Shown: piece after piece, positions 1 to 64,000 of the stretch | Numbering within the stretch: the first letter of the stretch is position 1 | Layout of the letters: every line of letters begins with the position of its first letter | From: Flavobacteriales bacterium | GTDB taxonomy: Bacteria; Bacteroidota; Bacteroidia; Flavobacteriales_F; PHOS-HE28 | DNA length: 64,000 bases | Assembly (NCBI GenBank): GCA_019638085.1 | Contig: JAHBUL010000008.1 | Span: 124,001-188,000 of the forward strand | Direction: 5' to 3' | The notes under the pieces: model-generated | What the model was told of the DNA's origin: nothing | The model's database searches: none | The model's input: only the letters and a program-made list of their open reading frames with translations | Translations under genes and position numbers: made by a program

Positions 1-419
1 CTGGATAGCCGAACGACCTGAAAGGTATGTCCATCGCCGAAAACGTACCGGTAGGGAGCTTGAGGTAAACCCAAATAAGTGGCCAAGGCCCTCTCCGAGT
101 TATCGCCAAGGAATACTTGCCGGAAATACTCAACAGGGTCGATCCATAACATCCCCTTCATCGCTACTCCGGAATAGAAATAGGCCGTGGTATCGCCTCC
201 ATTGTAGTAATAGAAATAGATGATCGAAAAGATGAGGCCGCCGAAAAGCTTCATCCCCAAGCCCGACATGTAATACTTGAACTCCGGATGAAGTTTTATG
301 TTCATATTCTTCCTCCGGGCAAAATACAAGTACATGAAAACGATGTACATGAAGCTCGTGACGTACTCCCAGTACTCAATTCCTACCTCGCCATGATATA
401 GCATAGTGACCCCTAGCAT
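1..419 (-). CDS. Partial membrane protein, 3' end beyond the window
   Basis: The reading frame opens at an ATG (419-417) and stays open to the left edge, giving 139 residues of an incomplete protein. It begins MLGVTMLYHGEVGIEYW. Two hydrophobic stretches are visible, near residues 21-35 (FMYIVFMYLYF, followed by an ARRK positive patch) and residues 53-68 (LFGGLIFSIIYFYYY), the second followed by NGGDTTAYF. The upstream frame is closed by an in-frame TAG four codons before the ATG. The gene lies 9 bp after the end of the frame-disrupted gene at 429-734, so it is probably the third gene of an operon starting with rlmH. I do not recognise the family. The small aromatic membrane segments and GGDT patch recall polymerase-like envelope proteins, but that is only an impression. 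Confidence 0.6.
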   Translation of the reverse strand, partial: MLGVTMLYHGEVGIEYWEYVTSFMYIVFMYLYFARRKNMNIKLHPEFKYYMSGLGMKLFGGLIFSIIYFYYYNGGDTTAYFYSGVAMKGMLWIDPVEYFRQVFLGDNSERALATYLGLPQAPYRYVFGDGHTFQVVRLS

Positions 420-428
420 GCCGGTCAA

Positions 429-734
429 CTAAGTGCCTGCAGGGGGCGGCTTCGCCTTGACCTGCAAGTGGATTTTGGAGTAATTACCGAAATTCTCATT
501 GATGCCGCTCCCGCATGGCAGAACCAGCCTTCAAAGGTAACCTCATCCCCTTGAATGTTCCCGTCGCCATCCATCCTCCGGGCATGACCATGACAGAAGC
601 CGTTCCATCTGAGAGGATCCGTACTGTGCAACCTGAATTCCAGCTTCCTCCCGGTTCACCGATGCGGTGACAGTTTGCTCGAATTTCGCGTGAAGATCGG
701 AGGGGTCCGCACCAATTAGGTCAGCCACCCTCAC
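429..734 (-). pseudogene. Frame-disrupted small gene downstream of rlmH
   Basis: A GTG start at 734 overlaps the rlmH stop as GTGA, so translation would be coupled. The frame reads well for about 30 residues (RVADLIGADPSDLHAKFEQ and on), then loses sense and stops. Sense-like protein continues in the +1 frame from about 650 to 515 (LEFRLHSTDPLRWNG, GNIQGDEVTFEGWF), then returns to the first frame (SGINENFGNYSKIHLQVKA) and ends at TAG 429-431. Total length is 306 nt, a multiple of three, so one extra base near 640-650 and one missing base near 508-516 would restore a protein of about 102 residues. Either the gene decayed recently or the sequence holds two compensating errors. I do not recognise the product. 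Confidence 0.5.
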
Positions 735-1195
735 CCATGATGATACCCCGTCCCCTTCAAAATACTAAGCCCTCGGTACAACTGCTCCGCAAAGAGCACC
801 CGGATCAGTTGGTGAGGAAAGACCATCGCAGAGAGGGATAGGACCAGATCTGCGCGTTGGCGCACGTCCTCGGTCATTCCGTAGGCTCCGCCGATCACGA
901 AGGCGATGTCGCGCACACCTTGGTCACGCCAGGTGCCGATGCGTTGGGCGAAGGCAGGGCTGGAGAGTTGGTCACCGCGCTCATCAAGCACGATCACTTT
1001 TTCACCGGGTTTCAGCGCGGCCAAGATGCGCTCGCTTTCGGTGCGCTGTTGCCATGCGACCTCACCTCTGCCTGCGTCGGGGAGCACCACTTCTTCCACG
1101 GGTTCCATGCGACGGATGCGAGCCACATAATGCTGGAGGCCATCGGCCACATGACCTCGTTCACTCCTTCCTACGAGGATCAACCGTAGACGCAT
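731..1195 (-). CDS. rlmH: 23S rRNA (pseudouridine1915-N3)-methyltransferase RlmH
   Basis: RlmH is the SPOUT-class enzyme that methylates pseudouridine 1915 in helix 69 of 23S rRNA. The 154-residue protein has the usual length. It shows the family pattern: an N-terminal LRLILVGRSE strand, the SAM-binding loop VIGGAYGMTEDV, and the C-terminal knot signature LSLSAMVFPHQLIR followed by EQLYRG and GTGYHHG at the very end. An in-frame start 28 codons upstream exists, but the ATG at 1195 gives the canonical N-terminus. The gene is divergent from the DUF4783-nadC operon, with 74 bp between them, and its stop overlaps the GTG of the next gene. Confidence 0.95.
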   Translation of the reverse strand: MRLRLILVGRSERGHVADGLQHYVARIRRMEPVEEVVLPDAGRGEVAWQQRTESERILAALKPGEKVIVLDERGDQLSSPAFAQRIGTWRDQGVRDIAFVIGGAYGMTEDVRQRADLVLSLSAMVFPHQLIRVLFAEQLYRGLSILKGTGYHHG

Positions 1196-1269
1196 TGGCA
1201 CATCATTGTTCGTAACTCCTTCCCTTGCATGGGGACAAATGTGGCCCGTTCTTTGCAAAATTGCTGCGC

Positions 1270-1683
1270 ATGCGATCATTCATCCCTAATAGAACCTCCT
1301 TTTTGCTTGTCCTTTTGCTGGCTTTCACCGGGCTTCGCGCACAGGGGGGTGTGAAGGACCAGGTGGTATCGGCCATCGGTTCGGGCAATGCCGCCGCTTT
1401 GGCCAAGAACATGGTGGCCAATGTGGACATGACACTTCCCTCGGCGAGCGACTATTACAGCAAGGCCCAGGCCGAACAGATCCTGCGGAAGTTCTTCGAT
1501 GAGCACCCACCCAAGGGACTCACCATTGTGCATGAAGGCACCAATCGCTCGGGGGACAGTTACTACATTGGCAATCTGCCCACCCAGAACGGTGACTTCC
1601 GGGTCACTTTCTTCTTGAAGAAGGCGGGGGATGGTTTTCAGGTGAAACAATTAAGGATAGAAGCTGGCCGGGCCGATCGCTGA
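1270..1683 (+). CDS. DUF4783 secreted/periplasmic protein
   Basis: This 137-residue protein has a clear signal peptide (MRSFIPNRTSFLLVLLLAF followed by TGLRAQ) and then a small alpha+beta fold: VVSAIGSGNAAALAKNM, then the turn SASDYYSKAQAEQILRKFF, and the strands YYIGNL, FRVTFFLK and FQVKQLRIE. That layout matches DUF4783, a Bacteroidota family often encoded beside nadC; the fold is NTF2-like by appearance. The ATG at 1270 is preferred to upstream starts because it begins the signal peptide. The stop shares its A with the nadC start (TGATG), so it is the first gene of a coupled operon. Biochemical function is unknown. Confidence 0.8.
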   Translation: MRSFIPNRTSFLLVLLLAFTGLRAQGGVKDQVVSAIGSGNAAALAKNMVANVDMTLPSASDYYSKAQAEQILRKFFDEHPPKGLTIVHEGTNRSGDSYYIGNLPTQNGDFRVTFFLKKAGDGFQVKQLRIEAGRADR

Positions 1684-2528
1684 TGCTACCAGAAGGAACC
1701 GAGGAACTGATCGATAGGGCGTTTGATGAGGATGTGGGTGATGGCGACCATACTTCGCTTTCCACCATCCCGAGTGACGCCAAGGGTTCTGCACACCTTT
1801 TGGTGAAAGCCGAAGGTATCCTGGCCGGAGTGGAGCTGGCCCAAGCCATTTGTGAACGGATCGACGAAGGCCTCAATCTGCGGCCTTTGTTACTGGATGG
1901 CGCGAGGGTGGTCCCTGGCGATGTGGCCTTCACCATCAACGGCAGTTCGCGGAGCATCCTGCTGGTAGAGCGAGTGATGCTGAATTTCATGCAACGCATG
2001 AGCGGCATCGCCACCCTTACACGCGCCTTTGTGGATGCCGTGGAAGGCACGAGGTGCCGCGTGTTGGACACGCGCAAGACCACGCCGGGGTTACGCGGTA
2101 TCGAGAAGTGGGCGGTGCGGATCGGTGGAGGAACCAATCACAGACATGGTCTCTACGACATGATGATGATCAAGGATAACCACGCCGACTTTGCGGGAGG
2201 GATACCACAGGCCATCAACCGGGCCAAGGCTTACCAGCGGGAACGTAACATGTCGATACCGATCGAGGTGGAGACACGCAATATCATCGAAGTTGGGCAA
2301 GTGCTTTCGGTAGGCGGCATACAGCGGATCATGTTGGATAATTTCGACACCGACACCTTGCGCGAGGCCGTCCTGTTGATCGGCGGAAAGTTCGAGACCG
2401 AGGCGAGCGGTGGCATCACCCTGAAAACGGCGCGGGCCTATGCGGAATGCGGGGTGGACTTCATTTCCGTGGGCGCGTTGACCCATTCCGCAGTGAGCCT
2501 GGACATGAGCCTGAAAGCCATGGGCTGA
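1683..2528 (+). CDS. nadC: Nicotinate-nucleotide diphosphorylase (quinolinate phosphoribosyltransferase)
   Basis: NadC converts quinolinate and PRPP to nicotinate mononucleotide in de novo NAD synthesis. The 281-residue length is typical. Characteristic segments are present in order: EDVGDGDHTS near the N-terminus, LDTRKTTPGLR (substrate-binding Arg and Lys), GGGTNHRHGLYD, IKDNH, the VETRN strand, LDNF, and the phosphate-binding EASGGI near the C-terminus. It starts at the ATG that shares one base with the DUF4783 stop and ends sharing one base with the YihY start, so all three genes are translationally coupled. Confidence 0.97.
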   Translation: MLPEGTEELIDRAFDEDVGDGDHTSLSTIPSDAKGSAHLLVKAEGILAGVELAQAICERIDEGLNLRPLLLDGARVVPGDVAFTINGSSRSILLVERVMLNFMQRMSGIATLTRAFVDAVEGTRCRVLDTRKTTPGLRGIEKWAVRIGGGTNHRHGLYDMMMIKDNHADFAGGIPQAINRAKAYQRERNMSIPIEVETRNIIEVGQVLSVGGIQRIMLDNFDTDTLREAVLLIGGKFETEASGGITLKTARAYAECGVDFISVGALTHSAVSLDMSLKAMG

Positions 2529-3478
2529 TGGCCGGATCGATCGTTCGCAAGATCCTTTACTCGCGACCCACCCGCAGGGTGATCGCATGGCTGCAGCAGA
2601 TCGTGCTTCCGGGCTTCGGTGGCTTCAGCATCTATCATGTCTCGCGGTTCTTCTTTCATGCCCTCTTCATGGGCAACCTCATGAACCGGGCGGCAGCCAT
2701 TGCTTTCCGGATCTTTATCGCCTTCTTCCCGGCCATCATCGTGCTGCTCACGTTGATCCCTTTCATCCCTGTCCCGGATTTCCAGGAAAAACTCCTTGGC
2801 GCATTCCGCACCATGCTTCCCGGGGAAGTATACCGCTTCATTGAGGGCATGCTGCATGACCTGGTGTTGCGGAAGCACAGCGCATTGCTCAGCCTCAGCT
2901 TCGTCCTGGGTCTCTTCATGGCCAGCAATAGCGTGAACGCCGTGCTACAGGGATTCCAGCACAGCGCCTTCGTTACCCAATGGTATCGCCCTTGGAAACA
3001 ACGCTTGATCAGTTTGGTCCTCATGTTCCTCCTCAGCTTGCTGAGCGTGGTGGCCACTGCCGTGCTCACCGTCAGCTCTTGGGGCCGGTCACTGATCCAT
3101 CACGACAGTGAAGCATTCGAATTCCTGGAAAGTGTAGGCTTCGGGATCATTCGCTGGGCCACCTCCATCATGCTTGTGTTGGTGGCTGTTTCGTTGCTCT
3201 ACCACGCGGGCACACCCGGAAAGAAGCGCTTCCAATTAGTGACACCGGGTGCCGTGCTCACCATTGTCCTCATCTTCTTGCTCTCCCGTGCGCTCGCATT
3301 CGTATTCACCAACGTCACCGATTACAATGCGCTCTATGGTTCCATCGGTGTGATCCTCGCCGTGCAGCTTTGGCTCTACTTCAATATGATCGTGCTGCTG
3401 ATCGGCTATGAACTCAATACCAGCATCGCAAAGGCCAAGCACGAACACAGCCGCAACCTCAAGCCTGTAGTGGACTGA
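2528..3478 (+). CDS. YihY/virulence factor BrkB family inner-membrane protein
   Basis: The 316-residue protein has six hydrophobic segments and the family pattern: an N-terminal amphipathic region, AIAFRIFIAFFPAIIVLLTLIPF, a central loop LLGAFRTMLP, LSLSFVLGLFMASNSVNAVLQ, and a C-terminal TDYNALYGSIGVILAVQLWLY pair with IGYELN. This is the YihY/BrkB family (once wrongly called RNase BN); its function is not settled. The start at 2528 overlaps the nadC stop as TGATG; starts further upstream would run into nadC and give a non-family N-terminus. Confidence 0.92.
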   Translation: MAGSIVRKILYSRPTRRVIAWLQQIVLPGFGGFSIYHVSRFFFHALFMGNLMNRAAAIAFRIFIAFFPAIIVLLTLIPFIPVPDFQEKLLGAFRTMLPGEVYRFIEGMLHDLVLRKHSALLSLSFVLGLFMASNSVNAVLQGFQHSAFVTQWYRPWKQRLISLVLMFLLSLLSVVATAVLTVSSWGRSLIHHDSEAFEFLESVGFGIIRWATSIMLVLVAVSLLYHAGTPGKKRFQLVTPGAVLTIVLIFLLSRALAFVFTNVTDYNALYGSIGVILAVQLWLYFNMIVLLIGYELNTSIAKAKHEHSRNLKPVVD

Positions 3479-3577
3479 GGCATGCTCGCCAAGGCGAGCA
3501 AAGAGCACCGAGCCTCAACGAGGGGTAATTTGCACCCGGTTCCGGCGGCGTTCATTTACGCTTGCACCGGCAATGCC

Positions 3578-6500
3578 ATGAGGAAATACATACTTCTGCT
3601 CTTCATCATATCCGCTTGCACCACTGTCGCGCAGCAATTCGATGCCCTTCATCCGCCCAACACCTTTCGCCAAGCGGACAACCCGTATTACTGGAAGAAT
3701 GCCATGCCCTACCCTGGCTACTGGCAGCAGGACGTACACTACGATATGCAGGTACGCCTGAACGAGGTGAAGGACCTGGTGGAAGGGACGGTCAACCTCA
3801 CCTACTGGAACAACTCCCCGGACACGTTACGGGAGGCGTTCTTCCACCTCTATGCCAATGCCGCCAAGCCCAATAGCTACTTGGCGCAGATGAGCGGGCG
3901 TGGCAATCGCCCGCTGGACAGGCAACGCGGCACCGATGTAGCGACCATGTCCGTGGGCGGACAAGAAGTCCAGCGCGAGGTGGACAATACCGTGATGCGC
4001 GTGGTGCTCCCGCAACCCTTGCCTCCTGGTGCAAGAACCGTTTTCACGTACACCTTCACCACGTATTGGGGTGGCATGGGCCGCATGAAGCTCTTCAGTG
4101 AATGGGGCTTCAAGCATTACGATGGTACGCAGTGGTATCCGCGCATCAGCGTGTACGATCGCAAGTTCGGCTGGGACACGCAGCAGCATTTGGGTCATGA
4201 GTTCTACGGCAATTTCGGCACCTTCGACGTGGCATTGGACATGCCCAACGATATGGTGGTGGAGGCCACCGGATGGTTACAGAACCCCGAACAAGTGATG
4301 CCGCCGGAGCTGCGGAAGAAGTTGGACATCGCCAACTTCAAGGACAAGCCGTGGAATGAAAAACCATCGGTGATCACTCCTTATGTGCCCGGTGAACGGA
4401 AGATCTGGAAGTACCACGCGGAGAACGTGCATGATTTCGCCTTTACCGCCGATCCCACCTATCGCATCGATGAAACCGAATGGAACGGCATCGCCTGCAT
4501 TGCAGTTGTACAGGAGCCTCATGTGAGCAGGTGGCTGAACGCGGCCGATTATTGCGCGAAGACGATCCAAGTGCTCAGCGAAGGGATCGGCATGTACGCC
4601 TATCCCAAGATGGTGGTGGCCGATGCGCGGGATGGCATGGAGTACCCGATGCTGACCTTGGACAGCGGTGGCGACCCCGGCTACCGCAGCCTGTTCGTTC
4701 ACGAGATCGGCCACAACTGGTTCTTCGGCATGGTGGGGAACAACGAGACCTACCGCGCACTCTTGGACGAAGGTTTCACCCAATACCTGACCGCGTGGGG
4801 GCTGGAACAGATCGATGGTGATACCATGGTGACCACGCCGGCGAAAACCGCCTATGAACAACGATACACCGATCCGGTGCTCGCGCGCGACCGCTCCGTG
4901 TACAACAGCTACATGCGCAGTGCGGTGCGTGATGAACTGCCCCCGATCAACACGCACAGCGATGAATTCTCCCGACTGCCCGGTGGCTATCGCCATGTGT
5001 ACTACAAGACGGCCACCATGCTCTACAACCTCGAGTATGTGCTGGGTGAGGAACTCTTCATGGCTGCCTTCAGGAACTATTTCGAGCAGTGGAAATTCAA
5101 GCATCCCTATGTGGAGGACTTCCGGCAGAGCATGATCGACTACACGCACGTGGACCTCAACTGGTTCTTCGACCAGTGGATCGATACGGACAAGCGCATT
5201 GACTATGCCGTGAAAAGCGTGAAGCACCGCAACGCCGACCAAGGCCAACAGATCCGGTTCCGACGTATTGGTGACCTGCAAATGCCGATCGACTTTTCCG
5301 TTGTGGCGCGCAACGGAAAAACCTACGATTTCCACATCCCGAACAACTGGTTCGAGAAGAAGACCAGTGCCATCGTGCTCCCGCGATGGATCGGTTTCGA
5401 TGAGCTGCAACGCGACTACACCGCCATGGTGAACATTCCCTCGGGCATCGCGGATGTCCGTATTGATACCACCTACCGGTTGGCGGACGCATACCAGCTG
5501 AACAACAGCTTGCGACTGCCCATGGACCTCACGTTCGATAGCCACATATACAACTGGCCCAGCCGCAAGGTCTATCAGGGCTATGTGCGCCCCGATCTCT
5601 GGTACAACGGCTTCGACGGCACCAAAGTGGGCGTCCACTTCAATGGGAGTTACTTGGAATACAAGCATAAGGTCTGGTTTACCGCTTGGCTGAATTCCGG
5701 GTTGGGACAGAACCTGCCCGGAGGCGAGGTGAACACGGCTTACGATCCCATCAGTTTCAACTTCCGCTATGAGAACGGAACGGAGCGACTGCTGCGCGGA
5801 TCCAGCGTGTATGTGGGTGCCCGCCTGTTGGACGGACTGGAGCAATACGAAGGCGGTTTCCTCTGGAATGTGCCACGGACACGCACCCGCCTGTACACGG
5901 GAATGAAGTTCATGCTACGCAGGAACAGCACGGACCTCACCTACCTGATCTATCCGGAGCAATGGCAAGCGGGCGCGCTGAACAGCACATGGAACACCGG
6001 CGCAACGCACGATTACAGCTACCGAAAAGGTGAGGGATCCATCAAGTTGGAAGTACGCAACAGCAGCATTGGTTCGGTGCATGGCTTCGCCCAGGTGGCC
6101 GCCACGGCCATCAACACCACGCGTGTTGCCAAACTCGAACTGCGCACCCGCGCCTTCGCACAATACGGCAGTGGCAATACGCCCATGGAAAGCCAGCTCT
6201 ACCTCGCCGGTGCTTCCCCCGAGGAGATGATGGACAATAAGTACACCCGCAGCATCGGCTTCGTGCCCTTCGATTGGATGGGCTACGGAGCGGATGTAAA
6301 CCACTTCCAGCATGGTGGCGGCCTCGGCCTTCGCGGCTATGCTGGCTACCTCGCACCGGAGCTCACACCTGACGGCAATACGATACTCACGTACGCCGGC
6401 AATACCGGTGCAGCCCTCAGTGGCGAACTGGACCTGGACGGCTTGGTGAGCGTCAAGCCGGGAAAGCTCGCTGACTATTTGCACTTGGATGTATACCTCT

Positions 6501-6748
6501 TCGGCGACGTGGGCACCATGGGCTATCGCACCGTAACGGAGCATGGAACACCCCAGATCAAATTGTCTCTCCCAAGGGCGGATGCAGGCATTGGTGCTGC
6601 ACTCACCCTCCGGAAGTTCGGTCCGCTGTCAGGCATCAAGCCGCTGACGATCCGTTTCGACATGCCATTGGTGCTGTCCAATATTCCCGCCGGGGAAACG
6701 GACCATGTGGCGTTCCGGTATGTAGTGGGGATCGGGCGGAGCTTTTGA
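3578..6748 (+). CDS. M1 family metallopeptidase with C-terminal outer-membrane barrel-like domain
   Basis: A 1056-residue protein. A leader (MRKYILLLFIISAC) could be cleaved as a signal peptide after AQ or lipidated at Cys14. Residues about 45-600 form an M1 aminopeptidase: the exopeptidase motif appears as DGMEYPML, the zinc site as HEIGHNWFFGM (His375, His379), and the third ligand Glu398 in LLDEGFTQYL, 18 residues later as expected. From about residue 650 the sequence changes to alternating aromatic/polar beta strands with many Tyr, Trp and Gly. It carries GLGLRGYAGYL near 916-926, like the RGY/RGF loop motif of Omp85-type barrels, then a VYLFGDVG strand, and ends FRYVVGIGRSF with a terminal Phe, as outer-membrane barrels do. 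The parts suggest a surface or periplasmic peptidase anchored by its own barrel. The M1 call is secure; the barrel type is inferred. Confidence 0.88.
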   Translation: MRKYILLLFIISACTTVAQQFDALHPPNTFRQADNPYYWKNAMPYPGYWQQDVHYDMQVRLNEVKDLVEGTVNLTYWNNSPDTLREAFFHLYANAAKPNSYLAQMSGRGNRPLDRQRGTDVATMSVGGQEVQREVDNTVMRVVLPQPLPPGARTVFTYTFTTYWGGMGRMKLFSEWGFKHYDGTQWYPRISVYDRKFGWDTQQHLGHEFYGNFGTFDVALDMPNDMVVEATGWLQNPEQVMPPELRKKLDIANFKDKPWNEKPSVITPYVPGERKIWKYHAENVHDFAFTADPTYRIDETEWNGIACIAVVQEPHVSRWLNAADYCAKTIQVLSEGIGMYAYPKMVVADARDGMEYPMLTLDSGGDPGYRSLFVHEIGHNWFFGMVGNNETYRALLDEGFTQYLTAWGLEQIDGDTMVTTPAKTAYEQRYTDPVLARDRSVYNSYMRSAVRDELPPINTHSDEFSRLPGGYRHVYYKTATMLYNLEYVLGEELFMAAFRNYFEQWKFKHPYVEDFRQSMIDYTHVDLNWFFDQWIDTDKRIDYAVKSVKHRNADQGQQIRFRRIGDLQMPIDFSVVARNGKTYDFHIPNNWFEKKTSAIVLPRWIGFDELQRDYTAMVNIPSGIADVRIDTTYRLADAYQLNNSLRLPMDLTFDSHIYNWPSRKVYQGYVRPDLWYNGFDGTKVGVHFNGSYLEYKHKVWFTAWLNSGLGQNLPGGEVNTAYDPISFNFRYENGTERLLRGSSVYVGARLLDGLEQYEGGFLWNVPRTRTRLYTGMKFMLRRNSTDLTYLIYPEQWQAGALNSTWNTGATHDYSYRKGEGSIKLEVRNSSIGSVHGFAQVAATAINTTRVAKLELRTRAFAQYGSGNTPMESQLYLAGASPEEMMDNKYTRSIGFVPFDWMGYGADVNHFQHGGGLGLRGYAGYLAPELTPDGNTILTYAGNTGAALSGELDLDGLVSVKPGKLADYLHLDVYLFGDVGTMGYRTVTEHGTPQIKLSLPRADAGIGAALTLRKFGPLSGIKPLTIRFDMPLVLSNIPAGETDHVAFRYVVGIGRSF

Positions 6749-6955
6749 GCAGCCGGGCTATAAAACAATTTCATATCCGGCTGTATATCACCCGTGATCA
6801 AACGATAGCGATCTTGAACGAAGGCTTGAGCAACTCCACTAGATTGCAGGAGCGTCGTACATACCTCGTCAGCCTTCCACTGAGAGCTTTGTGAAGGCAC
6901 TTCCGACACGTATTATGCATTTTTGTGTATACTTGTATCCTAGTACCCTTCAAAA

Positions 6956-8470
6956 ATGAGCACACTCAACAATCCTTCAGTCAAATACGTCATCGGTATT
7001 GTCGCCCATCTCCTCTTGGGCACCACCTTTGCGCAAAATGGAGGTCTTTTGGATGCGAGCTTCAATCCGACCTCAAGCACCAACGATAACGTTTGGGCAT
7101 CCGCCAGACTCGGGAATGGGCAAATCCTTATCGGGGGAAGTTTCACCACTTATCAAGGTCAGCCGGCCAATCGAATCGCCTTACTGGATGAAGATGGAAC
7201 ATTTGACCCAACATTCAGTATTGGTGGGGGATTTAACAACACGGTTTTCAGTATTGTTGTTCAACCGGACGGGAACATTCTTGTAGGCGGAGACTTCACA
7301 ACATATTGTGGGAAGCCCCACAAGTACATTGTGCGCCTGAAACCAACAGGTTCTTTCGACCCCTACTTCACCTATTTAGCAGATGATTTTAATGCGGGTG
7401 TGAGAGCAATTGCCTTACAGCATGATGGAATGTTCGTGGTTGGAGGACTATTCACAGCACATGGCACAACACCAAGGAATCGCGTCGCACGTTTGAAAAC
7501 AGATGGCACCCTCGATACGTCCTTCAACCCTGGGTCAGGAGCAAATAATTTTATCACAAGCGTCGTGCGGACTTCATCAGGACAATTCTATGTAGGTGGA
7601 GACTTCACAACCTTCAATGGCACTATCTGCAACCGAATTGCGCGCTTGAATACAAATGGAAGTCTAGACCTAACATTCAACACCACGATTGGTGCAAATA
7701 ATTCCGTGCGCGCTATTGCAATTGACATAAATGGTTCTGTGGTCGTTGGGGGCAATTTCACGCAGTACAATGGCACGGCCAAAAACCGCCTTGCCCGTGT
7801 ACTACCAAACGGATCCTTGGATGTAACCTTCATTCCGCCCAGTACCACTACGATAAATAATACAATCTACACAATATTAGTCATTACCAATCAGAAGCTT
7901 ATTGTCGGCGGCTTGTTCAATAGTGGGACGCCCCGAGGTGTACTCCGTCTTCTGACCAACGGCAGCGTGGATGGCACTTTTAATCCGGGAGCATCGATGG
8001 GGCTTGGTATTGGCACATTATACGCAGTGGTTACAGCGTTCTTGGATCCCAGTGGTCGAATTTTCATTGGGGGAAAGTTCGTAAGCTACAATGGAACAAC
8101 AAGGAACAATATTGCACGTCTAGTTGGTCTTCCCGCCTTCACTCCTAATGACAACGAGCCCGACGGATTGTGGAGCAGCAGTACTAAAAGGCATGCTACG
8201 CAGGTTAATCCATCGTTGACGATATATCCGAACCCCAGCAATGGAACGCGACTGAAGGTCACCATAAGCGGAACCCTTGGCGATTCACCAATCCATATCC
8301 GCATACTGGACCTACAGGGACGCCAAACTTTCGACTCATGGTTTACACCTACCCATAGTATGCTTCTGACCGAACTCGACCTTAGAGGTCTGATGAATGG
8401 GGTATATTTGATGAATGTGGAGAATGCGGACGGAATTCTAGTAAGCAGTCGCTTGGTAATCCAGCAATAG
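6956..8470 (+). CDS. Delta-60 repeat protein with T9SS C-terminal sorting domain
   Basis: The 504-residue secreted protein starts with a signal peptide (YVIGIVAHLLLGTTFAQ). It then carries about seven copies of a 50-60-residue repeat with the pattern FDPTF, IVVQPDGNILVGGDFTTY, NRIARLNTNGSLD, the delta-60/beta-propeller-like family. The last 80 residues are a type A sorting tail (LTIYPNPSNG, then IHIRILDLQGRQ, then LRGLMNGVYLMNV). It is probably exported across the outer membrane by T9SS and attached to the surface. Codon use is visibly AT-richer than in flanking genes. The 207-bp gap before it shows no convincing complete promoter. Confidence 0.9.
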   Translation: MSTLNNPSVKYVIGIVAHLLLGTTFAQNGGLLDASFNPTSSTNDNVWASARLGNGQILIGGSFTTYQGQPANRIALLDEDGTFDPTFSIGGGFNNTVFSIVVQPDGNILVGGDFTTYCGKPHKYIVRLKPTGSFDPYFTYLADDFNAGVRAIALQHDGMFVVGGLFTAHGTTPRNRVARLKTDGTLDTSFNPGSGANNFITSVVRTSSGQFYVGGDFTTFNGTICNRIARLNTNGSLDLTFNTTIGANNSVRAIAIDINGSVVVGGNFTQYNGTAKNRLARVLPNGSLDVTFIPPSTTTINNTIYTILVITNQKLIVGGLFNSGTPRGVLRLLTNGSVDGTFNPGASMGLGIGTLYAVVTAFLDPSGRIFIGGKFVSYNGTTRNNIARLVGLPAFTPNDNEPDGLWSSSTKRHATQVNPSLTIYPNPSNGTRLKVTISGTLGDSPIHIRILDLQGRQTFDSWFTPTHSMLLTELDLRGLMNGVYLMNVENADGILVSSRLVIQQ

Positions 8471-8577
8471 AGAACGGTCTGTAGCCAGACAACGGTACCC
8501 TTCTGAAGTTCGCGTTCAGCTTAGGTGTTTAAGTTACACTGACACTTTCTTCGATTCACAAGGCTGCAGGCCCATTC

Positions 8578-9273
8578 ATGAACAATTCCGTGAGAGATTG
8601 GTACGATGGTTTCTCGGCGCTTCAGGCACGCACAGGAGTGAACATCCGGCACCGAACCATCCTGCGCAATGCTAGACGTGCCGGCCTACATAATGGCATG
8701 CACGTACTGGAGATCGGCTGTGGCATAGGAACAGTAACTGGCCTGATTGCGAAAGCCACTTCTAAAGGCTCCGTGCTGGGCGTTGATATCAGCCCGAAGA
8801 GCATCGAGCATGCCCGCAGAAATCTCGCCAAACAGCGGCACGTACGCTTGCTTGTAAGCGACATGAGTGATTTCCAAGAAAACAACCGTTTCGATCTTGT
8901 CGTTCTGCCTGACGTGATCGAACACATTCCCGTGGAACAACACCCTGCCCTCTTCGCCACCATCGCTGCTCACCTTGCACCCAACGGGCGAGTACTGATC
9001 AACGTACCCAACGCTGAATTGCTGGTATATATGCACAAGCATGAACCACAGACCTTGCAAGTGATCGACCAACCTATCCACTTGGATAGGTTGATACGTG
9101 TTATCTACGACCAAGGACTTGTCCTCGAAGAAATGCACGGCTATGGGTTGCGCTTCGACCTAGCGGAATACACGTCGCTCGTGCTGCGTCCGGCATTTAT
9201 CATCACTACTCTTCCTGAAAAGTCGAAACTCCGCCGGATACTGGAGGAGCTAAGATCCCGCTTTTTCCTCTAA
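8578..9273 (+). CDS. Class I SAM-dependent methyltransferase
   Basis: The 231-residue protein has a Rossmann methyltransferase fold: motif I VLEIGCGIGTVTGLI, the acidic SAM-ribose residue in VLGVDISP, motif II-like LLVSDMSDF, and the post-II strand FDLVVLPDVIEHI with the substrate-side EHI triad. A C-terminal tail after LRPAFIITTL is helical and basic. It is followed 2 bp later by a glycosyltransferase, which suggests a role in modifying a sugar or lipid-linked intermediate, but the substrate cannot be read from the sequence. Confidence 0.85.
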   Translation: MNNSVRDWYDGFSALQARTGVNIRHRTILRNARRAGLHNGMHVLEIGCGIGTVTGLIAKATSKGSVLGVDISPKSIEHARRNLAKQRHVRLLVSDMSDFQENNRFDLVVLPDVIEHIPVEQHPALFATIAAHLAPNGRVLINVPNAELLVYMHKHEPQTLQVIDQPIHLDRLIRVIYDQGLVLEEMHGYGLRFDLAEYTSLVLRPAFIITTLPEKSKLRRILEELRSRFFL

Positions 9274-9275
9274 TC

Positions 9276-10334
9276 ATGGAAAAGCCCGTGCTGCTGCACG
9301 TTCATCAAGGGCGGACATCATTCGTAGCTAAAGATGCCAGACTCCTGTCTGATGCATTCGATGTGCGCGATCGTCCTTCAGTATGGAAAAGGAAATCGCA
9401 ACTTCCTTTCCTACTTCTTGTGCAAACAATCCAATTATTGTTTGACAGAAGCTGGAGTGCTGTCGTGGTACAATTCGCGGGTCACCACGCTGTGATTCCT
9501 GCGCTCATTGCCCGGCTCCGCCACAAGCCCTGTTTCATCATCACGGGTGGAACCGACTGTGTTTCTTTTCCTTCACTTCAATACGGCCATTTCGCGAAGG
9601 AACCGCTGGCTACGATGACGCGGATCAGCTTCCGCCTCTGCTCCCATATACTACCTGTACATGCGTCCCTGATGAGATCCAAGAACATCTTCCAACGGAA
9701 CGATCCAATTGATCAAGGCGTATTGTCCTTCATGCCCGACCTACGTAAACCCGTTGAGGAGATCGCCAATGGCTTTGATCAGAATCAATGGCCGCTGTCC
9801 AATGGTGTGGAGCGCACCGTGGACGTATTGACCGTGACATCCAATGACCGGCGACCTTCAACTCTTAACCTCAAGGGTGTCACGTTCTTGTTGGAGATCG
9901 CCCGCCGTCGCCCCGAACTCCGCTTTTGCGTGATCGGGATTTCAGGTGCTCCTATAGCGAATGTTCCCGACAATTTCGAGATCCTGCCACCGGTCGCCAA
10001 CCACGAACTCCCCAACCAGTATGCCCTCGCAAAGGTCTATGCCCAAATGTCGCTTTCAGAAGGTTTTCCCAACGCGCTGTGCGAGGCCATGCTCTGTGGC
10101 TGCACACCGATGGTCTCCGCAGTGGCTGCCATGCCCATGATCGTTGGTCCCGTGGGGGTGGTGGTGGCCGACCAAAATATAGAGAAAGCCACAGCGCAAT
10201 TGGACGTGGCACTTGCCAGAGCCGCAAACGGGCCGGACACAGAAGCACGGGCACGCATCGCCTCGCATTTCACCGAATCGATGCGCCAGGAAAAACTCAT
10301 CCATACCATCCGGACGGCCCTTGCAGAAAGGTAA
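9276..10334 (+). CDS. Glycosyltransferase, GT4-like (GT-B fold)
   Basis: A 352-residue protein with two Rossmann-like halves. The N-terminal half contains SAVVVQFAGHHAVIPAL and FIITGGTDC. The C-terminal half has TVDVLTVTSN, LKGVTFLLEIA, and the nucleotide-sugar signature LSEGFPNALCEAMLCGC with the E-x7-E spacing used by retaining GT4 enzymes to hold the donor diphosphate. It starts 2 bp after the methyltransferase stop, so the two are co-transcribed. It converges with the flippase gene, 66 bp away. It probably adds a sugar to a surface glycan; donor and acceptor are unknown. Confidence 0.83.
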   Translation: MEKPVLLHVHQGRTSFVAKDARLLSDAFDVRDRPSVWKRKSQLPFLLLVQTIQLLFDRSWSAVVVQFAGHHAVIPALIARLRHKPCFIITGGTDCVSFPSLQYGHFAKEPLATMTRISFRLCSHILPVHASLMRSKNIFQRNDPIDQGVLSFMPDLRKPVEEIANGFDQNQWPLSNGVERTVDVLTVTSNDRRPSTLNLKGVTFLLEIARRRPELRFCVIGISGAPIANVPDNFEILPPVANHELPNQYALAKVYAQMSLSEGFPNALCEAMLCGCTPMVSAVAAMPMIVGPVGVVVADQNIEKATAQLDVALARAANGPDTEARARIASHFTESMRQEKLIHTIRTALAER

Positions 10335-10400
10335 ATCGAACGGTACACATACGGCTCCGGATTGAGGATCAGGGAAATCGTGAAGTAGATTCTCCGGCTA

Positions 10401-11885
10401 CTACCGCCCAACGCCTCGCAGCAGCTTTCGAGCTTGGGCCTCCAGTTCCGGAGCAATGCCCAGCAGATGCACAATGGCCCAGTAGACCGCGGTGAGCAGG
10501 GCGGAGCGCCACACCATATCCACTATCGGTGTGCCATAGTGCGGAAGGAACCAGAAAACGCCTGTGATCATCACGATCATGGACAAGGCCCGGAATGTCA
10601 TCCCGTCAAAAGGCCAAAGTCCGAACCTGCGGTGCAGGAAGATCACGCGCCAACCCACGATGATCACCACGGAAACGAACGTGCTCCAGGCCGCTCCCAC
10701 CATGCCCCACCAGAGCAGGAAGAAGTAATCCATTACGATGTTCAGCACCAAGTACACGCCACCGGTCACTGCATCAAACGCGTAGCTGCGTGAGGTGCTG
10801 ATGATGCCAGCGCTCAGTCCGGTGGAGAGACTGAGTACATGAGAAATGCCGAGGATGAACATCACAGGCTTCCCGATGGCATATTCCGGTTGCAGGAAGG
10901 TGAAGAGCGCATCGGCATTGGTCCATAGGCCCAGAAGGATGAAGGCGGAGACCACGAGCTGGATGCTCGCGGTACGGTGGTAAAGCATCCGGATCTTCGC
11001 ATTGTCACGCTTCTTCCAAGCCTCCGCCAGCAACGGGATCGTAGGCTGCAACAAGGCGCGCGCGGGGATGGTGATCACACTCGCGAGGAACATCGCCACC
11101 GCATAGAACGCCACATAGGAAAGGCCATCTGGCAGCATGGCCCCCACCATCACTTGGTCGATGTTGCCCACGGCAATGCCGGCGATACCACTGGCGAAGG
11201 TGAACAGGCTATAGCGCACCATGCTCTTGCGCATGCGCTTGCCCACGCGCATGTTCGTGAGGCCCAACCGGAACTCCCCCGCACGCCAAAGATCGAACAG
11301 CAGCATGGCCGTGGTAAGGACAAATGTGCCGACGTACAGAAGGAGAAAGAGCGTGAAACTCATCTCCCACAAGGCATACGCGGCGATCAACAGGGTCTGT
11401 AACACACGCAGGAGGAACTCCCGGGCGAAGACCGGTGCGATGCTGCGGTTCACCGATCGGCTGAAACCGCGCAGGATCAGGAGGTATACTTCCGCCATCA
11501 CCAGCGGCAGCACCAACAGGCCGAAGCGTTGATAAAGTCCGCTGCTGTCGCTGAACCACCGCACGAACTGTTCATGGAACAGCCCAAGCACCAGCATGGC
11601 GATGAACGCACCCACGGTGGCAACGCCCAATGCCAGTCCGAAAAGACCGCGATGGCCGTTCACTTTGTCGCGGAAGTAGGGGAAGTAACGGATCACGGTG
11701 TTCTCTCCACCGAAATGGGCGATCTGCGCCGCCACCACGGCAATGCTCACGATCAGGCGGGTGAGGCCGAACTCGTCCGGCGTGAGCAGCCTGGGAAAGA
11801 GCAGCGCCATATTGACGAAGCCCAAGCCCATGCCCACAATGGTGAGCAGGGTGTTCCAGGTGGCTTGGCGTGCTACGATGCCCAT
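10401..11885 (-). CDS. Wzx-like polysaccharide flippase (MOP superfamily)
   Basis: A 494-residue polytopic membrane protein with about 12-14 hydrophobic segments in the layout of Wzx/MATE-like exporters. The N-terminus IVARQATWNTLLTIVGMGLG, the LLTPDEFGLTRLIVSI helix and GNIDQVMVGAMLP match the polysaccharide biosynthesis family (PF01943/PF13440-like). It probably flips lipid-linked oligosaccharide across the inner membrane. The ATG at 11885 is chosen over a start 12 codons upstream because family members begin M-G-hydrophobic-A-R/K-Q. It is the last gene of the minus-strand run DUF4834, YfhO, glycosyltransferase, flippase. Confidence 0.9.
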   Translation of the reverse strand: MGIVARQATWNTLLTIVGMGLGFVNMALLFPRLLTPDEFGLTRLIVSIAVVAAQIAHFGGENTVIRYFPYFRDKVNGHRGLFGLALGVATVGAFIAMLVLGLFHEQFVRWFSDSSGLYQRFGLLVLPLVMAEVYLLILRGFSRSVNRSIAPVFAREFLLRVLQTLLIAAYALWEMSFTLFLLLYVGTFVLTTAMLLFDLWRAGEFRLGLTNMRVGKRMRKSMVRYSLFTFASGIAGIAVGNIDQVMVGAMLPDGLSYVAFYAVAMFLASVITIPARALLQPTIPLLAEAWKKRDNAKIRMLYHRTASIQLVVSAFILLGLWTNADALFTFLQPEYAIGKPVMFILGISHVLSLSTGLSAGIISTSRSYAFDAVTGGVYLVLNIVMDYFFLLWWGMVGAAWSTFVSVVIIVGWRVIFLHRRFGLWPFDGMTFRALSMIVMITGVFWFLPHYGTPIVDMVWRSALLTAVYWAIVHLLGIAPELEAQARKLLRGVGR

Positions 11886-11916
11886 GAGAGGCGCGAAGAT
11901 GAGGATGGCTTTACAT

Positions 11917-11951
11917 ACCACAGAGGCACAGGGGCACAGGGACGCACGGAG
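11917..11951 (+). repeat. CACAGAG-family short repeat
   Basis: Between the flippase and the GT4 gene there is a run of purine-rich near-repeats (ACCACAGAGGCACAGGGG, then CACAGGGACGCACGGAG). Similar runs lie at 13321-13349 and, inverted and more GC-rich, at 37998-38083. The remaining bases of this 157-bp gap (to 12042) show nothing else I can name. Confidence 0.55.
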
Positions 11952-12042
11952 AATGGCTTCGCTCCAGAGGAATCAAGCATGGATGCTGATACTCTACAGC
12001 AAAGGGCACGATGAGTGCAAAATCCTAGGCGATGCTGCTGGG

Positions 12043-13311
12043 TCATAACGCATTCAAGGCCTCCACCACCTGTTCGCAGGTAGCGGCACGCGACCACCGC
12101 AGATCGGGTACAGTGGAAGATGCCGTGAACATGGCCTTGATCTGGTCCCGCTGTTCCATAAGGCTTGATCGGTTGATCACCGCATGAGGTGCCTGATCCA
12201 GCACGCGGGATACATCTCCCTCGGTGGGACATACACCCAAGATCGGTCGGCCCGTGCTGACGTATTCGAAGAGCTTGCCCGGCAGAATGCCCAGCAGATT
12301 GGGCGTATCGTTCACCAGCAGGAGCAGCACGCGCGCACGTTGCATCTGGCGCATGGCCTCCACGTGCGTTACGCGACCGGTGCGCTCCAGATGTGCGCCC
12401 AGACCGGCGTTCTCCACACTTTCTGCAATGGTATGGTCCACCGGCCCGACGAAACGCAGCTTGAACTTCGCAGCGAATGCGGGATCCTCGCCACAGATCA
12501 TCTTCAATGCCGCCCATAGCTCAGGTGCATTCCGCGTAGGCGAGAGTGAGCCGATGTGGACCAAGCTAAAGGCTTCATCCACCGGCTCCGGCGGCGATGG
12601 CAGATCATCCGGGTCGTAGCCGTTCGTGACCACCTCTACGTTCCCCGCGCCCAGCTTCCTGAGATCATCAGCCCAATGCCACGATACCGTGAGTACCTGG
12701 TCCGCTTCGCGCAGCACCTCCCCCTCCAAGCGCTTGTGCTTCGCATCGGCCCAACTGGTCAGTTTCAGTTGAGCATAGAAGTCGATGTCCGTCCAAGGGT
12801 CGCGGAAGTCAGCGATCCACTTCACGCCCAGCGCCCGTTTCAATTCCAGGCCGATCAAGTGCATGCTGTGCGGCGGACCGGTGGTGATGATGGCGTCCAC
12901 GGGATGTTCGCGCAGGTATTCCTTCAGGAACTTCACCGAAGGGCGCACCCACCATACCCGTGCATCGGGGATGAAAAAGTTGCTCCGCACCCACAGCGCG
13001 AGATCCTCCTTCCAGCCGCCTTGCTTCTTCTCGTTGAGAAATCCCACCTGCACCTTCTCTTTGGTGCTACGCCCGGTAAAGCGCTTGTACAGATTGAACG
13101 GCTCCGTGATCGGCCGCTTCACCACTTCGATGTCAGCTCGCACATCCTTCAGTAATCCGGGATCATCAGCGACCACCTCCGGGTTTTCCGGGGTGTAGAT
13201 CACCGGTTGCCAGCCGTGCTCGGGCAGCAGCTTGCTCAGCTTCAGCCAGCGGTACACGCCCGCACCACCGTTGGGCGGCCAGTAGTAGGTGATGATGAGG
13301 ACGCGCTTCAT
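12043..13311 (-). CDS. Glycosyltransferase family 4 protein
   Basis: A 422-residue GT-B enzyme. The N-terminus MKRVLIITYYWPPNGGAGV is the typical acceptor-side strand and glycine loop. IITTGPPHSMHLIGLELK and WIADFRDPWTD follow, both typical of bacterial GT4 enzymes building capsules and O-antigens. The donor half has SLVHIGSLS, FVGPVD, and VLLLLVNDTPNLLGILPGK with LFEYVSTGRPILGVCP, which supplies the acidic donor-binding residue. It sits between the YfhO gene and the flippase on the same strand, supporting a role in surface glycan assembly. Confidence 0.9.
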   Translation of the reverse strand: MKRVLIITYYWPPNGGAGVYRWLKLSKLLPEHGWQPVIYTPENPEVVADDPGLLKDVRADIEVVKRPITEPFNLYKRFTGRSTKEKVQVGFLNEKKQGGWKEDLALWVRSNFFIPDARVWWVRPSVKFLKEYLREHPVDAIITTGPPHSMHLIGLELKRALGVKWIADFRDPWTDIDFYAQLKLTSWADAKHKRLEGEVLREADQVLTVSWHWADDLRKLGAGNVEVVTNGYDPDDLPSPPEPVDEAFSLVHIGSLSPTRNAPELWAALKMICGEDPAFAAKFKLRFVGPVDHTIAESVENAGLGAHLERTGRVTHVEAMRQMQRARVLLLLVNDTPNLLGILPGKLFEYVSTGRPILGVCPTEGDVSRVLDQAPHAVINRSSLMEQRDQIKAMFTASSTVPDLRWSRAATCEQVVEALNAL

Positions 13312-13320
13312 CTAAGGTTC

Positions 13321-13349
13321 ACCACAGAGTCACGGAGAGCACAGAGATG
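13321..13349 (+). repeat. CACAGAG-family short repeat
   Basis: ACCACAGAGTCACGGAGAGC followed by ACAGAG, just upstream of the GT4 start codon. It is the same sequence family as 11917-11951. Both copies begin ACCACAGAG and are in the same orientation. Confidence 0.55.
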
Positions 13350-13375
13350 GTGATTAGTGATTGGAGCCTGAAGAA

Positions 13376-13440
13376 TCCGGACTCCCGACTCAAGACTCAA
13401 GACTATCAGACCCGCGACTCACGACTTCAGGCTCACGACT
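13376..13440 (-). repeat. GAGTC simple-repeat tract at the YfhO 3' end
   Basis: On the minus strand this reads as repeated GAGTC/GTGAGTC units (for example GTCTTGAGTCTTGAGTCGGG). It encodes the last 17 or so residues of the YfhO protein (ending SRGSDSLES) and runs past its stop. A close relative lies on the plus strand at 42291-42327, again at the 3' end of a gene. Confidence 0.6.
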
Positions 13441-16236
13441 TCTCTTCCACTCAAGCCCCAGCGCCAGCAAAACCAGCAGGAGAAGAATGTAGGATCCCAC
13501 CGACGCAATGGTTCCTCCCACGTTGTAGGCCTTGCTCACGACATGGAAACGCACTGTGTGCTCGCCCGCCGGCACTTTCATCGCGCGCAGCACGTAATCG
13601 GCGCGTACGTAGGGGGCCGGCTTTCCGTCGATCTCGGCCACCCAATCGGGTCCGTACCATATCTCGCTGAAGACGATCACGCCACCGTTGGCACTGCTCA
13701 CGGTGTAGGTCAGGTCGTTGGTGCGGTACTGGCTCAAGGTGACCTTGGCGCTGGGATCCGGCCTTGCGGCATCGGCCACTTCCGGGTACCAGCGGCTGTC
13801 CACGATGGCGGTCTTCCGGGTATCGATCGTTCCCAGCGTGGTGATCTCCTCATCCGCATTCTTCACCTCGCGTACTTCATCCACGAACCATGCGGAACCG
13901 TAGGCGTGTGTATTCAGGATCGGAGCCTTGTCATCGGCGTAGATGATGTACTTGGTGTTCAGCATGTTCAACACCGGTTGCTCGGCCAGCACGCTATCGA
14001 GGGCAGCTTGTGAAGAGGCGCCTTGCAGCGCTCCGATCACATTGCTCATCTCCGGCACGATCTGGAAATCGATCAACTCCTGGTAGCGCTTCAGTTTGGC
14101 ACCGTGGTAGCCTCCAAGACTGCGGTGGAAGTAGCTCACACGGGTATCCTGGAACGGGTTGCGCAACGTGAGCACCCGGAAATCCGAGGTGCGCCGGAGG
14201 CTTCCGAAACGGGTCAATGCTTCATCATCCTTGCTCACCAAGCGCTGGCTTCCCTTCAAGCTGCTCTTCTCCTTCTTCAACCGGGCAATGGCCTGTTCGT
14301 AGTCCGCTTCGGTGGCGGCGTTGGCCTCCGCTTGCAGGATGGCCATGTCCACCGGCTGTGGCTTGTAAGGATGCGCACTACTGGCTTGATCTTCCCAGCT
14401 GATGTATTGGCCTTTGGCATCCTTGTCGTTGTTTACGAAACGCTGGTCTATTCCCCAAAGATCAACGAGCACCAAGATGCCGATGCCGGCGATGAGGAGG
14501 GCTTTGCCGATGATCCTTCGGCCGAAGGCGAAGAGCAATCCCCCGCCGAGCAGGATCAGCACCAAGCTGCGCCAGGCATCGGCGCTTACCACGCTGGTGC
14601 GCATGTTCTTCAGGCCATCGATATAGCTTTGGGTGGCGGCACCGTCGGTGGCCATCTGGCCGCTGAGCTGGGCCATTTCCTTATCGCTGAAGAAGCTGAA
14701 GAAGCTCGCCGGTGCGATCGCAATGGCCAACACCATTGCGGCCAACACGCCCCCACTGATCAGGAACCGCTTCTCCATCAGGCGATCCCATTTGCCCTCG
14801 CGAAGCAGGCGATCCAAGTAAAGCACCGCCAATACGGGTGCCGCCAATTCCACGATCACAAGGATGATGGTGACCGCGCGGAACTTGTCGTAACCCGGTA
14901 CATGGTCCAGGAAGAAGTCCGTGAGGGGCATGAAGTTGTGTCCCCAGCTGAGCAGCAGGGTGAGCACGAAAGCGGAAAAGAGTGCATAGGCCAAAGTGTC
15001 CTTCCAAAGGAAAAGACCTACCAAGAGATATGCGATCAGCAAAAGGCCCACAGCGATCGGACTGGCGATCTGGGTAAGCACGATCACCAACGGGATCACC
15101 GCCAGCATCCACCACCGCGCCCGGGCTTCCGCCTGCACCAGCAACAAGAGCATCAGGAGTATGATGATCGCTCCGACATAGACCGGGCCACTGGTAAAGT
15201 CCTGATCACCCCAGTAGGTGTTCACGTAGCCACCGGCCTGGTACTGGTCCAGCACGGCCTTCCGGAATGCCGGGTCGGTGATCTCCGACAGATCCTCCTG
15301 CGTTTGGATCAATGACCCGGAGCCACCGCCCTTGATGTTCGGAACAAGCAGGGATACACTTTCCTCCTTACCGTAACTCCAATGCGTCACGTAATCCCGG
15401 TCCAGGCCACCCGTCTTGGTCCCCTCATTGGACTCTCCTTGCGCATTGATGGTGAGCTCTCCCTTTCCGCGGGTAGTGTGTTGGCCGTACTCCCACGTGC
15501 TCCACAGCAATCCCAGATTGCAGGTCAGCGCGAAGAGCACCCCCACGAGGCCCAAGCCAGCCCGCCCGACAAAGTCCGGCAATTGCTTCTCCCGCACGGC
15601 TCGCCACAGTTCGGCCAGACCAAAGAGGCCTAGCAGCATAGCGAGGTAATAGGTGATCTGCACGTGGTTGGCGTGTACCTGCATCGTGAGGAAGAGCGCA
15701 AAGAGCGCTGCTCCCAATAATTTCCGTCCGCGCAGTAACATGTACATGCCCCCGAGCACCATGGGCATATAGCCCACGGCGGTGGCCTTGCTGTTGTGGC
15801 CGGCCTCAATGATGATGAGGAAGTACGATGAGAACGCATAGGCCACCGCACCCACCAGCGCCAGCCATGGATCCACGCGCAGACAGAGCAACAGCACGAA
15901 CATGCCGACCAGGTACAGAAAGATGAAGCTGGCGGGCCGGGGCAGGAAACCATGCAGCACGGCATCCACCCAGTTCAACGCATTGTTGGGCCATACCACA
16001 CCGATCTGGTATGCCGGCATGCCACTGAACATACTGCCTGTCCACAGTGGTTCATCCCCATCATAGGCATCGCGGTGCTCCACCATCTCTTGGGCCATGC
16101 CCTTGTACTGCATGATATCATGCTGCTTCAGGTGCTTGCCTTCGAGCACGGGGCTGAAGTAGCCCAGCGTGAGGATGAAGAAAGCGACCAGGGCCACCCC
16201 TATGGGCAACCACTTCTTCCAGTTCATGGCACTCAT
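13390..16236 (-). CDS. YfhO family giant membrane protein
   Basis: A 948-residue protein with about 13 transmembrane segments and a large extracytoplasmic C-terminal domain. Family marks include an N-terminal TM followed by KHLKQHDIMQYKGMAQEM, LWTGSMFSGMPAYQIG, and repeated glycine/aromatic TM helices (FSSYFLIIIEAGHNSKA). The C-terminal periplasmic beta region has LNMLNTKYIIYAD and VIVFSEIWYGPDW, then a last TM (YILLLLVLLALGLEW). YfhO proteins are GT-C-like and linked to lipid-glycan decoration in some bacteria; the substrate here is unknown. The ATG at 16236 shares one base with the DUF4834 stop (TGATG). Its C-terminal tail is made of a short simple repeat. Confidence 0.9.
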   Translation of the reverse strand: MSAMNWKKWLPIGVALVAFFILTLGYFSPVLEGKHLKQHDIMQYKGMAQEMVEHRDAYDGDEPLWTGSMFSGMPAYQIGVVWPNNALNWVDAVLHGFLPRPASFIFLYLVGMFVLLLCLRVDPWLALVGAVAYAFSSYFLIIIEAGHNSKATAVGYMPMVLGGMYMLLRGRKLLGAALFALFLTMQVHANHVQITYYLAMLLGLFGLAELWRAVREKQLPDFVGRAGLGLVGVLFALTCNLGLLWSTWEYGQHTTRGKGELTINAQGESNEGTKTGGLDRDYVTHWSYGKEESVSLLVPNIKGGGSGSLIQTQEDLSEITDPAFRKAVLDQYQAGGYVNTYWGDQDFTSGPVYVGAIIILLMLLLLVQAEARARWWMLAVIPLVIVLTQIASPIAVGLLLIAYLLVGLFLWKDTLAYALFSAFVLTLLLSWGHNFMPLTDFFLDHVPGYDKFRAVTIILVIVELAAPVLAVLYLDRLLREGKWDRLMEKRFLISGGVLAAMVLAIAIAPASFFSFFSDKEMAQLSGQMATDGAATQSYIDGLKNMRTSVVSADAWRSLVLILLGGGLLFAFGRRIIGKALLIAGIGILVLVDLWGIDQRFVNNDKDAKGQYISWEDQASSAHPYKPQPVDMAILQAEANAATEADYEQAIARLKKEKSSLKGSQRLVSKDDEALTRFGSLRRTSDFRVLTLRNPFQDTRVSYFHRSLGGYHGAKLKRYQELIDFQIVPEMSNVIGALQGASSQAALDSVLAEQPVLNMLNTKYIIYADDKAPILNTHAYGSAWFVDEVREVKNADEEITTLGTIDTRKTAIVDSRWYPEVADAARPDPSAKVTLSQYRTNDLTYTVSSANGGVIVFSEIWYGPDWVAEIDGKPAPYVRADYVLRAMKVPAGEHTVRFHVVSKAYNVGGTIASVGSYILLLLVLLALGLEWKRSREPEVVSRGSDSLES

Positions 16237-16493
16237 CAATTCTCGGGTTTGTCCTTGATCACTTCAAAATCGGCATCCTCCACATCGGCAGGTGGCGGGC
16301 TGTGTCTGATTTCCTCCAGCTTTTCGATGCGGACCTCGCCTTTCGGCCGGGGTTGTTCGTTGGTCCACTGGGTGGCGCCCGGAGCGCCCCCCTTTCTTTT
16401 CTCCCGCACCTTCATCCACATCCGAAGCACCTGCCAAATAATAAGCAGGATCAGGATGGTCCGGAGGGTGCCGTTGGCGGATAGCAGATACAT
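16236..16493 (-). CDS. DUF4834 small membrane protein
   Basis: An 85-residue protein with one N-terminal transmembrane helix (TLRTILILLIIWQVLRMW), a basic stretch (KVREKRKGG), a low-complexity linker and an acidic C-terminus with EDADFEVIKDK. This is the layout of DUF4834, a small Bacteroidota family. Its stop overlaps the start of the YfhO gene, so it is likely a coupled partner and the first gene of the minus-strand glycan operon. It lies 165 bp upstream of, and divergent from, the DEAD-box helicase. Function unknown. Confidence 0.8.
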   Translation of the reverse strand: MYLLSANGTLRTILILLIIWQVLRMWMKVREKRKGGAPGATQWTNEQPRPKGEVRIEKLEEIRHSPPPADVEDADFEVIKDKPEN

Positions 16494-16583
16494 CGGCGCG
16501 AATGTAGGGGCGCTCGTTCGCTCACACTCCTGTGTGCGCCTATCCTGCTGATCGCCAAGGACCAACCATATGCAAGGAACGTA

Positions 16584-16611
16584 TTTGGCTTGCCTGAAAC
16601 CCTTACATTTG
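16584..16611 (+). promoter_or_regulatory. Candidate Bacteroidota sigma promoter for the DEAD-box gene
   Basis: TACATTTG at 16604-16611 matches the Bacteroidota -7 consensus TAnnTTTG exactly. TTTG at 16584-16587, 16 bp upstream, can serve as the -33 element, although the spacing is at the short end of the usual range. The ATG follows 48 bp after the -7 box. Confidence 0.5.
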
Positions 16612-16658
16612 CACCCCCGTTTCCGCAACCGGCACGGCTTTTCCCCCTTCCCTACCCT

Positions 16659-18380
16659 ATGTCCTCCTTCGAATCGCTCGGTATACGGGCCGAAATTCTG
16701 CGCGCACTCACCGATCTTGGTTTCGAGAAACCCACGCCAGTACAAGAAAAAACGATCCCCTTGTTGCTTACCGGTGAAGGGGACATGGTCGCCTTGGCCC
16801 AAACAGGGACCGGCAAGACCGCCGCTTTCGGCATTCCCATGCTGGAGCGGATCGATACCTCCCAAAAGACGATCCAGGCATTGGTCCTCGCTCCTACCCG
16901 CGAGCTCTGTGTGCAGATCAGCAGGGATTTTGAACATTTTGCAAAACACCTGACAGGCATCAAGGTGGTGTCCGTTTATGGCGGAGCCAACATCCGTGAC
17001 CAGATCCGCGGCATCCAGCGTGGTGCCAATGTGGTGGTGGCAACGCCGGGCCGCCTGATCGACCTGCTGGAGCGCGGGGCCATCGACCTGGGGCATGTTC
17101 ACACGGCCATCCTCGACGAGGCTGACGAGATGCTCAACATGGGCTTCCAAGAGGACCTCACCAGCATCCTTGATCGCACGCCGAAAGAGAAGCGCACCTG
17201 GCTCTTCAGCGCCACCATGAGCCGCGAGGTTCGCCGTATTGCCAAGAACTACATGCGCGAGGCCGAAGAGGTGAGCATGGGCGAAGGGAATAAGGCCAAT
17301 GAATCCATTCAGCACCAGTATGCCGTGGTGATGGCACGGGACCGTTACCTCGCCCTGAAGCGCTTCGTGGATGCCGATCCGAACCTGTTCGCCATCGTAT
17401 TCTGCCGCACCAAACAGGACACCCAGGAGCTCGCCGAGAGCCTCACCAAGGACGGCTACAATGCTGATGCCATCCACGGTGACCTCAGCCAGCAGCAGCG
17501 CGACCGCGTAATGGAGCGCTACCGCAGCAAAAGCCTGCAAATGCTGGTCGCAACGGACGTGGCCGCACGCGGCATCGACGTGAGCAACGTGAGCCACGTG
17601 ATCCACTTCGACCTGCCCGGCGAGGTGGAGAGCTATACCCACCGCAGCGGACGCACGGGCCGTGCCGGGAAGACCGGTATTTCACTTAGCATCATCGGCG
17701 TGCGCGATGTGTTCAAGGTGCGCAACCTGGAGCGGCAGCTCAAGGTGCATTTCTCCTATGTGAAAGTGCCCGATGGTGCGGAGATCTGCGAACGGCAGTT
17801 GCTCACCATGATCGGCAAGATCAAGAGCGTGAAGGTGGATGAAGACGCCATCTCCCGTTACATGGACGCCGTGGAACTCGACCTGGCCGACCTCACTCGT
17901 GAGGACCTGATCAAGCGCGTGGTCTCCTTGGAGTTCAACCGCTTCCTGAAGCAGTACAAGGATGCACGCGACCTGAACGTGGACATGGCCAGCAAGGACC
18001 GCAATCCACGTGCTGGCGGGCAGGCGCGCGAACCGCGTGAGAAGAGCGGCTTCGGTCGCTCGTCGGATGGTCCGATGCGTTCGATGTTCATCAACATCGG
18101 CACCAAGGACGGTTTCGATAAAGGCAAGATGCTCGGTTATCTCTGCGGCATCACCGGCCTCACCGGCCAGAATTTCGGGCGTATCCTGCTGAAGGACATG
18201 TACAGCTTTATCGACATCGACAGCGAGCATTTCGATGAGGCGATGGGACATTTCAAGAATGCCAACTACAAAGGGCGCAAGGTCCGCGTGGATGAAGGAG
18301 GCGGAGCCGCTACCGGTGCGCGCGACTTCAAGGCGGACAAGAAGAAATTCAACAAGGCGCGATACGCCGGTGTGGCGTAG
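16659..18380 (+). CDS. DEAD-box ATP-dependent RNA helicase, DeaD/CsdA type
   Basis: A 573-residue helicase. The Q motif (FEKPTPVQEKTIP), motif I AQTGTGKTAA, Ia PTRELC, Ib TPGR, motif II DEADEM, motif III SATMS, motif V ATDVAARGID and motif VI HRSGRTGRAG are all in order over residues 1-370. A C-terminal region (MFINIGTKDGFDKGKMLGYL with YKGRKVRVDEG) is a DbpA-type RNA-binding domain. It probably remodels ribosomal or structured RNA, as in cold-shock helicases. The ATG at 16659 gives MSSFESLGI, the standard N-terminus; starts further upstream would add a non-family extension. Confidence 0.95.
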   Translation: MSSFESLGIRAEILRALTDLGFEKPTPVQEKTIPLLLTGEGDMVALAQTGTGKTAAFGIPMLERIDTSQKTIQALVLAPTRELCVQISRDFEHFAKHLTGIKVVSVYGGANIRDQIRGIQRGANVVVATPGRLIDLLERGAIDLGHVHTAILDEADEMLNMGFQEDLTSILDRTPKEKRTWLFSATMSREVRRIAKNYMREAEEVSMGEGNKANESIQHQYAVVMARDRYLALKRFVDADPNLFAIVFCRTKQDTQELAESLTKDGYNADAIHGDLSQQQRDRVMERYRSKSLQMLVATDVAARGIDVSNVSHVIHFDLPGEVESYTHRSGRTGRAGKTGISLSIIGVRDVFKVRNLERQLKVHFSYVKVPDGAEICERQLLTMIGKIKSVKVDEDAISRYMDAVELDLADLTREDLIKRVVSLEFNRFLKQYKDARDLNVDMASKDRNPRAGGQAREPREKSGFGRSSDGPMRSMFINIGTKDGFDKGKMLGYLCGITGLTGQNFGRILLKDMYSFIDIDSEHFDEAMGHFKNANYKGRKVRVDEGGGAATGARDFKADKKKFNKARYAGVA

Positions 18381-18447
18381 GATCGCAAACCTTCCGTGAT
18401 GTTACTTCGTGCTCTTCGCCTCTTCGAGGCGGACACAAAGTGACACG

Positions 18448-19146
18448 ATGGACCCTACCGAGGCTATAGCGGCACAATATGAGCGCCGCAAGAACGATCC
18501 AAGGCTGAGCGGCCTTTACGCCCCCAGTGCCTACCAACGGCATCTGATCGCCGAACGTCAAACGCACTACGAGCGGATCATCCGGCAACTTGGTAACCCG
18601 GCAGAGCTGCGCTTGTTGGAGATCGGGGCTGGCACCGGCGGCAACCTTCCTTTCTTTCTGGAACTTGGTTTCAAGCCTGAACATCTCCATGCCAACGAGC
18701 TGCTCCCGGATCGGGTGAAAGCACTGAGGGAGAATCACCCAGAGGTCACGGTTCATTCCGGGGATGCAATTGGGATCGGCCAAGAACTCAACGCCAGCTT
18801 TGACGTGGTGTTCCAGTCCACCGTCTTCACTTCCATTCTGGATGTCGCTCTCAAACGCCGGTTGGCGCAACGGATGTGGGAGCTTACCCGCGCCGGCGGA
18901 CTCGTGCTCTGGTACGATTTCACGTTCGACAATCCGCGCAATCCTGACGTGAAAGGGGTAAAGCCAGCGGAGGTGACCGCGTTGTTCCCGGAGGCTCGGA
19001 ACATCCAGTTCTGCAGGGTGACGTTGGCCCCACCGATCGGGCGACGCGTACAGCGCTTGTACCCGCTCTTCAACATCTTCCCCTTCCTGCGCACCCATGT
19101 GATCGCCACCCTTCACAAGCCAACATCCGGCACCCCAAAACAGTAG
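18448..19146 (+). CDS. Class I SAM-dependent methyltransferase
   Basis: A 232-residue protein with motif I LRLLEIGAGTGGNLPFF, an acidic position in LHANELLP, motif II-like VHSGDAIG, FDVVFQSTVFTSILD, and the strand GGLVLWYDFTFDNPRNPDVKG, which resembles small-molecule methyltransferases near glycan loci. Start at 18448 (MDPTEAIAAQYERRK) is preferred to one 13 codons upstream. The next gene begins 13 bp after its stop. Substrate not readable. Confidence 0.82.
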   Translation: MDPTEAIAAQYERRKNDPRLSGLYAPSAYQRHLIAERQTHYERIIRQLGNPAELRLLEIGAGTGGNLPFFLELGFKPEHLHANELLPDRVKALRENHPEVTVHSGDAIGIGQELNASFDVVFQSTVFTSILDVALKRRLAQRMWELTRAGGLVLWYDFTFDNPRNPDVKGVKPAEVTALFPEARNIQFCRVTLAPPIGRRVQRLYPLFNIFPFLRTHVIATLHKPTSGTPKQ

Positions 19147-19159
19147 TGTTCGGGCACCC

Positions 19160-19705
19160 ATGGACTATCGTTCAGCTCTATTGTACGACCGGAGCAAAGC
19201 CAACATCCAACGTATTGCCGACCATATTGGGGATCACCCCAAGCGCTTTGCAATACTGATGGACCTGGTGCTTCACGGGACGGACCGGGAAGCTCAACTG
19301 GCGGCGTGGCCGATGTCCATTGCGTGCGAAGCCCATCCGGAGCTGGGTACACCGTGGATGAAGAAAATGCTCGACGTACTGGATCGCACGGTGCATCCGG
19401 GTGTGCATCGCAATATCATCCGGGCAATGCAGTTCTGTATCTTACCGGTTGCGTTGCACGGCACGATCACGGATCGGATGTTCACCCTCCTGCAGGACCC
19501 CTCCAAGGCCATCGCTGTACGGGCCTTCAGCATGACCGTAGCCTTGCGCATGGTGATCCAATACCCCGAACTCACCGACGAATACAAGCTATTGCTGGAG
19601 GATGTACTTCGCACGTCGCCCGGGCCGGCAGTACGGTCGCGAGCCAAAAAGGCACTCCGGGTGTTGGATAGGAAGAAGACCCAAATTCCACCCGACCCGA
19701 GGTGA
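19160..19705 (+). CDS. HEAT/ARM-like helical-repeat protein, function unknown
   Basis: A 181-residue, probably cytoplasmic, all-helical protein with no signal peptide. Helix pairs such as PKRFAILMDLVLHGT, REAQLAAWPMSIACEAHPEL, WMKKMLDVLDRTVHPG and KAIAVRAFSMTVALRMV look like HEAT/ARM repeats, which usually bind proteins. The C-terminus is basic (RSRAKKALRVLDRKK). It sits 13 bp after a methyltransferase and its stop touches a possible upstream start of msrA. I do not recognise a named family. Confidence 0.7.
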   Translation: MDYRSALLYDRSKANIQRIADHIGDHPKRFAILMDLVLHGTDREAQLAAWPMSIACEAHPELGTPWMKKMLDVLDRTVHPGVHRNIIRAMQFCILPVALHGTITDRMFTLLQDPSKAIAVRAFSMTVALRMVIQYPELTDEYKLLLEDVLRTSPGPAVRSRAKKALRVLDRKKTQIPPDPR

Positions 19706-19746
19706 TGGCACTTGTCCGGATGGCTCCTCAACCCGCAACATCAACC

Positions 19747-20409
19747 ATGAAAACACAACTCGCATTCGTGATCCCGTTCACCCTTCTTGTGGCCTGCGGC
19801 AACAGCAGTACTTCCTCCTCCATTGCCGGCGACCACGCGAATGACCCGCAGGACACGACCCAAGAAGTGGACCTTTCCCACTTGAGCGTTGCGCACTTTG
19901 CTTCCGGCTGCTTCTGGTGTTCAGAGGAAATATTCTCCAGTGTGAAAGGCGTGCAGAAAGTGATCGCCGGGTATTCAGGCGGTACGGAACCCGACCCGAC
20001 GTACGAAGAGGTGAGCAGTGGAAGAACCGGACATGCGGAAGCGGTGGAGGTGTATTACGACCCGGAAGTGATCAGCTACGCAACCCTGGTGAAGATCTTT
20101 TTTGCCAGCCAGGACCCCACCACACCAAGCCGCCAAGGACCCGATGCAGGACCGCAATACCGCTCCATTGCATTCTACGATACGCCGGAGCAGAAGGCGA
20201 TCATCGAGGATGAGATCAGGGCTATCAACGCTTCGGGCGAGTATTCAAGGCCGGTTGTAACCGAGGTCACTGCTTTCAAAAAATTCTGGCCGGCCGAGGC
20301 CTATCACCAGGACTTCGTAAAGCGAAATCCGGATGATCGTTATGTACGCGGCGTATCCATGCCACGTTTCGAGCGGTTCAAGGAGAAGATGCCGGAGGTG
20401 CTGCAGTAA
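19747..20409 (+). CDS. msrA: Peptide-methionine (S)-S-oxide reductase, lipoprotein form
   Basis: MsrA reduces methionine-S-sulfoxide in damaged proteins. The catalytic GCFWC motif is present with the reactive Cys55, followed by GVQKVIAGYSGG and the conserved GRTGHAEAVEV, QYRS and AYHQDF blocks. The 220-residue protein begins with a lipoprotein signal (MKTQLAFVIPFTLLVAC, lipid Cys17), so it should be tethered in the envelope rather than cytoplasmic. An earlier in-frame start at 19705 overlaps the preceding stop but would bury the signal sequence, so 19747 is chosen. Confidence 0.93.
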   Translation: MKTQLAFVIPFTLLVACGNSSTSSSIAGDHANDPQDTTQEVDLSHLSVAHFASGCFWCSEEIFSSVKGVQKVIAGYSGGTEPDPTYEEVSSGRTGHAEAVEVYYDPEVISYATLVKIFFASQDPTTPSRQGPDAGPQYRSIAFYDTPEQKAIIEDEIRAINASGEYSRPVVTEVTAFKKFWPAEAYHQDFVKRNPDDRYVRGVSMPRFERFKEKMPEVLQ

Positions 20410-20529
20410 CTTGGGCGGAAGACCTCATTTTCCTCCAGTGCCGGCGGTTGATCCATGATCCATTGAATGGAATAATTGGGTATCCGCCGTATTGTGCGGA
20501 CACTGGACACACACGACCTTTGCAACTTC

Positions 20530-22014
20530 ATGCGCTGCCTTTTTTTCGTGCTCCTAACCGGAGCCGCTTTTTTCGCCCACGGTCAGTTCCCTTGTGATGT
20601 CTCCATCACGGTAACATCCCCCACCTGCCCCGATGATGCGGATGGCTCCATTACCGTAACACCCAACACACCGGGCCAATACACGTTCATCTGGCCGCAC
20701 GATGGCACCCTGCAAGGTCCCACCGCCACAGGCCTATCCGTGGGTCCGTACTCGGTTCAGGTGTTCGACACGACCGGATGCTTCAGTGTGATCGATACGC
20801 TGGTGATGCCACCGAACGTACCGCCGCTGGGAACGATCACTACGAGCAACATCAGTTGTGGCGGAATGGATGATGGAAGTATCACATTCGCGGTTAACCC
20901 CGGTCCATACACCTGGCAATGGATCGACGACCCCACCAACACGGCCACCACCCGCACTGGATTAGGCCCGGGTCAATATGCCGTGGTGGTCAACGGAGGC
21001 CTATGCCCTTCCTTCGTGTTCGCGGAATTGGGGAATCCGGCGGTCACCATTGGAGGATCGTTCACCTATTGCCCTTCCGCCCCCCCCAACCTTTCCACCA
21101 GCCTGTGGTGGGGTTTCCAGCCGGACGTTTACCTCTGGAGCACTGGTGATACCACCACCTCAATAGACGTTGACATAGGGACCGTGGGACCTGTGGAGTT
21201 GACCGCGATCGACACCGGCATCGGCTGCACGGTAACCACGGAGGTGTTCCTTACCATGCTCGATCCCCCTACCGTCACCTTCAGCGCACCGGACAGCCTG
21301 TGTCTTCGCTCACCGGGCACGGCCATCATGCTGAGCTCCAATGCGGATTCGCTGGTGTGGCACTGGGGTAGCAATGGCTTCAGCAACGAGCCCTATCCCA
21401 CCATCACATTCGATGAACCAGAGTGGCAACCCATCACCCTGCAAGGCTATGACCTCTTCGGTTGCGGAAGCGCCCCGATCCCGGACAGTGTGTACGTGAG
21501 GCCCCGCTTCCCTGCGGTCTTCTTCGCGGAGCAGGTACCCTGTACGCCCGGTATCGAGGTGGAATTCTCGAGCGATGCCGACTCCTGTGCCTTCTTCGTA
21601 GGCGACCGGCTGGTGTTGAACCAATGCCGCGGTTTCGCCAATGTGGACCTGGAGCGCTACGCCGAATACGACTTTACCTTCTACTCCACCCGGCCCGATC
21701 GCTGTGACGATACGGCCAGCTTCCACATCGACGTGCGCACCGTTCCCACCGCATTCATACCGAACTCCTTCACCCCGAACGGTGATAACATCAATGATAC
21801 GTGGCCCGGACCGTTGGACATCCCTGACCTCGACTACCAAGTGCAGGTCTTCAACCGCTGGGGCGAATTGCTTTGGGCCACTACGAATACTGACGAAAAG
21901 TGGGACGGCGACAACCTGCCCATGGGCGTGTACGTGTACCAGATGAAGATGCGTGACCCGTGCAACCCCACGGCGGAAATGGAGCGCAGGGGCTTCGTCA
22001 CGCTATTTCGGTAG
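20530..22014 (+). CDS. Secreted protein with SprB-like repeats and CHU_C-type T9SS C-terminus
   Basis: A 494-residue secreted protein with signal peptide (CLFFVLLTGAAFFAHGQ). Two SprB-like repeats follow (SITVTSPTCPDDADGSITV and NISCGGMDDGSITFAV), then beta-rich Ig-like modules. The C-terminus has the gliding-associated CHU_C/type B pattern: AFIPNSFTPNGDNINDTWP, YQVQVFNRWGELLWAT, GVYVYQMKMRD. Proteins of this type leave the cell by T9SS and work in adhesion or gliding. The ATG at 20530 starts the signal peptide; earlier starts lack one. Confidence 0.9.
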   Translation: MRCLFFVLLTGAAFFAHGQFPCDVSITVTSPTCPDDADGSITVTPNTPGQYTFIWPHDGTLQGPTATGLSVGPYSVQVFDTTGCFSVIDTLVMPPNVPPLGTITTSNISCGGMDDGSITFAVNPGPYTWQWIDDPTNTATTRTGLGPGQYAVVVNGGLCPSFVFAELGNPAVTIGGSFTYCPSAPPNLSTSLWWGFQPDVYLWSTGDTTTSIDVDIGTVGPVELTAIDTGIGCTVTTEVFLTMLDPPTVTFSAPDSLCLRSPGTAIMLSSNADSLVWHWGSNGFSNEPYPTITFDEPEWQPITLQGYDLFGCGSAPIPDSVYVRPRFPAVFFAEQVPCTPGIEVEFSSDADSCAFFVGDRLVLNQCRGFANVDLERYAEYDFTFYSTRPDRCDDTASFHIDVRTVPTAFIPNSFTPNGDNINDTWPGPLDIPDLDYQVQVFNRWGELLWATTNTDEKWDGDNLPMGVYVYQMKMRDPCNPTAEMERRGFVTLFR

Positions 22015-22140
22015 CCCCACCACGCTTGGGCGCCGCCCCGAATACCACATCCCCTTTTCGGGTGATTTCCACATGCTGCGCTATTCGGCCCGTTAACTTG
22101 GTCATCGTGATCGAATCATTCACCTTCACCCATACGCACC

Positions 22141-23295
22141 ATGGAACGCTTCACCCTTCCGTTTCTCTCGCTTTTCCTCCTCGCCACCGCCGCCTGTAAC
22201 GGCAGCCCACAACAAGAGCAGATGGGGAATGGCCAATACGGATACACCGGACAAGACCAGACGAACCCCGTAGAGCAACGGCCGGGAGCCAATGCGCCCA
22301 ATGCGGTCAACGGTGGCGAGCAGTTGACCCGCCATGCCGTCAATGACCAGAAAACGGGTATGGTCAGCCAATGGGTCCCGCTCCCTTCTTCATGGAAGAT
22401 CGAACAAAGTGCAAATTCCAATGGTCTGGCGATCACCGGCCCCGGAGGCGTAAGGGTCTACTACAGGCCCGGCGGCACTTATACCTACTCCAACGACCCA
22501 TACGTGCAACAGACCTACCGAATGGCGGGCATCGCCATGCGGGCGCCCGTGGATATCGAAACGTACATGCAACAGGACCTCGCCCCATACATGGCGAAAA
22601 TGGGCATGCGTTTGGTAAAGCAATATCCGCTTCCGCAGGTAGCAGCGAAGAACGAAGCCTATTCGGCGCAGCTGTTCAAGGCGGCACCCGCGCGCGAAGT
22701 ACATGTATCCATGGGTTCCGATTGGGTGAACAGCAAAGGAGAACCCGTGTTCGTATTGGTGAACATGATGACGAGCATGGACCAGAACGGCGCGTACTGG
22801 AACGCGTTGCTCCAAATGATCGAGTCCGAACCAGCAAGCATGGAACAAGCGAAGGCTGCGTTGATATACAGCATCTTGAACACCCAATACAACCCGCAGC
22901 AGATCGCCGCATATAACGCCGATCTACAACGCGAGAACAGCCAAAGTTGGGCCCAGCACAATGCGCAGATGCAGGACAACAAGCGGAACTTCGACCAGCG
23001 CCAGCAGACCTATCGCGAGACACAGGACCACATCAACAAGAGCAATATGGACGCCTATAACTACAGGCAGCAGGTGAATGATGGCATCCAGCATAGCTTC
23101 AACAATTACATGATGGACGAGAAGACCGTGCGTGACAACAACACCGGCGAGCGTTACCAAGTGGAGACCGGAGCGAACCAGTATTGGATGAACAACAACA
23201 ACGAGTACATCAAGAGCAACGATGCGTTCTACGATCCCAACTTGGACCAGAACGTGAACAACCAACAATGGCAGGAAACGGAGATCGAGCCTTGA
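22141..23295 (+). CDS. Lipoprotein of unknown function, Gln/Asn-rich
   Basis: A 384-residue lipoprotein: signal MERFTLPFLSLFLLATAAC with lipid Cys19, then a low-complexity Gln/Asn/Gly linker to about residue 75. A globular region follows (VSQWVPLPSSWKIEQ, GGVRVYYRPGG, VDIETYMQQDLAPYM, EVHVSMGSDWV), then a long Gln/Asn-rich helical segment from about residue 255 (NSQSWAQHNAQMQDNKRNF) that may form coiled coil. The C-terminus repeats NNN and QQW. No family recognised. It stands alone, convergent with the DUF4173 gene. Confidence 0.75.
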   Translation: MERFTLPFLSLFLLATAACNGSPQQEQMGNGQYGYTGQDQTNPVEQRPGANAPNAVNGGEQLTRHAVNDQKTGMVSQWVPLPSSWKIEQSANSNGLAITGPGGVRVYYRPGGTYTYSNDPYVQQTYRMAGIAMRAPVDIETYMQQDLAPYMAKMGMRLVKQYPLPQVAAKNEAYSAQLFKAAPAREVHVSMGSDWVNSKGEPVFVLVNMMTSMDQNGAYWNALLQMIESEPASMEQAKAALIYSILNTQYNPQQIAAYNADLQRENSQSWAQHNAQMQDNKRNFDQRQQTYRETQDHINKSNMDAYNYRQQVNDGIQHSFNNYMMDEKTVRDNNTGERYQVETGANQYWMNNNNEYIKSNDAFYDPNLDQNVNNQQWQETEIEP

Positions 23296-23376
23296 GCGAT
23301 CATCCGGATCCCGCTGCGCTCCTCAACGGCTTTCTGAACTCAAGCACTGTACCGATCCAGTTTCAGCAGGTGCGTG

Positions 23377-24867
23377 CTATTCGATCCCAGTTCCACGCAA
23401 CGCCGCATAGGCTCGCGCACCGGCCAGGTTCCATTCCTTCCACGAGCGTTCCGGATAGGTGGTCACCAGATCATGCACCCGCTGATCAATGACCTGCCGG
23501 TAGCTTTCCGGGGTCATGTACAGATGCCTTGAATAGCGCTCTTCGCCACCGATCAGTTCCTTGTTGTGTACGGCGATCCTTTCCAATTCCTCCGGTGAAC
23601 GGACCAGGTACGGCAAGGCCTTGTCCGAGAGCGTGCTCAGGAAATCCAGGTGTACGAAGGCCTGTTCGCGGTGGTCCATGTTATAACGGGCGATGATGCC
23701 GTCCCAATTGAACAGGGCCATCACCAAGGCGATGCCATATACGGCCATGGCATTCGTGCGCAAGAGAAAATGATTCGTGCGGCCCCGCTGCACCTTTATC
23801 ATCACCAGCACCAAGGCGATGCACAAGGCCACCAGGAAAAAGATGACCCCGATGCGCTTGTAGGCCAGCGCATAGTAATGGATGTACCAGAAGTTGCGCA
23901 TCCCCACCGATAGTGAGAGCACCACATTCTGCGCCAGCCACGCATAGCTCAACAGCTTCACCACGCGGTTCCGTCGATGGAAATTCAGGTCGCCCCGGAA
24001 ATAATACAGCACGATCGCCGCACCCAAAAGGATGGACAACAGCAGCAAATACGTGCCTTCATGCACGAACTGTTTCAGGTACTGTCCATCGAATTCGAAA
24101 CCGATCCAGACGTATGTGATGTCGAGCACATTGGCAATGAGCAGCAGCACGTTCAGCCCGCCGAGCAGTACCGCGCCTGTAAGGAGTTCGCCTCGCACCC
24201 TCGGATCCATGGAATTCGAAGGCAACAGTTGATCCTTGCCGGAAGCCGCCCATAGCAAGAGGCTTTCGTTCCGCGTGGTCAGCAGCAAGAATCCGCTGAT
24301 CAGAAGGCCGATCAGGAAGCTAATGAACAAGGAGATATCCCAATGTTCGAACAACGCGAAGAACTTGACCATGAACTGATCGAAGTGCGGATTGGAAGCC
24401 CGGTACATGGCGATAAAGAGGAGCAATACCAAAGGAACCAGCGTAACGGACAGCACACCCTTCGGCGTGATGCCCACCCCGGTAGAATGCCGCTGCGGCA
24501 AAGGGATGGTGCGGAACAAAGCCAACGGCACTGCGGCCAAGTGCGCCACAGCGAGCACGGCGGAGCGGTTCAAGGCGTTCAGTTCAGGAGCCAATAGCAC
24601 GCCGACGGCCAGACCTGCGGAGATCAGGTTCACCGCCACCGTCAGCAGGGACCCGTGCATCAGCACCATGATCGCCGTCAGCAGCATGCCACCCAAGGCC
24701 AAGCGGGCTGGTGGCGTGAAGGGTCTTGGGCGGGTCCGCCAGAGTATCGCCACCACCACTATTTCGAACAGGATCAAATTCAACCCTATGCCTACGCCGT
24801 GGAAAAGGAAAACAAACAACCCGGCCATCAGCAGGCACAGGAGGAACAGTATGGTGGTACGTTTCAT
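23377..24867 (-). CDS. DUF4173 polytopic membrane protein
   Basis: A 496-residue inner-membrane protein with about 12 transmembrane segments, starting MKRTTILFLLCLLMAGLF. The C-terminal half carries the DUF4173 signature: VWIGFEFDGQYLKQFVHEG followed by TYLLLLSILLG, and YIHYYALAYKRIGVIFFL. It ends in a soluble tail of about 90 residues with SPEELERIAVHNKEL and YPERSWKEWN. Start at 24867 is preferred to a basic 19-residue upstream extension. Function unknown; no operon partner is evident. Confidence 0.85.
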   Translation of the reverse strand: MKRTTILFLLCLLMAGLFVFLFHGVGIGLNLILFEIVVVAILWRTRPRPFTPPARLALGGMLLTAIMVLMHGSLLTVAVNLISAGLAVGVLLAPELNALNRSAVLAVAHLAAVPLALFRTIPLPQRHSTGVGITPKGVLSVTLVPLVLLLFIAMYRASNPHFDQFMVKFFALFEHWDISLFISFLIGLLISGFLLLTTRNESLLLWAASGKDQLLPSNSMDPRVRGELLTGAVLLGGLNVLLLIANVLDITYVWIGFEFDGQYLKQFVHEGTYLLLLSILLGAAIVLYYFRGDLNFHRRNRVVKLLSYAWLAQNVVLSLSVGMRNFWYIHYYALAYKRIGVIFFLVALCIALVLVMIKVQRGRTNHFLLRTNAMAVYGIALVMALFNWDGIIARYNMDHREQAFVHLDFLSTLSDKALPYLVRSPEELERIAVHNKELIGGEERYSRHLYMTPESYRQVIDQRVHDLVTTYPERSWKEWNLAGARAYAALRGTGIE

Positions 24868-24999
24868 TCCGAAGGATTCCCCGTTCCAACGCGGGTTCCT
24901 TCGGCATTCGTATCCGGCGATCAAGTAGTTTTTTGCTACCGCTGCACCACCGCAGTGCCGAAAGAAGGACTAAGTGTAAGGCCTGTGTCCGCAGCGTGC

Positions 25000-26067
25000 T
25001 TAGCGCACAACGATGGAATGCCAAGTCACCGCGCCGCCACGATACACGCCGACGGGATACAGGCCTGGAGCAAGACCCTCGAGCGCAACATCCACCCGGG
25101 GCTGGGCGCCGAAGTCCTGCTCCAACACCAAGCGGCCTTGGCTGTCCACTACCTTGACCTGGATGCGCTGCACTTCACCTTGCTGTTCGATCCAGAAACC
25201 GGCATCGGACGTGGTCGGATTGGGTGCCACGATCACAGCGGATGAATGCGCAAGGTCCGGCACTTGCACAGTACCGGTGATGGTGGTATCCACGTTCACC
25301 ACCACACCGAAGGGGGGACCCCAGCCTCCATCATCATCCTGAGCGCGCATCCACAATACGTTGATGCCTTCTTCCACCGGTGGTATGGCGCCCCCCTTGA
25401 TGGCCTCAAATGCACCATCGAAGGAACCGTCGCTGGCCAACATGGGCATACCAGCTCCTTCTCCGGGATCGCTATCGAACCAATATTCCGCTGCGGCGAC
25501 ATGGATATCGGGAAAGCTCACACTACCAGCCAACACTTCGACCAGAATGCTGAAAGGCGCACCCCAGTTGTTGTTCACATCGAGCATGCGCATGCCCAAC
25601 ACGTGCATGCCCGGAGCAGGCAATTGGTTGATGTCCGCACCTACCGCCTCCAGAGCGTCATCATAGAGGCCATCCAATGCGAAGAGGGTGCTTCCATTGC
25701 CTTCTCCCGGGTCGGAATCCCAGAAGTATTCGCCTTGGCTCACATGGATATCCGGGAAGGATACCGCACTCGGCAACACTTGGATCAGAGTGCTGAACAC
25801 AGGCCCCCAGTTGCCGGCCTCGTCAAGCGCACGAATGGAAAAGGTATGCTCACCCGGAACTGGAAGTGTGCTGGTCGTGGCAAGCACATGCTCCAAGGCT
25901 TGGCCATAGCTGCCGTCCACAGCGACCAAGGCAGTGCCGTTGCCTTCACCGGGGTCCGCGTCCCAGAAATACTCGGTGTTCAAAAGCCCGGTCTGGCCGT
26001 AAAGCTGCGTACCCAAAAGCAGCAGCATCAAAATAAATATCCGGCGGATACACATGGGAACCAGCAT
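25000..26067 (-). CDS. Repeat-bearing T9SS cargo protein (three FWDxDPG repeats)
   Basis: A 355-residue secreted protein: signal peptide (RRIFILMLLLLGTQLYGQ), then three tandem repeats of about 80-85 residues. Each opens EYFWDADPGEGNGT or a variant, continues with LPVPGEHTFSIRALDEAGN, WGPVFSTLIQVL, and closes VSFPDIHV. A type A sorting tail follows (IVAPNPTTSDAGF, QVKVVDSQGRLV, LEGLAPGLYPVGVY). The Asp-rich DxDPGEG turn looks like a possible calcium site. The start ATG overlaps the stop of the upstream beta-helix gene as TAATG, so the two are coupled. Confidence 0.87.
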   Translation of the reverse strand: MLVPMCIRRIFILMLLLLGTQLYGQTGLLNTEYFWDADPGEGNGTALVAVDGSYGQALEHVLATTSTLPVPGEHTFSIRALDEAGNWGPVFSTLIQVLPSAVSFPDIHVSQGEYFWDSDPGEGNGSTLFALDGLYDDALEAVGADINQLPAPGMHVLGMRMLDVNNNWGAPFSILVEVLAGSVSFPDIHVAAAEYWFDSDPGEGAGMPMLASDGSFDGAFEAIKGGAIPPVEEGINVLWMRAQDDDGGWGPPFGVVVNVDTTITGTVQVPDLAHSSAVIVAPNPTTSDAGFWIEQQGEVQRIQVKVVDSQGRLVLEQDFGAQPRVDVALEGLAPGLYPVGVYRGGAVTWHSIVVR

Positions 26068-27302
26068 TAGCGATCGAAGGCCAGAGCCTTCACACGCAGG
26101 GTGGAACCGGAACGCACATTGAAGGGGTGGCCGGTGAGGTAGACCCGAGCGGAACCCGTGTGCAAGGGATGGAAATTGTTGAGTGTGTACGAGCCTCCAT
26201 ACGCCCCGGCATCGCCGGTGGAAAGATCGAGATCGCTCAATACTGCTGCTGGGTTACCTCCATCGATGCAGCCTCCAGGGGTATTGAAAGTACCGTCCGC
26301 GTTCAAGGTGATCACTTGGTCCGTGGTATTGTCCGACTCGAAGGTGAAACCGCTTGAAACACCTCCGCTCACGTTGCTTGAAACGTGGTTGAAGTACACG
26401 TTGATCTGACCCGAGTTGCCACTGTTCTTGTGGATTCCGAAATTGCTGCTTCCGGTCCATGTTCGGGTAACGGCATTGTTCATCACTTCCCATACGCTGC
26501 CGCTGGTGGTGTTCGCCAAGCTGATCCCGTAGGTGGTGCCCGATCCGGTGTATGCAGTCACCGTATTGTTCCAGACCAGGTTCTGCACCCCACTGTTGTT
26601 CCCAGCGTAGATATTGATACCCATCCAGCCATGTTGGATGAAGTTGTTGCGGATATGCGCCACCTGTCCGGTGGAGTTGAAGGAGACTCCATCGTAACCC
26701 GAGCCGGCCTTCACTTTGTTACCAATGACCGCACAGGTATCCAGCACTGCACTGGCGGTGCTTCCCGTAATGGAGATCACATCCCCGGATACTGTGGAGC
26801 CATCGATATCGCAGCCCACCACGTTGCCGAAATTGATGTTCACCCTGCCCTTGGCAAGGGTGCAGCCGATAATGTCCGCTTGGAAGTTGTTGTTGTTGAA
26901 GTTGATGCTTCCGTTCACGAAGTAGCTGTCCAGGATCCGAACCGTTGTGCCCCGCACACTGCCCCCGCTGGTGAAGGCGAAACCGCCGGAGGTGTTGCGC
27001 ATGCCGATGACAGTGACCGTCCGACCTGCCGCACCAGTGATGGTGTAGGTGCCTTGCACATAGAAGAAACCATCGTTGTTGAAGCTCAAGAACTGAAGGC
27101 TTTTGTTCACTGCGATGTCCTCGATCCATGGAATGTTGCCCGCTCGGTTCTTCACGATGATGCGATCACCGTCCGAAGCAGCAGCAACCGCAGCAGTGAT
27201 GTTCGGATAAGCAGGCGATTGGCCGAATTCCTCAACAATACGGTCCGTTGCAAAAAGAGATAAGGAAGCAGTGAATGCGACCAGCGTGAAAAGTGCTTTC
27301 AT
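26067..27302 (-). CDS. Secreted right-handed beta-helix protein
   Basis: A 411-residue protein with signal peptide (MKALFTLVAFTASLSLFA). The body is rich in Asn, Gly, Val and Ile in short strand-turn units: ITAAVAAASDGDRIIVKN, FQADIIGCTLAKG, VNINFGNVVGCDIDGSTVSG, HIRNNFIQHGWMGINIYAG. This is the pattern of parallel beta-helix proteins (pectate-lyase or adhesin-like). No catalytic motif is obvious, and it has no typical sorting tail; it ends LRVKALAFDR. Coupled to the next gene (TAATG), so they may act together at the surface. Confidence 0.82.
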   Translation of the reverse strand: MKALFTLVAFTASLSLFATDRIVEEFGQSPAYPNITAAVAAASDGDRIIVKNRAGNIPWIEDIAVNKSLQFLSFNNDGFFYVQGTYTITGAAGRTVTVIGMRNTSGGFAFTSGGSVRGTTVRILDSYFVNGSINFNNNNFQADIIGCTLAKGRVNINFGNVVGCDIDGSTVSGDVISITGSTASAVLDTCAVIGNKVKAGSGYDGVSFNSTGQVAHIRNNFIQHGWMGINIYAGNNSGVQNLVWNNTVTAYTGSGTTYGISLANTTSGSVWEVMNNAVTRTWTGSSNFGIHKNSGNSGQINVYFNHVSSNVSGGVSSGFTFESDNTTDQVITLNADGTFNTPGGCIDGGNPAAVLSDLDLSTGDAGAYGGSYTLNNFHPLHTGSARVYLTGHPFNVRSGSTLRVKALAFDR

Positions 27303-27467
27303 CCTATGGTTTGATTGTTCGGCCGCGAAAGTAGCTATCCGAAAATAGGAGCCCGAAAGCCCTTGTGAGGAGATCCCCTATGGAGCGCACGGAGCAGTGA
27401 CAAGCAGCGGAGATCGTGCTTTGAGGCCTATCCTTCGCATTACATGGGCCTGTTGCGCGTTGCCGAC

Positions 27468-27851
27468 CTACAGGACCAACTCGCGGAACAAGCGCTCCGT
27501 GGTCCCCTCCAGATCATCGCACAACCCAGCATGGGGACGCGAAGTTTGGATAGCGGTGCTGCGCACGGCCGTGAGCCAGCGGAAGCGTTCGGCCGGTTCC
27601 AACTGTGCGATGGGGCCTCCATCCGCAGCACCCTCCGCGATCCGTACGAACGAACGCAAGTTCTCCCGCACCAGATCCAGGTCCAGATCGTTGGAGAATG
27701 CGCTGAGCCGTTTCTCGTTAAGCGCCACCCGCACTCCGATGAAGCCCGTGCGTTTGCTGAAGACGATGACACCCACGTTCAGGAATTCCTCGCGCTCCAG
27801 GATCGGCAGCACGCGGATGAGCGCATACTCATACAAGTGCTTGCCGTGCAT
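27468..27851 (-). CDS. DUF3037 domain protein
   Basis: A 127-residue protein beginning MHGKHLYEYALIRVLPI, then EEFLNVGVIVFSKRTGFIG, and ending with ETF-like helices to LFRELVL. This matches DUF3037, a small bacterial family of unknown activity. The ATG at 27851 gives the family N-terminus; an ATG at 27875 is also possible. Either start lies inside the end of the HipA-like gene (23 or 47 bp overlap), so the two are coupled. DUF3037 and HipA-like kinases are commonly found side by side. Confidence 0.82.
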   Translation of the reverse strand: MHGKHLYEYALIRVLPILEREEFLNVGVIVFSKRTGFIGVRVALNEKRLSAFSNDLDLDLVRENLRSFVRIAEGAADGGPIAQLEPAERFRWLTAVRSTAIQTSRPHAGLCDDLEGTTERLFRELVL

Positions 27852-28632
27852 GTTGGGCTTCGTTGATGAAGTCATGGGAATGCGCCAAACGGAGAAGCAG
27901 GAATTCCAAGTAGACCGCGCGTAGTTCCGCTGGTCCTTGTTCCACCCCTTCCCACTGCAACCAGGTATCCGGCACCAGTTCCACAATGCTTTTGAGCAGC
28001 TCGGGGGTCAAGCGCTTCCTGCTTTCCGCATCCGCTTCGGCAAGCTTCAATGCTTGGGGCAATAGCACGTGATCCTTGATCAAGTGGAACGGACCTTCGG
28101 CATGCTTCTTCCAATGGTTCCAGCTATGCTGAAAGTAGAGGCAGGAACCGTGATCGATCAGCCAGAGGTCCTTCTGCCAGATCAACATGTTGGTGTTCTT
28201 CACCGTGCGATCAATGTTCGTAAGGAAGGCGTCCAGCCACACGATGCGCGAGGCCAGTTCGGGGTCCACGGTGGTCACCGCCGGATCGAAGGTGATGGCA
28301 CCTGCCAGGAAGTGAAGTGCCAGGTTCGATCCTTGGCTGCCCTTGAGCAGGTCCTGGATCTCCTCATCCCCTTCCGTGCGTCCGAAGGCTTCATCCAGCT
28401 CGGCAAACACCAATTCGGGCACGCGCAAACCGAGCGCTCTCGCCACTTCTCCTCCGATCAATTCCGAGATCAAGGCTTTGGGTCCATGGCCGGTGCCGCG
28501 GAATTTCAGCACATAGCGAAAGCCGTCATCCGCCTCCGCCAAGGCAGGTAGCGAGCCACCCTCACGCAATGGTGTGATGTAGCGCGTTACCGCAACGGTG
28601 CGCAACTCGGGAGCTTGTGTGGAGGTGTCCAT
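27829..28632 (-). CDS. HipA-like protein kinase (HipA_2 type)
   Basis: A 267-residue kinase-like protein. The glycine-rich start YITPLREGGSLPAL leads to YVLKFRG, whose Lys43 should bind ATP. The catalytic loop is LDAFLTNIDRTVKNTN (Asp141, Asn146/148), and the metal-binding motif is LWLIDHG (Asp160). The key kinase residues are therefore intact. It is much shorter than HipA toxins (about 440 residues) and lacks their N-terminal subdomain. No HipB-like DNA-binding antitoxin is encoded nearby; its partner is DUF3037. The ATG at 28632 is chosen over an upstream basic extension. Target unknown. Confidence 0.83.
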   Translation of the reverse strand: MDTSTQAPELRTVAVTRYITPLREGGSLPALAEADDGFRYVLKFRGTGHGPKALISELIGGEVARALGLRVPELVFAELDEAFGRTEGDEEIQDLLKGSQGSNLALHFLAGAITFDPAVTTVDPELASRIVWLDAFLTNIDRTVKNTNMLIWQKDLWLIDHGSCLYFQHSWNHWKKHAEGPFHLIKDHVLLPQALKLAEADAESRKRLTPELLKSIVELVPDTWLQWEGVEQGPAELRAVYLEFLLLRLAHSHDFINEAQHARQALV

Positions 28633-28725
28633 CAATTGAAGGCGGGAAAGGTACAAGGCGCGAACAGCTGAATGCATTCTCCCCAAGAACTGCACCCATG
28701 CACCAGTAGATTCGCGCTCCGATCC

Positions 28726-29340
28726 ATGAAGGTAGACGACCCGGGCATACTGATCTGGATGATCAAGATCACGGCCTATGCCTTGGTAGTGATCGCCCAG
28801 TACCGGATGATCAGCCGCGTGGCCACGGGTCGCTTAAAGGCCGTCGTGCTCTCCTGGCTCGGTTGGTCCATGTTGATGGGCATCAGCGTGGTGGCGCAGC
28901 TACAGGCCGATGCATGGGTCTGGGATTGGAACCTCTTCAGCGTGCTGCTCTCGGCCACGGGCTGCTTGCTCATCGGTATCACCGGTTTCTGGACCGGCAA
29001 CTACTCACGGGGGAAGGGCGATGTGCTGTGCCTGGTGGCCGGACTGGCGTGTATGGGGGTCTTCTTCCTTTTCACCGACCCGTGGATCACCACGGTGCTT
29101 GCGATCCTCGCGGATCTACTGGTGGCCATACCCATGTTGGAACGTGCCTTCAGGGACCCCGCCGGCCACCGCACCGATGCATGGCCCATCGTTCTTCTGG
29201 CATGGACGCTCACGGCGACCAGCATCCTGTTCAACTTCTCATGGTTGCACATGCTATGGCCGCTCTACCTCATCGGCTTCACCGGCTTGATGACGTACTT
29301 GAGCTTCTTCCGCGCCGCTTCGAGCGAAAGGCGCGCTTGA
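28726..29340 (+). CDS. Polytopic membrane protein of unknown function
   Basis: A 204-residue protein with about seven hydrophobic helices: IKITAYALVVIAQYRMI, LSWLGWSMLMGISVVAQL, LFSVLLSATGCLLIGITGFW, VLCLVAGLACMGVFFLF, WITTVLAILADLLVAI, AWPIVLLAWTLTATSILF and LHMLWPLYLIGFTGLMT. I do not recognise a family; the size and layout resemble small sensor or transporter-like proteins. It is divergent from the HipA-like kinase (93 bp apart) and ends 13 bp before the convergent TspO-like gene. Confidence 0.75.
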   Translation: MKVDDPGILIWMIKITAYALVVIAQYRMISRVATGRLKAVVLSWLGWSMLMGISVVAQLQADAWVWDWNLFSVLLSATGCLLIGITGFWTGNYSRGKGDVLCLVAGLACMGVFFLFTDPWITTVLAILADLLVAIPMLERAFRDPAGHRTDAWPIVLLAWTLTATSILFNFSWLHMLWPLYLIGFTGLMTYLSFFRAASSERRA

Positions 29341-29353
29341 TACCGAAGCTCTT

Positions 29354-30151
29354 CTACATCGTCCCTTCTGTCCGGGTCCTACGCCTGAACGGACCTGCAT
29401 GGCGATTCTCGTAGGCATGCGCCATGATCGCGCCCCCAAGCACCAAGGCCCAGAGTACGCTGGTCCACTGCAATACCGGGATCGTATCCCAATGCCGTAC
29501 CGCGATCGCAACAAGTGCCCACACGCCAACGGACGCGAACTCGCGCATGTTGCGGGTCCAGATCATGACCAGGTTCAGAAGACCAGCTACGCTGATCATG
29601 ATCGCCGTCCACTGCACTTCAGTGAATCCCGCCACCCAATGGATGCTTGCCAACCAAGCTGCAACGTTAGCGATGGTGGCCACGGCGATCCAGCCGCTGT
29701 AGAGGCAGATCGGCCACCACACCGCAGCGATAACCGGCAAGGGTGCATCCCAGCGCTCCATGTTCAACCGAAGGATCACTTGGATCAATGAGAACAGGAT
29801 CACGAGCATCACCAATACGCTCAGCCCCGTTTGCTCGTGCAGCCAGAACCAGAGCCAAAGCGCGTTACCCACGTTCGCAATGGTAAGCCACGGCCCGATC
29901 TGTAGGATGGTCCCGCTGTGTGGACTTCCCCGGAACGCCCAACGTAGCTGGTTCACCACCAGTACCAGCAGCCCCAGGAAGATCAGGCCCCAGATCGCGA
30001 ACGCATAACCCGCAGGTGTGAAGAGGTTCGCATACTTATCACTTAGCTCGCCAACAGTGTTCCCATTGATGGCTCCGGTGTTGCTCCAATAGTTCCAGAT
30101 GATGATGGCGATCAACACTACGGTATTGATCAGGGCATAGATCTTCTTCAT
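29354..30151 (-). CDS. TspO/MBR-like tryptophan-rich membrane protein
   Basis: A 265-residue membrane protein with about eight helices and many Trp residues. The N-terminus IYALINTVVLIAIIIWNYWS followed by NTGAINGNTVGELSDKY, then NLFTPAGYAFAIWGLIFL, is the pattern of the long Bacteroidota tryptophan-rich sensory protein family related to TspO. TspO proteins bind porphyrins and have been tied to oxygen or stress responses. It is divergent from the multicopper-oxidase-like gene, with 187 bp between them that hold a palindrome. Confidence 0.82.
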   Translation of the reverse strand: MKKIYALINTVVLIAIIIWNYWSNTGAINGNTVGELSDKYANLFTPAGYAFAIWGLIFLGLLVLVVNQLRWAFRGSPHSGTILQIGPWLTIANVGNALWLWFWLHEQTGLSVLVMLVILFSLIQVILRLNMERWDAPLPVIAAVWWPICLYSGWIAVATIANVAAWLASIHWVAGFTEVQWTAIMISVAGLLNLVMIWTRNMREFASVGVWALVAIAVRHWDTIPVLQWTSVLWALVLGGAIMAHAYENRHAGPFRRRTRTEGTM

Positions 30152-30272
30152 GGATCAAGGCGTTGGAGATCGAACACCCAAGGAGCTGAAGTTGTGCGGA
30201 ACAAGAGCGGTAAAGATGCACTTGGCATCACCAGAACATGGATGGCGGTCCGCGCAGATCCAAATATCCATC

Positions 30273-30292
30273 CATATGATTTATATCATATG
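30273..30292 (+). promoter_or_regulatory. Perfect 20-bp palindrome, FNR/CRP-like site
   Basis: CATATGAT, four bases TTAT, then ATCATATG: both 8-bp arms match perfectly. The core TGAT-N4-ATCA is the FNR/CRP-family operator pattern (TTGAT-N4-ATCAA). It lies 46 bp upstream of the multicopper-oxidase-like start and 121 bp upstream of the divergent TspO-like start, so a Crp/Fnr-type regulator could act on either. Confidence 0.6.
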
Positions 30293-30315
30293 CCGGTTTT
30301 CGAAAAAGACCGAAT

Positions 30316-30334
30316 CTTGATCCACCAGATCAAG
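30316..30334 (+). promoter_or_regulatory. Inverted repeat over the ribosome-binding region
   Basis: CTTGATC, five bases CACCA, then GATCAAG: perfect 7-bp arms ending 4 bp before the ATG at 30339. In mRNA it could fold over the start region; as DNA it could be a second operator half-set, because its arms contain TTGAT and ATCAA, the exact FNR half-sites, spaced seven bases apart instead of four. Confidence 0.45.
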
Positions 30335-30338
30335 GCCC

Positions 30339-32003
30339 ATGCAGCATTATTACATCTTACCAACCTGCCTCCTCCTCGCCATTTCCACGGCCCATGCGCA
30401 GAACCCGTTGGCCATTCCACCGGCGCTCGACATGGACACCTTCAATTTGGTCCTGAACGAGAGCAGCCATGAGTTCTACCCCGGCGTGGTCACGCAGACC
30501 TATGGCATCAGTGCGCCGTTCCTCGGCGCCACGTTGATCCTGCATAAGGGGGACACTGCCCGCTTCCGGGTGACCAACCAGCTATCCGAGGACGCAGGGA
30601 TGCACTGGAACGGCATGGAGGTGCCACCCGAGTTCGACGGCAGCCCGCCCCTGGTGCTGCAACCCGGTGAAACGTGGGATGTGAAGTACAAGGTGATAGA
30701 CAAGGCCAGCGTCTACGTCTACCACCCGCACACCATGGGCCTCATCGGCCAGCAAGTGAACAAAGGCGCGGCGGGCCTGATCATTGTGCAAGATGACGAA
30801 GAAGCACAACTGCCGTTGCCGCGCACCTACGGCGTGGATGACTTCCCCGTGGCGGTACAGGACAAGAAATTCTCCCCGGCAGGACAGTTCCTCTATTCAC
30901 CCTACGGCGATTCGATCCTGGTGAACGGCACACCGCACCCCTATTTGGATTGCCCGGCACAAGTGGTGCGCCTGCGGATCGCGAACGCTTCCACTGCGCG
31001 ATACTATCCGTTCGGCTTCGAAGGCAATATCCCGTTCCACGTGATCGCCAGCGAAGGCGGCCTGCTGTCCGCCCCGGCAACAATGACGCGGCTCATGCTT
31101 TCCAGCGGTGAACGCGCCGAGATCCTCGTGGACCTCACCGGCCTTGAAGGCGATAGCCTGATGTTGATGAGCTATGGTAGCGAACTGCCGATGACCGCTC
31201 CGGGATCCAACAACATGCTCTGGGAAAGTAGCTGGCTCAATGGCATCGATTTCCCGATCCTGCGCATCCGCGTAGGACCGCAAACCAGCGAGCCGATCAC
31301 AACGATACCCAGCACCCTCGTGGATGTTCAGCCCTATCCCGAAGCGTCAGCCGCCCGCACACGCGTCAAGGAGATCACCGGCATGGGCATGGTGAGCGGC
31401 ATGGGCAATTTCCTGCTGAACGGCGCGGCGTGGGACATGAACGTGATCAACGACACCATCATCCTGGGCGACACCGAGATCTGGACCTACATCAACCATT
31501 CCAACATGGCCCACCCGATGACCATGCATGGCGGTTCCTTCTATGTGCTGGACCGGAATGGTGAAGAACCACCCGAATGGGAACGAGGCCCCAAGTCCGT
31601 GGTGAACGTGGATGTGGATGACACCGTACGCGTGATCATGCGCTTTGCCGAGTACACCACCGACGGATGGCCCCTGATGTATCACTGCCACAACCTCATG
31701 CACATCAGCCAGATGATGTGGCAGTTCATCATCGTGGATCCCACGACTGCGACTACGGAAACAGTGAAGCCAGATCGGCCTTTGGTGTTCCCGGTTCCCT
31801 CTTCTTCAGCGGTCCACTTCCGTACGGAGTTCCCTGTGGTGCAAGTGCACGTATTGGACTTGTCCGGCCGCGAGGTACTGCATGCCAGTGGCTCGCATAG
31901 CACGGATGGCACGATCGATATCTCCCGGCTTGCACCGGGCCACTACATCGCCCGGTTCGAGGGCTTGGGGAAACAGGCCCAATCGATGATCGTGCGGGAG
32001 TAG
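30339..32003 (+). CDS. Multicopper-oxidase-like T9SS cargo with degenerate copper sites
   Basis: A 554-residue secreted protein: signal peptide (LPTCLLLAISTAHAQ), three cupredoxin domains and a type A sorting tail (LVFPVPSSSAVHF, HVLDLSGREVL, ISRLAPGHYIA). The four copper motifs are recognisable but altered. Motif 1 is HWNG (His89, Asn91) in place of HWHG; motif 2 is HPH (129-131), intact; motif 3 is HPMTMHGG (His392, Thr395, His397) in place of HPxHxHGH; motif 4 is HCHNLMHISQM (449-459), intact. The type 1 ligands His392, Cys450, His455 and a Met remain, while two of the eight trinuclear-cluster histidines are missing. It may bind copper or shuttle electrons without full O2 reduction. Confidence 0.87.
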   Translation: MQHYYILPTCLLLAISTAHAQNPLAIPPALDMDTFNLVLNESSHEFYPGVVTQTYGISAPFLGATLILHKGDTARFRVTNQLSEDAGMHWNGMEVPPEFDGSPPLVLQPGETWDVKYKVIDKASVYVYHPHTMGLIGQQVNKGAAGLIIVQDDEEAQLPLPRTYGVDDFPVAVQDKKFSPAGQFLYSPYGDSILVNGTPHPYLDCPAQVVRLRIANASTARYYPFGFEGNIPFHVIASEGGLLSAPATMTRLMLSSGERAEILVDLTGLEGDSLMLMSYGSELPMTAPGSNNMLWESSWLNGIDFPILRIRVGPQTSEPITTIPSTLVDVQPYPEASAARTRVKEITGMGMVSGMGNFLLNGAAWDMNVINDTIILGDTEIWTYINHSNMAHPMTMHGGSFYVLDRNGEEPPEWERGPKSVVNVDVDDTVRVIMRFAEYTTDGWPLMYHCHNLMHISQMMWQFIIVDPTTATTETVKPDRPLVFPVPSSSAVHFRTEFPVVQVHVLDLSGREVLHASGSHSTDGTIDISRLAPGHYIARFEGLGKQAQSMIVRE

Positions 32004-32045
32004 GTACGCGATGAGCACGGGCACACGGACCCATACCAGGGATCC

Positions 32046-33326
32046 CTACTGCCCGACGACCGTGATGTTCCTCGATCCGATCACGGCACCATCAGCGATC
32101 AAGTTGACCGTGTACATGCCCGCAGCGAAACGCGATAGGTCGAGCTCCGTTCTTGTGGTGATGCAATTTTTCGTCGCGACCGGCTTCGTTCGCACTACCT
32201 CGCCCAAGCCATTGACAACGGTGATGTCCACGCGCTCGCTACTGGTGGTCGCAAACTCAACGGTCAAGGAACTTGAAACCGGGTTCGGATACGTGCTGAA
32301 CGCCAAATCGGAGTCCTTGATGTCCGCCACATGGGTGGTCAGGGGTGCCCTTTTGAGAATGGTCCCGCCGGTGGAACCCGATCCGCTCACGAAGCCTGTT
32401 CCATCCGAGGTGAAGAGGATGGAATAGTAGGACGGGTCGAAGTTCATACCGCTATCGTCCGTCCACGTGGCACCCCCGTCCATCGTACGGAATACCTGCC
32501 CTGGGGTGGCACAGACGAAAATATTGTCGAGGTCGAGCATCACCACCCCGCGCACCAATCCGAATTGGTCCGGGATCGTGCCCGGTGTCCAGGTGGCCCC
32601 GCCGTCCGTGGTCTTGAAGTACGCGCCCTCCTCGCTGGTGACCATGCCATTATCGGCATCCACGAAGTCGACCCCGAGGTTCACGTTCGTTCCGGAACCT
32701 GCTTGTGAACTGGTCCACGTGGCCCCGCCATCGATCGACTTGAAAATGGATTGGCCGTTGCCGCAGGAGAACAGCGTTGTGGCATCCGCATAGCACAGGG
32801 CGAACTGCCCCGAGCTTGGGTTGGTGGTCGCCGGAACCCAAGTAGCTCCACCATCGGTGGTGTAATAGATGCCGTTATAGTTCGTGGTCAGCACACCATG
32901 GTCGGCATCGTGGAATTGGATGTCGTTGATATCCCCCTGGTCGTTCAAAGGGTCGAAATCCGCAGAGGTCCACGTAGCGCCGCCATCGACCGTTTTCATG
33001 ATGTTCCCACCTTGGGTACCCGCGAAACCCGTATCGGTACTGAGGAAATAGAGCGCCGTGACACCGGTACCGCTCGTGGTGCTGCTCCACGCCACGGTCC
33101 AGGTATCTCCTTGGTCCTCGGTTTTCAGCACCGTGCCGTGGCCGTTGTAGGTCACGTTAGATCCACCGGCATAGCCGATGTCATTCTGCCCCGCGGGAAA
33201 ATCGATGTCGTAGAGGATCAGGTTGGTGGTGACGGGAGTGGGAATGCTCGTCCAATTCTGAGCGTTGGAGAATTGCGCGTTCAGGACGGAAATGGCCAAC
33301 AAGGGAAGAGTCAAGGACTTTTTCAT
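32046..33326 (-). CDS. Ycf48/BNR-type beta-propeller T9SS cargo
   Basis: A 426-residue secreted protein: signal peptide (MKKSLTLPLLAISVLNAQF), then about six to seven beta-propeller blades. Each has an Asp-box-like KTTDGGATWT or variant (KTEDQGDTWTVAW, KTVDGGATWTSAD, YTTDGGATWVPAT, KSIDGGATWTSSQ, RTMDGGATWTDDS) and a DIQFHDADHG-type strand. This is the sialidase-like/Ycf48-like photosystem-assembly fold, used widely in Bacteroidota surface proteins without photosynthesis. It ends in a type A sorting tail (FSTYPNPVSSSLTVEF, NGLGEVVRT, LSRFAAGMYTVNLI). Start chosen at the signal peptide Met; longer frames upstream have no sense. Confidence 0.9.
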   Translation of the reverse strand: MKKSLTLPLLAISVLNAQFSNAQNWTSIPTPVTTNLILYDIDFPAGQNDIGYAGGSNVTYNGHGTVLKTEDQGDTWTVAWSSTTSGTGVTALYFLSTDTGFAGTQGGNIMKTVDGGATWTSADFDPLNDQGDINDIQFHDADHGVLTTNYNGIYYTTDGGATWVPATTNPSSGQFALCYADATTLFSCGNGQSIFKSIDGGATWTSSQAGSGTNVNLGVDFVDADNGMVTSEEGAYFKTTDGGATWTPGTIPDQFGLVRGVVMLDLDNIFVCATPGQVFRTMDGGATWTDDSGMNFDPSYYSILFTSDGTGFVSGSGSTGGTILKRAPLTTHVADIKDSDLAFSTYPNPVSSSLTVEFATTSSERVDITVVNGLGEVVRTKPVATKNCITTRTELDLSRFAAGMYTVNLIADGAVIGSRNITVVGQ

Positions 33327-33389
33327 GGTGATGGAAATGTTGTTTCCGACATGGTACTGAACGGCACCAGTGGCACCGCGGTGACGGAT

Positions 33390-33397
33390 CAAATGTA
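33390..33397 (-). promoter_or_regulatory. Candidate -7 box for the beta-propeller gene
   Basis: On the minus strand this reads TACATTTG, an exact TAnnTTTG match, 63 bp upstream of the ATG at 33326. I do not see a clear -33 TTTG at the usual distance, so this is only half a promoter. Confidence 0.35.
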
Positions 33398-33501
33398 CTT
33401 CGCTCGCTGTCGGATGTTCTGACGCGGGTATTCCTCCAGAGGCTGGAGGGTCCGAGAGCGTTTCGCGGAAAAGTAAAGGACCAAGTCGCGATCTGGGATT
33501 A

Positions 33502-33576
33502 GCTCGTGCCTTACTGCTTCGGGTGGACAGGGAGGACCGCGTGTGCGCACGCGGCACCCGGTCCACCCTGTTCACC
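33502..33576 (+). repeat. Hairpin element A, upstream of the four-helix-bundle gene
   Basis: An imperfect inverted repeat of about 75 bp. The left arm GGTGGACAGGGAGGACCG pairs with the right arm CGGTCCACCCTGTTCACC with few mismatches; between them is a second palindrome, CGCGTG-TGCG-CACGCG. The first 42 bp match element B (34269 on) with about seven differences and the same orientation. With the promoter box, this is all I see in the gap 33327-33654. Confidence 0.7.
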
Positions 33577-33654
33577 TGAGCTGCTACTAGTGCGTTTTGG
33601 TTAGGATCGCCTTCACGAACACCAGCTATCCCACCTTCCAATTACATTAGCCTT

Positions 33655-34260
33655 ATGGCCGAGCGACCGCCCAATAGCGACATCTATCCGAAGCACGGTG
33701 GTTTCGAAAAGCTGGTAAGCCATCAAATGGCCGAGCTTTTGGAAGACTTCACCAAGCGCTTTGTGGCGCGCTATGTAGACCCCAAGAGCCGCACGTGCGA
33801 TCAGATGATCCAAGCCTCCCGAAGTGGAGCAAGGAACATCGCCGAGGGCAGCATGTTCAGTGCGACCTCCAAGAAGCTCGAGATGAACCTGACCAATGCG
33901 GCCCGCTCAAGCATTACGGAGTTGAAGAAGGACTACGCGGCATTCCTACGGCAGAACAAGTTGACCCTTTGGCCCATGAACGACCCGATCCGCCAAGAAC
34001 TGATCGACAAGCGCTTCAAAGTAGTGGATGACGTTGCGCGATGGGGAGCGACCGTGCATAAGCGGGAACCGTCGAGAAGCTTTGGTGAGATCTCGGCTAA
34101 CATCGGCCACGTGTACTGCATGGTAGCCGGTGGTCTGTTGGACCGACAAATGCAAAGCCAAGCCCGCGATTTTGAAGCCAATGGCGGTTTCAATGAGCGG
34201 CTGTACCGAATTCGGAGCGAAGCGAAGAAGAAAAAGGACCAAGGCCCCCGGCCGGATTAG
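33655..34260 (+). CDS. Four-helix-bundle protein with 'suffix' domain
   Basis: A 201-residue, soluble, mostly helical protein. The first 130 residues form the four-helix-bundle/S23-like fold (SHQMAELLEDFTKRFVARY, DQMIQASRSGARNIAEGSM, KKLEMNLTNAARSSITELK, DYAAFLRQNKL). The C-terminus is the 'suffix' (ARDFEANGGFNERLYRIRS, then a KKKK tail) of TIGR04258-like proteins. S23 proteins were first seen encoded in 23S rRNA intervening sequences; here there is no rRNA. Relatives include Avd accessory proteins of diversity-generating retroelements, but no reverse transcriptase is near. It stands alone between two copies of a hairpin element. Confidence 0.88.
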   Translation: MAERPPNSDIYPKHGGFEKLVSHQMAELLEDFTKRFVARYVDPKSRTCDQMIQASRSGARNIAEGSMFSATSKKLEMNLTNAARSSITELKKDYAAFLRQNKLTLWPMNDPIRQELIDKRFKVVDDVARWGATVHKREPSRSFGEISANIGHVYCMVAGGLLDRQMQSQARDFEANGGFNERLYRIRSEAKKKKDQGPRPD

Positions 34261-34268
34261 CGTTGGTG

Positions 34269-34344
34269 GCTTGTGCGTTGCGGCTTCGGGTGGACAGGGT
34301 GGACTGCGTGGATGCACACGGCCACACCGTCCACTCTGTCCACC
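34269..34344 (+). repeat. Hairpin element B, downstream of the four-helix-bundle gene
   Basis: It begins 8 bp after the stop codon. The left arm GGTGGACAGGGTGGACTGCG pairs with the right arm CCACACCGTCCACTCTGTCC plus ACC over about 22 positions with few mismatches. The left part repeats element A in direct orientation (shared GCTTCGGGTGGACAGGG). It separates this gene from the convergent carB. Confidence 0.7.
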
Positions 34345-34367
34345 TACCACCAAGCAAGAAGCACGAC

Positions 34368-37178
34368 CTACCGGCTCAAGTACATACTCCGCTCCCCATA
34401 GACCTGCCGGAAGAACGGATCCTTCAGATCCTTAATAAAGTAGATCGCCTCCCCGGTGCTCTTCATTTCAGGCCCAAGGCTCTTGTCCACGTTCGGGAAC
34501 TTGTCGAAGCTGAAGACGGGTACCTTGATCGCATAGCCATCGAGCTGCGGCTTGAACTGGAAGTCCTTCAGCTTGGCGCCGAGCATCACTTTGGTGGCCC
34601 AGTTCACGTAGGGTTCGCCGTATGCTTTGGCGATGAAGGGCACGGTGCGGCTGGCGCGGGGGTTGGCCTCGATCACGTACACCACCTCGTCCTTGATGGC
34701 GAACTGGATGTTCACCAGGCCCACGGTCTTGAGGGCGAGGGCGATCTTGTGCGTGTGGTCGCGCATCTGCTGGATCACTTTTTCGCTGAGGTCGAAGGGC
34801 GGGAGCACGGCGTTGCTGTCGCCGCTGTGGATGCCTGCCGGTTCGATGTGCTCCATCATGCCGATGATGCGCACCATCTCGCCGTCGCAGATGCTGTCGC
34901 TTTCGGCTTCGATGGCGCCGTCGAGGAAATGGTCGATGAGGATGCGGTTGTCGGGCATCAGGCGCAGGATGTCCAGCACCTGTTCCTCCAGCTCCTGCTC
35001 GTTGATCACGATCTTCATCTTCTGCCCGCCGAGTACGTAGCTGGGCCGCACCAGCAGCGGGAAGCCGAGCTCGCGCGAGATGTCGATGGCTTCCTCCGCG
35101 GTGTTCACACCGGCGAACTTCGGGTACGGGATGTCGAGGTCGCGGAGCAGGCTGCTGAAGCGCTCGCGGTCCTCGGCCATGTCAAGCGCGGCGAAGCTGG
35201 TGCCGATGATCTTGATGCCGTATTTCTCCAGCTTCTCGGCGAGCTTCAGCGCGGTCTGGCCGCCGAGCTGCACGATGACGCCCTCGGGCTTTTCATGCAG
35301 GATGATGTCGTAGATGTGCTCCCAGAACACCGGCTCGAAGTAGAGCTTGTCGGCGGTGTCGAAGTCCGTGCTCACGGTCTCCGGGTTGCAGTTGATCATG
35401 ATGGTCTCGTAGCCCATCTCCTTCGCCGCCAGCACGCCATGCACGCAGCAGTAGTCGAACTCGATGCCTTGCCCGATGCGGTTGGGGCCGCTGCCGAGCA
35501 CCACGATCTTCTTCCTATCGCTGCGCACACTTTCGTTCTCCTCCTCGAAGGTGCTGTAGTAGTACGGTGTCTTCGCGGGGAATTCACCGGCGCAGGTGTC
35601 CACCAGTTTGTACACGCGCTTGATGCCAAGCTCGTTCCGCTTCTTGTACACCTGACTTTCCAAACAATTCAGCAGGTGCGCCACTTGGCGGTCGGCGTAG
35701 CCCTTCTGCTTCGCCTCGAAGAGCAGGTCGCGCGGGATGGTGTCCAGCGTGTACTTCTCCACTTCTTTTTCGGTGAGGATCATGTCCTCGATCTGCTTCA
35801 GGAACCAGATGTCGATCTTGGTGCGGTCCTGAATGGTCTTGAACGGGATGCCCGCCTTGATGCTGTCGTAAACGTGGAAGAGGCGGCTCCAGCTCGGATT
35901 GCTCAGGCTATCCAGCAGCACGGCGACATCGGTGGTCTCCTTGCCGTCCGCGCCGAGGCCGTTGCGTTTGATCTCCAAGCTCTGACAGGCTTTCTGCAGG
36001 GCTTCCTGGAAGCTGCGGCCGATGCCCATCGTCTCGCCGACGCTCTTCATCTGCACACCCAAGCGACGGTCGCTGCCTTCGAACTTGTCGAAGTTCCAAC
36101 GCGGCACTTTCACGATCACGTAATCGAGCGTGGGCTCGAAGAAGGCGCTGGTGCCGGTGATCGGGTTCTCCAGCTCATCGAGGCGGTAACCGATGGCGAG
36201 CTTGCTGGCGATCTTGGCGATGGGATAGCCGGTGGCCTTGCTGGCGAGCGCGCTGCTGCGGCTCACGCGCGGGTTGATCTCGATGGCGAAGATCTCTTCC
36301 TGGGTATCCGGGCTCACCGCGAACTGTACGTTGCAGCCTCCGGCAAAATCGCCGATGGCGCGCATCATCTTGATCGCCTCCGTGCGCATCCGCTGGTAGG
36401 TGCGGTCGCTGAGCGTCATTGCGGGCGCCACGGTGATGCTGTCACCGGTGTGGATGCCCATGGGATCGAAGTTCTCGATGCTGCAGATGATCACCACGTT
36501 GTCGTCCTTGTCGCGCAGCAGTTCCAGCTCGAACTCCTTCCAGCCGAGCAGCGCCTTGTCGATCATCACTTCGTGGATCGGGCTGATCTGTAGGCCGTAC
36601 TTCAACAGCTTATCGAACTCGGCGGGATCATGGACGAAAGCAGCACCCGCGCCGCCCAAGGTGTAGCTGGCGCGGATCACCAGCGGAAAGCCGAACTCCT
36701 GTGCCACCTTCTTCCCTTCCAGAAAACTCGTTACGGTCCTGCTCGGCGCCATCGGCACGCCGATCCGCTCCATCAGTTCGCGGAAGCGTTCGCGGTTCTC
36801 CGTGATATCGATGGCCTCGGTGTCCACGCCGATCATGCGCACGCCGTGCTCCTTCCAGATGCCGAGCTTCTCACATTCGATCGCGAGGTTCAGGGCCGTC
36901 TGTCCGCCCATGGTGGGTAGCACCGCATCGATCTTGTGCAATTGCAGGATCTCCTCGATGCTCTGGGTGGTCAGCGGCTTCAGGTACACGTTGTCCGCCG
37001 TCACCGGATCGGTCATGATGGTGGCGGGGTTGCTGTTGATCAGCGTGACCTCGATGCCTTCTTCGCGAAGTGAGCGTGCTGCTTGGCTGCCGGAATAATC
37101 GAATTCACAGGCTTGGCCGATAACGATGGGTCCACTGCCGATGAGCAGGACCGACTTGATCGAATTGTCTTTTGGCAT
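34368..37178 (-). CDS. carB: Carbamoyl-phosphate synthase large subunit, short form
   Basis: CarB makes carbamoyl phosphate from ammonia, bicarbonate and two ATP for pyrimidine and arginine synthesis. Both ATP-grasp halves are present: N-terminal IGSGPIVIGQACEFDYSG, TMGGQTALN and IEINPRVSRSSALASKATG; second half LGSGPNRIGQGIEFDYCC, QLGGQTALK, IHSGDSNAVLPP and VIEANPRASRTVPF. It stops at residue 936 just after MKSTGEAIYF, so the C-terminal MGS-like allosteric domain (about 130 residues in E. coli) is missing. Short CarB forms are usual in Bacteroidota, so this is lineage-typical rather than damage; UMP/ornithine control is expected to differ. carA is not in the window. Confidence 0.96.
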   Translation of the reverse strand: MPKDNSIKSVLLIGSGPIVIGQACEFDYSGSQAARSLREEGIEVTLINSNPATIMTDPVTADNVYLKPLTTQSIEEILQLHKIDAVLPTMGGQTALNLAIECEKLGIWKEHGVRMIGVDTEAIDITENRERFRELMERIGVPMAPSRTVTSFLEGKKVAQEFGFPLVIRASYTLGGAGAAFVHDPAEFDKLLKYGLQISPIHEVMIDKALLGWKEFELELLRDKDDNVVIICSIENFDPMGIHTGDSITVAPAMTLSDRTYQRMRTEAIKMMRAIGDFAGGCNVQFAVSPDTQEEIFAIEINPRVSRSSALASKATGYPIAKIASKLAIGYRLDELENPITGTSAFFEPTLDYVIVKVPRWNFDKFEGSDRRLGVQMKSVGETMGIGRSFQEALQKACQSLEIKRNGLGADGKETTDVAVLLDSLSNPSWSRLFHVYDSIKAGIPFKTIQDRTKIDIWFLKQIEDMILTEKEVEKYTLDTIPRDLLFEAKQKGYADRQVAHLLNCLESQVYKKRNELGIKRVYKLVDTCAGEFPAKTPYYYSTFEEENESVRSDRKKIVVLGSGPNRIGQGIEFDYCCVHGVLAAKEMGYETIMINCNPETVSTDFDTADKLYFEPVFWEHIYDIILHEKPEGVIVQLGGQTALKLAEKLEKYGIKIIGTSFAALDMAEDRERFSSLLRDLDIPYPKFAGVNTAEEAIDISRELGFPLLVRPSYVLGGQKMKIVINEQELEEQVLDILRLMPDNRILIDHFLDGAIEAESDSICDGEMVRIIGMMEHIEPAGIHSGDSNAVLPPFDLSEKVIQQMRDHTHKIALALKTVGLVNIQFAIKDEVVYVIEANPRASRTVPFIAKAYGEPYVNWATKVMLGAKLKDFQFKPQLDGYAIKVPVFSFDKFPNVDKSLGPEMKSTGEAIYFIKDLKDPFFRQVYGERSMYLSR

Positions 37179-37189
37179 GTCCGGAAGGT

Positions 37190-37207
37190 CCCCGATGCAT
37201 ATCGGGG
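37190..37207 (-). promoter_or_regulatory. Inverted repeat upstream of carB
   Basis: CCCCGAT-GCAT-ATCGGGG, perfect 7-bp arms, 11 bp upstream of the carB ATG (37178). It could form a leader hairpin near the ribosome-binding site, or be a dispersed palindrome; no pyrimidine-type leader is otherwise visible. Confidence 0.4.
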
Positions 37208-37288
37208 CGGGCCGCGAAGGTATCCCAAGGGGCCCACGCAGGATAAGGAATGTGCATAAGCTGGGGTGATCGTGGAGAAGTGGGGGTC

Positions 37289-37320
37289 GATCAGATGATC
37301 AGAGGATCAGACGATCAGAG
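37289..37320 (+). repeat. Four tandem 8-bp units GATCAGAN
   Basis: GATCAGAT, GATCAGAG, GATCAGAC, GATCAGAG follow each other without gaps, then GATGAAAT. This tract and the carB palindrome are the only structure I see in the 301-bp gap between carB and the gene at 37480. Confidence 0.75.
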
Positions 37321-37479
37321 GATGAAATGCCGTTGCAGCGACATCTACGTGACCGTACACCTTAGTGCTTGAGGCTTGCAGCTCACAGCCACCCTCCGGT
37401 AAACCTCAGGCCCGGTTCTTGCGTCTCCTTCCATAATCGGCCGCGATATATCTTTCGCCGTCTTACCCAACTACCCAAC

Positions 37480-37854
37480 ATGAAAGCCATCCTTCTGTCC
37501 CTCGCCTTCGCCTTCGGCCTTACCGCCTTTGCCCAAAAAAGCGACAATGCCCAAAAGACGCCGGCGGAAAAAGCCAATCACCGCACCGAGCAAATGGTGA
37601 AGGACCTCGGCCTCGAGGCTAGCCAGCAGGACAAGGTGGCCTCCATCAACTTGGACTACTACACGGCCATGCGCGATGTGAACACCATCCCCAATGAGAA
37701 GGACCGCGAGGGTCGCGCCAAGGTGGTGAAGGCAAATCGCGACAACCGTTTCCAAGCAGTGCTTACAGCAGAGCAATACACGAAGATGCTCACCTTGCGC
37801 GAAGAGCGCAAAGCCAAGAAAAAGGCCGAAAAGAAGGACAAGGGGAACGAGTGA
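37480..37854 (+). CDS. Small periplasmic helical protein (Spy/DUF4890-like)
   Basis: A 124-residue protein with signal peptide (MKAILLSLAFAFGLTAFAQ). The mature part is helical and charged: EKANHRTEQMVKDLGLEAS, QQDKVASINLDYYTAMRDV, NRFQAVLTAEQYTKMLTL, ending in a very basic REERKAKKKAEKKDKGNE. The order helix, 'L-x-L-x-x-x-Q' turn and 'LTAEQY' resembles Spy/CpxP-like chaperones or DUF4890 proteins of Bacteroidota. The closest candidate promoter is the sequence TATCTTTC about 30 bp upstream. Function inferred only. Confidence 0.75.
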   Translation: MKAILLSLAFAFGLTAFAQKSDNAQKTPAEKANHRTEQMVKDLGLEASQQDKVASINLDYYTAMRDVNTIPNEKDREGRAKVVKANRDNRFQAVLTAEQYTKMLTLREERKAKKKAEKKDKGNE

Positions 37855-37997
37855 TCGCTCCGTGTTTTTCAACCTGCCCCGGACTTGAGCGGGGCTGTCG
37901 GCCTGTCAAGCCCTGAACAGCATTGACCGCGGCCCCGTCCGCCGGAGTGTGTAGCCAAAGGCATGCTCCGCGTGCTTCCCTGTCCCGTAAGGCCGCA

Positions 37998-38083
37998 TGC
38001 CTCCGCGCCTCTGTGCCTCCGCGCCGCTGCGTGCAAATCTCCCGCAATCCCGTATTTCTCCGCGTCTCCGCGCCTCCGCGTCG
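37998..38083 (-). repeat. GC-rich CGCGGAG / CACAGAG repeats
   Basis: On the minus strand the tract reads as runs of CGCGGAG and CACAGAGGCGCGGAGG units in two blocks (38083-38057 and 38030-37998) separated by a short spacer. The pattern matches the CACAGAG repeats at 11917 and 13321, but is richer in CG. It fills most of the 284-bp gap before the aminotransferase gene and creates a false N-terminal extension in that frame. Confidence 0.55.
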
Positions 38084-38138
38084 CTTTCATCCCCTGCTCC
38101 GGCATTTTCCCCGATCTTCGCCCTCCATTCCATCCCGT

Positions 38139-39368
38139 ATGCCACGCATCTCGCACAAAGGGCGCATCATGCCCTCCTCCCCCATCCGCAAGCTGGTCCC
38201 CTTTGCCGAGGCCGCCAAGAAACGAGGCGTAGAGGTGCTCCACCTCAACATCGGCCAGCCCGATATCCACAGCCCCGAGGTGGCCATGGAAGCCATCCAT
38301 AAGTTGGACATGCCCGTGCTGGAATACAGCCACAGCGCAGGTTTCGAGAGCTATCGCCAAGGCTTGGCCGACTACTATGCCAAACACCGTATCAGCGTCA
38401 ACAAGGACCAGATCATCGTCACCACCGGTGGGTCCGAGGCCCTGCTCTTTGCCATGATGAGCTGCTTCGATCCCGGTGACGAACTGATCATCCCCGAGCC
38501 CTTCTATGCCAACTACAATGCCTTCGCCATCTCGGCCGGCATCACCGTGGTGCCGCTCCGCAGCTCCATCGAGAACGGATTCGAACTACCCGAGGATGGG
38601 GCCTTCGAGGCCCATATCACTCCGCGCACCAAGGGCATCCTCATCTGCAACCCGGGCAACCCCACAGGCCGGGTGTATACGGCCAGCGAACTGGAGAGGC
38701 TCCGCAAGGTGGTGCTGAAGCACGACCTCTTCCTCTTCGCCGATGAAGTGTACCGCGAGTTCTGCTACGACGGCACCGAGCACATCAGTGCGATGAACTT
38801 GGAGGGCATCAGCGAGAACGTGGTATTGATCGATAGCGTGAGCAAGCGCTACAGCATGTGCGGCGCCCGCATCGGAGCCTTCGTCAGCCGCAACGCCGAG
38901 CTGATGGAGACCGCCATGAAGTTCGCCCAGGCACGCCTGAGCCCGCCCACATTGGGCCAGGTGGCATCCGAGGCCGCACTGCGAACACCGCAGAGCTATT
39001 TCACCAAGGTGAATGCTGAATACCGCGAACGCCGCAACATCCTGGTGGAAGGGCTGAACACGATCCCCGAGGTGGTATGCCCCATGCCCAGCGGTGCCTT
39101 TTACTGCGTGGCCGATCTGCCCGTGGACGATGCGGACGTGTTCTGCCAATGGCTCCTTGAAGAGTTCGAGCACGAAGGCCACACCTTGATGATGGCACCC
39201 GCATCGGGCTTTTATGCCGAGCCGGAATTGGGCAAGCGACAAGTGCGCTTGGCCTATGTGCTGGAGAAGGAAAAGCTGGAGCTGGCGGTGGAGTGCCTGC
39301 GGGTGGCCTTGGAGAGGTACCCACGCACGGTATCCATGAAGGAGCGGCAGGAGGCGGCCAGAGGGTGA
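38139..39368 (+). CDS. PLP-dependent aminotransferase, class I/II (AspC-like)
   Basis: A 409-residue fold-type I aminotransferase. The N-terminus MPRISHKGRIMPSSPIRKL is the usual start of the Bacteroidota family. HLNIGQPDIHSPE, TTGGSEALLFAMM (phosphate loop), CNPGNPTGRVY, FADEVYREF and DSVSKRYSMCGARIG with PLP-binding Lys236 follow, then the substrate Arg in KRQVRLAYV. It probably transfers amino groups from aspartate or a related acid; exact substrate unknown. The start at 38139 excludes the repeat-coded upstream region. Confidence 0.93.
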   Translation: MPRISHKGRIMPSSPIRKLVPFAEAAKKRGVEVLHLNIGQPDIHSPEVAMEAIHKLDMPVLEYSHSAGFESYRQGLADYYAKHRISVNKDQIIVTTGGSEALLFAMMSCFDPGDELIIPEPFYANYNAFAISAGITVVPLRSSIENGFELPEDGAFEAHITPRTKGILICNPGNPTGRVYTASELERLRKVVLKHDLFLFADEVYREFCYDGTEHISAMNLEGISENVVLIDSVSKRYSMCGARIGAFVSRNAELMETAMKFAQARLSPPTLGQVASEAALRTPQSYFTKVNAEYRERRNILVEGLNTIPEVVCPMPSGAFYCVADLPVDDADVFCQWLLEEFEHEGHTLMMAPASGFYAEPELGKRQVRLAYVLEKEKLELAVECLRVALERYPRTVSMKERQEAARG

Positions 39369-39628
39369 TCAGCCCGGGTCAATGGCTTCCCGATGAACGT
39401 GGGAATCTGGTAATTGCCACCCTACTGAAGGCAAGCTCCGTTCGACCTTGTACGGTGTACTGCCTACCGGTTGAATATTTAGCTACGCCCCCTTCAGGCG
39501 TAATTCCATAACTTGCGGGTGCTCCTACGCTCAGGATCCAGAGTTGAAATCTGATCCCGATCGTTCGCGCGGCATCCCAAACCCGCACATCAAATTGTAG
39601 TCTACCCGTATTTTCCAAATATTCCTTT

Positions 39629-42286
39629 ATGGTGTCAACCGTACCCCCTCTGAGTTGCCCCCGCCCCCTTCAAAATGAACGCTCCCGGTCGCTGACCATC
39701 CTATGGACCGGCCTCCCCGTCCGATCGTTCCTGCTCATTGTACTCGGGATGGCTTCCACCACGGCACAGGCCACCACCTGCGCCAACGCCATCGTGATCA
39801 ACCCGGCCTCCTTGCCCATCACGAACCAAGCGTTGGTGTGCGGTACGGGGAATGAAATGAACGCGACCACGGTTCCAGGTGCCATCTGCGGCTCGGGGAG
39901 TTCCGAATTCTACAAGGGCGGAAGAGAGGCGCTCTATAGCTTCACTCCCACCACCTCGGCATCCTATCAGCTTTCCTATGCAGGCCAAAGCTGGAGTGCG
40001 GCCATGGTCTACATCGGTTGCCCCACATTGAACAACTGCCTCTACGGTTCAGGGCAGACCGGTACCGCGGTCAGTTTCTCCGTAACCCTCACTGCCGGTG
40101 TCACCTATTTCATCTGGTTCGATACTTGGCCGTCGCCCGCAAGCCCTTGTCCCGGCACGTTCAGCTTAGGCCCCCCACCACCGCCCATCACCAACGACAA
40201 CCCGTGCCAAGCCACAGGCTTGACCGTGAACCCCACCTTGGTCTGCACCTCGCAAACCCCTGGATCCCTGGTTGGGGCCACGGCCACCACAGGGGTCACC
40301 TCCCCCTGTGGTGGCACCCCCAACGATGATGTCTGGTTCAAATTCACCGCAACCGGCCCCACACACCATATCAGTCTCAATAACATTGCGGGTAGCACCA
40401 CTGACCTGTTCCACGCAGTGTTCAGCGGCCCCAATTGCAACTCGCTTACCAACGTCAGCTGCAGTGACCCGAACAGCTCCATCGTGACCGGTCTTATCAC
40501 AGGCAACACCTACTGGGTGCGTGTCTATTCCTGGTCCAGCAGCAACGGAGCCACCTCCACCTTCAATGTATGTGTTGGCACACCGCCACCGCCGCCACCG
40601 CCACCGGCTTGTGGCGGGACCTTCCATGATAATGGAGGAGCCACGGGGAGTTACCAGGCGAACAGCAACGAGACCACAACCATTTGCCCCGCTACTCCCG
40701 GCGATATGGTCTCCCTCATCTTCACACAGTTCGACCTGGAAACGAACTATGACCAACTACGGATCTACGATGGCAATTCAACGGCTGGCGCTCTGATGGG
40801 AACGTTCACGGGCAATGCACTTCCACCCGTGCTCACGGCAAGCAATCCCAGTGGTTGCCTCACGGTTGTCTTCACCTCCGATGGTTCCGTTCAATATGCA
40901 GGCTGGGCTGCACAGGTCCTTTGTGGGCCCATGCCGGCTGGTGATTGCGTCTACGCGCTCCACTTGCACGATAGCGGAGGCAACGGTTGGGGCACCTCCT
41001 CCGTTGGCGTCCGCATCAATGGCGGGCCATACACCTATCATACCGTTACAGCCTCCGACAACATCATATTCATTGGCGTGAACCTTGGCGACCTCATCGA
41101 ATTGAATTATGTGGCTACGGGTCCCAATCAAGGCCAGAATTCCTATTCCATTTCCAAGCTCGGCCAGAACCCCTATTTCACATCCTCTACACCACCCGCA
41201 GCGGGTATCATCTTCAGCCAGATCGTTACCTGTGGGCCTCCGCCTGCCCAGCCCCAGGATTGCGTGGGGGGTATTACGCTCTGTAGCTCCCAGTCCATAA
41301 CCAATTCCAGCGGAAGCACGGGCGATGTTATGGACCTCAACTCCACCAACCAAGGCTGTCTTTCCTCGGGCGAACGCCAAGGCACTTGGTACTACTTTTC
41401 CCCGCAGACTGCAGGGAACATCGGCTTTTCCATTACTCCAGCCAATGGTAACGACGATTACGACTTCGCCCTATGGGGGCCCTATGCAAGTGCCCAATGC
41501 CCCACTGGGCCACCGTTGCGTTGTAGCTACAATGCACCACCGAGCTATACGGTCGGCTTGGGCAACGGAGCTACCGATTTTACCGAGGGGGCCGGGGGTG
41601 ACGGTTGGGTGAGCACCATCAATGTGCAAGCGGATGATGTGTATGTGCTCTATATCGACAACTTCTCCACCACAGGCCAGGCCTTCACCCTCAATTGGCA
41701 GCTGACCAACACTTCGTTGGACTGCACCACCCTCCCCGTGGAGCTGATCTCCTTGGAAGCCACGGCCCGCAAGCCCGAGATCGATGTGACCTGGACCACC
41801 GCCACTGAACAGAACAGCAGCCACTTCATTGTGGAGCGCAGCCCCGACAATGGGACCTTCACACCCATAGGCACAATGGCAGCCGCAGGCAATACACAGT
41901 TCCGCCGGGATTACCACTTTGTGGATGTGGCCCCACACAAGGGCGTGAACTACTACCGCTTGCAACAGGTGGATCTGGACGGCACCACCGAACAGACCCA
42001 TACCGTAACTGCCATGCTGAATGAGGATGGCGGCAAACCCACCATTTACCCCAACCCGGCCAACGAGATCCTGAACGTAGCCTTCAATTCGCCTTTGGAT
42101 GGTACAGTCGTGCTCATGGTGGAAGATGCCTTGGGCCGCACCATTGCGCAGAGCACCACCGTTGCCCTGCGAGGCGAGCACAAAGCGGAAGTCCCGCTGA
42201 CAGGCCTAGCCAAGGGCTGGTACAACCTGCGCATCGCACTGCCGGATGGAAGCGTGTTGCAAGGAGGAGGTTTTTTGAAGAAGTGA
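39629..42286 (+). CDS. Large T9SS cargo protein with CUB domain
   Basis: An 885-residue secreted protein with a long N-region before the signal core (SFLLIVLGMASTTAQA). Domains in order: a PPC-like module (YSFTPTTSASYQLSYAG), a second (DVWFKFTATGPTHHISLN), a Pro-rich linker, a CUB domain at about 330-430 (CGGTFHDNGGATGSYQAN, YDQLRIYDGNSTAGALMG, CLTVVFTSDGSVQYAGW), then DCVYALHLHDSGGNGWGTS, and a module shared with the next gene (GTWYYFSPQTAGN, DDYDFALWGPYASAQCPTG). Last come a fibronectin-like block and the sorting tail (PTIYPNPANEILNVAF, GWYNLRIALPDGS). Likely a surface adhesin or structural protein. Start ATG 39629 is the only good one. Confidence 0.88.
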   Translation: MVSTVPPLSCPRPLQNERSRSLTILWTGLPVRSFLLIVLGMASTTAQATTCANAIVINPASLPITNQALVCGTGNEMNATTVPGAICGSGSSEFYKGGREALYSFTPTTSASYQLSYAGQSWSAAMVYIGCPTLNNCLYGSGQTGTAVSFSVTLTAGVTYFIWFDTWPSPASPCPGTFSLGPPPPPITNDNPCQATGLTVNPTLVCTSQTPGSLVGATATTGVTSPCGGTPNDDVWFKFTATGPTHHISLNNIAGSTTDLFHAVFSGPNCNSLTNVSCSDPNSSIVTGLITGNTYWVRVYSWSSSNGATSTFNVCVGTPPPPPPPPACGGTFHDNGGATGSYQANSNETTTICPATPGDMVSLIFTQFDLETNYDQLRIYDGNSTAGALMGTFTGNALPPVLTASNPSGCLTVVFTSDGSVQYAGWAAQVLCGPMPAGDCVYALHLHDSGGNGWGTSSVGVRINGGPYTYHTVTASDNIIFIGVNLGDLIELNYVATGPNQGQNSYSISKLGQNPYFTSSTPPAAGIIFSQIVTCGPPPAQPQDCVGGITLCSSQSITNSSGSTGDVMDLNSTNQGCLSSGERQGTWYYFSPQTAGNIGFSITPANGNDDYDFALWGPYASAQCPTGPPLRCSYNAPPSYTVGLGNGATDFTEGAGGDGWVSTINVQADDVYVLYIDNFSTTGQAFTLNWQLTNTSLDCTTLPVELISLEATARKPEIDVTWTTATEQNSSHFIVERSPDNGTFTPIGTMAAAGNTQFRRDYHFVDVAPHKGVNYYRLQQVDLDGTTEQTHTVTAMLNEDGGKPTIYPNPANEILNVAFNSPLDGTVVLMVEDALGRTIAQSTTVALRGEHKAEVPLTGLAKGWYNLRIALPDGSVLQGGGFLKK

Positions 42287-42290
42287 GCCT

Positions 42291-42327
42291 GGAGTCCGGA
42301 GTCATGAGTCGGGAGTCATGAGTCTCG
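42291..42327 (+). repeat. GAGTC simple-repeat tract
   Basis: GGAGTCCGGAGTCATGAGTC followed by GGGAGTCATGAGTC just after the stop of the CUB-domain gene. It is closely related to the minus-strand tract at 13376-13440 and leads directly into the hairpin at 42328. A shorter form (GATTCCTGAGTCTCGG) heads each unit of the island at 44704. Confidence 0.6.
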
Positions 42328-42354
42328 GTGAATTTGGCGAAGGGCCGAATTCAC
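42328..42354 (+). repeat. Core-hairpin repeat, single copy
   Basis: Left arm GTGAATTTGG, loop CGAAGGG, right arm CCGAATTCAC; the arms pair with one T/G wobble. This is the simplest member of the island family described at 44704-45290 and 52889-53435. The rest of the gap 42287-42790 holds an imperfect GATCCGAGG/CCTCGGAGATC pair at 42370-42398 and the hairpin at 42628-42645, with nothing gene-like. Confidence 0.65.
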
Positions 42355-42627
42355 GCTTCTTTTGATGTAGATCCGAGGTTTCGCGTGCCTCGGAGATCGC
42401 ACGGGCAACTGGAAAGTCCACCGACTTCCTGACACTCCCTGAAAGTACCGGCAAGGCCATCCACCATACGGTTGAATAGCAATATTGCCAAGCTGACCCT
42501 GCGTTGGGGCGGTACAGACCGGCTGCCACTTTGGGAAGGACCCTACGGCAGGTTTACCACTTCCAGACCCATATCCACTTTGGGTGAAATGGGGCAGAAC
42601 GGGGAATAAAACGCCGAACTAAAGCAC

Positions 42628-42645
42628 ATCCCCAAAATGGGGGAT
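42628..42645 (+). repeat. Short hairpin in the gap between the two T9SS paralogues
   Basis: ATCCCC, six bases AAAATG, then GGGGAT. A weak 6-bp stem with no run of T after it, so a terminator role is uncertain. The nearest gene start downstream is 42791. Confidence 0.35.
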
Positions 42646-42790
42646 CACATGGTTCTTCAAAGCAACTTGTTCACATCTTTATCGTATAGTGGTTGGCTTC
42701 CATCTCTCAAATAGGGAACTTAGTCGAATAATCACCGTGACAAACCTCAGGTTTGACCGGGTTCCTGTACGCCCACGAAATACCATTCGC

Positions 42791-44698
42791 ATGGTCATTC
42801 ACGCTGGATCCACCCACAGGTTGTCAACAACGCTAAGGCGCTATGTAGTTATCGCGCTTGTAGTATGCCTGGCCCTGCCTGATGTGTTCGCACAGGTCTC
42901 CAGTAACACCTGTGGCACCAATGCCGCGAATAAATACCCGGTGAACAACACGTGCGTCAACAGGGGCTTCAACGTACCAACAAGTTACACTGCCACATAT
43001 AATCCGGGAGGTTGTAACGCCGGAGCAAATTTTGATGGGTATGGTTGGTTCACAGCCACGAGCACGTTGACCACCGTGCGATTTACCCCAGCATTGAATA
43101 GGGATGGTATACTCCATGTACTTGCTGCATGTGGCGGAACAGTGCTGGGATGTTCGGATGTTTATGGGAACGGCGGAGCAGAAACCGTGACCATACCGAC
43201 GGTGATCGGCAATAACTACTTCGTGCGTGTGCAGCGTAAAAACAATGATGATGGAATGAACGGAAACCTCTGCGTCTATAACGAACAAAGGCCCATCCCC
43301 ACCGTGGGGGACTGCATGTACACGCTGAGCTTTTTCGACTCATGGGGTGATGGTTGGAACAGCTCGTATGTAGGTGTCTATATCAATGGCGATTGGTATG
43401 GTAACTGGACCATCAATGGTGCTGGCGGCTTCCTTGATTTCGCGGTGAACATTGGCGATGTTGTGGAGCTTGTCTATAACGCCTCCGGCTCCTACCAAAA
43501 TGAAAATTCATTCGTGCTGACAAAAACCACCCCGTGCGGGATCATTTACAGCTCAGGCTTTGCCCCCACGGCCGGTGTAAGCTACACGGGCACGGTCACC
43601 TGCACACCACCAGCTGCTGCACCGCAAGATTGTGTCGGCGGCACCACACTCTGTTCCAATGCATCGATAACCAGCAACAGCACCCACACGGGATGCAATG
43701 CAGACCTGAACGACAGCAATAAAGGCTGCCTTTCGGCCGGTGAGAACCAGGGCACTTGGTACTACTTCTCCCCATCTTCCAGCGGAACTCTGGGCTTTAC
43801 ACTCGTACCTCATGGCTCCACCGACGATTACGACTTCGCCCTGTGGGGACCATTCAGCTCCGCTCAATGTCCAACCGGTCCACCGATCCGATGCAGTTAT
43901 TATGATGGCAGGTATTACGGTAACACCACTACGGGAATGGGGAATGGCGCTACCGAACCGTCAGAGGGACCCTACCATCCGCCTCAAGGAAATGACCCGA
44001 ACGCCAATGGATGGGTGAGTACACTGAACGTGATAGCGGATATGGTCTATGTACTATACATCGACAATTACTCCTCCACCGGCCAGGCCTTTGACCTCTC
44101 CTGGCAACTCACCAACGGAGCATCCTTGGATTGTACCACGCTACCCGTGGAACTGCTCTCCTTGGATGCCACCGCCCGCACCTCCGTGATCGACGTGACC
44201 TGGGCCACAGCCTCTGAGCGGAACTCCGATCATTTCGATGTGCAGCGCAGTGCCGACAACGAGCACTTCGCCACCATAGGCACGGTGGGCGCCGCAGGCG
44301 ATGCCCAGTTCCGCAATGATTATCTCTTTGTGGATGAAGCACCGCTGAAGGGAGCCAACTACTACCGCCTGCGGCAAGTGGACCGCGATGGCACCGTCGA
44401 ATTCACCAAAACCGTGGTGGCCTTTATGGGCCATGGAGCGGACAGCCGCCCGGTGATCTTCCCAAACCCGGCCACCGACGTGCTCAACGTGGCCTTCAAC
44501 ACGCCGCTGGACGGCTCCGTTGTGCTCTATGTGCAGGATGCGGTAGGCCGCACGGTAACACAAAGCGCGGTGGTGCTGTTGCGCGGGGAACGCACCGCAG
44601 TGATCCCCACGGCGGACCTGGCCAACGGCTGGTACAACTTGCGCATAGCGTTGCCGGATGGCACCGTGCGGCAAGGCGGTGGGTTCTTGAAAAAGTGA
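42791..44698 (+). CDS. T9SS cargo protein, paralogue of the CUB-domain protein
   Basis: A 635-residue secreted protein with signal peptide (RRYVVIALVVCLALPDVFAQ). N-terminal region: FDGYGWFTATSTLTTVRFT and GNNYFVRVQRKNNDDGMNG; then DCMYTLSFFDSWGDGWNSS, parallel to the HLHDSGGNGWG block of the previous protein. The shared module follows (GTWYYFSPSSSGT, DDYDFALWGPFSSAQCPTG), then the fibronectin-like block (LPVELLSLDATARTSVIDV) and the sorting tail (PVIFPNPATDVLNVAF) ending GWYNLRIALPDGTVRQGGGF. The last third is closely alike in both, so the pair arose by duplication, but this copy lacks the CUB domain. Start at 42791 places the signal peptide properly; longer frames are possible. Confidence 0.86.
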   Translation: MVIHAGSTHRLSTTLRRYVVIALVVCLALPDVFAQVSSNTCGTNAANKYPVNNTCVNRGFNVPTSYTATYNPGGCNAGANFDGYGWFTATSTLTTVRFTPALNRDGILHVLAACGGTVLGCSDVYGNGGAETVTIPTVIGNNYFVRVQRKNNDDGMNGNLCVYNEQRPIPTVGDCMYTLSFFDSWGDGWNSSYVGVYINGDWYGNWTINGAGGFLDFAVNIGDVVELVYNASGSYQNENSFVLTKTTPCGIIYSSGFAPTAGVSYTGTVTCTPPAAAPQDCVGGTTLCSNASITSNSTHTGCNADLNDSNKGCLSAGENQGTWYYFSPSSSGTLGFTLVPHGSTDDYDFALWGPFSSAQCPTGPPIRCSYYDGRYYGNTTTGMGNGATEPSEGPYHPPQGNDPNANGWVSTLNVIADMVYVLYIDNYSSTGQAFDLSWQLTNGASLDCTTLPVELLSLDATARTSVIDVTWATASERNSDHFDVQRSADNEHFATIGTVGAAGDAQFRNDYLFVDEAPLKGANYYRLRQVDRDGTVEFTKTVVAFMGHGADSRPVIFPNPATDVLNVAFNTPLDGSVVLYVQDAVGRTVTQSAVVLLRGERTAVIPTADLANGWYNLRIALPDGTVRQGGGFLKK

Positions 44699-44703
44699 GT
44701 CGG

Positions 44704-45290
44704 GATTCCTGAGTCTCGGTGAATTCGGTCCCTGAGGGCCTCGAAGGGCCGAATTCTCAACAATGATCTTTCCGAAAGGTCGAAGGGCCGAATTCTCAAC
44801 AATGAACTTTCCGAAAGGTCGAAGGGCCGAATTCTCAACCAAGAACTGCTCGAAGTTCGAAAAGCCGAATGCACACACAGCAAACGTCCCAACGCAGGGT
44901 CCCGAGGCCGCGATCCGACGGTGACTTGAGATTCCTGAGTCTCGGTGAATTCGGTCCCTGAGGGCCTCGAAGGGCCGAATTCTCAACAATGAACTTTCCG
45001 AAAGATCGAAGAGCCGAATTCTCAACCAAGAACTGCTCGAAGTTCGAAAAGCCGAATGCACACACAGCAAACGTCCCAACGCAGGGTCCCGAGGCCGTGA
45101 CCCGACGGTGACTTGAGATTCCTGAGTCTCGGTGAATTCGGTCCCTGAGGGCCTCGAAGAGCCGAATTCTCAACAATGAACTTTCCGAAAGGTCGAAGGG
45201 CCGAATTCTCAACAATGAACTTTCCGAAAGGTCGAAGAGCCGAATTCATAACCCCGCGATTTCCGAGACCCGAAGGACCGTGTTCATAAC
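44704..45290 (+). repeat. Structured repeat island with GAATTCGG/CCGAATTC arms
   Basis: Three macro-units start GATTCCTGAGTC at 44704, 44930 and 45117 (226 and 187 bp apart; the difference is one 39-bp subunit). Each has a left arm GAATTCGG (44721, 44947, 45134), a core TCCCTGAGGGCCTCGAAG ending in GG or AG, and a right arm CCGAATTC exactly 28 bp after the left arm. Further right arms follow at steps of 39, 39 and 38 bp (39 and 38 in the shorter unit). The last arm of units 1 and 2 is degenerate (CCGAATGC); in unit 3 it has become CCGTGTTC, the word of the island at 52889. No gene is present; apparent frames are products of the repeats. Confidence 0.8.
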
Positions 45291-45320
45291 TCTCAGGCAA
45301 CCGCCAAGGCCTATCCCCGT

Positions 45321-45337
45321 CTTCCACTGTGTGGAAG
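45321..45337 (+). terminator. Strong short hairpin upstream of the tail-fibre-like trio
   Basis: CTTCCAC-TGT-GTGGAAG: perfect 7-bp stem with a three-base loop. There is no clear T-run after it (GCTCTTAAACC), so it may be a terminator or processing hairpin at the end of the repeat island. Confidence 0.4.
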
Positions 45338-45378
45338 GCTCTTAAACCCCTGATCCTTCCCAACCAAATCGTTCTTTC

Positions 45379-45406
45379 CATTTGCGCTGCAACGATCGCG
45401 CAAATG
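45379..45406 (+). promoter_or_regulatory. 9-bp inverted repeat upstream of the tail-fibre-like trio
   Basis: CATTTGCGC, ten bases, then GCGCAAATG: a perfect match. It lies 41 bp before the ATG at 45448, next to TACCTTCG (45409-45416), a one-mismatch version of the -7 box TAnnTTTG. It could be an operator or a leader hairpin for the three genes downstream. Confidence 0.5.
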
Positions 45407-45447
45407 ATTACCTTCGTGTCCCCTACACCCCTCCCATTGCACGCTCC

Positions 45448-47520
45448 ATGCGTAAACCCATACGCCTTCAGCTTTTCCTCACTGTGGCTGCCCTCGCGGC
45501 ATTCACCATCACCCATGCGCAGAACGTGGGTATCAACACCAATGGAATTGCAGCGGATCCTGCTGCCATATTGGACCTCAATGTTGACATATTGGGCGGC
45601 AACGCCAAACGCGGCCTGCTGATCCCCCGCATGACCGAAGCCCAGCGCTTGGCCATTCCCGTAGGTGCCGCCGATGACGCCCTGCTGGTTTACCAGACCG
45701 ATCTGGGAGCAACCCCCGATACCTCCAACGCACGCGGTTTCTGGTATTACGATGCCCCCACCACCAATTGGCTGCACCTGAGCACGGTGCGCCGCGGATG
45801 GTCACTTCGCGGGAACACCTTGGCTGGTAGCGGCAGCCCCGAATACCTCGGCCCCACCCAGTTCTCCACCAACCGTAACTTGGTGATGCGCACCCAGGCC
45901 GCACCGGCCAACCCCGCCTTGCAGATGAGCTACGCGCTGATGTATCCCGAGGCCGGCCTCGTGGGGTTGGGCACGCCTGCACCCGCCACCGAACGTCTTG
46001 AGGTGGAAGGTGCCATCCATTTCGCGACCAACGCCACGCCAGGTGCCCAAGTATCCACTCCCGTGGAGGGTGCCATACGCTACGGCACCGAGACCGGCTC
46101 AGCTCCTTCCGGCAGCAACCTCAAATGGCATTATGGCGTGCTGAACGACTCCATAACCGGAAACCGCTATTGGAGGCGCATGGAGAATGCCGAGAACCTG
46201 GTCTCCAACTCCCCCATGACCTCCTACCCCAAGGATACCGTGCAGTGCAACAACAGCATCGGTGATGCGATGCGGGGTGCCCTGAGCGCCACTCCCGTGA
46301 CCCAGACCTCCAACACGCCGCTGAACTACTATAGCCCCTTTGCCACCAACTTCGACCAGAACTCCGCCCGCAGCTTCCGTGTGCAATACCTCTACCGCTA
46401 TGAGGAACTCGTGGAGGCCGGCATCTGCTTCCCCGCCCAGATCAATGCGTTCGCCTTTTTCTGCTTGGACCAGGAAACACTGGACAACCCCGGCTCCCCG
46501 GATTTCCCCACAGTGCTCAACGGAGAGATCCGCGGTGGGGCGGCCACTTTCCCGTTGACGGGGTCAAGCGCCTATTTCGGGATCAACAACACGTCGTCGT
46601 ACATGGATAACAATATCCGCCTCTCCACCCCGAAGGGCTCGATCTATAACCTGACACCCGGCCCCGGCTGGATCAACTTTACCTTGGTGACGCCCATTAC
46701 GCTCGCCGTCAATGACAACCTGATCCTGGATATCGTATGGACCCGCAACGTAGGCGTAGGCGTAGGCCCAAAAGTGGAGTTGGAGGACCCCGGCTACACC
46801 TGCGTCAAATGGGTATATGCCACCAACATCAGCAATCAAGCGGGACGGAACCTGATCAGGGATAATCCGCTTTACCCCTCCAGTCCTCAAGGAGTGGTCT
46901 CACCCAACAGCCCGCACCGGTGGCGCCCGGTTACACGCTTTACCGGCAAGGTGGAGGTGCCCGATGTGATAGAGCGCCGGGCCAACTACATCCAGTACGG
47001 CGGTGGCATTTTGGTGGGTGATCCAACTTGGTATAGCACCGAACCCCGGAAAGGCCCCGGCACCGTGCAGGTGCAGAACGGGATCTATGATGGCCATGTG
47101 CTCCTGAGCGACCATGTGTTCGACCGCTATTTCGATGGGGCACCACGCCCTGAGGATGCCCAAGCCGCAGAAGGATACGCCTACGTGGGCCTGTCCCAAC
47201 TGCGCGAGCGGCTGGAGCGCGAGCGGCACCTGCCCAACATGCCATCGCGCAGCCAGTGGGAGGCGCGCGGCGGTGCCAGCCTTGGTACGCTCACCACCGG
47301 CCTGTGGCGATCCGTGGAGGATCAGGCCCTCTACATCACACAGTTGGAAAAGGACCTGAGCACCTTGGAGGAAATGGTCTTCGGCCCCGACCTCACACCG
47401 CAAGAGGCCCAGCGCCTGATCGCGGAGATCCAAGCCAGCAAGCGCCTTACCGAGGCCCAGAAGCTGCACCTGGTAGATTCCTTGAACGAAAAGGCCCAAG
47501 ACGGCACCCCCAAGAAATGA
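45448..47520 (+). CDS. Tail-fibre-like surface protein 1 of 3
   Basis: A 690-residue secreted protein: signal peptide (LQLFLTVAALAAFTITHAQ), then the head sequence NVGINTNGIAADPAAILDL and RGLLIPRMTEAQRLAIP. These are typical of Bacteroidota proteins that resemble phage tail fibres. The middle is a beta-rich region specific to this copy (AINAFAFFCLD-type jelly-roll strands, INFTLVTPITLAVNDNLIL). The C-terminus has HVLLSDHVFDRYFDG, LRERLERERHLPNM and LWRSVEDQALYITQLEKDL, then a coiled coil, like the trimerising tail-fibre/endosialidase chaperone-like end but without a recognisable self-cleavage site. No T9SS tail. First of three tandem paralogues; its stop overlaps the next start as ATGA. Confidence 0.85.
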   Translation: MRKPIRLQLFLTVAALAAFTITHAQNVGINTNGIAADPAAILDLNVDILGGNAKRGLLIPRMTEAQRLAIPVGAADDALLVYQTDLGATPDTSNARGFWYYDAPTTNWLHLSTVRRGWSLRGNTLAGSGSPEYLGPTQFSTNRNLVMRTQAAPANPALQMSYALMYPEAGLVGLGTPAPATERLEVEGAIHFATNATPGAQVSTPVEGAIRYGTETGSAPSGSNLKWHYGVLNDSITGNRYWRRMENAENLVSNSPMTSYPKDTVQCNNSIGDAMRGALSATPVTQTSNTPLNYYSPFATNFDQNSARSFRVQYLYRYEELVEAGICFPAQINAFAFFCLDQETLDNPGSPDFPTVLNGEIRGGAATFPLTGSSAYFGINNTSSYMDNNIRLSTPKGSIYNLTPGPGWINFTLVTPITLAVNDNLILDIVWTRNVGVGVGPKVELEDPGYTCVKWVYATNISNQAGRNLIRDNPLYPSSPQGVVSPNSPHRWRPVTRFTGKVEVPDVIERRANYIQYGGGILVGDPTWYSTEPRKGPGTVQVQNGIYDGHVLLSDHVFDRYFDGAPRPEDAQAAEGYAYVGLSQLRERLERERHLPNMPSRSQWEARGGASLGTLTTGLWRSVEDQALYITQLEKDLSTLEEMVFGPDLTPQEAQRLIAEIQASKRLTEAQKLHLVDSLNEKAQDGTPKK

Positions 47521-49730
47521 ACGCCGCCAACCGCACCCTCCGCCTTGCGCACCCGGCCCTGCTGGTGCTCTGCGCCATCGGTATTGCCACCGGCGCGGCC
47601 GCGCAGAACGGCAACATCGCCATAAATACCACCGGTGCCGCCGCCGACCCCAAGGCCCTGCTCGATCTGACCTCCATCACCAAAGGCCTGTTGATCCCAC
47701 GCATGGCCGCCCTGCCCGGAGGGGCATTGCCCAGCGGATTGGTGGCATACCGGACCGGCGCACCACGCGGATTTTTTGTGTACGAGAACGGCGGCTGGAT
47801 CCCCTTGATCCCCGGCGGAAAAAATGCGTGGGACATCTACGGGAACACCCTCACGGATGCCACCTATACCAATCCGGATTTCATAGGCACCACGGACGGC
47901 GCGCCGATGTATTTCCGCACCAATAACCTGCACCGCATGCGTATCGATGGTGGTACGGGTTACCTCGGGGTGGGCTATCCGGCCGGGGCCGCGTTGGCTG
48001 CGGAGCGCCTGGACATCAATGGCCAGCTCAGCATGTACTATGCACCGACCGGCACCATTCCCATCAGCCTCACCAACGCACCGGGCGTGTTCCGCTACCA
48101 GACCTTCGGCAACCTCACCGGTACCGTACCCTATCGCCGCGGCAGCAACGAATTGATGGCGACCAACCCCGATAACGGTGCTACGAACAACGCGGTGCTG
48201 GGAACGCCCAATGGCTACCCTTTGCAGTACGCCGGCCACTGGGGGAACATCGGTGATTCCGCCATGGTACAAGGCAAGAGCACTCCGGTACTCGTACAGC
48301 CCAAGACCTATGGCTGGCGGGCCTTCGAGAACCCTTATGATGAGGAGCGCGGTGCATGGACCCACTTCCGCGAAGCGGTATGCACCACCGTGGATGCTGA
48401 GGTCACGATCCCGCCCACCGGCGCCTACAACAGCACGGCCGCAGGAAATCCTGCACAATTCTACGTCACACCGTTCTACGGAAATGGTGCCCCTTATACA
48501 CGGCATCAATACCTTTTCAGGGCCAGCGAACTGAACTTGGAGCTATCCGGGTACACAGGTGGCTTGTGCCCGGGCGGGGAGGTGAAGCGGATCTCCTTCT
48601 ATGTGCTCGGCACCGGCACAAGGTCCATCAACCCCATCGGTACGGTCACGGTGCGCAACGCACCGCCCGGCGTGAATGAACTCTTCGGCTTTGACAACAC
48701 CGTGGACGCCTCGGGAACGATGGGATGCGCAAACTTGGCGCCGGGTACGCAATGGCCAACCATAGCCGGAACCGGATGGATGGACATCCCCCTCAGCACT
48801 TCTTTTTTCTGGGACGGCACCAGCAATGTGATCGTGGAAGTGGCGGTCCGCACCATCCCAATGCCTGCCGATGGTACTCGGCACGTGCAATGCACACTTA
48901 CCCCGTTCAACTCCACCTATGGGGCGTTCAGTACGGGTCCCCCCGCCGTAGCCATCCTGCTTCCGGACCCAGGCTCGCCCGGCTGGTCCTGCAACAATAC
49001 CGGCAACGTGATGACCCGCATGCCCGACGCGGCGAATCCGCCCTATTCGGCCGGTGCAAGCCCGTACCGTCCCATGATCAAGTTTTTCGGTAAAGTGACC
49101 GGTCAGGGGCCAAGTGGTGCCGGCTACACCACCGGGACCGGCCCGTACCTCACGTATAATGGGGCACTGGTGCTGGAGGATACAGTAACGGCACGAACGG
49201 ACATTCCATGGGGCCGCTGGCGCCCCGGCACGCCCAGCTTCAATACCTTTTGGTCCTACCAAGGCAAGGGTACACTTTCGGCCCAGCACGGGGTGTATGA
49301 TAACCTCACCAATTTGAACGACCACGTCTTCGACCGGGCCTTTGATGGGCGCGTGGCCCCCGGCGATGCCGAAAAGCATGGGGAGCAACACCTGTTGAGC
49401 ATCCGCGAGATGGAGGCCTTCACCCGCACCAACCGCCATCTGCCCACCATGAAGGGCCGCGCCGACTGGAATGCCGAGGGTGGCTTCTCCTTGGGCGATC
49501 TCACCAACCAGCTCTGGGCCACCACCGAAGTGCAAACGCTCTATGTGGCCGAACTGCACGACAAGCTCAACGTGATCGAAATGCTCACCAACGAGCGCCC
49601 CATCACCCGGGAGGAGTTCCATATCGCCCGGCAGCAACTGGCCGGCATGGCCGAATACACCGACGCGGAAAAGGCCCGCCTGATCGCCGCCCTGCGCAAG
49701 CGCGCGCCCCTTACCTCCCCATCCCGATAA
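47517..49730 (+). CDS. Tail-fibre-like surface protein 2 of 3
   Basis: A 737-residue paralogue starting at the ATG in the ATGA overlap with protein 1, so it is translationally coupled. Signal peptide ALLVLCAIGIATGAAAQ, then GNIAINTTGAAADPKALLDL and KGLLIPRMAALPGG. A specific middle region includes GEVKRISFYVLGTGTRS and GWMDIPLSTSFFWDGTSNV. The C-terminus has NLNDHVFDRAFDG, FTRTNRHLPTMKGR, LWATTEVQTLYVAELHDKL and a helical tail. The conserved head and foot with a divergent middle suggest a set of trimeric surface fibres with different tips or binding faces. Confidence 0.85.
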   Translation: MNAANRTLRLAHPALLVLCAIGIATGAAAQNGNIAINTTGAAADPKALLDLTSITKGLLIPRMAALPGGALPSGLVAYRTGAPRGFFVYENGGWIPLIPGGKNAWDIYGNTLTDATYTNPDFIGTTDGAPMYFRTNNLHRMRIDGGTGYLGVGYPAGAALAAERLDINGQLSMYYAPTGTIPISLTNAPGVFRYQTFGNLTGTVPYRRGSNELMATNPDNGATNNAVLGTPNGYPLQYAGHWGNIGDSAMVQGKSTPVLVQPKTYGWRAFENPYDEERGAWTHFREAVCTTVDAEVTIPPTGAYNSTAAGNPAQFYVTPFYGNGAPYTRHQYLFRASELNLELSGYTGGLCPGGEVKRISFYVLGTGTRSINPIGTVTVRNAPPGVNELFGFDNTVDASGTMGCANLAPGTQWPTIAGTGWMDIPLSTSFFWDGTSNVIVEVAVRTIPMPADGTRHVQCTLTPFNSTYGAFSTGPPAVAILLPDPGSPGWSCNNTGNVMTRMPDAANPPYSAGASPYRPMIKFFGKVTGQGPSGAGYTTGTGPYLTYNGALVLEDTVTARTDIPWGRWRPGTPSFNTFWSYQGKGTLSAQHGVYDNLTNLNDHVFDRAFDGRVAPGDAEKHGEQHLLSIREMEAFTRTNRHLPTMKGRADWNAEGGFSLGDLTNQLWATTEVQTLYVAELHDKLNVIEMLTNERPITREEFHIARQQLAGMAEYTDAEKARLIAALRKRAPLTSPSR

Positions 49731-49839
49731 GGTCATGGTACACCCCTCGCTTCCCCATACCCATTCCCCACGACCCGCCCACCGGATGCCTGTCGCCATT
49801 ACGCTTGCTGCACCCACGCACACGCCTCGGGAAGGCCGG

Positions 49840-51831
49840 ATGTTCCGCACCTTGCTGGTCACCCTGCTTCTATTGGCGCTCTCACTCGGCCTCCGTGCGC
49901 AGGTGGCCATCAACACCACCGGTGCTCCACCAGCAGCGAACGCCATTTTGGACATCAGCAGCACCAACAAAGGCCTACTGATACCGCGCATGACCCGCGC
50001 CCAGCGCATAGCCATTGCCGCTCCGCCCCAAGGGCTGATGGTATACCAGACCGATTCGGTCACCACCGACCCCAAGGGCTTGTGGTACTATGACCCGGCC
50101 ACCCCCATTGTGGGCTGGAAGCACGTGGCCTGGGGACCGGCACTCTGGAAACTGGGCGGCAATGCCGGTACCAGTGCCGCGGATTTCCTCGGTACGCTGA
50201 ACAACCTTCCGCTGTTGTTCTGGATCGCCAACTATGAACGGGGCCGCATCAGCGCCAATGGGGAATTACAACTCTACCACACCGGCGCCCCCGTGGGCCC
50301 CACGGGCTTGGTGCATGTGGAAGGGGCCATTAAGCTGAAAGGGGGAAGTGTAGGCGATACGGAAGGAACCATCCGATACACCCCAGGGGCCGGTACCGTG
50401 CCCAACAAGTTCGAAGGCTATGTGCAAAATGGAGACGGTTCCGATCCTGACATCAACGGGTGGAAGCAGATCGATAACAACTTCGGAGAGCGCAAGTTGC
50501 AGGAAACCCCCATTCCCGGTGCCAGCTGCCAATTGCCTTCAAGTACGACCGATCCGCTCACAGGGCCACGGCCATGGCCTATTCCGGGTCCTTCCGCCGG
50601 TCCGTTCGGGCAACTCACCGGTGCCTCCTCCCCCTACTACGGGTTTTGGGAGGATTCCCGCAGGCAGTATCTCTTCTTGGCCAGCGACCTCAATGCGGCC
50701 GGCATTTGCGGAGGATCCGGCAACCCCATCCAGGCCATCGCCTTCGAGGTGGTTGCACTGCACTCCGGACCGGGGCGATTGCATTTCCTGCGTTACCGGA
50801 TGAAGAATACCAGCGACATGGCGATCACGAATTTCGATAATTCGGGCTGGATCACCTTCGCTCAGCCCAGCCCCCCTGATATTGCGGGCCCACCGGAGCG
50901 CTATACCGACCACAATACCGGGTTCAACGCGGTGAGCGGATGGAACGTGCATAACGGAACACCTTTCGTTTGGAGCGGGAACAACCTCAAGATCGATGCA
51001 GCACTGGACAACCAGACCTGGTCGTCCTTATGGAACAGTTCGGTGCGTTCGTACAACACCACGTACAACAGCATGATCAGCAACTACTGTGATGCCTGTG
51101 GAGGTACCGGTGCAGGAACGTGTACGTGGCAGACTCCTGTTGCGCCTCCTTTCTATTTCCCCCCCACAACGCCTACCAATGGGATGATAGGAACCAACTC
51201 CAACACCCCGGACTGGGGATGGGTAAGCGGCTGGAACATGACGGAGTCGACCAATACGATCACCTGCGATGGTACCGTTCCCACCTATAACTCAGGTTCT
51301 CCGGTCTCCATCTTGAACCGCCTACCGCGCGTGGCCTTCTACACCAAGTACACCGGCTCCGGCGCATCATACAGGGTGGGCAGCTATATGTACGCGCAAG
51401 AGGGTCTGATGGTGGGGGATGCGGCGTGGGCTGCCAGCGGTACCTACCCGAACAATCCCTTCAAGGGTCCCGGCACCATCACGGCCAAGCGCAGCGTATG
51501 GTCCGGCACCACCCTGCTCACCGACTATGTGTTCGACCTCTACTATGATGGAGTAGCCAAGCCCGAGGATGCAGTAGGCGCCTCGCAGTACGTGCGTACC
51601 CCGCTAAAGGAACTACCCAACTACGTGGAGCGCGAGCGCCGCTTGCCCAATGTGGACGGCCGTGATGAATGGAACAAGTCCGGCATCTTCAGTGTGGACA
51701 AGCTCGGCAACCAGCTATGGGTGACCGTGGAGGACCAAGCGCTTTACATCCAGGAGCTCAATGCCCGCATGGATGCGCTGAAGCAATTCCTCGTGGAGAA
51801 GAAGCTGAAGGAGCTCGAGGGCGATCAGTAG
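49840..51831 (+). CDS. Tail-fibre-like surface protein 3 of 3
   Basis: A 663-residue paralogue with signal peptide (FRTLLVTLLLLALSLGLRAQ), then VAINTTGAPPAANAILDI, NKGLLIPRMTRAQRIAI, a divergent centre (QAIAFEVVALHSGPGRLHF, NTTYNSMISNYCDACGGTG), and a foot with LLTDYVFDLYYDG, LPNYVERERRLPNVDGRD and LWVTVEDQALYIQELNARM. Start at 49840 begins the signal peptide; a start 35 codons earlier gives a non-signal extension. The 109-bp gap from protein 2 contains no visible terminator, so the trio is likely one operon. Confidence 0.85.
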   Translation: MFRTLLVTLLLLALSLGLRAQVAINTTGAPPAANAILDISSTNKGLLIPRMTRAQRIAIAAPPQGLMVYQTDSVTTDPKGLWYYDPATPIVGWKHVAWGPALWKLGGNAGTSAADFLGTLNNLPLLFWIANYERGRISANGELQLYHTGAPVGPTGLVHVEGAIKLKGGSVGDTEGTIRYTPGAGTVPNKFEGYVQNGDGSDPDINGWKQIDNNFGERKLQETPIPGASCQLPSSTTDPLTGPRPWPIPGPSAGPFGQLTGASSPYYGFWEDSRRQYLFLASDLNAAGICGGSGNPIQAIAFEVVALHSGPGRLHFLRYRMKNTSDMAITNFDNSGWITFAQPSPPDIAGPPERYTDHNTGFNAVSGWNVHNGTPFVWSGNNLKIDAALDNQTWSSLWNSSVRSYNTTYNSMISNYCDACGGTGAGTCTWQTPVAPPFYFPPTTPTNGMIGTNSNTPDWGWVSGWNMTESTNTITCDGTVPTYNSGSPVSILNRLPRVAFYTKYTGSGASYRVGSYMYAQEGLMVGDAAWAASGTYPNNPFKGPGTITAKRSVWSGTTLLTDYVFDLYYDGVAKPEDAVGASQYVRTPLKELPNYVERERRLPNVDGRDEWNKSGIFSVDKLGNQLWVTVEDQALYIQELNARMDALKQFLVEKKLKELEGDQ

Positions 51832-52071
51832 ATCAGCTGCTTCCGCCCAAGCCTTGGCGAAGGAGGATGATGGAATGTCTCCCGGTGAGAGCTGGGTCTC
51901 CATGGTGGGCGATCCGGAACGCTGATCATGCACGGTGCGCCTATTCGCCGCCGATGATCCCATCGCGGCCCGAATTCCACATGCGTCATTCCCAAGCCTC
52001 GAAGGAGATCATCCCACAGGACCATCCTTCTTCCAGCGCCACCCGGATGTACCTTCCCCGCCTCCGCCTCA

Positions 52072-52905
52072 ATGTCCTCCTTTACCCATGGCCGCCTCAC
52101 CATGGCCATACACCGCTACGGTGATGGCCCTTTGCCCCTATTGGCCTTCCACGGTTTCGACCGCACCGGGAGCGACTTTGCCATACTTTCCCCGGCATTG
52201 GGAAAGCGGTGTACCATCCATGCCTTCGACCTTTCATTCCATGGCCACAGCCCTTCACCAAGCGGTGAAGGACCGATCACACCGGAGGAATTCGCTGCAT
52301 TCTTCCAGGCCTATGCCCGGGAACTCGGCGGTGGATCCATGGCCCTGCTGGGCTATAGCCTGGGCGGAAGGCTTGCCTTGGGCCTCGTGGAGCAATGCCC
52401 CCTGCTGTGGAACCACATCTTCCTGGTGGCTCCCGATGGCTTGGTAGCGCAGCCGTGGTACCGCAGCATGGCACAGTATCGCTGGGGGCGCTGGGTGTAT
52501 CGCCAATTCATCGACCATCCCGGCGGCATTCACGCCCTGATCAACCTGCTCTTCCGCACCCGCCTGATCGGCGAACGCATGCATCGCTTCCTGATGGGCC
52601 ATAGTGATTCCAAGCAGGCACGCGAACTCCTGCATGATGTATGGACCGGCTTTCGCCTGATCGAACCCGACCTGCGCCGCGTAGCACTGAACCTCAGCGA
52701 GCAAAAGCTGCCCTTGCACCTCTTCGTAGGAGAGCACGACAGGGTGATCAAGCCCGCGCAGGCCAAGCGATTGAAGCAGCTGGCGCCCGAGGAGGTCCAT
52801 GTGCATGTAATGCCCACCGGCCACCGCATGCTGACTGCGGAACTGGGCGAGGCCATTGCTGGCGCGTTGTCGGGAACCGCGACCTCGCGTGAACACGGTC
52901 CTTGA
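52072..52905 (+). CDS. Alpha/beta-hydrolase fold protein
   Basis: A 277-residue hydrolase. The oxyanion strand LLAFHGFDRTGSDF, the nucleophile elbow MALLGYSLGGRLAL (Ser in GYSLGG), the acid in LFVGEHDRVIKP and the base in MPTGHRML are all in place. A lid region with PWYRSMAQYRWGRWVY lies between. It is a cytoplasmic esterase/lipase-like or menaquinone-type hydrolase; the substrate is unknown. The first ATG (52072) is taken, although one ten codons later is also possible. The last residues (REHGP) are encoded by the first left arm of the repeat island that begins at 52889. Confidence 0.85.
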   Translation: MSSFTHGRLTMAIHRYGDGPLPLLAFHGFDRTGSDFAILSPALGKRCTIHAFDLSFHGHSPSPSGEGPITPEEFAAFFQAYARELGGGSMALLGYSLGGRLALGLVEQCPLLWNHIFLVAPDGLVAQPWYRSMAQYRWGRWVYRQFIDHPGGIHALINLLFRTRLIGERMHRFLMGHSDSKQARELLHDVWTGFRLIEPDLRRVALNLSEQKLPLHLFVGEHDRVIKPAQAKRLKQLAPEEVHVHVMPTGHRMLTAELGEAIAGALSGTATSREHGP

Positions 52906-53435
52906 AGTTCTCAGTGAACACCATCCTGAGGTTCTCAGTGAACACGGTCTGGAGGTGCTCAGTGAACACGGTCCCTGAGGCCCTCGAAGGGCCTTGTTCA
53001 CAACCAACCTTACCCACATATCCATCCCCTCGAAGGGCCGTGTTCACAACCAACCTTACTCACATATCCATCCCCTCGAAGGGCCGTGTTCACAACCGAT
53101 CTTACCCACATATCCATCCCTCGAAGTGCCGTGTTCACAACCAAACTCACCCACATATCCATCCCCTCGATGGGCCGTGTTCACAACCGATCTTATCCAC
53201 ATATCCCTCCCATCGAAGGGCCTTGTTCACACTACCCTGACCCCGTGATCAGAACACGCGAAACTCAAACCGGGGCTTCGCCCCTTCGAGTACCTTAGGG
53301 TACAGAGCCTCAGCCACCGGTTTGAGTGAACACGGTCTGGAGGTGCTCAGTGAACACGGTCCCTGAGGCCCTCGAAGGGCCGTGTTCACAACCAACCTTA
53401 CTCACATATCCATCCCCTCGAAGGGCCTTGTTCAA
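52889..53435 (+). repeat. Structured repeat island with GTGAACACGG/CCGTGTTCAC arms
   Basis: Left arms GTGAACACGG or a variant lie at 52889, 52914, 52938 and 52962 (steps 25, 24, 24). The core TCCCTGAGGCCCTCGAAGGG follows. Right arms CCGTGTTCAC or CCTTGTTCAC lie at 52992, 53038, 53084, 53129, 53175 and 53221 (steps 46, 46, 45, 46, 46), joined by a near-constant spacer containing CACATATCCATCCCCTCGA. A short second copy follows: left arms at 53326 and 53350, right arms at 53380 and 53426 (46 bp). The plan matches the island at 44704, with a different stem word and subunit length. No gene is present between 52906 and 53579; frames here are repeat products. Confidence 0.8.
53263..53327 (+). repeat. 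Nested palindrome inside the repeat island
   Basis: Outer arms ACTCAAACCGG (53263-53273) and CCGGTTTGAGT (53317-53327) are perfect. Inside are two hairpins: GGGGC-TTC-GCCCC (53272-53284) and GTACC-TTAG-GGTAC (53290-53303). A 15-bp segment at the right end (AGCCTCAGCCACCGG, 53306-53320) recurs at 53509-53523. Confidence 0.65.
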
Positions 53436-53579
53436 ATCCAAACAAACCCCAAAGGCGGACCTGAAATAGCGAACCGCTGCGCCGATCCTTCCAGTACCGG
53501 ACCCCGAAAGCCTCAGCCACCGGCGTGCACCACGCGCTGTCAACTAATTTAGCGCCCCCCTGCAAGGAAGCCCATCTCC

Positions 53580-55907
53580 ATGACACGAACCTCTCTCTTC
53601 CGCCTGGCGCTGCTCTGCGCCTTGCTCCTACCCGTTTTTGCCTTGGCCCAAACCGGCACGGTCCGTGGCTTTGTATACGAAGAGAGCAGTGGCGAACCTT
53701 CCATCTTCACCCCTGTGGCACTGCGCGGCGCCACCAATTACAGCGCACAGACCGATGTGAACGGCTACTTCTCCATCAGCAAGGTAACGCCCGGTGCGTA
53801 CACCCTCCAGGTGATCTACTTGGGCTTCGACACCTTGCAGAAGAAAGTGGACATCACCGCAGACCAGATCATCACCGAACAGCTCTACCTGAAAAAGGGA
53901 AGCATACAGATGCGCGCGGTCGAGGTTTCCGCAGAGAAGCAACAGACCCAGCAGAACGTACGGGTGGGCGTTACCAAGCTCACCCCGAAACAGATCGAAC
54001 GCCTGCCCGCCATCGGAGGCCAAGCGGATCTCGCGCAATACATGCAGGTGGTGCCCGGCGTGGTGTTCACCGGTGACCAAGGCGGCCAACTGTACATCCG
54101 GGGCGGATCGCCCGTGCAGAACAAGGTGTTGATGGATGGTATGGTGCTCTACAATCCCTTCCACAGCATCGGCCTTTTCAGCGTGTTCGACAATGATGTG
54201 ATCCGCAACGCGGACATCCTCACCGGTGCCTTCAATGCCGAATACGGCGGTCGCGTAAGCAGCGTGATGGACATCACCACCCGCGATGGGAACAAAACGC
54301 GTTTGGGCGGCAAAGTGGCCGCCAGCACTTTCGCGGCCAAGGGCCTACTGGAGGGACCCTTGAAGAAGCAGAGCGCGCCGGGAAAAGGCAGCAGCTCGTT
54401 CCTGCTCAACTTCAAGCACAGCTACTTGGACCAGACCAGCAAGAGCCTGTACAGCTATGTGGATACCGCCGGACTACCGTTCAAGTTCACGGACCTCTAC
54501 GGCAAGATCTCGCTCAACGGCGCCAACGGCAGCAAGGTGAATTTCTTCGGCTTCAACTTCACCGACGGGGCCAAGTACCGCGGCATCAGCGACCTGGACT
54601 GGAAGAACTGGGGGGCGGGCACCAATTTCGTGCTGGTGCCTTCGGGCAGTGCGGTGCTGATCCAAGGCGTGTTCGCGCTGAGCAACTACAAGATCGAACT
54701 GCTGGAGGGCGACCTGATGCCACGCACCAGCAGCATCAACAACTTCAACGGGGGGCTCAACTTCAAGTACTTCACCGGCCGCAACGAGGTCCACTACGGC
54801 TTCGAGGTCACAGGGGTGAAGACCGATCTGAGCTTCTTCAACTCCTTGGGCTACGAGCTGCAGCAGCAAAAAGTGAGCACCGAGTTGGCCGGTTTTCTCA
54901 ACTATAAGATCCGCGCTGGCAAATGGGTGTTCGACCCCGGCATGCGCCTGCAGTACTATGCCACCTTGGCCGTGCTCAGCCCCGAACCGCGATTCGGATT
55001 CAAATGGAACGTTAGCGACCGTTTCCGCATCAAGGGTGCCGCTGGTATGTACAGCCAGAACCTGATCGCCACCAACAACGACCGCGATGTGGTGAACCTG
55101 TTCTACGGGTTCATCACGGCACCGGATGACATCCCCCAAACGCTCACCACCAAAAATGGCGACGTGCGTGAGATAAAGGACCCGTTGCAACATGCCAACC
55201 ACGTGGTGGGTGGTTTCGAATACGACCTCACTCCCAAGGCAAGCATCAACATCGAAGGATACTACAAGGATTTCCGCCAGGTGACCAACGTGAACCGCGA
55301 GAAGCTGTACAACGACACGCCGGAATTCGCGAGCAAGCCGGACGAGCAGAAGAAGGACTTCATTGTGGAGACGGGCAGTGCCTACGGTGCCGACTTTCTC
55401 CTGACATACGAGAACAAGGGACTCTATATCTGGGCGGTATATTCACTGAATTTCGTGGACCGCTTCGATGGAACACGCGAGTACAACCCGATCTGGGACC
55501 GCCGCAACAACGTGAACCTGGTGGCCAGCTACACCTTCGGGAAGCATACCAGCTGGAAGGCCAGTGCACGCTGGAACTACGGCTCCGGCTTTCCCTTCAC
55601 GCAGAACCAAGGTTTCTACGAACGCTTGCCTTTCAGCGATGGGATCGGAACGGACATCAACACCGCGAACGGCGACCTGGCGGTGATCTACGGCCCCCTC
55701 AACGGCGGACGGCTCACCGATTACCACCGCATGGACCTGGGTATCACCAAGACGTGGAAGCTGAGCGAATACCAAGTGGTGGAACTCGACGTGAGCGTGA
55801 CCAACGTGTACGATCGTGAGAACATCTTCTACCGCGATCGTGTAACGGGCAAGGAGGTGTACCAGCTACCGATTCTGCCGAGCGTGGGATTTTCGTACAC
55901 GTTCTGA
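53580..55907 (+). CDS. TonB-dependent outer-membrane receptor with carboxypeptidase-like N-domain
   Basis: A 775-residue receptor: signal peptide (RLALLCALLLPVFALAQ), then a CarboxypepD_reg-like domain (TVRGFVYEESSGEPSIFTP, TDVNGYFSISKVTPGAYTL). The plug domain includes GVTKLTPKQIERLPAIGGQ, QYMQVVPGVVFTGDQGGQL and YIRGGSPVQNKVLMDGM, and a 22-strand-type barrel runs to the terminal ILPSVGFSYTF with C-terminal Phe. It imports a ligand such as a siderophore or peptide using TonB. No SusD partner is adjacent, so a glycan-import pair is unlikely. Ligand unknown. Confidence 0.92.
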   Translation: MTRTSLFRLALLCALLLPVFALAQTGTVRGFVYEESSGEPSIFTPVALRGATNYSAQTDVNGYFSISKVTPGAYTLQVIYLGFDTLQKKVDITADQIITEQLYLKKGSIQMRAVEVSAEKQQTQQNVRVGVTKLTPKQIERLPAIGGQADLAQYMQVVPGVVFTGDQGGQLYIRGGSPVQNKVLMDGMVLYNPFHSIGLFSVFDNDVIRNADILTGAFNAEYGGRVSSVMDITTRDGNKTRLGGKVAASTFAAKGLLEGPLKKQSAPGKGSSSFLLNFKHSYLDQTSKSLYSYVDTAGLPFKFTDLYGKISLNGANGSKVNFFGFNFTDGAKYRGISDLDWKNWGAGTNFVLVPSGSAVLIQGVFALSNYKIELLEGDLMPRTSSINNFNGGLNFKYFTGRNEVHYGFEVTGVKTDLSFFNSLGYELQQQKVSTELAGFLNYKIRAGKWVFDPGMRLQYYATLAVLSPEPRFGFKWNVSDRFRIKGAAGMYSQNLIATNNDRDVVNLFYGFITAPDDIPQTLTTKNGDVREIKDPLQHANHVVGGFEYDLTPKASINIEGYYKDFRQVTNVNREKLYNDTPEFASKPDEQKKDFIVETGSAYGADFLLTYENKGLYIWAVYSLNFVDRFDGTREYNPIWDRRNNVNLVASYTFGKHTSWKASARWNYGSGFPFTQNQGFYERLPFSDGIGTDINTANGDLAVIYGPLNGGRLTDYHRMDLGITKTWKLSEYQVVELDVSVTNVYDRENIFYRDRVTGKEVYQLPILPSVGFSYTF

Positions 55908-55927
55908 CGGCGGCTGTGTTCAAAATG

Positions 55928-57781
<1,854 letters not shown>

Positions 57782-58057
57782 TCGATCCGGTGCATCCTTC
57801 GCTGGAACCGGGCCGTTCCGATAGGTATCGAAGCTATCCCGCCGCGAACTACCGTCCTCCGGCACCTTCCACAATTTCGGTGGCACGAGGCGCGGGATCG
57901 TTCAAGTTGAATAATCCGTAACCCCGTTCATCGGAATGCCGGCCGGAAGCCTGGATGGCACCATTGCGATCCGGCGGCGAAAATGCCTATGCTCCCCGAG
58001 CGCATACGGCTATCTTCGCGCCCTTTCCCGTTACCCCCAAAGCGACAACGGATCAGC

Positions 58058-59953
58058 ATGGACCGTAATTCGATCATCGGCATCCTTCTCATTATAGCCA
58101 TCCTTTTTGGCTACCAGTACCTTACCATGCCGAGCGCCGAGGAGAGCGCGCGGATGCAGCAGGAACAGGACAGCATTGCAGAAGTAGCGATCCGTAAGCA
58201 GGCCCAGCACGCCGATTCCGCCTTATCCCAGCAACAGCACAGCACCCAAGGCACCACCAGTGTCCCCGCTGTTGCCAACGATACCACCACGGTAGCGGAC
58301 AGCCTCAATGCCGACAGCACCCTGGCTGCACGGCAGTTCGATCGCCTCGGCATCTTCGGCCCCAGCGCCAACGGCAGCAACGAGGTGATCACCATCGCCA
58401 ACGAGCACCTGCAGATCGCCATCAACACCTTCGGTGCAAGGCCCAATGTGATCCGCCTGAAGGAGTACAAGACCTACCACGGACGTAAGCCCCTGCTGTT
58501 GGCGGTGCCGGACAGCGGTACATACGAGTACAATTTCTTCCTCGGGAACCGCAAACTGAGCACCAAGGACATGAACTTCACCGCCGAGAAGCTCGGCGGG
58601 ATGGGCGTGCGGCTCAGGGCTGCCACCACCGACCCCGGCAAGTACCTGCAGATCACTTACCAGCTGGATAGCGGCTCGTGGTTCATGAACACCACTGCTG
58701 AACTGGTGGGCCTGCCCGAGATCGATCCGCGCAATGTGATGTTCCACTGGAACCTCATCGGATACCACAATGAGAAGCACCGTCCTACCGAGGAACAGCA
58801 TTCCACGGTCTATTACAAGTACCTCAACAGCGACCGGGATTACCTGAGCGAAAGCAAGGACGATGTGAAGAAGCTCGAGGCGAAGACAAACTGGGTGGCC
58901 TTCAAACAGGATTTCTTCACTGTGGCCATGGTGAAGAAGGACGGCTTCACCAGCAATGGTTCGGAGATCTCCATCACCACGCTACCGGACGATACGCTGT
59001 ACTCCAAGCGCTACGAAGCCAAGCTTTTCTTCGGGCAGGAGCCCAGTGCACATGCTGTGCTGGACATGCAGATGTACCTGGGGCCGAACCAGTACAATAT
59101 CCTCCGCCATACGGACATCCCGGAGTTCAGCCGGATCATCGATCTCGGCTGGGGCATCTTCGGTTGGATGAACCGCTTTCTGGTGATCCCCATCTTCAAC
59201 TTCCTCAGCCAGTTCAACCTCAGTTACGGCATCATTATCCTGGTGCTCACCATTGTGATCAAGCTGCTGCTGTTGCCCATCGCCTACCGCAACCAGAAGA
59301 GCAGCATCCGGATGCGCGCACTGAAGCCGGAGATCACTGCGATCGGCGAGAAATACGGAAGTGATGAGGCCCTGAAGAAGCAGCAGGCAACCATGGATCT
59401 ATACCGCAAGGCCGGTGTGAGCCCCGTGGCCGGCTGCGTGCCCATGCTCCTGCAGATGCCTGTGCTGTACGCCATGTTCCGCTTCTTCCCCAGCAGCATC
59501 GAACTGCGGCAAGAACCCTTCCTCTGGGCGGATGACCTGAGTAGCTACGACAGCATCCTGCAGCTGCCCTTCCACATCCCGGCATACGGAAGCCACGTGA
59601 GCCTTTTCACCCTGCTGATGGCGGCCAGTACCATCGTGTATACCCTCGTGAACAGTAAGCAGATGCCCCAGCAACAAGGCATGCCGAACATGAAGGTGAT
59701 GATGTACATGTTCCCGGTGATGATGCTGTTCTTCATGAACTCGCTGCCCGCCGGTCTCAGCTACTACTACTTCCTGGCCAACCTCATCAGTATCCTGCAG
59801 ATGACAGTGATCACCAAGTGGTTCCTTGATGAGGGAAAGCTGCGCGAGCAATTGCTGGCCAACATGAAGAAGCCCCGCAAGAAGAGCAAGTGGCAAATGC
59901 GCATGGAGGAGATCCAGAAACAACAGCAAGCGTCCTCCAAGCGCCGTCGTTGA
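58058..59953 (+). CDS. yidC: Membrane protein insertase YidC
   Basis: YidC inserts membrane proteins at the inner membrane, with or without SecYEG. The 631-residue form is the long gram-negative type: TM1 at the N-terminus (SIIGILLIIAILFGYQYL), a low-complexity Gln/Ser/Ala linker, the large periplasmic P1 beta domain (about 100-370, with EVITIANEHLQIAINTFGA), then five TM segments with GWGIFGWMNRFLVIPIFNFL, LSYGIIILVLTIVIKLLLLP and PVAGCVPMLLQMPVLYAMF, and a basic tail (KKPRKKSKWQMR). It has the usual position near other housekeeping genes. A TATCTTCG box (one mismatch from TAnnTTTG) lies about 45 bp upstream. Confidence 0.97.
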   Translation: MDRNSIIGILLIIAILFGYQYLTMPSAEESARMQQEQDSIAEVAIRKQAQHADSALSQQQHSTQGTTSVPAVANDTTTVADSLNADSTLAARQFDRLGIFGPSANGSNEVITIANEHLQIAINTFGARPNVIRLKEYKTYHGRKPLLLAVPDSGTYEYNFFLGNRKLSTKDMNFTAEKLGGMGVRLRAATTDPGKYLQITYQLDSGSWFMNTTAELVGLPEIDPRNVMFHWNLIGYHNEKHRPTEEQHSTVYYKYLNSDRDYLSESKDDVKKLEAKTNWVAFKQDFFTVAMVKKDGFTSNGSEISITTLPDDTLYSKRYEAKLFFGQEPSAHAVLDMQMYLGPNQYNILRHTDIPEFSRIIDLGWGIFGWMNRFLVIPIFNFLSQFNLSYGIIILVLTIVIKLLLLPIAYRNQKSSIRMRALKPEITAIGEKYGSDEALKKQQATMDLYRKAGVSPVAGCVPMLLQMPVLYAMFRFFPSSIELRQEPFLWADDLSSYDSILQLPFHIPAYGSHVSLFTLLMAASTIVYTLVNSKQMPQQQGMPNMKVMMYMFPVMMLFFMNSLPAGLSYYYFLANLISILQMTVITKWFLDEGKLREQLLANMKKPRKKSKWQMRMEEIQKQQQASSKRRR

Positions 59954-59990
59954 TCCACAATTATCGGATCCCGGGGGAAAGGGCTGGATC

Positions 59991-60800
59991 ATGAACGGCT
60001 TTGTACATGGGTTGGATGGCTTCGGGCGCGCTCCCGCCTTCATCCTGCGCCACCGCATGGGCTGGATGTTCCTCGCCCCCATCCTGCTTTGGGCACTCTT
60101 CGCATTGGGACTGTTCCAAACCGGGAACTGGCTGGTGGATACCGCACAGGCCTGGTCCGAAAAGCATTTGGGCCTGAATGTCCCTACCGCTGGCCGCGAT
60201 GGCTGGCCCGGCTTCTGGGATGACCTGAAGGCCGTGGTGAACGGTGCCCGTGATGTGCTGGTGTGGGTGGTCCTGAAGCTGGCGATCTTCTGGCTCGTTG
60301 GGCTCCTGGGCAAATATGTTGTGCTGGTATTCCTCTCGCCCCTGTTGGCCTATGCGAGCGAGCGTACGGCGGAACTGCTCACCGGTACCCATATTCCCTT
60401 CCACTGGGCGCGCTGGCTGCGGGAGATGCTGCGAGGCATGGTGATGGCACTTCGGAACGGAGCATTGGAAATAGGCATCACGGTGCTCGCCTGGGCCGCC
60501 ACGCTGTTCCTTCCACTATTCGCACCGGTAACGGCACTCCTTCTCTGGGTCGTTTCCTGCTGGTTCTACGGTTTTTCAATGTTCGATTACATCCACGAGC
60601 GAAAAGGGCTGGGACTGCGCGCCAGTGTGCGTGCCGCGCACCAACAACGCGGGGCCGTGTTGGCCAACGGCATGCTCTTCAACCTGCTGATGAAAGTGCC
60701 CGTGCTGGGGATGATGACCGCACCACTGTTGGCAGCCGTAGGAGCCGTCCTGACAAATGCATCTCCTCGATCGCGAACCCGGCACACCGCACCAGCGTAA
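59991..60800 (+). CDS. EI24 domain (CysZ-like) membrane protein
   Basis: A 269-residue polytopic protein with about six helices: GWMFLAPILLWALFALGLF, a helix near LVWVVLKLAIFWLVGLLGK, VVLVFLSPLLAYASERTAEL, and then GALEIGITVLAWAATLFLPL with APVTALLLWVVSCWFYGFSM. It ends FSMFDYIHERKGLGLRASVR, the EI24/CysZ pattern. CysZ relatives transport sulfate; assignment here is at family level only. It follows yidC by 37 bp and precedes a small secreted protein by 8 bp, suggesting one operon. Confidence 0.85.
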   Translation: MNGFVHGLDGFGRAPAFILRHRMGWMFLAPILLWALFALGLFQTGNWLVDTAQAWSEKHLGLNVPTAGRDGWPGFWDDLKAVVNGARDVLVWVVLKLAIFWLVGLLGKYVVLVFLSPLLAYASERTAELLTGTHIPFHWARWLREMLRGMVMALRNGALEIGITVLAWAATLFLPLFAPVTALLLWVVSCWFYGFSMFDYIHERKGLGLRASVRAAHQQRGAVLANGMLFNLLMKVPVLGMMTAPLLAAVGAVLTNASPRSRTRHTAPA

Positions 60801-60808
60801 AACCGGCC

Positions 60809-61174
60809 ATGCGAGGCTGGCTTCCCTTTCTTTTCCTTCTGCTCTGCGGTGCATCCCAAGCCCAGCGGCCCCATTTGGAGGTGCCACCCCAAGGCTCTCC
60901 GGACCGCGTGCAACTATTCGGCACAGTGACCGATAGCATCACCGGGAAACCCGTGTATGATTGCCTCGTGGAATATTATGATATGGCCGGTGAGCGCCTA
61001 TCCATTTCCTCCGTGAACAGCGATGGCCAGTACGCCATGTATGTCCCGGCCCATCTGCCCTTCGAACTGCGGATAGAGCGGGAGAACGGCTATCGGGACC
61101 TGCGCACAAGTGCTCCGCAGATCCCGGAAGGCACCGGTCAGTTCCGGCTGGACCTGGTGCTGCACCCGAAATAG
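60809..61174 (+). CDS. Small secreted beta-sandwich (carboxypeptidase-regulatory-like) protein
   Basis: A 121-residue protein with signal peptide (GWLPFLFLLLCGASQAQ) and one beta-sandwich domain: VQLFGTVTDSITGKPVYDC, then LVEYYDMAGERLSISSVN, SDGQYAMYVPAHLPFEL and FRLDLVLHPK. This is the CarboxypepD_reg/CnaB-like pattern used in Bacteroidota surface proteins. It starts 8 bp after the EI24 gene. It has no sorting tail, so it is probably periplasmic. No specific function can be named. Confidence 0.8.
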   Translation: MRGWLPFLFLLLCGASQAQRPHLEVPPQGSPDRVQLFGTVTDSITGKPVYDCLVEYYDMAGERLSISSVNSDGQYAMYVPAHLPFELRIERENGYRDLRTSAPQIPEGTGQFRLDLVLHPK

Positions 61175-61196
61175 ATCAAGGCAGACTTCAAAAGAA

Positions 61197-61232
61197 TTGC
61201 CCCCAAGTTCCGTTTCCGGATCCCGGGGGCAA
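61197..61232 (+). terminator. Hairpin between convergent genes
   Basis: TTGCCCCC (61197-61204) and GGGGGCAA (61225-61232) form an 8-bp GC-rich stem with a 20-base loop. It lies between the plus-strand gene ending at 61174 and the minus-strand S46 peptidase ending at 61287, so it could terminate both. Confidence 0.55.
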
Positions 61233-61286
61233 CTTCAATTCGATCCGACGATCTCAAGGTCACCTCACGGGACCTCAAGGAACCGA

Positions 61287-63497
61287 TCAGCGTACTGGGG
61301 CAGGTGGCGCCACGTCCCCGGTGGTCTCCGCCTTTACCGGGGCTTTCACCACGGTCATCTCATCCACCAGGTGCTTGGCACCTGCGAATTTGTCGATGGT
61401 CCACAACACGTAACGGATGTCCACACTGATGGTACGCTGAAGCTCCGGCTCGTAGGAGATATCACCGCTCATGGCTTCCCAGTTGCCATCGAAGGCAATG
61501 CCGATGAGTTCACCGTTCCCGTTGATCACCGGGCTGCCACTATTACCTCCAGTGATGTCATTCTCGCTGATGAAGTTGATCGGCAGGTTGCCGTTCTCAT
61601 CCGCATAGCGACCGAAATCTTTCGCTAAGAGCAATTCCTTTTGGCGTGCGGGCACACTGAACTCATCGCTGGTGGGATCTTCCTTCTGGAGGATACCGAT
61701 CTGCGTGGTGCTCAGGTCGTAATGCACCGCATCGGCCGGGCTGTAGTCGTTCACAATGCCGTAGGTGAGGCGCTCGGTGCTGTTGGCATTGGAGTACCAC
61801 ATTTTCTCCGGATCCTGCTCACGCATGGCGGCCACCATCAGGCGATAGCCTTTATCGATCTTCACTTGTGCATCCTGAATGGCGGGGCCAAGCACATTGC
61901 GGTACAAGCCGATGCTGCTCTCCATGGCCTGCATGCCCATGTCCTTCTGCAAGGTCTTCAGGTTCGGCTTGGCCAGAAAGGCCATCAGCCGCGTGCTGTC
62001 GGTGAGCACGCTCGTCTTGAACATGGCAGCCGCCCATTTATCGAAGTCGCCCTTGTACTTCTTCTTCACCGTGGCGATCACCTCGGGTTGCTGCGAGGGG
62101 TCCACATCCTCGCTGATCAGTTTGAACATCGCTGCGGTCACCGCTTGGTCCGTTGCCGGATCATAGTTCTTCCAGAATTCGCGGGCCCTGCCCTTGGCCT
62201 GATCGGCCATTGCAGTGATCACCTTGGTGTCCTTCGGGTCCTTCTCCAACTGCTTCATCAGGCCGTACAAACGGAAACCGAATACCACGGCCTCACTACC
62301 GAAGGCCGCCTCCTGCATGTAGGTGCTGGCCTTCTCGAACTGGGCGCGTTCCGCATAGCCATCGGCGAGGTCCTTCCGCACTTCCCCATATTTGGCTTGG
62401 CGTGTGGGATCGGCATTCACCCAGGCCATCAAGGCATCCTCCTGATCCTTCTTCCGTTCGAAGACATGCTGGGCCTTCAAGCCCTTCTGCTGACCGATGA
62501 AATACTTCCAGTAGTTGGCGATCTGCGCGTACTTGGCAGCATACTTCAAGCGCACCGCATTGTCCGTGTTCATGTGCTCCTTCATGATCTCGAGCTTCTC
62601 ACCGCGGATCTTCACCCGGCTGGGTTGCTCCACGTCCAGTGCCAGCTTCACGCCGTCGCTGTTGAGAAAGCGGTCCGTGCTTCCGGGGAAACCCATGATC
62701 ATGCTGAAATCACCCTTCTTCACGCCGTCCAAGCTCACCGGGAAGTGCCACTTGGGCTTGAAGGCGATATTATCAGCAGCGTACTCGGCAGGTTCGCCAT
62801 CGGGTCCGGTGTACACACGGAACATGCTGAAGTCGCCGGTGTGGCGCGGCCACTGCCAGTTGTCGGTATCGCCGCCGAACTTGCCGATGGCATTGGGGGG
62901 CGTACCCACGAGACGCACATCGGGATAGGTCTTGTACACGAAGAGATAGAACTCGTTCCCTTCGAACATCTGCTTGAAGTCCGCTTGGAAATGGGGTTGT
63001 CCTTCGGTGGCATTTCCTTCCAGCACCTGCGCCATCACACCGATCACGGAATCCCGCTGGGCCTCGCTCATCCCGTCGTTCAGGGCGGAGAGCACTGTAT
63101 CGGTCACATCGGTGATGTACTGTAGGAAGCTCACGGAGAAGCCTGCCGGTTTTTCCTGGCTCCGGTCCATCGCCCAGAACCCATCGGTGAGGATATCGTC
63201 CTCCACGGTGCTCAGGCTTTGGATGGCTGAATAGCCGCAGTGGTGGTTGGTGAGCATCAGGCCATCGGAGCTCACGAGCTCGCCGGTGCAGAAGCCACCA
63301 CCCAAACGGGCTACGGCATCCTTCATACTGGCCTTGTTGAGGCTGTAGATGTCCTCGGCAGTGAGCTTGAAGCCCAACTGGCGCATCTGGGCCTCGTTCA
63401 CCTGCTTCAGCTTGTTCAGCAGCCACATGCCCTCTCCGGCAAAGGCGCTACTCGCCGTGATCAAGGCCACGAGGAGCAAGGAAAAGATCTTCTTCAT
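61287..63497 (-). CDS. S46 family dipeptidyl-peptidase, DPP7 type
   Basis: A 736-residue periplasmic serine peptidase with signal peptide (KKIFSLLLVALITASSAFA). It has the S46 fold of a trypsin-like core plus helical insert: catalytic His in MLTNHHCGYSAI (85-86), the Asp region around KFGGDTDNWQWPRHTGDF, and Ser in TGGNSGSPVINGNGEL. The segment that decides S1 specificity reads AFDGNWEAMSGDI, as in DPP7 (Gly, hydrophobic P1), not the Arg of DPP11 (acidic P1). It should release dipeptides from the N-termini of oligopeptides, feeding amino acids to the cell. The ATG at 63497 starts the signal peptide. Confidence 0.94.
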   Translation of the reverse strand: MKKIFSLLLVALITASSAFAGEGMWLLNKLKQVNEAQMRQLGFKLTAEDIYSLNKASMKDAVARLGGGFCTGELVSSDGLMLTNHHCGYSAIQSLSTVEDDILTDGFWAMDRSQEKPAGFSVSFLQYITDVTDTVLSALNDGMSEAQRDSVIGVMAQVLEGNATEGQPHFQADFKQMFEGNEFYLFVYKTYPDVRLVGTPPNAIGKFGGDTDNWQWPRHTGDFSMFRVYTGPDGEPAEYAADNIAFKPKWHFPVSLDGVKKGDFSMIMGFPGSTDRFLNSDGVKLALDVEQPSRVKIRGEKLEIMKEHMNTDNAVRLKYAAKYAQIANYWKYFIGQQKGLKAQHVFERKKDQEDALMAWVNADPTRQAKYGEVRKDLADGYAERAQFEKASTYMQEAAFGSEAVVFGFRLYGLMKQLEKDPKDTKVITAMADQAKGRAREFWKNYDPATDQAVTAAMFKLISEDVDPSQQPEVIATVKKKYKGDFDKWAAAMFKTSVLTDSTRLMAFLAKPNLKTLQKDMGMQAMESSIGLYRNVLGPAIQDAQVKIDKGYRLMVAAMREQDPEKMWYSNANSTERLTYGIVNDYSPADAVHYDLSTTQIGILQKEDPTSDEFSVPARQKELLLAKDFGRYADENGNLPINFISENDITGGNSGSPVINGNGELIGIAFDGNWEAMSGDISYEPELQRTISVDIRYVLWTIDKFAGAKHLVDEMTVVKAPVKAETTGDVAPPAPVR

Positions 63498-63531
63498 ATC
63501 AGGGTTCTGGTATCGGTTATGGAAATGCAAT

Positions 63532-63549
63532 GGAACGGCTATCCGTTCC
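63532..63549 (-). promoter_or_regulatory. Perfect palindrome upstream of the S46 peptidase
   Basis: GGAACGG-CTAT-CCGTTCC, 7-bp arms, 34 bp upstream of the start codon and just downstream of TAAATTCG (63564-63557 on the minus strand), a one-mismatch -7 box. This position suits an operator or a leader hairpin that responds to nutrient state. Confidence 0.45.
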
Positions 63550-63612
63550 GGGGCCGCGAATTTAGTGGTTTACACAATGGTGCTGCGAACGAACCACAGG
63601 AATTGGGAGACC

Positions 63613-64000
63613 TTAGCGCAGGTCACCCACCTTGGTCCACTCAATGTTCGCCAGAAGCTCCTCTGCTCGTTGGGTGAAGTTCTTGAAGGCCTGGGGCGGC
63701 CCCACCCTGCCGATCACCTGCTTATCCTTGCCGTCCGCATGCACGCGAATGATCACGCTCGGCAGGTCCGTAACAGGCTTGTCGTACACATCATCCATGG
63801 CATAGAAGCCACGTGCTTCGGCCTCTTCCTTCAGTGCATTCATGATCGCGGCATCCACATGGCCGGTATAGCGCCCTTCTCGCGGCGCGAAGCGACGACC
63901 TTCATATATCGCTGAGCCATCCTCGAAGATGGTGAGCTTAAAAGTGGGGCAGGTCCCGAAGCAGGGGGTCCGCTCAAGGGAAAAGAATACACTGTCAGGC
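63613..64000 (-). CDS. DUF6438 domain protein, 5' end beyond the window
   Basis: The frame continues from the right edge to a stop at 63613, giving 129 residues of an incomplete protein. It reads VFFSLERTPCFGTCPTFKL, then TIFEDGSAIYEGRRFAPRE, GRYTGHVDAAIMNALKEEA, DDVYDKPVTDLPSVIIRVH and IGRVGPPQAFKNF. The CFGTCP motif followed by YEG and TDLPS is the DUF6438 pattern of Bacteroidota. A GTG at 63858 might look like a start, but it lies inside the domain. Function unknown; the complete protein probably carries a signal peptide beyond the window. Confidence 0.8.
   Translation of the reverse strand, partial: PDSVFFSLERTPCFGTCPTFKLTIFEDGSAIYEGRRFAPREGRYTGHVDAAIMNALKEEAEARGFYAMDDVYDKPVTDLPSVIIRVHADGKDKQVIGRVGPPQAFKNFTQRAEELLANIEWTKVGDLR

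Follow-up and report, generated by a model that had tools for sequence, protein, structure and literature searches.

Three islands of repeated sequence in a 64,000-nt stretch of a Flavobacteriales genome (the window) belong to a familiar class of mobile genome repeat, in a form that has not been catalogued. They are probably copies of a non-autonomous hairpin repeat resembling REPs and BIMEs, whose core is kept and whose outer arms are free in sequence but still pair. Elements of the family are dispersed, imperfect palindromes built from an outer arm, the core GG-T-CCCTGAGG NN CTCGAAGGG-CC, and a complementary outer arm. A full element is 44 nt long. At least 10 outer stem pairs are followed by GG/CC, one unpaired T in the left side, CCCT/AGGG, GAG/CTC with GA unpaired in the right side, and a loop of three bases. 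The core is almost invariant and the loop varies (GTT, GCA, GGC, GCC).

The islands are found at 42328-42354, 44719-45290 and 52889-53435 (Table 1), in agreement with an earlier note that took them for one repeat family, and their motif is more frequent than chance allows: TCGAAGGGCCNNNTTCA, with up to three mismatches, occurs 24 times in the window versus 6.8 (sd 2.1) in shuffles, and none of 100 shuffles reaches 24. Folds of single elements are also more stable than those of shuffles (z -2.4 to -7.0). Island 1 is a single short hairpin that lacks CCCTGAGG and is a core-less relative of the first element in island 2. Island 2 contains three GTGAATTCGG-T-CCCTGAGGGCCTCGAAGGG-CCGAATTC elements, with additional right arms at 38–39 nt intervals; its right arm is mostly CCGAATTCTC, with the loss of one outer pair. 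Island 3 consists of left halves and right halves tandemly repeated around a single core, with four left arms 24–25 nt apart and six right arms 45–46 nt apart, followed by an inverted nested palindrome and then a second short unit that is 96% identical to 52937-53053. The inverted partner carries a third stem word and is a covariance-model match on the minus strand (C35:177270-177313).

Table 1. Positions of island features in the window and of the RAYT-like genes elsewhere in its source genome
Feature	Position	Strand	Remarks
Island 1, short hairpin GTGAATTTGG-CGAAGGG-CCGAATTCAC	42328..42354	+	fold z -7.0
Island 2, element 1: GTGAATTCGG / core / CCGAATTC	44719..44758	+	
Island 2, extra right arms, 38-39-nt period	44780..44877	+	final one decayed
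Island 2, element 2	44945..44984	+	within 187-nt tandem repeat
Island 2, extra right arms behind element 2	45006..45064	+	final one decayed
Island 2, element 3	45132..45171	+	core ...CGAAGAG
Island 2, extra right arms	45193..45290	+	final one with other word, CCGTGTTCA
Island 3, three extra left arms GTGAACAC.., 24-25-nt period	52889..52961	+	direct repeats
Island 3, first complete element, stem GTGAACACGG / CC(T)TGTTCAC	52962..53003	+	fold z -3.2
Island 3, five extra right arms, conserved spacer, 45-46-nt period	53030..53233	+	direct repeat
Island 3, inverted partner, nested palindrome, stem CTCAAACCGG/CCGGTTTGAG	53264..53326	-	fold z -3.6
Island 3, second unit: left arm, then complete element at 53350-53391 and a single additional right arm	53325..53436	+	
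RAYT-like gene (C1)	L061:1357-1962	+	own genome
RAYT-like gene (C34)	L062:1255-1908	-	own genome

Islands 1 and 2 both sit behind paralogous gene ends (a 74% repeat, 42168-42303 / 44580-44715), which continue as a 91% repeat over 42305-42337 / 44696-44728; island 1 itself is a 91% direct repeat with 44696-44728. Judging from these sequences, the two islands are probably not independent of each other. They differ in TCCCTGAGGGCCT at the hairpin tip, and together provide an in-window hairpin pair with and without the core tip. GAGTC-rich short repeats (GAGTCATGAGTCGGGAGTC) immediately precede both islands (42291-42326 and 44696-44717) and are also present near other elements (L151 near 15350, and L202). 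Between islands 2 and 3, three consecutive large ORFs (45382-51831) have segments in common (71–76% DNA repeats) and look like tandem paralogues.

The source genome of the window (G000; 4.0 Mb, 36 contigs) contains 57 covariance-model matches, mostly between reading frames; elements were gathered by pattern and model searches and the set may be incomplete. The pattern GGTCCCTGAGNNNCTCGAAGGGCC, with up to two mismatches, is found 44 times in this genome versus none for the reversed pattern. The family has the general properties of REPs, which are imperfect palindromes of 20–45 nt, high in copy number and extragenic. Eight '+-' inverted pairs have core starts 65–78 nt apart, a spacing in keeping with BIMEs and REPINs, and six '-+' pairs are spaced variably; the inverted pairs mostly join unlike stems. 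Unusual forms recur outside the window as well. First, left-arm arrays are present at L136, L144, L146 and L147. Second, core-in-core nesting is present at L133, L134, L135, L148, L150 (two cases) and L151, and one locus in another species (L209 of G058) exhibits symmetric nesting at three levels. Third, several pairs (L137, L146, L149) have a degenerate half-site, TCGAA(A/G)G, 43–45 nt past the core, a distance similar to the 45–46 nt period of the right-arm array in the window.

Gene contexts, taken from naive reading frames, place few elements between divergent genes. Elements near stop codons are in the sense versus antisense direction of the gene at about 12:3 by our count, in which several sense cases are paralogous gene ends. 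At five loci (L124, L129, L130, L138, L145) elements immediately follow the stops of paralogous genes that encode a common, secretion-tail-like C-terminus, ..TVQRLSIIR, and their stems contain GCTTCGG.

Pairing of the arms was assessed in 49 elements placed in a fixed frame, whose inner six-base arm segments comprise 33 different words. An element's own arms are paired at 291 of 392 positions versus 170 (sd 9.7) with permuted arms, a value reached by 0 of 5000 permutations; with one element per arm word, 189 of 264 positions are paired versus 104 (sd 8), and some elements in these counts are non-independent through stem words common to paralogous gene ends. In a 32-row alignment, two-sided changes affect 12 of the 19 pairs and total 83 cells, versus 29.3 in shuffles, and the signal is lost when the structure is slid along the columns (17–31). 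The matched TTC/CAC stem change described in the earlier note is genuine and is one among dozens of stem words in the genome. Because the matched changes exceed both the permutation and the column-slide controls, and recur with other stems in a genome from another class of Bacteroidota (G069), arm pairing is either maintained or regenerated repeatedly. Nor is the covariation of the order expected from copying of one ancestral sequence, as deep lineages with the same core differ in their stems.

Covariation is frequently treated as near-proof of RNA function. Selection on an RNA through point mutation should leave G-U intermediates, whereas arm-to-arm copying should not. In the modelled strand there are 469 Watson-Crick, 8 G-U and 6 A-C pairs, with no excess of G-U over A-C, and 83 two-sided changes stand against about 11 one-sided standard ones. 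The stem words seem to have been replaced whole in single steps, the result expected of template switching or copying, on counts that are modest. Template switching during replication is documented to make multi-base compensatory changes, which it is predicted to do in both arms of a hairpin without intermediates (PMC8794818). Given this precedent, the mostly two-sided changes and the lack of a G-U excess, DNA-level arm copying plus the spread of stem sub-families is the likelier source of the matched changes. The likeness to template-switch hairpin evolution lies in the multi-base, both-arm changes and the few intermediates; unlike the RNA genes of that study (PMC8794818), the islands are a dispersed DNA repeat in which template switching would be read from the pattern alone. 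The claim that compensating changes are strong evidence that the fold matters therefore goes too far: the changes themselves are far beyond the controls, but they are word-sized and almost always alter both arms, and one-sided intermediates are few. The stems may be subject to selection and copying alike.

RNA function is possible for the elements, for which matched stem changes alone are no proof. It is unlikely, on present evidence, that they are primarily structured RNAs (3'-UTR hairpins, attenuators or small RNAs) shaped by true compensatory mutations, with the islands as tandem arrays of RNA elements. Such RNAs would account for arms that pair despite changed sequence in independent genomes, for good folding of single elements as RNA, and for the position of most elements just 3' of genes, somewhat more often in the gene's sense. 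The sense bias, however, includes the paralogous gene ends and is weak once those are removed, no element matches Rfam at the gathering score, and the pair types described above and the sites empty in relatives also speak against this explanation.

The family is expanded in this one genome: each of 44 genus relatives has 0–3 covariance-model matches versus 57 in G000. An inverted pair at L128 lies between convergent genes that are about 10–15 bp apart in six relatives without the pair. The sites at L143 and L149 are likewise without the element in relatives, and relatives have no island upstream of window gene 53580. As the inspected sites are empty in relatives, pairs have been gained or moved; these comparisons were made at roughly 75–80% identity, a divergence at which element borders and target-site duplications are not definable. 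In the closest relative found (G013), an element at one orthologous site has decayed but shares the right arm; the family was therefore present in the genus before it expanded in G000. That cores were inserted into pre-existing hairpins was rejected, since three orthologous empty sites have no hairpin.

Of 118 Bacteroidota genomes, 14 contain the core. G069 combines it with entirely different stems, such as GAAATACCCG/CGGGTATTTC and GTTTCTTCC/GGAAGAAAC; with 14 distinct left arms, the own-arm score is 6.61 versus 4.17 for permuted arms (0 of 1000 permutations). Of two further core-rich genomes, G050 shows a marginal pairing effect, and in G131 own arms pair no better than permuted ones. A species-specific family was considered and rejected: the exact pattern is almost confined to the species within its genus, but the core recurs across the phylum. 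A plasmid search for the family found nothing, and viral contigs gave eight single core matches with mostly unpaired flanks. With dozens of elements, and the repetition with other stems in a second Bacteroidota class, selection on RNA becomes separable from copying at the DNA level. It is conceivable, if rather improbable, that the repeat is a phylum-wide mobile hairpin of which a putative enzyme reads only the core CCCTGAG(G)NN(C)TCGAAGGG, each insertion generating new arms through fold-back copying of the local DNA; such an element would write its own stem and grow by nesting. At one locus (L202 of G008, about 1500-1560), a CCTGAGCCTGTCGAAGG core has near-perfect arms of about 18 bp (GAGTGGCGAGTGAATGCG / CGCATTCACTCGCCACTC) built of local short-repeat sequence, as though copied from adjoining DNA.

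In its behavior the family resembles REPs and BIMEs: the features described for REPs include short palindromes, inverted dimers that join unlike stems, clustering, location 3' of genes and species-to-species turnover, and the CGTC REPs also lack a dedicated transposase (PMC3733652). Like the GTAG and CGTC REPs (PMC3733652), the island family comprises short imperfect palindromes with many copies between and 3' of genes, inverted dimers, unlike-stem dimers, clusters, and a copy number that differs greatly among related species. Unlike them, it has a conserved tip core with variable arms, whereas REP families are described with their own stems, and some of its copies are nested or built of half-sites in tandem. 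The hairpin foot carries no GTAG or CGTC tag, and flanks beyond the arms are not conserved. Lacking both this tag and a cognate RAYT, the family is not placed in those REP families. Inverted pairs at roughly constant spacing are shared with BIMEs and REPINs, which are inserted and lost as a unit; the island pairs may move in this way too, one pair being absent from orthologous sites whose exact borders are not definable. Unlike BIMEs and REPINs, the partners usually have unlike stems, and a cognate transposase was not found. The earlier note knew of no described multi-arm array with stem swapping. Unlike-stem dimers and clusters are in fact on record for REPs (PMC3733652), while the core string itself was not found in the literature searched.

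A search with the PF01797 profile identified two genes in G000 (Table 1), whose proteins are 63% identical, contain HUH and YIHMNP motifs, and resemble subclass 2.6 RAYTs of Bacteroidetes, a group with atypical flanking structures that have copies elsewhere in the genome (PMC6006769). The islands would then be REPs moved in trans by one resident gene of this subclass (group 5), which we regard as quite doubtful, even though the phylum is the same, two such genes are present, and one of them has two elements at a distance of about 1 kb (L151). Unlike the expectation from those systems (PMC6006769), the structures that flank the two genes differ in sequence from the islands: each gene has its own hairpin family (GCACTCGCGACACGCGAGCGC; GCCGCTCGGCTTTTTGCCGAGTGGC with GGGCCTCCGGCCC), and related loci in other species (L221-L223) keep that pairing. 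Neither gene is flanked by copies of the island repeat, and PF01797 proteins occur in most genus relatives without the island family. Comparison with G013 shows why elements lie near L062: the small gene upstream was copied in tandem together with the element. The same comparison led us to reject a 31-bp direct repeat around L062 as an insertion footprint inside an element. The resident genes were thus rejected as the cognate enzyme, and the associated protein family that the earlier note had proposed to look for was not found, leaving the island family with no known mobiliser. No Y1 protein was found beside the other elements examined in G000 or at other Bacteroidota loci. Y1 transposases of G014 and G029, associated with CCTGAA(A/G)GGGTCG repeats, were also discarded, as both the repeat and the enzyme subclass differ. 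Short IS200-like proteins of 147 aa with a YI(E/D).Q.(E/Q)HH motif (L110 in G029, L116 in G014) adjoin many GACCCTGAAGGGGTCGCAG-type palindromes in both orientations and resemble subclass 1.2, said to be without flanking repeats.

That the elements are ordinary transcription terminators sharing a motif by chance is highly improbable: many do lie 4–60 bp past a stop codon, but the T run that follows the G+C-rich hairpin of an intrinsic terminator is absent, with no terminator-like site in 44600-45500 and two unrelated ones on the minus strand in 52800-53600, the core is conserved across the phylum far too well, and termination needs no nested or tandem forms.

For the REP/BIME-like repeat that we favor, the fixed part would be the core hairpin, and outside it the arms could be nearly any sequence that pairs. 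The inverted pair would spread via a folded single-stranded DNA intermediate, cut by a putative core-reading enzyme, in the way that RAYTs are believed to mobilize REPs, and template switching, or copying from one arm to the other, would replace arm words whole. A simple reading of the multi-arm order is slippage between half-sites, with extra arms arising from half-site copies, CCTGAGG..CTC for the left arms and TCGAAGG in the core plus dimer spacer for the right arms. Some copies may secondarily serve as 3'-end RNA hairpins. Discovery of a core-reading enzyme would establish a REP system that lacks the usual tag and whose stems are free. Finally, a related motif, CCTGAGCGCAGCGAAGG / CCTGAGCAAAGCGAAGG, forms tandem arrays with a period of about 110–145 bp at two other loci of the same genome, L156 (G000:C34:68526-68910) and L157 (G000:C33:14553-14848).
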